This document shows, piece by piece, positions 1 through 24,371 of a DNA stretch of 24,371 nt. The first letter of the stretch is position 1. Every line of letters starts with the position of its first letter. Origin of the DNA: a virus; the IMG/VR virus record IMGVR_UViG_3300001680_000220, positions 1 through 24,371 of that record. One strand, written 5' to 3'. The translations under genes were made by a program, and so were the position numbers. The notes under the pieces are model-generated. The model was not told the DNA's origin and made no database searches. It worked only from the letters and a program-made list of their open reading frames with translations.

Positions 1-2
1 GT

Positions 3-620
3 ACATCGACGGGTCAGAGTTGGAACTCGATGTGGGGCCACAAAGGTGGCGACCTGCGGGTGAGGAACGACTCTAATGAGTACAACGATGGGAACTCCGA
101 TCTCGGTACTGACGAGTTGCGTGTGTTGGTCTGCGAGAACGCATCCACCTCACGGTCACTGATTACCGAATATGTGGATGGCGTTGCCAAGTACACCGAT
201 GAGCAAATCACCATATCGTCGAGCAGTGGCGGATGGACCTACAACGCAATCGGCGGGATGCAGCGGAACCGCAACGGGACCACGCCACCCTCCGAACAGA
301 ACCGATTGTACAAGGGCAGCATAAGCGAAGTGATCCTGTTCGAGGGGGCACTAACCACTGACCAGCGACAACTGGTCGAGGGTGCCCTCGCTCATAAATA
401 CTCACTTACTGGGTCACTACCAGTATCCCACCCACACAAATCAACCGACCCCATTTCTTACGACTACAAACTGGGGACAGACATAGTTCTCGCCACTGCA
501 TACGACAGTCAGCCAAATCCAAACTTCACCGTCAAGAACACGGACATCATTCAGTTCTATGTACCGCTGTCTCAGAATCCAGGGACGCTCACGGTCGAAC
601 TAGAGTTCCTGGCGGACTGA
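3..620 (+). CDS. LamG-like (concanavalin A-like) tail/appendage protein, C-terminal part
   Basis: The frame is open to the left window edge, so the gene starts upstream; the first ATG inside the window (position 30) is probably internal. The segment ending in ISEVILFEGALTTDQRQLVE and then a HKY sequence is the typical last strand and helix of LamG/jelly-roll lectin domains, which bind glycans on secreted or virion proteins. The last 60 or so residues (DPISYDYKLG to the end) look like an extra beta-rich C-terminal strand region. It is followed after one base by the next structural gene. A role in the tail fibre, appendage or virion surface is inferred from fold and position. No catalytic motif is visible. 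Confidence 0.7.
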   Translation, partial: TSTGQSWNSMWGHKGGDLRVRNDSNEYNDGNSDLGTDELRVLVCENASTSRSLITEYVDGVAKYTDEQITISSSSGGWTYNAIGGMQRNRNGTTPPSEQNRLYKGSISEVILFEGALTTDQRQLVEGALAHKYSLTGSLPVSHPHKSTDPISYDYKLGTDIVLATAYDSQPNPNFTVKNTDIIQFYVPLSQNPGTLTVELEFLAD

Positions 621-621
621 C

Positions 622-3600
622 ATGGCTATCGAATGGCTTTCCTTGGCCGACCTAGCCGGGGCACCTCAACTCCGTATCGCAAGGGCCACAGATGTCGTTC
701 ATGTAGGAACTAACACGCTAACGAATACAAGCGTTGGCTCCGGCGGCGACCATGAGGGTGCCTGGGCCTTTATAGTAACTTTCTTTGAACGGTCTGGCAC
801 AGGAACTGTGCTTGGTGGGGCCGCAGGTGACACCCCTCAGGCGGGCACAGGCAATATCCATCCGTCCACAATCACGGTGCGTAACTGGACAACCTCCGCC
901 CCCGCCTATGCCACGGCAACTGGTGCTGGCGGGTGGATCGACTTCGGATACGCAAGAGGCGGCTACAGGAACAGAAACTATCTAAGCATCTGGGGAAAGG
1001 TTGTTACGCAGGACGACATCATTGATGACAGCACCGGGTTCAGGGCTGAGATAGTCCACTCTACTTCGATCACGGTGCAAGACAATGCAACCGTCACCTC
1101 TCGCCTATTCGTGGTTCTTGGAGCGAAGACCGACACGACCACTCAAGTTAGCGTTGGTAATATCGCCAGAGCGTTCATGAATGAAGTGCCAGAAACTACC
1201 ACCGGAAATGTTGGTAGTACTGCCGACAGTCCCGACAAGATCGTGTTCCCGAAGGGCACTGCTCACGCTGACTATGACGCTGACTTCTTGGGTAGTTCCT
1301 TCATGTCCATCTGGGCAGGTGCAACTCCAAGGAACTCTGCAAACATAGCCCTTGGTGGTACGAGTTCCAGTAGCACAACGAACACCTCCACCGCAGGAAA
1401 CGGTCCTGAACCCTCAGTAACGGGGAGCATGACGGCACAGGATGGCGGGTCAAACCCCGGTCCAAGTGCCTCAACCTACTCCGGCGGCCTGACTTGCCCA
1501 GCCCCAAATGACACGGTGAGTCCTACTGACGACTACAGTCTGTGGTATCCCTTTCCACTGCCATCCTCCGTCCAGGGTTCCTCGACCACCCATGGCGGGT
1601 TCGTCAATAACAACGCTTCCTCGATGAGCAGCGTTCTCTTCTTCAAAAACTTCACAGCGTTCACCGACTTTGACGATCCATGGGACACAAGCACCGAAGC
1701 CTACGCATTTGATGTCGCCACCGACACATTGTATGGAAGCGTCTCCGGGGTGGTCCTTCTCCCCGAAGAGGTTGCGGGTGGCACCACCCGTGTTGTCTCT
1801 GGTGCAATATCCACAGGCACAGTTAGCGCCACCGCTGTTGTCTCTAGCACCGCAACTACACAGACCGTCTCTGGTGCAGTATCCACAGGCACAGTTAGTG
1901 CCTCTGCTACCGTCACTGCCGTGGGGACTTCGACTCTAACGCCCTCCGCTTCTGTGGGTACAGTCGCAACCTCCGCCACGGCCACTGCGAACACTGGAAC
2001 AAGCGTGCTCACTCCGGCAGTTGCGGTAGGCACGGTGTCTGCTACTGCCGCTGTTAGCGCCACCACGGGGACAAGCACTCTTTCCCCCGCAGCAACTATC
2101 GGAGCAGTCGGTGCTTCAGCAACAGTCTCTTCGGCAACAGACACAAGCGCCGTATCCGCGTCGGTTGCGGTGGGCACGATTTCGGCCACGGCTGATGTAA
2201 CAGATATTCCTACAGTATCAGGGTCGGCTGCGGTAGGCACGGTGTCCGCTACTGCCGTTGTCTCTTCGGTAACTGGCACAAGCGTCATTTCAGGAACATT
2301 GTCAGCCGGGGCGCTGTCTGCTACTGCCACCGCTTCCAGTAGCACAACAACTGTAACAGCCACTGGAGCAGCGACTCTAGCAATATCCGCGTCCGCTCCT
2401 GTGGTAAAGCAAACGCCTACGGCGGTGGCATCGGGCGCTATCTCTATTGGCTCGATCGGTTCGTCAGCCACCCCGGAGACCACCAGTGCCGTCAGCGTTA
2501 CTGGTGCAATATCCGTAGGTGCAGTCAGCGGAACTGCTAGCGTTTCCAGCCCACGCCACTCTAAACAACTGAGTGCAGCAGCATCTGTAGGTACCTTTAG
2601 TTCTACTGCTTCTGTCAACTCTGTATCTGCCGGCGAGATCGTTGGCTCGGTAAGCGTAGGTGCCCTCAGCGCCACTGTTACCGCCTCTAGCACCACGACA
2701 ACTGTCGCCATCGGCGCGGCAATAGCGGTTGGGGCAGTAGGGGCAACCGCTACCGTGACAGCGGTGACTGGATCTTCCACGGTAGTGGCTCAGGTTTCGT
2801 TTGGCTTGTCCGCCTCTAGCACTGCGACCTCTAGCACCCCGACAGCGGTGGTGGCTGGCGCCGTTGGCATTTCGATTTCAGCGGCAGGTTCAGTTAGCCT
2901 GTCGTCGTCGGGCACCGTCGAGGGTACAATCTCTATTGGCTTGATCGGTGGCAGCGCGTCGGTTTTGACAGCAACTGTAACATCGCTGGAAGTGACCATA
3001 GACGGGGTTGGTGATCTAGCCCACAACCTCTTGAAAAGGAGCGAGATCGTGTCAGTAGAAGAAATATGGAATATCGGCCTGACCCAACTAGGGGTGGGAC
3101 GGGTAGCATCCGCAGACAATGACAATAGCGCCCAGGCTGCGCTGTTGAGGGACGTCTGGGACAACTTCAGACAGCAGTTCATTAGCGACCACGCATGGAA
3201 TGGGTGCAAGACAACGGCGGCCCTTACTGCCCTGCCGGACAGCGACTTCAAGGACACTACCCGCTGGGGGAATATCTTCTCTCTGCCCTCCGACTACATC
3301 CGAGCCCTGACGGTGAATGGGTACAAGAACCAACCGGACAACTCGGAGACTGTCATGTGGGAGATCGAGGCAGTGGCAAACTCTTCTGGTACAAAAAGCC
3401 GGTGCCTATGTACAAACCAGAGTTCCGCCAAGTTAGAGTATGTCTTTGATGTAGGGGACACGAGCACGGACCTCCTCTCCCCTGCCATGAAGCACGCCAT
3501 GGGCCTGGCCCTCGGCGCATTTGTCGCTCCGAACTTCGGCAAGTCGGCAAACGAGATCACGCTCATGGAGCAGAAGGTGAAAGAGGCGCTATTGAAGGCC

Positions 3601-3681
3601 AAGGGGGTTGACGGCCAGGAGAACTCAGCCAGGTACTTCTCGCCCTCGTCTCTGATCGAGTCTAGGTACAGGAGCCTGTAA
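622..3681 (+). CDS. Long repeat-containing virion protein with C-terminal tail tubular protein A-like (gp11-like) domain
   Basis: The 1019-residue frame has three parts. Residues 1-390 are beta-rich and unrecognised, likely a surface or receptor-contact domain. Residues about 392-789 are about 17 degenerate units of 21-25 residues with the pattern VSGAxSxGTVSATAxV, extremely rich in Ala, Ser, Thr and Val. Residues about 806-1019 resemble the T7 gp11 head-tail adaptor family (EEIWNIGLTQLG, then LLRDVWDNFRQQFI, and a helical C-terminus). Family members are normally about 200 residues and stand alone, so the fusion is odd. A Shine-Dalgarno site and GTG at 3049 suggest the adaptor is also, or only, made separately (see that entry). 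The stop overlaps the next ATG as TAATG. The ribosome site before 622 is weak (GGCGG). Confidence 0.75.
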   Translation: MAIEWLSLADLAGAPQLRIARATDVVHVGTNTLTNTSVGSGGDHEGAWAFIVTFFERSGTGTVLGGAAGDTPQAGTGNIHPSTITVRNWTTSAPAYATATGAGGWIDFGYARGGYRNRNYLSIWGKVVTQDDIIDDSTGFRAEIVHSTSITVQDNATVTSRLFVVLGAKTDTTTQVSVGNIARAFMNEVPETTTGNVGSTADSPDKIVFPKGTAHADYDADFLGSSFMSIWAGATPRNSANIALGGTSSSSTTNTSTAGNGPEPSVTGSMTAQDGGSNPGPSASTYSGGLTCPAPNDTVSPTDDYSLWYPFPLPSSVQGSSTTHGGFVNNNASSMSSVLFFKNFTAFTDFDDPWDTSTEAYAFDVATDTLYGSVSGVVLLPEEVAGGTTRVVSGAISTGTVSATAVVSSTATTQTVSGAVSTGTVSASATVTAVGTSTLTPSASVGTVATSATATANTGTSVLTPAVAVGTVSATAAVSATTGTSTLSPAATIGAVGASATVSSATDTSAVSASVAVGTISATADVTDIPTVSGSAAVGTVSATAVVSSVTGTSVISGTLSAGALSATATASSSTTTVTATGAATLAISASAPVVKQTPTAVASGAISIGSIGSSATPETTSAVSVTGAISVGAVSGTASVSSPRHSKQLSAAASVGTFSSTASVNSVSAGEIVGSVSVGALSATVTASSTTTTVAIGAAIAVGAVGATATVTAVTGSSTVVAQVSFGLSASSTATSSTPTAVVAGAVGISISAAGSVSLSSSGTVEGTISIGLIGGSASVLTATVTSLEVTIDGVGDLAHNLLKRSEIVSVEEIWNIGLTQLGVGRVASADNDNSAQAALLRDVWDNFRQQFISDHAWNGCKTTAALTALPDSDFKDTTRWGNIFSLPSDYIRALTVNGYKNQPDNSETVMWEIEAVANSSGTKSRCLCTNQSSAKLEYVFDVGDTSTDLLSPAMKHAMGLALGAFVAPNFGKSANEITLMEQKVKEALLKAKGVDGQENSARYFSPSSLIESRYRSL
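1795..2988 (+). repeat. About 17 tandem degenerate ~72-bp coding repeats
   Basis: Each unit encodes about 24 residues of the form VSGAISTGTVSATAVVSS followed by a short Thr/Ser spacer. Most units have drifted. The first two (1795-1830 and 1867-1902) differ at only 2 of 36 bases in their cores and are exactly 72 bases apart, which points to a recent unit duplication. Such Ala/Thr/Gly/Ser beta repeats are common in phage tail and decoration proteins, where they act as stalks. Confidence 0.85.
3049..3681 (+). CDS. Tail tubular protein A-like head-tail adaptor, internal in-frame start
   Basis: AAAAGGAG at 3034-3041 lies 7 bases before a GTG at 3049, in frame with the 1019-residue ORF. Translation from here gives 210 residues, close to T7 gp11 (196 residues), and begins almost exactly where adaptor similarity begins (SVEEIWNIGLTQLGVGRV). 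In T7 the adaptor forms a ring below the portal, followed by the gp12 nozzle, and the next gene here is a gp12-like nozzle. I infer independent initiation, with the upstream repeat protein reading through because no stop separates them. The alternative is a true fusion with a chance ribosome site. The ribosome site, frame and length are read from the sequence; the family call is from pattern recognition. Confidence 0.6.
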   Translation: MSVEEIWNIGLTQLGVGRVASADNDNSAQAALLRDVWDNFRQQFISDHAWNGCKTTAALTALPDSDFKDTTRWGNIFSLPSDYIRALTVNGYKNQPDNSETVMWEIEAVANSSGTKSRCLCTNQSSAKLEYVFDVGDTSTDLLSPAMKHAMGLALGAFVAPNFGKSANEITLMEQKVKEALLKAKGVDGQENSARYFSPSSLIESRYRSL

Positions 3682-6600
3682 TGGTTTGGCGTCCACAGAC
3701 TACCTTCAATCAGGGAGAGGTCTCCCCTCACATGGATGGGCTTTCCGACCCCAAGGTCTATGAGGCGTCCTGCCGGAAGTTAGAGGGCGCGATCGTGTCG
3801 TCCAACGGGTCTGTCGAGAAGCGTAACGGCAGCACATACCGTGGAGACACTGCGTTTTCAACACTCCTTGTTGGTTCGTCAGTTCCTCCTGGTTCACCCC
3901 AGGGGGATTACCCTGGAGGCTTCGTCTCCACCGCAGTAAAGTTCATACCATTCCGTGTAGGGGTGGATACTTTTGTATTGGCATTCGAGGTTATCGCCAA
4001 CCCTGATTGGGATACATCCCTCGGATGGTCTGACGGCCCCGACTCGTGGGTTGGTGTTATCCGTGTGATAAAGAACAACGTGTTCCACACTTCAACGGAC
4101 GCTGACACTTACGCTGGTACACAGATATGGAAGAACCGAACGAATAGCAACCACCCTTACGTATGGTGGCGGGACACCCCTCCAACGGGCCAAGAATACT
4201 ACTGGCCCGCTAACTGGGCATCACTACCACCAGGCGGCAGCACCTTTACGAAGTTGTTTGGGCAACACAACTTCTCTGCTGCCCAACTACCAGACGTGAC
4301 ATACTTCCAGCATGAGGACAGCGTGGTTGTGTGCCATCCAAATGCAGCACCACAAGAGGTATTTGCTACGACAGACGTTGACGGAACAAAAGTCCTGGAC
4401 ACAAGGATGTATAAGGCACACAGGCGGTCACCCGAGATAATAAGGTATGGTGATCGGTTTGCCATGAACATAACTGCCGGCGGGACTAATGGGTACACAT
4501 TGGAATCCACCCGTGATTGGTTTGATCAGGAGGACGTGGGGGCTATATATAGGATTGGGACACTCTCCTGGAGCGCATCTTCCGGCAACGAGAGTCTCAA
4601 CCATGTAACAACTAACTCTGGAGGGGTATGGGACGATCGAGGTGGGTACTTTGTGAAGGTAACCTCGGTGTCAGACGCACGGAAATGTTCGGTAACAGTT
4701 ATATCTAACCCCAGCATTCTAGGGCAGGGAAGCCCCGCCCGAGTATACAAGGCGGACTATAGTGACCCGTATGATTGGGACGGCCCATGGCTCAAAGAAA
4801 AAGCGACTATCGACTATATGCACACACCGATCGGCCTTCACCACACTGGTGGCGTAACGGTCCCTCGCTCGCATTCTGAGATACAAGTAATGCAGACGAA
4901 TGCTGGAGATCCCGCAGGACCAAGTGGCCCCACACCTCAAGACACGTCCGGTGACGGATATATGGCACTGTCTGACGACACACCTTTTCACCAACACTCT
5001 CTAGTTGGGTGTATCATTGGAAATAGGGGGAATAACGCAGCGACTGCAGCGAATCTCACTAAAGAGTGCTATGCTTTGATTACGCCTCCGGGTGGAACTG
5101 ACCCTCTTCCGGGCACCTTGACCAACCGGGCGTTTAGTAATGCTATCATCATAAACGGTGACCAAGCGCCAACCGATAGCGTCCCAGGTTGGAATACCGT
5201 AGCCAGCGCTGATCCCCTGGTCACTGGACGTATGCACAACACGTTTCCCCACGATAGCACCACCATCGGTTTGTTTGGGCAGAGTCTCTATCGTTTACGG
5301 AGGAAAGCAAGCACCGTGGAGTATGCCCCAATGGTTGCTTGGGCCCCAAGGCCCGCAGCGCCTGGTGACGCCGCCGCTGATCCCCCCTACGTTCCCACGG
5401 TTGCTAATGGGTACAGGAATAAACCGTGTGTTGGTGACTTAGTCAGTATATCCGTAGGTAATATAGAACCAACATCGGACACTAACGTAGGTGATTGGTC
5501 GGTGGCCTATAACTCCATTCCCGAGGGCCACGGGAAAGTTTTCGATACTGTACTCCGGGGCGATATAGAAGATTTGCCGGAGGTTGGCCCGTGGAACGAT
5601 CCAGGCCGTTGGATAGGGGGCACTGTACATCTCAACGGCGGGGTATTCGCATTGCAACGAACACAAGCCTATGCAGGTGATGGGTGGCCGGCCTGGGCAC
5701 CGGGTGGCGACGAGACTGTGGCGTGGCATCAGGCTAGGGTTCTGGTCCCGCCGACCTCAAGAAATGCAACGGCAAAGTATAGCCTCGGTTGGTCTAAGGC
5801 CGTGGGCTTCCCCAGTTGTGGGGTAAGTCACCAGGGTCGTGTGATCTTTGGTGGGTTCGATATGGCGAAACGAGTGGTGGTTGGTAGTGAGCCTGACAGA
5901 CCGTTCGATTTCGGGCTTGGCGGCACCTCTGCTGACGGCTTCCACTTCCTGGTGAACGACTTGCGCGGTAGCCGGGTACGCTGGCTGTCTTCCGGCCAGG
6001 ATCTGATCATAGGTACAACCACCGGGGAGTTCGCCGTGACTGGCTCCCCCCTCTCTGCCATATCAGTTGGTGTTGACCGGCAATCTGCCTATGGGTCTGC
6101 GTCTGTCCGACCAGTAATCGTTGGCACCATGCTCATGTACGTGCAGAAGGACCGAAGAACCATCCGGGCCATGCGGTACAACTTTGATAACCAAAGGTAC
6201 CAGAGCAAGAACGTCACCCAGGAGCACTCACACTTCTTCTCTTCTGCCACGATCGAGGAGATGGTTGTGTGGGAGGGGCAAGAAGACCCTGTTGTGCTTG
6301 TTCGTCTATCGGACGGCGAGGTGCTTGCCTGCCGTGTGAACGAGGTTGACGGGTTTATGGGGTGGTCAAGGATGAAACTACCCCTGTGCTCCGCTCTCTG
6401 CGCGGCAAGGAACTACACTGCTGGCGTGTCTTCTTCTGCTACAGCCGTTGACTCCTTCTACCTGGCGGTTACGGACACGGACAAGTCTCGCATAGCCCAA
6501 TATGACGACACGCTGTACCTGGACGAGGCAGTCGCAATGGATAGTGTCTCGGCCACGACCCTGACCTTCCCTGCAGGCGATACGCACCTGGATGGTCAGG

Positions 6601-7040
6601 AAGTATCCGTCGTCATAGATGGGGTATACCGAGGAGAGAAAACAGTAACTGCTGGAACACCTTCAACGGTGTCGATCAGCAGCAATGGCACCCCACTTAC
6701 TGCCATCGTTGGGAAGAAGATCAACATGGCTATGCAGCCGAGGGTGCCGGAGATCGGTCAGGCTTCCAGGGTGGCGAGCACTCTCGGTAGGATGAAGAAC
6801 TACTCCTCTGTTGTGGTGAACCTGAACGGTTCCAAGGGAGTCCAGGTCAACGGTTACGAGGCTGACGGAAGCACCTTCGGCACCGACGCCACAGTAGTGA
6901 GCCACCCGGACCTAACCGGATGGCATGAAGTTCCAGTTACCGGGCTGTACGGTATCCAACCGCTTTTGGAAATCTCGTCGGATAGACCGTATCCAGTCGA
7001 GGTAGCCGGTATCGCAATAGATGTTAGTGTGGAGGGATAG
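3681..7040 (+). CDS. Tail tubular protein B-like (gp12-like) nozzle protein
   Basis: The N-terminus FNQGEVSPHMDGLSDPKVYE, followed by a GSVEKRNGSTY segment, is the hallmark of podoviral gp12-like nozzle proteins (gained FxxGExSP, then R-x-G-T). The motif DWFDQEDVGAIYRIG and the C-terminal region (GRMKNYSSVVVNLNGSKGV, then HEVPVTGLYGIQPLLEISSD) also fit. The protein forms the lower tail tube through which DNA leaves. At 1119 residues it is longer than T7 gp12 (794), so it probably has inserted domains in its middle (about residues 230-620), rich in Gly, Pro and aromatic residues. AGGAG lies 6 bases before the ATG, and the ATG overlaps the preceding stop, so translation is coupled to the adaptor. 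Confidence 0.85.
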   Translation: MVWRPQTTFNQGEVSPHMDGLSDPKVYEASCRKLEGAIVSSNGSVEKRNGSTYRGDTAFSTLLVGSSVPPGSPQGDYPGGFVSTAVKFIPFRVGVDTFVLAFEVIANPDWDTSLGWSDGPDSWVGVIRVIKNNVFHTSTDADTYAGTQIWKNRTNSNHPYVWWRDTPPTGQEYYWPANWASLPPGGSTFTKLFGQHNFSAAQLPDVTYFQHEDSVVVCHPNAAPQEVFATTDVDGTKVLDTRMYKAHRRSPEIIRYGDRFAMNITAGGTNGYTLESTRDWFDQEDVGAIYRIGTLSWSASSGNESLNHVTTNSGGVWDDRGGYFVKVTSVSDARKCSVTVISNPSILGQGSPARVYKADYSDPYDWDGPWLKEKATIDYMHTPIGLHHTGGVTVPRSHSEIQVMQTNAGDPAGPSGPTPQDTSGDGYMALSDDTPFHQHSLVGCIIGNRGNNAATAANLTKECYALITPPGGTDPLPGTLTNRAFSNAIIINGDQAPTDSVPGWNTVASADPLVTGRMHNTFPHDSTTIGLFGQSLYRLRRKASTVEYAPMVAWAPRPAAPGDAAADPPYVPTVANGYRNKPCVGDLVSISVGNIEPTSDTNVGDWSVAYNSIPEGHGKVFDTVLRGDIEDLPEVGPWNDPGRWIGGTVHLNGGVFALQRTQAYAGDGWPAWAPGGDETVAWHQARVLVPPTSRNATAKYSLGWSKAVGFPSCGVSHQGRVIFGGFDMAKRVVVGSEPDRPFDFGLGGTSADGFHFLVNDLRGSRVRWLSSGQDLIIGTTTGEFAVTGSPLSAISVGVDRQSAYGSASVRPVIVGTMLMYVQKDRRTIRAMRYNFDNQRYQSKNVTQEHSHFFSSATIEEMVVWEGQEDPVVLVRLSDGEVLACRVNEVDGFMGWSRMKLPLCSALCAARNYTAGVSSSATAVDSFYLAVTDTDKSRIAQYDDTLYLDEAVAMDSVSATTLTFPAGDTHLDGQEVSVVIDGVYRGEKTVTAGTPSTVSISSNGTPLTAIVGKKINMAMQPRVPEIGQASRVASTLGRMKNYSSVVVNLNGSKGVQVNGYEADGSTFGTDATVVSHPDLTGWHEVPVTGLYGIQPLLEISSDRPYPVEVAGIAIDVSVEG

Positions 7041-7042
7041 AT

Positions 7043-7522
7043 ATGGCTTTTTGGGCATTTGTCGCGGCAGCGACATCGGTTGTCTCGCATTTCCAGGGGA
7101 AGAAGGATCGGAAGAAAGCCCGTGGCGAGGAAGCGAAGGTTACGGGCCAGCGCCTCCAGCAGGAAGCCTTTGAGATCGGTCGTGTCGAGCGAAAGCGTGC
7201 CGCTGACGAGCGTTCACTGCTCACTGCCGGCGGTATTTCGTCTAAATCGGGGTCAGCACAGGCGACCGAAAGAGACACCATGAGGGAAGCCGCATATCAA
7301 CAGGAGTCGATCCTCGCCGGGCTGCCTGCCGGACAGAAATGGCGTAACCCATTGGCTTCATTCCGTGGGGCAAACACACCGAAGAAGAAGAGTGCTATTT
7401 TTGGGATGTTACGGAGTCTAGGTATGGGTCGTGAAATAAGGGGTAGTGCTGGGGCGTTAGCGAATAGAGTGTATGGTAATCGCTTCGCGGATGAGCAAGA
7501 GGACGACAGCGTTTCAATCTAG
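7043..7522 (+). CDS. gp14-like internal virion protein
   Basis: This is a 159-residue protein with a short hydrophobic N-terminus (MAFWAFVAAATSVVSHF) followed by a charged helical region. The pattern EAFEIGRVERKRAADERSLL, then TAGGISSKSGSAQ and a run of Ala/Glu helices, resembles T7 gp14-type proteins, which leave the virion and form a channel in the outer membrane during DNA entry. T7 gp14 is 196 residues. GGAGGG lies 6 bases before the ATG. Its place between the nozzle gene and two giant internal proteins matches the T7 order (gp14, gp15, gp16). The call rests mostly on pattern and position; the C-terminal half is not recognised. Confidence 0.6.
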   Translation: MAFWAFVAAATSVVSHFQGKKDRKKARGEEAKVTGQRLQQEAFEIGRVERKRAADERSLLTAGGISSKSGSAQATERDTMREAAYQQESILAGLPAGQKWRNPLASFRGANTPKKKSAIFGMLRSLGMGREIRGSAGALANRVYGNRFADEQEDDSVSI

Positions 7523-7531
7523 ATTGAGGTA

Positions 7532-10500
7532 GTGGTGGTTCAGATAAATATAAAAGGCGCTCAGGTAAAACCTGCAAAGCACGTCGTGGATGACAGTGCG
7601 TATAGGGCTGCCGTTGACCGCCACGCAGACAACCAGAGTTTCCTGAAGATGGTTGGTAGCGTGGCTTCTTTCATGGATAGCGTGGAAAAGGAGGGGGTTG
7701 AGAAGGACCGTCAAAAGGCCGCCGGTAAAGTGTCAGTCTGGGAGGGGACCGAGCAAGAGGACCTTACTGCGGATGCCTATAAGAAGGGAGAGGAAGCCGC
7801 CCCTACTACTGATAACCCCACATTCTCACAGCAGGTTGGTATCACCCCGATGGACGTGGACCGCCAGTCGTCCCCATATAGTACTTATAAGGCGATGGAA
7901 TCCATGAACCTGGGTAGCCTGGATGAGATTGGTGAAACTGGGAACGCACCGTTTGATCAGGCCCTCAAAGACTTACGTGTGATAGAGCGCCACAAACACC
8001 AGGAGGCGTTCAAGGCAGGTCACGACGCGAAACTTTTGCGAAGCACCTTCGAGAACGCTCCCCAAGACGCACCGTTACCTAAAAGGCTGGAGGGGGCAGT
8101 AGGAAACTTCGATAAGGTGAAGGGACACCTACTGGACGAGGACGCCTCCACGGATTCCTTCGAGGAGGTTTTCGCTGAAGTTTTGCTGGGAGAGATGGAT
8201 AACGAAACCCTCGGGGACCTCTTGAGATACGATGGGGATTACGTTGCTGACCTGATTGCCGTTGGTCGCCGGGGTGGCCTGAACGCTGTGGCGCTTGGAG
8301 CGATCCAAAGGAAGTCTGGAAGGGTTATCGCCAAAGAAGTAGAGGCAGACCCTGCGTCTATGGCATGGCAGATTGTAGTTGAGAACCCAGAGAAGGGCGA
8401 CTCTTTGAGGTCTCACGCCCTGCCGCACCTATCGCCGGAGGGAAGAGCGCGACTCGATCGTAAGGTGGAGTCTTTCCGTATCATCGAAAAGAGGCTCAAG
8501 AAGACTGGACACCCGCGGAACCCCGAAACATACGGGGAGATTGTGGGTGGACTGCGGGTCGAGGACGTCCATGATTACTTTGCGCACAATAACGACCGAC
8601 AGTTGGAGAACGGCTTTCAGGACGAAGATCTCACCAGACTCCTCACCATGCCAGAGTTTGGCGGTGGGCCAGAGGGGGGTGGTATGCTCTATCGAATCCC
8701 CGTCTCTGGTGCAATCTCCCCGATGGAGCAGGACGTCCTCCCGGAGGGTTACCTCCTGTATTACGGCCCCGGCGAAAGTGTCGGCGGCGGGGGAGGAGGC
8801 GGTGGCGGGGGTGGTTATAGAGCCGGCAGCGGCGGTCGCCGAGGGGGTGTTCGTCCTCCAGAGGTCCACGACGCACTGACCGAGACGACAAAGGATCGAC
8901 CTAACCGTGAGTTGGCAACGAGGATCGCAGAGAAGTACTTCGTCGAGCATCACGGCATGAATCCGGGTTCTTTGACTGACGAGAAGACAATCAAAATCTC
9001 TCATGAATCGGGTGACCCGGAGGCACTTGTAAACATGATCATGACGAAGTATCCAGGCTCCCCTTTAGGAATGGGGCAAGGATTCAGTGTAAAAACCATG
9101 AACAGGCAGATGGACTGGTTAGTGGGTGAGGGTCTGATGATCACTCATGATCCAAACACTGGCTTCCTGCACGCAACATGGGACATGGATAACTTGAACT
9201 CCTTGACCCCGGATGACCTGGATACGCTGGGGATAAGTGAGATCCGTTACCCCGGCGATCACGCTAATCGCCAGTGGTATCAGTTCATTCCTAAAGACCC
9301 CGGTGCCAAGCCCATTATTCAGGGGAGCAGCCAGTGGCAGAAGATCCGCGCCGATGGCATAGCAATGGTGGGCAACTTTCACCCGACGAAGCAGGACTTG
9401 CAAGCGAACCTCAAGGTGGATCTAGGCAAGTTGAAGACAGACTCGGAGAACTACGGAGAGCACGGTATAGAAGCCTTCTCTAAATGGTCAACGGAGTTAC
9501 TAGTCTTCGAATGGCAAAAGCGATGGATAGCAGACCTCATGGGGGTGGACATCAACCACCCGGACGCTCAAGACATGGTAAGGAACGCTGGTGCCGCCGG
9601 GAACATGGTGGCAACTGTTGCAGCGGCGGGCATATACAGAAGAGTACTCAACGGCATGGTCACCAGTCGCTTCAGGATTACTGGGACGACGCCTACCCAG
9701 CGGCTTGCGTCGGTTAGCCGGGCTAGGGGGGCACTCACTGTCGCTCAACTCGACGATTTTCTTGTCAGGGTTCTGAAGGCCACCCCCGAACAGATGGCAA
9801 GGGTGGCGTCTAACGCTGCGGATCAGGTTGCCGACCAATCCCTGCGCCCTGCTCAACGGGGTGCTGCTACTGCACTCGCAAACAGTCAACAGAAATGGAA
9901 TCTTGTCAGGGAACTCGGCGGCAAGGATAAAGCGACAATGAAGACCCTTGATAAGTTCCTCCGCAAAGAGGTAAGCCCACTCAAGGGGTCAGGGACTACC
10001 CTGAAGGAAATAGCCAAGGACGCCGCGAAGTGGACAGGGAGAAACTTGAAGAACCTACCCAAGTTTCTCCTGACAAAGTTTGGGCCACAGGCACTTGCTT
10101 GGTGGCTCATTGAGACTGCGATTGAGGAGGGCACAGACTCATACTTCCGAGTGAAGGGGCTTCATTCCGTAACTGGCCTGAGCCTAATGAAACGGTTCGA
10201 TCAGAATCGAGACGGAGTCATCGACGCGAAAGAACGGGAAGGAATACCCGAGGGCTTTCATGACCGATTCAGTGCGGCAGAGGCGAGGGACGAGGACGGC
10301 AAGTTGGTGAGGGACGAGGACGGCAATGCCATCATCACCCGTGAGGGACTGGAGGAGCAGTTTGGCAAAGGTGGGCGAGACGAGACAACTAAGGAGTTGA
10401 TCCGTCGTAGATGGGGAGACGATGCAAACGTAGAAAGCCCATATACCAACCTCTTCAATGAGGACAACACCGCGCTAGATTACTGGAAGTACGGAGCCCT

Positions 10501-12328
10501 TATGGTTCCTGACGTAGCCCTTGAGTTCATGAGCCTGGGCCAACTTTCATTACAGGAGGTACGAGCCATATGGGGCGGCTTGGCTGCAAAGGCAGAGCAG
10601 TCAAACGATCAAGTTGCGCAAGAACGGCAGTTGCTGAGGAACAATATAGTAGGGGACGTGCACACCTTCCAAAGAAATCTGACACTAAGCGTGGGGCTCA
10701 ACCCAGAGGTTGGCCTTGTCGCAGCCAACGACCTCGCCCATAACTTTGTGAATGCAACACAGATTATGACACCGCCGCCCGGAACTGCAACAGAGTTGAC
10801 TAGTTACAATGACGAACTTGAACTAAATCTGCTGCGTATACCCGAAAGTTATAACGGCCAGCCATTGCGCTCAGGGGTCGAGGCCTTTCTTCAAGGAAGC
10901 ATTACGCCAGGGCGGACGATGGTCTCTGACGAAGAGTATGATGCGCTCGTGCAGGAGATGATGGACGCGAGCAAAGGGTACCCGCCTGGATCACGGAACT
11001 GGTGGTCTCCCTCGGACGTCTCACCTGCCGAGGCTACTGAGTGGTTGAACAAACTAGGCGCAGCAGAGGGTGCAAGCGCAGTGAACGTTCAGCATATGCT
11101 AAGTGAAGAGGGTATGCGAACAGGGTCTGCTGCAGACTTTGTAGAGACGCTCGACCTGACCCGTGGTGGTCCCCTGGAGCCTTACCTGCATGAGTACGCC
11201 AGGTACGCTGCGCTTCTGAAAACACCCGCGGGTCGTGGAGAGTATCAGGGGGCCGATCCCAAGACTATCCCAGGGCTCGCTGCTCATTCGTCACCAGAGG
11301 AACTTGAATCCCAACCAATAGATGGAATGGGTTACCTCGCGTGGGTGGCAGATGGGTGCCCGATTGTAGGTTCTGATGGATCATTGATGAGGAGTCGGAG
11401 CATCAAGGTGTCTGACGCCTTGGGGCTGGACGTGTCTAGCGATTACATGGGTCTAGCCAGCGTCAACTTGGGCAAGATAGACGGGACCATCTCGTTTACC
11501 TCTTACCTGACGGGGGATGTCCCACCCTTCCTCAAATACCTGGACCTGGAGAGGGTCACCCCCAGTAACCCTGCCGAGATGAAGGCAGCATATAATGACT
11601 TCCTTGAACTAGCAGACATGGTCGCCTACGGCCAAGGAAGGGAGGGGATAACCAAAGCCCAGGGGTTATGGGATCAGGTAGTAGGCACCCAGCAAGAAGC
11701 GGTGCGAGCATTGGCTACCGGATACGAAAGGTGGGGCAGGATCAGAAAGGCTCGGTACGATGCTAAGGAAGGGATGCTCTACACGCAGGAGAACATGGAA
11801 CGCCTGGATGAGATGACCGCTCTGCCAGGTGCGTCTTCAGGGCGCCAGTGGAAGGAGACCATTCAGGCCGACGCTCTCATGCAGTTGGATGGTGTCACAC
11901 CGGGTGGGTTGGACTGGCCGGCAGGAAGGTACTCGGACACTCGACCGGGAGCCATCTGGGATTTCTCAGAAGCGGAATCACCGATCGAAGTCGAAGAACA
12001 GATCGTCAAGGACATAGAGTACCTCAACGAAAAGATCACCATGGAGTTGGGTAGGGCTCCAACAGCCATGACTACTGCGAGTGGTCAAGCGAGTGCCACT
12101 TCTCGTGCCAAGAGGGTCGCGAGAATGGAGGAGGCGATCAAGGTGTTGCGTAACCTGCGCTACCGCACACGCCTGGTAAACGATAGCCAGGCCAGGCAGA
12201 GGGAGTCCCGCACAGGGATGCCATCACTCTTTAGTGACAACACTTTGCGCTGGGAGGCTTGGCATACGATCCCCCAAGACCCAACAAGGAAACTAACTCC
12301 AGAAACAGACAGGAGGCGCAGAGAATAA
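7532..12328 (+). CDS. Giant internal virion protein (gp15-like position) with EF-hand motif
   Basis: The product is 1598 residues, mostly hydrophilic and helical, in the slot of T7 gp15 (747 residues). I do not recognise a catalytic domain, and no lytic transglycosylase signature is visible. An uninterrupted run of 11 glycines at residues 418-428 (8783-8815), followed by an Arg/Gly stretch, looks like a flexible linker between an N-terminal domain (1-410) and the rest. Residues 890-901, DQNRDGVIDAKE, form a textbook EF-hand loop, followed by a degenerate second loop around 927-938. A mildly hydrophobic segment lies near residues 840-865 (FGPQALAWWLIE). The start is GTG at 7532 or the GTG at 7535; GAGGT at 7526-7530 suits 7535 better. 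The stop overlaps the next ATG as TAATG. The ejection role is inferred from position and size. Confidence 0.65.
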   Translation: MVVQINIKGAQVKPAKHVVDDSAYRAAVDRHADNQSFLKMVGSVASFMDSVEKEGVEKDRQKAAGKVSVWEGTEQEDLTADAYKKGEEAAPTTDNPTFSQQVGITPMDVDRQSSPYSTYKAMESMNLGSLDEIGETGNAPFDQALKDLRVIERHKHQEAFKAGHDAKLLRSTFENAPQDAPLPKRLEGAVGNFDKVKGHLLDEDASTDSFEEVFAEVLLGEMDNETLGDLLRYDGDYVADLIAVGRRGGLNAVALGAIQRKSGRVIAKEVEADPASMAWQIVVENPEKGDSLRSHALPHLSPEGRARLDRKVESFRIIEKRLKKTGHPRNPETYGEIVGGLRVEDVHDYFAHNNDRQLENGFQDEDLTRLLTMPEFGGGPEGGGMLYRIPVSGAISPMEQDVLPEGYLLYYGPGESVGGGGGGGGGGGYRAGSGGRRGGVRPPEVHDALTETTKDRPNRELATRIAEKYFVEHHGMNPGSLTDEKTIKISHESGDPEALVNMIMTKYPGSPLGMGQGFSVKTMNRQMDWLVGEGLMITHDPNTGFLHATWDMDNLNSLTPDDLDTLGISEIRYPGDHANRQWYQFIPKDPGAKPIIQGSSQWQKIRADGIAMVGNFHPTKQDLQANLKVDLGKLKTDSENYGEHGIEAFSKWSTELLVFEWQKRWIADLMGVDINHPDAQDMVRNAGAAGNMVATVAAAGIYRRVLNGMVTSRFRITGTTPTQRLASVSRARGALTVAQLDDFLVRVLKATPEQMARVASNAADQVADQSLRPAQRGAATALANSQQKWNLVRELGGKDKATMKTLDKFLRKEVSPLKGSGTTLKEIAKDAAKWTGRNLKNLPKFLLTKFGPQALAWWLIETAIEEGTDSYFRVKGLHSVTGLSLMKRFDQNRDGVIDAKEREGIPEGFHDRFSAAEARDEDGKLVRDEDGNAIITREGLEEQFGKGGRDETTKELIRRRWGDDANVESPYTNLFNEDNTALDYWKYGALMVPDVALEFMSLGQLSLQEVRAIWGGLAAKAEQSNDQVAQERQLLRNNIVGDVHTFQRNLTLSVGLNPEVGLVAANDLAHNFVNATQIMTPPPGTATELTSYNDELELNLLRIPESYNGQPLRSGVEAFLQGSITPGRTMVSDEEYDALVQEMMDASKGYPPGSRNWWSPSDVSPAEATEWLNKLGAAEGASAVNVQHMLSEEGMRTGSAADFVETLDLTRGGPLEPYLHEYARYAALLKTPAGRGEYQGADPKTIPGLAAHSSPEELESQPIDGMGYLAWVADGCPIVGSDGSLMRSRSIKVSDALGLDVSSDYMGLASVNLGKIDGTISFTSYLTGDVPPFLKYLDLERVTPSNPAEMKAAYNDFLELADMVAYGQGREGITKAQGLWDQVVGTQQEAVRALATGYERWGRIRKARYDAKEGMLYTQENMERLDEMTALPGASSGRQWKETIQADALMQLDGVTPGGLDWPAGRYSDTRPGAIWDFSEAESPIEVEEQIVKDIEYLNEKITMELGRAPTAMTTASGQASATSRAKRVARMEEAIKVLRNLRYRTRLVNDSQARQRESRTGMPSLFSDNTLRWEAWHTIPQDPTRKLTPETDRRRRE

Positions 12329-15300
12329 TGCCTCAAAATGACCCGAGTCTCGCTGACCCCGGCTTCTTCCTGCGTCCGTACACGGGGGAGAGATCATGGG
12401 GCGGCACGAGCAACATCGCACGTGCGCAAGTTGCGACCCCTTCAACCTGGGGTGCTTATATCCGCCAGGAGTTGGGTATGGCCGGCACCGCAAGCAGGCT
12501 CTACGAAAACCCTGACTTGGCAATCACCGGGAATGACCCGGTCTTCGCCGGGATAGCACGGTGGGCCATCGGATTGTCTGGCAGTTTAGCGGCGGCGCTT
12601 GGCCCAGGTACTCAGCAAGAGTATGCCGGCATGATCGACGAGACCGTGGAGGACGCTTACTCTTCCATGCTGACGGGCTTGCTCGGGTATACGCCAGCAC
12701 CTGAAGACTATAATGGCCCCGTGCCTGAAAGCCTCAAGGAGGATAAAGCCAGGGAGTTTCTTCGTCGCATCAATGCGGAGGCCACGCTTGAGGGACGCAA
12801 TGCCATACTCATACAGGTTGAGCAGGAGTCCCGTGACCGGGACGCGATCTCCAGGGCAGGGATAGCCAAACTCCTCACGGTGGGCTTGCTCTCACTGCCA
12901 TTCGACGAGTCGTTCTGGATAGATCTCTTCGTCACGAAGGGGGCTCTCAAGATAAACAGGGTCCAACAGATGGCCCGGATGCATAAGATCATAGGTGCTG
13001 CTGGCCTCGGCGCGGTAGGCGCTGGAGTTTCTGGTGGGATCAGAGAGGCTATCTTGTTCAAGGGGCAGTACTCAAGGACAGCCGACGAGGTCCTTCAAAA
13101 CATAAAGATTGAAGCGGCCTTCGGTGGGCTACTGGGCGCTGCCGTTGGCACCATGTCAACCACGTACCGGGCAGCAGTGCGTGCAAGGTACGGGGCCGAT
13201 AATGTCCACGACGCAGTGATCAAGGCTACCGACTCGATTGCTTCCAATGTCGCAAACAACCGTGGGCTAAGCAGGCGTGTAAACAGTCTACTGGATGCCT
13301 TCCAGGCCGACAGGAACATCGACGAAGCCAGGTTAGATTCAGTGTTGGATGAGGTACTCGACGGTGCCGGCAACCGGAACATCGTGGAACTGGTTGGCTT
13401 ACGGAAGGGTACCTGGAGGAACTCACTACTGAATAAGTTCTTCTTCTTGACACCTAATATCAGGTTTGCCTCCAGTAGGTTGAGGAAGCCACGCGAACTG
13501 ATCGACCAACTGACGGACACAGGCCTGGCAAAGACGGGTAGCACTGGTGGCACTAGCCTTGAGCGATTGAAGATCCTCATGGAAGTCCAACAGGACGCTG
13601 CCCGCATGGAGACCTCCGACATATTCAGGCTTGCACAGTCAGAGGGGGCCAACATAAAGGACGAGACGGTGTTCGATCGAGCAGTGGAGGTGCTGTATCG
13701 GCGTGACCCGTCAGGTCAGTTCGACGTCCCCGATCGTATCGAGTCCACGCTCAACGGGACACGGGTCAACATCCTGGAAATGGACGAGGCAATCAACGCC
13801 AAGGGGAAGGCAGCCCTGCAAAAGGCAACGAAGAAGTTCGCTGAAGAGCAGGCGATCTGGGACATGATAGGCATACACTCCGGTTTGATGGACGCCAACA
13901 GCATGAAGAAGATACGCAAGTTCTACAAAGATGCTCATGGAGAGAACTTTGTTCACCGCATCATTGACCGGGAAGGCGTGGCCCTTGACACGACGGGGGC
14001 AACGGACGCTGTCATGCGTGGAATGGAAGACCTCCAGACTAAAATGACACCCAGATACCAGGCTGAACTAAGCGCCAAGAGAGATGAGTTGTTGCGTGTG
14101 GAAGCCTCACGGAACTCCACCAACGGCGCTGAGATTACCGTTGAGGTAGATGGCATAAATCTGCGGATAGCCGAACTGGAGAAAGAACTGCTTGGCCTTG
14201 TCCCTAGCGTCTCGCGAGCCAGGGGTATTGTTGAGACGTGGGCAACCAGCGTTGACGGGTATGTCCGTCCAAGCATGGGGTCAGGTGAGCGAACCGTTTT
14301 GATCAAGGACGAGTTCATTGAGCCCTACTTGATACAAAGCGTTGAGGCCCAGAGATCTGCGTTCTACTCGAACAACGGGTTGAAGGGGGTGGCCTTCCGT
14401 AAACTCGGAAGCAGGGAGTCCCTCAAGTATACCAAGAGGTCGTTAGAGATCCACGAGAGGATGGACGAACTGGAGGTGAAGATCCGTGAGGCCACAACGG
14501 ACAACGTAAGGCAACGGCACAACAAAGAGTTGCAGGATCTTCTAGAAGAGGTCGATGTCATAACCAACGCGGCAAGGTTGTATACCGACATACGGTTGGC
14601 AACCCTGCTCAATGACGCAGAGGTTGGGGTGAACCTTCAAAAGGTCAGGGTCTTGGAACGGAAACTACTCGCTGCCTCACGGGCAAATAATCGTGCTAAC
14701 TTCCTGACCTTACGTGGGGAGTTCAACGCACTATCGAAGGATTTTGTAGAGGTGCATAGGATCTCCGATACGGGTAAGGCGCAAGGGCAGATAGCAGAGC
14801 ACAAGGACATACTCCTTTATAGACCTCGTGAAGATCCCTCAATAGGGATGGACGTCAACCTCCGTGCAGCCCTCCTTGAAGATCCAACGTCCGAGTATGC
14901 CACTGCTGCTATTCGTCTAGCGCGTAAGCAAACCATCGAAAGCAGGAAGCGCATAACCGAGATCGAGATCGGGGACAATGCGAGTAACCGCAACTTCAGG
15001 ATGGAAGCCTCCATGAAGCGAGAGGTTATAGCCAATGGCGACACTGCCAAGGACATGAAGGAACTTGAGAGGATCGTCAAGGACTTGCGGGTGATCAATG
15101 AGAGGATCTTCGGTAACCGGGGAGCCTCCTCCTCTGATCCATTCAAAAGCCTCGGCCCCCTGTTCAGGAACTACAACTACATGACGAGCATGGGTCAGGT
15201 GACGCTCTCCAGTTTCCCTGACATTGCCATGGGTGTATTCACCTCGGGCGTAGGACCGTACGTCTCTTCTATCTACCGCTACTCACGGCACGTTGTGCAG

Positions 15301-16659
15301 AGAATGATGAGCGACGCCTCACCAGACGAGCGATACTTCATGATGGACATGACCCACTCACTTGAGGCCAATGCCACGGGGGCTCGTGTGCGTGAGATCA
15401 TGCAGTTTGATAGAGCAGGCCCACAATCCTACACCCGGAGGAAGAAGAGCATAGGCAGAAGACTCACCGAGGCCAGTCGAACTGGGTCGCAAGCGATGAC
15501 TCGGTACTCCCTACTCGGAAGTTGGAATGGCTTCTGGAAGGCAGTCAACAATGGCGCTGCTGCTTCCAGGGTCGGGAGGATTGCCAACAAACTTGGCAGT
15601 GGAAGAAACATTGGGAAGAGCGACAAGCGGTTCCTTGAGATGCTTTCGTTGAACGAAGTGGACGTTCGTGACATGAATGTTCTCTACCGGCAGTTCGGTG
15701 AGACTGAATCCACCGGCCTTGGCTCCAAGTTCTACTACACCATGTCCCAGAACTGGCAAGGTGCGGCGGGGAATCTGAATGCTGGCCGTGTGGCCCAGTT
15801 GAAGTCAAGGCTCAACGGTGCGCTATCCCGCAACAGCGATCTGTCGATCATAACACCTGGGGTTGGCTCCCTGCCGAGCATAGCAGACAGGTCCGAAGGC
15901 TTCTCGATGATCTTCCAGTTCAAGAGGTTCTTCTTCACTGCCACCGAAAACCTATTGATCCCCATGATACAACGGGTGGGCACTGGAGATATGCAAGCCA
16001 TGATTGCCGGCGCTGGGCTTATCCTCTGCGGAGGGATAGTTACTGCAGCCAAAGCAGCCATGCGCGGAGAGGACCCCTTCCCTCACCTTTCAATCGACGA
16101 CGGGGGCAGGAAGAAAACGTCCACCAAGGAAGAGTACTACAGAAACGTGGTGTCCCTTGTCTTCAACGCAGTGGACCGATCGGGAATCCTCGGGATCATG
16201 GCAGAGCCATTACAGGTGTTATCGAAGGCTGGCTACGATCCAGTGCAGGTGTTGACAGGTGGAAAGGAGTCCCTTGGTAGGGCCAAGTCTAAACCAATCA
16301 CTGAGATGCTGATGGGCCCAAGCATGGGTAAGTTGCAATCCCTCTTCGAGGCAGTGACGTCAACAGTTGGGCTTGCTACAGGAGTTGACCCGCTAACCCC
16401 GCAGGCCACCAAGGACTACTTGGCAGTGGTGCCATTCCAGAACCTACTGCCCTTCACGCTTCTGTCGAACACCGCCTTCTCTCTGCTAGAAGCGGACGAC
16501 TCGGCGGAACGCTCGAACAGGCTTCGCCCAGACTTCGGGGAGAAGACAGCAGCAGACTTCTACTACGATCAGTTCAAGTTCATCGAGCACAGGCTAGCCC
16601 CTTTGCTAGTCGAAACAGATTACTCCAACTACGAGCCACGAACGGCGATTGTGCAGTAG
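12328..16659 (+). CDS. Giant internal virion protein (gp16-like), DNA ejection
   Basis: This product is 1443 residues from the ATG that overlaps the previous stop (TAATG), with AGGAGG 11 bases upstream. An upstream in-frame TTG at 12259 would add 23 residues but lacks a well-spaced ribosome site. Glycine-zipper hydrophobic segments occur near residues 220-240 (IIGAAGLGAVGAGVSGG), 262-280 (GGLLGAAVGTM) and 1225-1246 (MIAGAGLILCGGIVTAA). The blocks MTSMGQVTLSSFPDIAMGVF (about 950-970) and FQFKRFFFTATENLLIPMIQ (about 1196-1215) are the recurring signature I associate with large phage internal proteins of the gp16 type, which insert into the host inner membrane and help pull in DNA. The middle (600-900) is coiled-coil-rich and full of charged residues. 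No transglycosylase domain was seen at the N-terminus. Confidence 0.7.
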   Translation: MPQNDPSLADPGFFLRPYTGERSWGGTSNIARAQVATPSTWGAYIRQELGMAGTASRLYENPDLAITGNDPVFAGIARWAIGLSGSLAAALGPGTQQEYAGMIDETVEDAYSSMLTGLLGYTPAPEDYNGPVPESLKEDKAREFLRRINAEATLEGRNAILIQVEQESRDRDAISRAGIAKLLTVGLLSLPFDESFWIDLFVTKGALKINRVQQMARMHKIIGAAGLGAVGAGVSGGIREAILFKGQYSRTADEVLQNIKIEAAFGGLLGAAVGTMSTTYRAAVRARYGADNVHDAVIKATDSIASNVANNRGLSRRVNSLLDAFQADRNIDEARLDSVLDEVLDGAGNRNIVELVGLRKGTWRNSLLNKFFFLTPNIRFASSRLRKPRELIDQLTDTGLAKTGSTGGTSLERLKILMEVQQDAARMETSDIFRLAQSEGANIKDETVFDRAVEVLYRRDPSGQFDVPDRIESTLNGTRVNILEMDEAINAKGKAALQKATKKFAEEQAIWDMIGIHSGLMDANSMKKIRKFYKDAHGENFVHRIIDREGVALDTTGATDAVMRGMEDLQTKMTPRYQAELSAKRDELLRVEASRNSTNGAEITVEVDGINLRIAELEKELLGLVPSVSRARGIVETWATSVDGYVRPSMGSGERTVLIKDEFIEPYLIQSVEAQRSAFYSNNGLKGVAFRKLGSRESLKYTKRSLEIHERMDELEVKIREATTDNVRQRHNKELQDLLEEVDVITNAARLYTDIRLATLLNDAEVGVNLQKVRVLERKLLAASRANNRANFLTLRGEFNALSKDFVEVHRISDTGKAQGQIAEHKDILLYRPREDPSIGMDVNLRAALLEDPTSEYATAAIRLARKQTIESRKRITEIEIGDNASNRNFRMEASMKREVIANGDTAKDMKELERIVKDLRVINERIFGNRGASSSDPFKSLGPLFRNYNYMTSMGQVTLSSFPDIAMGVFTSGVGPYVSSIYRYSRHVVQRMMSDASPDERYFMMDMTHSLEANATGARVREIMQFDRAGPQSYTRRKKSIGRRLTEASRTGSQAMTRYSLLGSWNGFWKAVNNGAAASRVGRIANKLGSGRNIGKSDKRFLEMLSLNEVDVRDMNVLYRQFGETESTGLGSKFYYTMSQNWQGAAGNLNAGRVAQLKSRLNGALSRNSDLSIITPGVGSLPSIADRSEGFSMIFQFKRFFFTATENLLIPMIQRVGTGDMQAMIAGAGLILCGGIVTAAKAAMRGEDPFPHLSIDDGGRKKTSTKEEYYRNVVSLVFNAVDRSGILGIMAEPLQVLSKAGYDPVQVLTGGKESLGRAKSKPITEMLMGPSMGKLQSLFEAVTSTVGLATGVDPLTPQATKDYLAVVPFQNLLPFTLLSNTAFSLLEADDSAERSNRLRPDFGEKTAADFYYDQFKFIEHRLAPLLVETDYSNYEPRTAIVQ

Positions 16660-16671
16660 CAAGGAAGCATG

Positions 16672-16896
16672 ATGGAAGACCTGCTAAAAGAGTTAGTGTT
16701 GCAAGCCCCGTGGGGAGTAGCCATAATCATAGTGGTAATGGCATTCTTGCGGCACCTGAGCAAGATCAGCGTGTCGATGACTGTCGCGTTGAAACAAAAC
16801 AGTGACGCTATCTGTCAAGTCGCCAAGGCTTTGGCTAGACTAGAGGAACGAGTTGAGTCCATGCACGAAGAACTGCGGGGGCGGGGGGTGCGTTGA
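16672..16896 (+). CDS. Small single-span membrane protein, holin-like
   Basis: The product is 74 residues: a short N-terminus, one strong transmembrane segment (WGVAIIIVVMAFL, about residues 14-29), then a charged helix predicted to coil (QVAKALARLEERVESMHEEL). The layout resembles small BhlA/UviB-type phage holins, but I claim no specific homology. The ATG at 16672 is preferred to the one at 16669 because AAGGA at 16661-16665 is then 6 bases away. The next gene starts with TTG overlapping this stop (TTGA). Being beside a spanin-like gene supports a lysis role; an accessory virion membrane protein is the alternative. Confidence 0.5.
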   Translation: MEDLLKELVLQAPWGVAIIIVVMAFLRHLSKISVSMTVALKQNSDAICQVAKALARLEERVESMHEELRGRGVR

Positions 16897-17348
16897 GCAA
16901 GGGGAAGATTGCGTTCACTGTTGTCAGACGCGCTGTTCGTGCCGCTCAAAAGGGTCTCCAACGATCGAGGAAGAGGATCCCAAGGGGCAAAGACAAGCCG
17001 ACGTTCCGAGTAGACCCTAATGACAGCATGAAACTTCAGAAATGGCGACCACCACCACCCCCGCTGGGTAACGCACACCAAGCAGGACAAACGTGGCAAG
17101 GAGTCGTTGCTGAGAAGCGCCTGCGGAGGCAAACCAGAATAGTTATTGGAGGTAGCATTGTGGTTGGGGCGGCACTCGTTGCTGGGGGACTAAGCGAACT
17201 CCGAAAGAGTCAGGAGCGTAGGGCAGCCATCTTGGCCGGCCCACCAGCACCCCGCAAGAGGCTACTGCTTCCACAACAACGTAACATAAGAGCGTCCAAG
17301 TTCAGGTTTCCGGGCATGAGAAAGAACGTGGCTAGAAAGGCCAAGTGA
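16893..17348 (+). CDS. Small very basic membrane protein (MSKGKIA family)
   Basis: This is a 151-residue protein of unknown function, packed with Arg and Lys throughout. It has an amphipathic basic N-terminus (MSKGKIAFTVVRRAVRAAQK), a pentaproline at 53-57 and one clear transmembrane segment at about 83-100 (IVIGGSIVVGAALVAGGL) flanked by Arg on one side. The TTG start overlaps the preceding TGA, and this start gives an N-terminus nearly the same as the next gene (MSKAKIA), which supports it. A G-rich stretch just upstream is the only ribosome site. It may bind nucleic acid or anionic lipid; no function is assigned. Confidence 0.65.
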   Translation: MSKGKIAFTVVRRAVRAAQKGLQRSRKRIPRGKDKPTFRVDPNDSMKLQKWRPPPPPLGNAHQAGQTWQGVVAEKRLRRQTRIVIGGSIVVGAALVAGGLSELRKSQERRAAILAGPPAPRKRLLLPQQRNIRASKFRFPGMRKNVARKAK

Positions 17349-17355
17349 GGTAGTT

Positions 17356-17862
17356 ATGAGCAAAGCAAAGATAGCGCGTGGACTGGTGGCTATGGTCAAG
17401 CGGAGGCTAGGAAGGAAGGCAGCACTAAAAAAAATCGGCCCGAAGGGTGGGGTCCGGGGCAAGCCTGGGAAAACGCCCAAAGCAAAACGTCCACCGCTTA
17501 CGCCGGCTGCCGCGGCTCGTGCGCATCAGCAGATGTACACACATGGTCAGAGAGCCGCTGAGGCGATGTCTGGGCCCGCTGCTGCCGCGTCGAGCCTGGG
17601 TAAGAAAGCATTCCCGGTAGCCACCCGCACCCGCACTGACCTGAGAATCGCCCAAAATGCCAGCCTCAGACTGGGCAACACTGCTAAACACAACCCCTGG
17701 ACAGGTCAGGGTACTAGGGCCCAGCGGGTACGACAGGGCAATGCCGCCGCCTTTGGGAAACCAGTATCGGGATCAAACCCAATAGGCTACATGGCGCCGG
17801 TGAAGCCTAGCAAACTCAGCGAGGCGCTCAAGAAATACTTCGGAACAAGGAGGCGCGGGTAA
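17356..17862 (+). CDS. Small very basic protein (MSKAKIA family)
   Basis: This is a 168-residue protein of unknown function. Its N-terminus MSKAKIARGLVAMVKRR is closely similar to the preceding protein, followed by a Lys/Pro/Gly-rich stretch (to about residue 48), an Ala-rich helix (PAAAARAHQQMYTHGQRAAE) and a basic C-terminus ending TRRRG. No transmembrane segment is seen. GTGAGGT lies just before the ATG. The TAA overlaps the next ATG, indicating translational coupling to the spanin-like gene. A virion-internal or DNA-associated role is possible but only from composition. Confidence 0.65.
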   Translation: MSKAKIARGLVAMVKRRLGRKAALKKIGPKGGVRGKPGKTPKAKRPPLTPAAAARAHQQMYTHGQRAAEAMSGPAAAASSLGKKAFPVATRTRTDLRIAQNASLRLGNTAKHNPWTGQGTRAQRVRQGNAAAFGKPVSGSNPIGYMAPVKPSKLSEALKKYFGTRRRG

Positions 17863-18176
17863 TGGATAAGATTGATAAACAGATAGTTCATACCACTCTC
17901 TTCTGGTGCACCATGCTGGGGCTGCTCTTTATTGTCGCCCTGTCAGGCTGTGAGGTTATCAGGGAAGTTATCCTCGATCCTGATGGCGTGCCCACGGGCG
18001 TCGAGACAGTGGTCGTAGAGGGTCCGGGCGGTGACATGGTATCCGTGGGGCACCAAGTTATTGAACGCCTTGCACCCCTAATGCCAGAGCCCTGGAACAC
18101 ACTGCTTACAGCGTTGGCCGGCGGGTTCACTGCTGTTGCTGGCACGTGGGTCTTCAGGAACAGGAAGAAGAAGTAA
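17862..18176 (+). CDS. Lipoprotein with C-terminal membrane segment, unimolecular spanin-like
   Basis: This 104-residue protein has a long n-region, a hydrophobic core (LGLLFIVALSGC) with a good lipobox L-S-G-C at Cys30, a soluble segment of about 50 residues, and a C-terminal transmembrane helix (about 80-97, LLTALAGGFTAVAGTWVF) ending RNRKKK. An outer-membrane lipid anchor plus an inner-membrane C-terminal helix is the topology of unimolecular spanins such as T1 gp11, which fuse the two membranes in the last step of Gram-negative lysis. The periplasmic part is short compared with T1 gp11 (134 residues in total). AAGGAGG lies 8 bases before the ATG. The alternative is a generic phage lipoprotein anchored in the inner membrane. 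Confidence 0.6.
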   Translation: MDKIDKQIVHTTLFWCTMLGLLFIVALSGCEVIREVILDPDGVPTGVETVVVEGPGGDMVSVGHQVIERLAPLMPEPWNTLLTALAGGFTAVAGTWVFRNRKKK

Positions 18177-18265
18177 TGCCAGAGCACTACAAGGGCAAGA
18201 AGGGCGCAGCAAGGAAGAAAGCATTGCAGGAACACAAGGCTGCCAAGAAGAAAAAGAAAAGGTAA
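18176..18265 (+). CDS. 29-residue Lys-rich micropeptide
   Basis: The ATG overlaps the stop of the spanin-like gene (TAATG) and the frame ends 5 bases before the next ATG. The peptide starts MPEHYKGKKGAARKKALQ and ends in five lysines and an arginine, so nearly half its residues are basic. Tiny Lys/Ala-rich ORFs like this recur in phage structural operons, generally without known function. The overlap, the purine-rich upstream sequence and the lack of spare intergenic DNA argue that it is translated. Confidence 0.5.
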   Translation: MPEHYKGKKGAARKKALQEHKAAKKKKKR

Positions 18266-18270
18266 CCACC

Positions 18271-18849
18271 ATGATCGGTAAGTTAGTAGTTGGGGCAGCA
18301 AGGCAAGTGTGGCGTGCAACTGGACGCCTTGCTGGACGCAGGTCAGGCAAGTTCTCTGGGGCCAACACCCTGAAGAGCCGTGTCAAGAGCACCGTCAGGC
18401 ATGAGGTCGATCTCATCCGTAGGCCGGGCCGAGCACATGGATACGAGACGCCTAAAATAGGCAAGCCAAGGACCAGGGCCCAAGGACACGCCGTCTACAA
18501 GAAGTCTCTCGGAGTGCCTGGCTTCAAGACAAGGGAGCACCACGCCTTCCTCAGCCAGCGAGCCCGTAACCGACTAGGGGCCGTGGTTGTGGCCGGGGCT
18601 GAAACAGCACGCGGCTTCGTTGGTGTCGCCCACTACAACAAGAAGGCAGAGAAACTCAACCGCAGCACAAGGCGGCTCGACGCTAGCACAGCGAAGATCT
18701 CTCGGGGCATAGCGGGTCGAAAGAAAGACCAGGAGTACTGGAAGAAGGCGGCCTTCGGCCCCAGGTCTAAGAAGATTGACTTCGATAGCCCTACCAGCAG
18801 GCAACTATCACCCGATAAGAAGTGGCGCATGAGTCCTTCAGGCTGGTAG
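18271..18849 (+). CDS. Basic protein of unknown function, last gene of late operon
   Basis: From the ATG at 18271 the product is 192 residues. The frame is open further upstream to a TTG at 18136, but that would overlap both the lipoprotein gene and the micropeptide, so the ATG is preferred. The N-terminus MIGKLVVGAARQVWRATGR echoes the basic amphipathic starts of the two other basic proteins of this cluster. A mildly hydrophobic Ala/Gly segment (GAVVVAGAETARGFVGVA) occurs at about residues 102-119. The C-terminus has an Arg/Lys-rich stretch (RGIAGRKKDQEYWKKAAFG). The last 12 bases overlap the 3' end of the convergent leftward operon. Confidence 0.65.
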   Translation: MIGKLVVGAARQVWRATGRLAGRRSGKFSGANTLKSRVKSTVRHEVDLIRRPGRAHGYETPKIGKPRTRAQGHAVYKKSLGVPGFKTREHHAFLSQRARNRLGAVVVAGAETARGFVGVAHYNKKAEKLNRSTRRLDASTAKISRGIAGRKKDQEYWKKAAFGPRSKKIDFDSPTSRQLSPDKKWRMSPSGW

Positions 18850-19104
18850 GTCGTCCTCCAGGACTATCGGGGTGTGCGGCCCCAGGTATCCACCCTTGAC
18901 GTTGAACTCGTACCACTCATACGCCTCCTCCCTGTCCCAGGAGTTGTCGGTCATGAGGGCTTCTATGATTCCCTTCTTCGAGTAGATCACAACGAACTGG
19001 CTGAACGCTCCACCACACCCAATGATGGCAGCGCCCAGCCCGTCCCATAGGATTGCTTCCGGATTCGTGTCCTGAAGCAACTCCCGGATCTCACCTTCTT
19101 GCAC
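18838..19104 (-). CDS. Conserved small phage protein of unknown function
   Basis: Read from GTG at 19104 the product is 88 residues. AGGAG lies 10 bases upstream, within the 3' end of the annealing-protein gene, which it overlaps by 14 bases. The block DGLGAAIIGCG, then VVIYSKKGIIEALM, EEAYEWYEFNVKGGYLG and TPIV, matches a pattern I know from small uncharacterised phage proteins (D-G-x-x-x-A-I-I-G, ...Y..., E-E-A-x-E-x-x-x-x-N-x-x-x-x-Y-x-G). No biochemical role is known to me. A longer frame to 19188 would add an Arg-rich segment lying wholly inside the upstream gene and is unlikely. Confidence 0.7.
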   Translation of the reverse strand: MQEGEIRELLQDTNPEAILWDGLGAAIIGCGGAFSQFVVIYSKKGIIEALMTDNSWDREEAYEWYEFNVKGGYLGPHTPIVLEDDLPA

Positions 19105-19660
19105 GGCTGAGGATCTCCTGCTTCGGATCCTTCTCCGCAGCAACATTGCCGTCGTCGTCCTTCGCCTCAGCCACCCCGCAGAGCCCACCGATCAGCCACC
19201 GCCTAGCATAGGTGTGGAAACTGGCGAACGCCTGCACGTTCTTCTGAGGGGGCACCAGGATACTGCTAGTTATGCACTTGCCGTACCCGTGGATCTCCGC
19301 TGTGATCCTGTGCCCTATGTGTTCCTGCGACTCTGTCTTCGTCCTCGCCTCCTGAAGCACGCCCTCAGCCTCACTTGGGACCCACTCTACTGTGTGCTTG
19401 AACTCCGGGCTGATCGTTGTACAGATCGTAAGCCCATGCCGTGCCAGTACCGGACGCACGCACGCCATCAGGGTGCCCAAGTCCACGTACTCACTCTTGA
19501 AGTGAGGGTTCAATGAGTTCTTGATCGGGTCTTCTAACTCCACCTGGGCGGCAGCAAACGCCTCATAGAAGTTCTCATATGTAGTCGTGCGTTTCGTCGT
19601 CGCTGTCTTCTTCTTCGTCGGCGTCGTGTATTTCTTCTCCGTCGGGTCTACTCTCACCAT
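19091..19660 (-). CDS. erf: ERF-family single-strand annealing protein
   Basis: This 189-residue protein has the ERF signature. FYEAFAAAQVELEDPIKNSL, then NPHFKSEYVDLGTL and VRPVLARHGL form the N-terminal core. ASFHTYARRWLIGGLCGVAE followed by KDDDGNVAAE is the conserved Y-A-R-R and acidic block near the end. ERF proteins anneal complementary single strands during phage recombination and work with a 5'-3' exonuclease, and a YqaJ exonuclease is two genes upstream. The first 27 residues are a Lys/Thr-rich extension encoded in the region that overlaps the upstream gene by 86 bases. No alternative in-frame start lies between that region and the conserved core, so the overlap is likely real. AAGGAA precedes the ATG. 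Confidence 0.93.
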   Translation of the reverse strand: MVRVDPTEKKYTTPTKKKTATTKRTTTYENFYEAFAAAQVELEDPIKNSLNPHFKSEYVDLGTLMACVRPVLARHGLTICTTISPEFKHTVEWVPSEAEGVLQEARTKTESQEHIGHRITAEIHGYGKCITSSILVPPQKNVQAFASFHTYARRWLIGGLCGVAEAKDDDGNVAAEKDPKQEILSRARR

Positions 19661-19964
19661 GCTCAGTTCCTTCTTCCGTGTTCAGTTTCTTACACTCATG
19701 ATCTATGGCACTGAAGACATCCTCAGCACCTGCTATCTTTTCAAAAGCCTCTCGCACTGCCGGTATCAACCGGGTCGGCTCGTCTGTACTCACATAACAC
19801 TCTGCCCCGTAGTCGATCGGCAAGCGTCCCATGTATGTGACTGATATTTGCACGTCAAGGTGGGCAAAGTACTCACCCCTTGTCGTGCCCGACTGCTTAC
19901 TCTCGCGCTCTGCCTCAAGTTCTCTGTAAGCAGCAAGCACCACCTCTCTCGGGCTAAACTTCAT
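19575..19964 (-). CDS. Acidic-tailed protein of unknown function between exonuclease and annealing protein
   Basis: From the ATG at 19964 (AAGGAG about 6 bases upstream) the product is 129 residues. A longer frame to 20030 would run deep into the exonuclease gene. The first 95 residues look like a small folded alpha/beta domain (MKFSPREVVLAAYRELEAER; FAHLDVQISVTYMGRLPID). The last 35 residues are strongly acidic (GEEIHDADEEEDSDDETHDY). Acidic tails are found in single-strand binding proteins and DNA-mimic proteins, but I see no OB-fold signature. The ends overlap the exonuclease gene (11 bases) and the ERF gene (86 bases). Its location suggests a recombination partner; this is inference. Confidence 0.7.
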   Translation of the reverse strand: MKFSPREVVLAAYRELEAERESKQSGTTRGEYFAHLDVQISVTYMGRLPIDYGAECYVSTDEPTRLIPAVREAFEKIAGAEDVFSAIDHECKKLNTEEGTEHGESRPDGEEIHDADEEEDSDDETHDYI

Positions 19965-20826
19965 CACCTTCTCCTTCCCGTACCTCAAGGGTTCTATAAG
20001 TTGACCGCTTGACCGTCTTCGTGTGCTCACGCCGCTCCCTCTTGAAGTAGTTCACCACGCCTCCAGTGTACTTCCCCACCTCGGCGTCACCTAGTGACTC
20101 TATCATCTTCATACGTGCTGACGCCTCCCCCTCCTTCGCTAACTTCAGGGCGGCCTTCTTCTCCTGCCAATCCCTGACCAGTGTGTCATTGATTGTTGTC
20201 ACCTTCTCAGGCACACGCTTCATTCTCTGTAACGTCTTCGGTGCTGGCACTGAATCAGGTGGGGGCACCCTAGCCAGGACGTGTTCCTCCCAGAACTGGG
20301 AACACCGCTTCACTATCGAGGCTATTAGTTCCTCGTCTCTGTCTACCACGTATAGTTTGAACCTCAAAGCAAAATCCGGCATGAGCACAGGCACGTATAT
20401 CCGGGTGTATCCCGTAACGTACATTTGCCACTGCACTTGAGCGAGGTAATAGATAGGGATCTGGTCTGTCCCTTCGTCACCCCACTGATCGGAGTTCCCT
20501 GTTGTCTTGGCTTCAACGCCGGTGTCCTCCAGGTCCAGGCAGATAGCGTCCATGGTTGCTGAAGCCCACCGAATGTGTGGGTGTACCCTGAACTGGTTAC
20601 GCCTCAACTTGCCGACGTGGATCTCTGCGAAGTCCAGCACCGCACCCTCTAGCAGGTTGCCAGACTGTATCGCCTTCGACTCCTTCTCTACCTCCTCAAA
20701 CTCAGCCGTCTTGTTGTAGTAGACGTCGCTCTCGCTCTTCCAGGGGCTCACACCAAGCACTGCCGGCACGTCACTAGCACCCAGGTATCGGTGTCTCCGC
20801 TTCAAGGCCGACTCACTCAGTGCCAT
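19954..20826 (-). CDS. YqaJ-family (lambda-exonuclease-like) viral recombinase nuclease
   Basis: This 290-residue protein has the YqaJ / PD-(D/E)XK pattern in order: YLGASDVPAVLGVSPWKS at 14-31, G-N-L-L-E60, ASATMD93 at 88-93, VEAKTT with E105 and K107 as the catalytic E-x-K, and YYLAQVQWQMYVTG with Q130 at the QxxxY-like helix. It probably degrades the 5' strand of double-stranded ends to give single strands for the ERF annealing protein encoded nearby. The C-terminal third is helical and basic (KLAKEGEASARMKMIESLG). The start at 20826 has only a weak AGG ribosome site, but the preceding gene stops 4 bases upstream, suggesting coupling. Confidence 0.93.
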   Translation of the reverse strand: MALSESALKRRHRYLGASDVPAVLGVSPWKSESDVYYNKTAEFEEVEKESKAIQSGNLLEGAVLDFAEIHVGKLRRNQFRVHPHIRWASATMDAICLDLEDTGVEAKTTGNSDQWGDEGTDQIPIYYLAQVQWQMYVTGYTRIYVPVLMPDFALRFKLYVVDRDEELIASIVKRCSQFWEEHVLARVPPPDSVPAPKTLQRMKRVPEKVTTINDTLVRDWQEKKAALKLAKEGEASARMKMIESLGDAEVGKYTGGVVNYFKRERREHTKTVKRSTYRTLEVREGEGDEV

Positions 20827-20829
20827 TGC

Positions 20830-20967
20830 TTACCTGTCCAATCCAGAGGCCATACAGGCCACGAACAACGAGCCGACGAACCAAGTAAAGGCGTCGAACC
20901 CAACGAATGGTATCAGGATACCACATATTAGCGTGGCTATTATCGCCAAACACTTCACTGCCCTCAT
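20830..20967 (-). CDS. 45-residue membrane protein
   Basis: The ATG at 20967 is preceded by GGAG 7 bases away and the frame fills the gap between two genes exactly, ending 4 bases before the exonuclease start. The peptide begins MRAVKCLAIIATLICGIL and ends FVACMASGLDR. It has two hydrophobic stretches (6-20 and 27-40) separated by PFVGFDAF, compatible with a hairpin or one long membrane segment. Small membrane proteins with an F-T-W-F-x-G-x-L-F ending seem to recur in phages, but I know of no function. Confidence 0.6.
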   Translation of the reverse strand: MRAVKCLAIIATLICGILIPFVGFDAFTWFVGSLFVACMASGLDR

Positions 20968-20971
20968 ACTA

Positions 20972-21592
20972 CTACTCCACTTCCTTCTTCTGACTTACAA
21001 ACAGCGGCCCACACCGCAACCTATTCTCTAACTCTTCAAGACCGTTCTCCCAGAACCAATCACACCCGTCCTCTGGGATTCCACTGTTCATACCACCCGG
21101 CCACCAACGCCTTAGCACCGTGTCCCTGGCAGCCCACCAGTAGATATGTCCAGCAATAAGATCGTCGATCCTTCTCTGCCAGCCCGGACTAATATAGCCA
21201 ACCTTTGGCTCGATCTGCGCTGCACGAATCACGGCAGTGACCCACCGCACAACACCACCTATGCGAGGCCCGGCAGCCGTTGGCCTACCCGTGTGCCTCA
21301 ATATCAAGTGGTGGTCAAGCCCCTCCAGAATCTGCTGGCTGGCTGCTGATATACCCGTGTTGTCAAGGGTACTGTGATCAGGCTCGTAGGCGTAAGGCAA
21401 CAACACAACGTCCTTGGACGCTTCAGTCACCATCACATAGGTTGCCTCGTGGTCAACACGATGCCTGTACACAGGGTTCAGGTTCCGCATAGCGTGGAAG
21501 CAGGTAATCAGATCAGTCTTCTGCCCCCTGACCCTGCGCTTCTCAACCATTGCCTGCACGTCTAGTACAGGTCTGGCTTCATCGCTTTCCAT
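20972..21592 (-). CDS. Unknown 206-residue phage protein
   Basis: AAGGAG lies 8 bases before the ATG. The gene overlaps the end of the upstream helix-turn-helix gene by 31 bases and stops 4 bases before the small membrane-protein gene. Visible features are a His-rich early region (HRVDHEATYVMV), a segment GLDHHLILRHTGRPT, several Trp-rich stretches near the C-terminus (HIYWWAARDTVLRRWWPGG; CDWFWENGLEELENR) and no signal peptide or membrane helix. I do not recognise a family. Its place between the regulator and the recombination genes suggests an early function. Confidence 0.7.
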   Translation of the reverse strand: MESDEARPVLDVQAMVEKRRVRGQKTDLITCFHAMRNLNPVYRHRVDHEATYVMVTEASKDVVLLPYAYEPDHSTLDNTGISAASQQILEGLDHHLILRHTGRPTAAGPRIGGVVRWVTAVIRAAQIEPKVGYISPGWQRRIDDLIAGHIYWWAARDTVLRRWWPGGMNSGIPEDGCDWFWENGLEELENRLRCGPLFVSQKKEVE

Positions 21593-21879
21593 AACTCTAA
21601 CTCCTTACTCAGTTGCAATGGGCTAACGGATAACACCGCAGCCATCTTGTGCAGGTATTTCATGGGCAACCTGCGTTCTCCCCTCTCGATTACTTGAATG
21701 AACTTGTCACTGAACCCAAACCTGGCAGCAAGGTCAGCAGTGGTCATGCCCTCTGCCTTCCTCCTCCGCTGGATAGGCCCACGTCTTCTCCAAAGGTTTC
21801 CCTCTGCCCGCCCTGCCCAGCAGGACGGTTCATGATCCTTTTCCAAGGAAAGACCTCTCATCCATGGCCCTATACTCAC
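21562..21879 (-). CDS. XRE/Cro-type helix-turn-helix regulator
   Basis: Residues about 34-95 form a HTH_3 (XRE) domain. The first helix is GPIQRRRKAEG, followed by MTTADLAARFGFSDKFIQVI (helix-turn-helix) and ERGERRLPMKYLHKMAAVL, then SVSPLQL. Family members bind DNA as dimers at short palindromes. The start is GTG at 21879 (AAGGA 10 bases upstream) or ATG at 21861; an ATG at 21746 would remove the first helix of the domain. The N-terminal 30 residues are not part of the HTH fold. The two 18-bp dyads near 22850 and 23028 are the obvious candidate targets in this window, by inference. No cI/integrase pair is visible, so it need not be a lysogeny repressor. Confidence 0.8.
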   Translation of the reverse strand: MSIGPWMRGLSLEKDHEPSCWAGRAEGNLWRRRGPIQRRRKAEGMTTADLAARFGFSDKFIQVIERGERRLPMKYLHKMAAVLSVSPLQLSKELELWKAMKPDLY

Positions 21880-21903
21880 GACAGAATAGTCCTTGAGAAT
21901 CCG

Positions 21904-22197
21904 TCATGGCTTGTCCTGGTGCCTGTTCCTCCCTGCCTGGATGTTGTCCCATTGACGCTGGTCTCCAGGGTAGGTGTCACCTGTCTGCATCCGTTCAGCG
22001 AGGGTGTGTGGCTTGGCAGGACGGACACGATCGGGCCGTACTATTACTAGCCGGGGCCTGGATCTGAACTCAATCTTGTACCAACCCTTCTTCTTCCCTC
22101 GCTCAACAGTACCCACCCAGTGGGCAGGTACCTCCCGTCCTCCGCCGTCATGCTGTGTCACCCACACGGGGGCCCTCATGGTCGTTCGTTCCAACAC
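21904..22197 (-). CDS. Small basic protein, possible SH3-like beta barrel
   Basis: The product is up to 97 residues from GTG at 22197, or 91 from the ATG at 22179. GAGGTGC before the GTG is the better ribosome site. The core alternates beta strands and turns (APVWVTQHDGGG, WVGTVERGKKKGWYKIEF, PRLVIVRPDRVRP), which is what small SH3- or KOW-like barrels look like. No homology is claimed. The C-terminus is polar and probably disordered. The 5' end overlaps the upstream gene by 22 bases if GTG is used. Confidence 0.55.
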   Translation of the reverse strand: MLERTTMRAPVWVTQHDGGGREVPAHWVGTVERGKKKGWYKIEFRSRPRLVIVRPDRVRPAKPHTLAERMQTGDTYPGDQRQWDNIQAGRNRHQDKP

Positions 22198-22466
22198 CGC
22201 ACCTCTAGCACGTGCTCCAGGCGTATACCGAGAGCCTTCAGGGCTGCGTCGGAAATATCTAACTGGTCACCCAGATATGCTATTGATTCCCAGGTGGTGG
22301 CCTTCTCTATATGTCCCGGACTTAGTACTAGACGCGCAATCTCCAGGGCTGTCACCAACTCTGAGCAGTTGAGCGTGTCGTTCTCCCGACCAGGTGGTGG
22401 GTCACCCATGAGGGGCCTGTCGTTTGGCACCCCACTCCATGACCCGTCCTCATGCCTCTCTGGCAT
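22176..22466 (-). CDS. Unknown 96-residue early protein
   Basis: AGGA lies 5-6 bases before the ATG at 22466, and the gene starts 8 bases after the stop of the 34-residue membrane gene. The N-terminal 30 residues are Pro/Gly/Asp-rich. The rest is helical (CSELVTALEIARLVLSPGHI; TTWESIAYLGDQLDISDAAL). No family is recognised. There is no membrane segment or catalytic motif. Confidence 0.6.
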   Translation of the reverse strand: MPERHEDGSWSGVPNDRPLMGDPPPGRENDTLNCSELVTALEIARLVLSPGHIEKATTWESIAYLGDQLDISDAALKALGIRLEHVLEVRCWNERP

Positions 22467-22473
22467 TTATTCC

Positions 22474-22578
22474 TCACTTCCCGCAGTAAATGGCTACCAA
22501 GTACCACGCTGGAAGGCTCACCAAGAACCCAACAGTCATGACCATGTCCAGCCACGTCGCCTCTTCGTTGTCACCCAT
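22474..22578 (-). CDS. 34-residue single-span membrane peptide
   Basis: GAGGGG lies about 5 bases before the ATG. The peptide has an acidic N-terminus (MGDNEEATWLD), one hydrophobic segment (MVMTVGFLVSLPAWYLVAIY) and a Gly-Lys end. It fits between its neighbours with gaps of 15 and 7 bases. Single-span micropeptides are common in phage early operons, where some inhibit or remodel host membrane proteins; nothing here identifies a target. Confidence 0.5.
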   Translation of the reverse strand: MGDNEEATWLDMVMTVGFLVSLPAWYLVAIYCGK

Positions 22579-22586
22579 TACTTCCC

Positions 22587-22600
22587 CTCTCTGCTACCAG
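22587..22600 (-). repeat. 14-base repeat copy 1 (CTGGTAGCAGAGAG)
   Basis: On the - strand CTGGTAGCAGAGAG leads directly into the ribosome site of the 34-residue membrane gene. The same 14 bases recur at 23008-23021 inside the non-coding region. Confidence 0.5.
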
Positions 22601-22827
22601 GGTCGCTTGAATATCTCAAGGCGAGTGTCTCTGGCCTGCTTCTTCTCCCACAACACGGACTCAGGATCGTTGAGCACCGCCTCCCTAGACTTGTCGTCGT
22701 CAGCAACCCATTGCCTTGCCTGTTCCAGGGTGAGGCGAATGGCTACTGTAATGGGCGGGCCAAGCATCCAGGGGTCTTCACCATCCCACCCAGATCTTTT
22801 GATTACACCGTATTCGTCGCGACTCAT
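22594..22827 (-). CDS. Unknown 77-residue protein, first gene of the leftward operon after the non-coding region
   Basis: This gene has the best ribosome site of the leftward operon: AAGGAG ends 5 bases before the ATG in a GGAGAAGGAG tract. It directly follows the 780-base structured region, so its leader carries the 22-bp inverted repeat and one 18-bp dyad. The protein is hydrophilic, with a helix PPITVAIRLTLEQARQWVAD and a charged C-terminus (LWEKKQARDTRLEIFKRPW). No family is recognised. Being the first gene after a control-like region suggests early, regulated expression. Confidence 0.65.
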   Translation of the reverse strand: MSRDEYGVIKRSGWDGEDPWMLGPPITVAIRLTLEQARQWVADDDKSREAVLNDPESVLWEKKQARDTRLEIFKRPW

Positions 22828-22842
22828 GATATCTCCTTCTCC

Positions 22843-22860
22843 TGTTTGTCAAAAGAAACA
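22843..22860. promoter_or_regulatory. 18-bp dyad, copy 1 (operator-like)
   Basis: TGTTTGTCAAAAGAAACA is a near-palindrome (TGTTT and AAACA arms). It matches 15 of 18 bases of a second copy at 23020-23037 and ends 16 bases before the ATG of the 77-residue gene. On the - strand it contains TTGACA. It overlaps the left arm of the 22-bp inverted repeat. An operator for the XRE regulator is a reasonable guess. Confidence 0.45.
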
Positions 22861-23007
22861 AGGGGGTGCTGCGGATTCCCGACGTGAGTGACCACAACCC
22901 CTGGTTATTGATCTCGCCGGCAACCCAGTCCTCATCTCACAGGGCGGTAGGTGTCCGCTACGGGACGGGCCTCTTGGCCCGATTACCGCAGCACCCTCTT
23001 GTTTCTT
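22853..23007. repeat. 22-bp inverted repeat enclosing a multi-hairpin 111-base interior
   Basis: The arms at 22853-22874 and 22986-23007 pair over 22 positions. The single exception is G22863 opposite T22997, which would be a G-U wobble in a + strand RNA and an A-C mismatch in a - strand RNA. Inside are CGGGCC-TCTT-GGCCCG (22966-22981), GTGAG/CTCAC (22884-22888 with 22936-22940) enclosing CTGGTT/AACCCAG, and GCGG/CCGC near 22944-22958. The nested, branched folding looks like a structured RNA. On the - strand it would be a leader ending just before the ribosome site of the 77-residue gene. No flanking target duplication was seen, so a transposable element is less likely. Confidence 0.6.
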
Positions 23008-23021
23008 CTCTCTGCTACCAG
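23008..23021 (-). repeat. 14-base repeat copy 2 (CTGGTAGCAGAGAG)
   Basis: This is an exact copy of the sequence before the ribosome site of the 34-residue membrane gene (22587-22600). Here it lies between the 18-bp dyad copy 2 and the 22-bp inverted repeat and is followed by no usable open frame (GTG, two codons, stop). It may be a remnant of a duplicated gene start. Confidence 0.45.
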
Positions 23022-23037
23022 TTTGTAAAACGAAACA
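23020..23037. promoter_or_regulatory. 18-bp dyad, copy 2 (operator-like)
   Basis: AGTTTGTAAAACGAAACA shares 15 of 18 bases with copy 1 and the same GTTT/AAAC arms. It lies 12 bases outside the right arm of the 22-bp inverted repeat, so the two copies bracket that element about 177 bases apart. Confidence 0.45.
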
Positions 23038-23047
23038 GTCAGGCTTG

Positions 23048-23082
23048 CCCCGCTGTAGCCATGCTTATTCCACCTGGCGGGG
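23048..23082. repeat. Inverted repeat CCCCGC/GCGGGG
   Basis: Six-base arms at 23048-23053 and 23077-23082 with a 23-base loop. It has no T-tract and is not a classical terminator. Confidence 0.35.
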
Positions 23083-23147
23083 AGTCCCTCGTTTGATACT
23101 AATCGGGGGGTGTAAGTACTACTTGCCCTAACCGAACCGAGCAGTTT

Positions 23148-23166
23148 GAGTGGGGAACGCCCACTC
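23148..23166. repeat. Perfect 7-bp hairpin GAGTGGG/CCCACTC
   Basis: A 7-bp stem closes a 5-base loop (GAACG). Neither strand continues into a T-run, so it is not a standard intrinsic terminator. Confidence 0.5.
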
Positions 23167-23207
23167 TCACCTGACCATGCTGAACCCTGTAAGATCTGTC
23201 ACGCTCA

Positions 23208-23220
23208 CGTCGGGCCGACG
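23208..23220. repeat. 13-base palindrome CGTCGGGCCGACG
   Basis: A perfect dyad with a single central base. It is too tight for an RNA hairpin with all pairs formed, and is more like a protein-binding site. Confidence 0.4.
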
Positions 23221-23229
23221 CTACCCATT

Positions 23230-23271
23230 TCTATCGCTCAAGGGGGCGTGTCTATTCATCTCGTCGATAGA
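23230..23271. repeat. 7-bp inverted repeat TCTATCG/CGATAGA
   Basis: The arms at 23230-23236 and 23265-23271 enclose 28 bases. The right arm runs into the first 36-bp direct repeat. Confidence 0.35.
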
Positions 23272-23305
23272 CAAACGACTTAGGTTGATTCAGCAACTCC
23301 ACCTA
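23270..23305. repeat. 36-bp direct repeat, copy 1
   Basis: It begins GACAAACGACTTAGG and ends CAACTCCACCTA, with a small internal GTTG/CAAC stem. It is identical to copy 2 except for one base (A against G in the loop). The period is 58 bases. Confidence 0.85.
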
Positions 23306-23327
23306 TGTCCTCTTCAATGGTCGAGTG

Positions 23328-23363
23328 GACAAACGACTTAGGTTGATTCGGCAACTCCACCTA
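23328..23363. repeat. 36-bp direct repeat, copy 2
   Basis: 35 of 36 bases match copy 1; the copies are separated by 22 unrelated bases. On the - strand both copies include GGTGGAGTTGC and a TAA in the frame GGVAEST-stop. They could be phage promoters, iterons or a duplicated gene end. Confidence 0.85.
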
Positions 23364-23568
23364 GCACTACTACTGCCCGGCATTCGTCAATGAGCAACCA
23401 CTGACTACTACGACGGTCGTTCGGGAATCCCCCAGCATGAAGGCTCGCCCACTTGGGCTGATGCACTGCGTCACTCGGGTGTTTCCCATAGGAGAGGCAG
23501 AGCCATATCCCTATACCCCTTGCCAGGGGCACTGGTGCAATATGTAGCGACTTGTCACTCACTCCTGT

Positions 23569-23605
23569 GTCAGCAGTCCTATGCCTGATGGCAGCCCCTG
23601 CTGAC
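23569..23605 (-). repeat. 8-bp stem-loop just after the stop of the Cys-rich gene
   Basis: GTCAGCAG (23569-23576) and CTGCTGAC (23598-23605) pair perfectly around 21 bases that hold a smaller TGCC/GGCA hairpin. On the - strand it starts 3 bases after the stop of the Cys-rich gene. No T-tract follows, so it may protect or delimit the 3' end rather than be an intrinsic terminator. Confidence 0.45.
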
Positions 23606-23608
23606 GCT

Positions 23609-24371
23609 CTATCTAATCGCCGCTCTAATCCGCAGCCTCTGCTCACGCAGATCCTTACGGATGAATCGACTCTTGCTTGTCCTTGCCGAACCCATGGGCT
23701 TCAGTAGCACCCATACATTTGGTGGGTCAAGGAACCTGAGGTCGTCGTCGTCACCTGGGTGTGTGCCACTCATGTCACCTTTACCATCCCAGCCAGTGAC
23801 CCTGTCCCTGACTACAACAGCAACATTACCGCCACTGGCCTTGACCCTGTACGCTGCCAGATCATTGGATGAACCAGCAGAAAAGGTGAGGCTGTATGGC
23901 TTGGGCCATGACGGATCTGTCATGTACCGCACCATTCTAGTTTCCACCTTCGTGTAGTCGTACCACTGTGTGGATGGGAACTCCTCAATGACCGACCGCA
24001 TGGATGTTTCTTCCCATGCTATGTCAGTGCCACCGTTCAGGCGCACCGCTGTTCTCCACCTGGTGTTTTCCTTGTGGCCTTTGCGTGCAGCCTGTTGTTC
24101 CAGTCTACCCACTTCATACCGAACCTGTTCACTGAACCACTGCGGGTCAGCCAACCACATACAGGTCTTGGCAAACATATAGTGCTGGCTGTCGCTCATA
24201 GCCAAGTGACCACTGGTTTTAGCCAGGCAATCAACCTTGCACTTGTCTGCGAATGGACAGGCGTTGTGACTCTCTATCCTGACGGTTAGTTCTTCACGGC
24301 TAACGCCGAACTTGTCAGCAACAGCAGCCACTATATGTTTGCCAAGACCTGTATGTGGTTGGCTGACCCGC
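23609..24371 (-). CDS. Cys-rich conserved phage protein (YDYTK / DLRFLDP family), 5' end outside window
   Basis: The frame is open to the right edge, so the GTG at 24331 is probably internal and the true start lies beyond. The N-terminal part has a Cys cluster (C-P-F-A-D-K-C-K-V-D-C, then TCMW) that may bind a metal or iron-sulfur cluster. The body has VRLNGGTDIAWE, FPSTQWYDYTKVETRMVRYM, YSLTFSAGSSNDLAAY, GGNVAVVVRD and DDDDLRFLDPPNVWVLLKPMG. This is a pattern I recall from a widespread phage and plasmid protein family of unknown function (YDYTK, NxAVVF, GDxxDLRFLDP). The role is unknown. It is the only gene of the window to the right of the structured region and is read in the same direction as the early operon. 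Confidence 0.7.
   Translation of the reverse strand, partial: RVSQPHTGLGKHIVAAVADKFGVSREELTVRIESHNACPFADKCKVDCLAKTSGHLAMSDSQHYMFAKTCMWLADPQWFSEQVRYEVGRLEQQAARKGHKENTRWRTAVRLNGGTDIAWEETSMRSVIEEFPSTQWYDYTKVETRMVRYMTDPSWPKPYSLTFSAGSSNDLAAYRVKASGGNVAVVVRDRVTGWDGKGDMSGTHPGDDDDLRFLDPPNVWVLLKPMGSARTSKSRFIRKDLREQRLRIRAAIR

Follow-up and report, generated by a model that had tools for sequence, protein, structure and literature searches.

The window analysed here, a viral DNA stretch of 24,371 nucleotides taken at its full length, carries genes on the plus strand up to position 18849, among them a tail protein, and a set on the minus strand which includes an HTH regulator, a YqaJ exonuclease (1.4e-20), an Erf annealing protein (ERF, 1e-15) and a GP88 homologue. 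Judging from the identities of these genes, the minus strand set appears to constitute an early operon. The relatives of the terminase, YqaJ and GP88 proteins are all less than 60% identical and are spread over many hosts, and the largest internal ORF tested in the plus strand region belonged to no family. A 359-aa open frame at 1701-2780 on the minus strand runs antisense to the repetitive part of a 1019-aa ORF (622-3681) and is probably a by-product of the codon use of the repeat.

Within the minus strand set, a small gene of 77 amino acids is preceded by a 155-nt element with a long terminal stem. The features of this region, together with those that were delineated by comparison with related phages (L001, L002 and L003, described below), are as follows:

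22853-23007, the 155-nt element: stem arms at 22853-22874 and 22986-23007 around a 111-nt interior
22986-23007, minus strand, 5' arm of the stem: AAGAAACAAGAGGGTGCTGCGG, starting with 12 nt (23007-22996) of ordinary phage trailer that L002 and L003 have without the element
22853-22874, minus strand, 3' arm of the stem: CCGCAGCACCCCCTTGTTTCTT, of which the outer 8-9 nt, TGTTTCTT (22860-22853), are part of the second leader copy
22875-22985, minus strand, interior: 111 nt, G+C 60%, predicted branches no better than those of shuffles, no homologue found
22863-22995, minus strand, minimal foreign insert of about 133 nt: 5' boundary taken from L002 and L003, 3' boundary deduced from the leader homology
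23021-23037, minus strand, leader copy 1: TGTTTCGTTTTACAAAC
23008-23021, minus strand, trailer copy 1: CTGGTAGCAGAGAG, the last bases of the 77-aa gene, its stop codon and the downstream flank
22844-22860, minus strand, leader copy 2: TGTTTCTTTTGACAAAC, 15 of 17 positions identical to copy 1, overlapping the 3' arm
22833-22843, minus strand, Shine-Dalgarno stretch of the 77-aa gene: AGGAGAAGGAG, outside the stem
22594-22827, minus strand, 77-aa ORF: assigned to no known family, shared with L001 (which has no element) and missing from L002 and L003
22587-22600, minus strand, trailer copy 2: CTGGTAGCAGAGAG, identical to copy 1 and located where the 77-aa gene ends
22590-22991, minus strand, exchangeable stretch (insert and 77-aa gene): replaced in L002 and L003 by about 456 bp with a gene of 142-144 aa

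Searches of Pfam, PHROGs and PADLOC assigned no family to the 77-aa gene. Upstream of the element on the minus strand lies a conserved non-coding intergenic stretch (23027-23406) which is 93% identical to L001, a higher identity than that of the genes on either side (74-88%). It contains two 36-nt direct repeats (23270-23305 and 23328-23363; 97% identical, 58 nt apart), possibly promoter or origin elements. A conserved potential hairpin, CCCCGCCAGGTGGAATAAGCATGGCTACAGCGGGG, is located just upstream of the element at about 23050-23085 on the minus strand; a search of viral contigs for its core 24-mer returned only L001, L002 and L003.

The arms of the element form a gapless 22-bp inverted repeat, AAGAAACAAGGGGGTGCTGCGG (22853-22874) pairing with CCGCAGCACCCTCTTGTTTCTT (22986-23007) on the plus strand, in which all 22 positions are paired, 21 of them as Watson-Crick pairs; the sole departure is the pair 22863/22997, a G-U wobble (G22863-U22997) on the plus strand and A-C on the minus strand. 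A first-pass annotation of the sequence had described exactly this stem, with its single non-complementary position, as part of a structured RNA of no recognisable class placed before a strong ribosome site on the minus strand, and these observations stand. The minus strand end of the element lies approximately 10 nt before the AGGAGAAGGAG-ATATC-ATG of ORF 22827-22594, and a search of the whole window with the Rfam covariance models returned no match at the gathering score. A permissive search returned only MIR529, a plant miRNA precursor, at 13.6 bits against a threshold of 75 (E = 5), and this alignment covers the long stem only. In 12 shuffles of the window under a dinucleotide model, the longest gapless stem of Watson-Crick and G-U pairs (loop ≤ 300 nt) was 13-16 bp, and the 155 nt fold far better than their shuffles, with z-scores of -7.7 on the plus strand and -5.6 on the minus strand. 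The stem scan found no similar long stem elsewhere in the window and no comparable one in the relatives, where the longest is 17 bp with loops near 300 nt.

The interior does not share this property. Folded alone, its 111 nt gave z-scores of -1.57 (plus strand) and -1.01 (minus strand), and 15 of 200 shuffles on the plus strand and 27 of 200 on the minus strand folded as well. The additional branches proposed in the first-pass annotation are therefore about what any sequence of that composition would give, and the claim of a specially branched interior is not upheld; the non-randomness resides in the inverted repeat, which alone needs explaining. The same applies to the suggested riboswitch or thermosensor, a cis-regulatory leader RNA controlling the 77-aa gene, which we now consider very unlikely. 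Its leader position and the strong global stability of the 155 nt would suit such a role, but the interior folds at the level of shuffles, Rfam offered no match and the element is not conserved with its gene, being absent from near-identical phages and from L001. Moreover, the Shine-Dalgarno stretch lies outside the stem and is little affected by it: in the folding model, on which these values depend entirely, its openness is 0.59 with the element and 0.52 after its deletion, and varies only smoothly with temperature, so that no structure hiding or exposing the ribosome site was found.

A plus strand transcript acting as a free or antisense RNA would draw on the somewhat better folding of that strand (-7.7 against -5.6) and on its retention of all 22 pairs. 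However, neither strand has a sigma-70-type promoter-like site between 22500 and 23700, there is no terminator-like site after the 3' arm and the relatives lack the element, so that this reading is highly improbable.

The origin of the element was approached by comparing the window with the only three relatives present in the collections searched, all of which are without the insert: L002 (4.4 kb), L003 (a contig of 6.1 kb) and the more distant L001, whose record (G001, 39.6 kb) carries a T7-type portal, a terminase and a D5-like primase. A search for further relatives through GP88 returned only L001 again. L002 and L003 are approximately 99% identical to the window upstream from 22992 and downstream from 22589; between these positions a different gene, 142-144 aa in length, takes the place of the interior and the 77-aa gene, both of which are absent. 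The junction reads ...TTTACAAACTGGTAGCAGAGAGAAGAAACAAGAG followed by AGGTGG... in L002 and L003 and ...TTTACAAACTGGTAGCAGAGAGAAGAAACAAGAG followed by GGTGCTGCGG... in the window. Since TTTACAAACTGGTAGCAGAGAGAAGAAACAAGAG is shared, normal sequence accounts for the 12 outermost nt of the 5' arm, which are present even where the element is missing; AAGAAACAAGAG, the outer half of this arm, is thus ordinary phage DNA. In L001, the 77-aa gene directly follows its leader with no element before it, and is itself followed by a similar tail, TGGTAGCAGAAGAGAAGAACAAGAGG, and then by a 158-aa gene. Elsewhere in the operon, L003/L017 has an extra 85-aa ORF (MARRLFEVKATRVHTHTESGD...) at about 2833-3099, compared with 20969-20985 of the window, which is absent from the window and from L002; its insertion in L003 indicates that gain and loss of single genes recurs in this operon.

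Two pairs of direct repeats bracket the region. The two leader copies, with the consensus TGTTTC(G/T)TTT(T/G)ACAAAC, lie one on each side of the insert, as do the two exact copies of the tail; read along the minus strand, the region runs leader 1, tail 1, insert, leader 2, gene, tail 2. The insert has a terminal inverted repeat of its own, a perfect 11 bp (GGGTGCTGCGG/CCGCAGCACCC; 22864-22874 and 22986-22996), the outermost pair of which falls on the last trailer base. With AAGAAACAAG in the tail and (C)TTGTTTCTT at the start of the leader copy, these flanks lengthen the 11-bp repeat to 22 bp.

A short orphan segment with terminal inverted repeats (11 bp perfect, 22 bp with the flanks), a G+C content slightly above that of the phage (0.60 against 0.55) and an absence from close relatives recalls a MITE (miniature inverted-repeat mobile element) that a transposase of the host would mobilise in trans. 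Like MITEs, the insert is non-coding and differs in presence between close relatives; unlike them, it occurs as a single copy in the window, is absent from the relatives including G001, has no known cognate transposase and takes half of its repeat from the flank, the outer half of the 5' arm being native phage sequence. Although the sequence looks inserted, the target duplications which the first-pass annotation had named as evidence against an RNA were not found: the longest match between the flanks is 5 nt, against about 1.2 expected by chance. Neither were copies or homologues of the insert found among phages, plasmids and viral contigs beyond chance seeds, and its translated frames gave no Pfam match of weight and no phage homologue. 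Both 11-bp arms at the correct spacing were found in none of the viral contigs scanned. The genome scan with two 10-bp arms at the correct spacing gave at least 119 matches, and those fetched were chance arm matches, none of which extends usefully past the arms. Two 16-mers from the interior had 11 and 92 matches in viral contigs; the best extension (23 nt, in L162) was rejected as a coding coincidence, with reading frames DLAGNP and VAGEI. Our search of the literature on MITEs in phages found nothing directly on point. A MITE is consequently an unlikely explanation.

A selected function for the stem in the early mRNA leader, as an RNase III-type processing or stabilising site at which cutting by the host enzyme would provide the 77-aa gene with an mRNA 5' end of its own, has more in its favour, and we regard it as possible though rather doubtful. 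Several RNase III-type stems occur in T7. The near-perfect helix of 22 bp, about two turns of double-stranded RNA, fits a generic RNase III substrate in length, lies right before a strong ribosome site and, in the folding model of the minus strand leader, forms 19 of its 22 pairs at a probability of at least 0.93. A stem of 12 bp can be enough for RNase III, which requires no strong consensus in the sequence (PMC8708148). With the R1.1-type sites of T7 and the lambda N leader, the element shares a long stem of RNase III size in the leader or intergenic space of a phage mRNA; unlike them, it is not conserved, stands alone and encloses a very long loop of 111 nt, and its cleavage is a prediction. 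The element is missing from the near-identical phages and from L001, where the gene is present, and no further such stems were seen in the window or the relatives, unlike in T7, which together speak against a needed function. In the model, a leader starting within the 3' arm would also pair with the Shine-Dalgarno stretch (openness 0.21, compared with 0.59), the reverse of what is expected if cutting activates the gene.

The element is a folded inverted repeat next to a single promoterless gene, in a region where genes are exchanged, and in this it resembles an integron gene cassette with its attC site. The attC core consensus is RYYYAAC / GTTRRRY. When compared with this consensus by eye, the ends of the element (AAGAAACAAG and CTTGTTTCTT) showed no such core motifs, and the tyrosine integrase family (Phage_integrase, PF00589) is absent from the record fragments G000, G001 and G003, the window and the record of L001 included. 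These two results weaken the proposal that the early genes are single-gene cassettes bracketed by a leader/trailer inverted repeat (TTGTTTCTT ... AAGAAACAAG), with the 133-nt insert as a folded exchange site that follows the attC principle with a different sequence and enzymes, and we give it little credence. An inverted repeat (a1/a2) is likewise part of retron ncRNAs, and the reverse transcriptase PF00078 was found in none of the same three record fragments.

It is extremely improbable that the junction is an assembly or library chimera. The same contig ends in a perfect 43-bp inverted repeat (24142-24184 and 24329-24371) which resembles a fold-back chimera, and no second copy of the junction occurs among the sequences compared; on the other hand, the arms of the element are imperfect copies around a unique interior, the direct repeats on its flanks, at 14 and 17 nt, fall below the usual assembly word sizes, and the 77-aa gene beyond the junction has a genuine homologue in L001. 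The GP88 homologue ceases to resemble L001 near 24334; the repeat at the contig end is probably a fold-back chimera, and the last 40 or so bases of the contig are thus not to be trusted.

We favour, with moderate confidence, a reading of the feature as an accessory junction left by recombination in a phage operon whose genes are exchanged one at a time, and not as a conserved RNA. Between a copy of the gene tail and the duplicated leader, a foreign piece of about 133 nt would have become lodged, bringing its own 11-bp terminal repeat; the observed order is what would remain if, besides the arrival of this piece, a tandem duplication had occurred and the first gene had been lost. Tandem duplication combined with illegitimate or single-strand-annealing recombination may have made the junction, and the Erf-like annealing and YqaJ/RecE-like exonuclease genes of the phage could carry out such recombination. 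The arrangement resembles moron or cassette exchange at short direct repeats in phages, with gain or loss of a single gene between 99%-identical phages and direct repeats at the boundaries; unlike the usual case, an orphan insert with an inverted repeat was left behind. Three observations count against a recombination junction. No relative has the exact flanks of the window without the insert, so that the comparison does not display the insertion as one clean event. The two half-arms derived from the flanks match each other over about 10 bp, an improbable coincidence that may point to selection for the longer stem. The G-U wobble, which keeps the plus strand helix whole, is also compatible with selection on an RNA.

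Were the early operon transcribed from the minus strand as its gene content suggests, the stem would form in the 5' leader, where it could be a target of host RNase III or a passive insulator, without itself covering the downstream ribosome site. A striking long-stem 'RNA element' can thus arise at a gene-exchange junction, with ordinary flanking sequence supplying half of the stem, and it was the comparison with near-identical phages that revealed this origin. Should the stem prove to be a site of recombination or a leader that is cut, it would provide a handle on the swapping and expression of small early phage genes.
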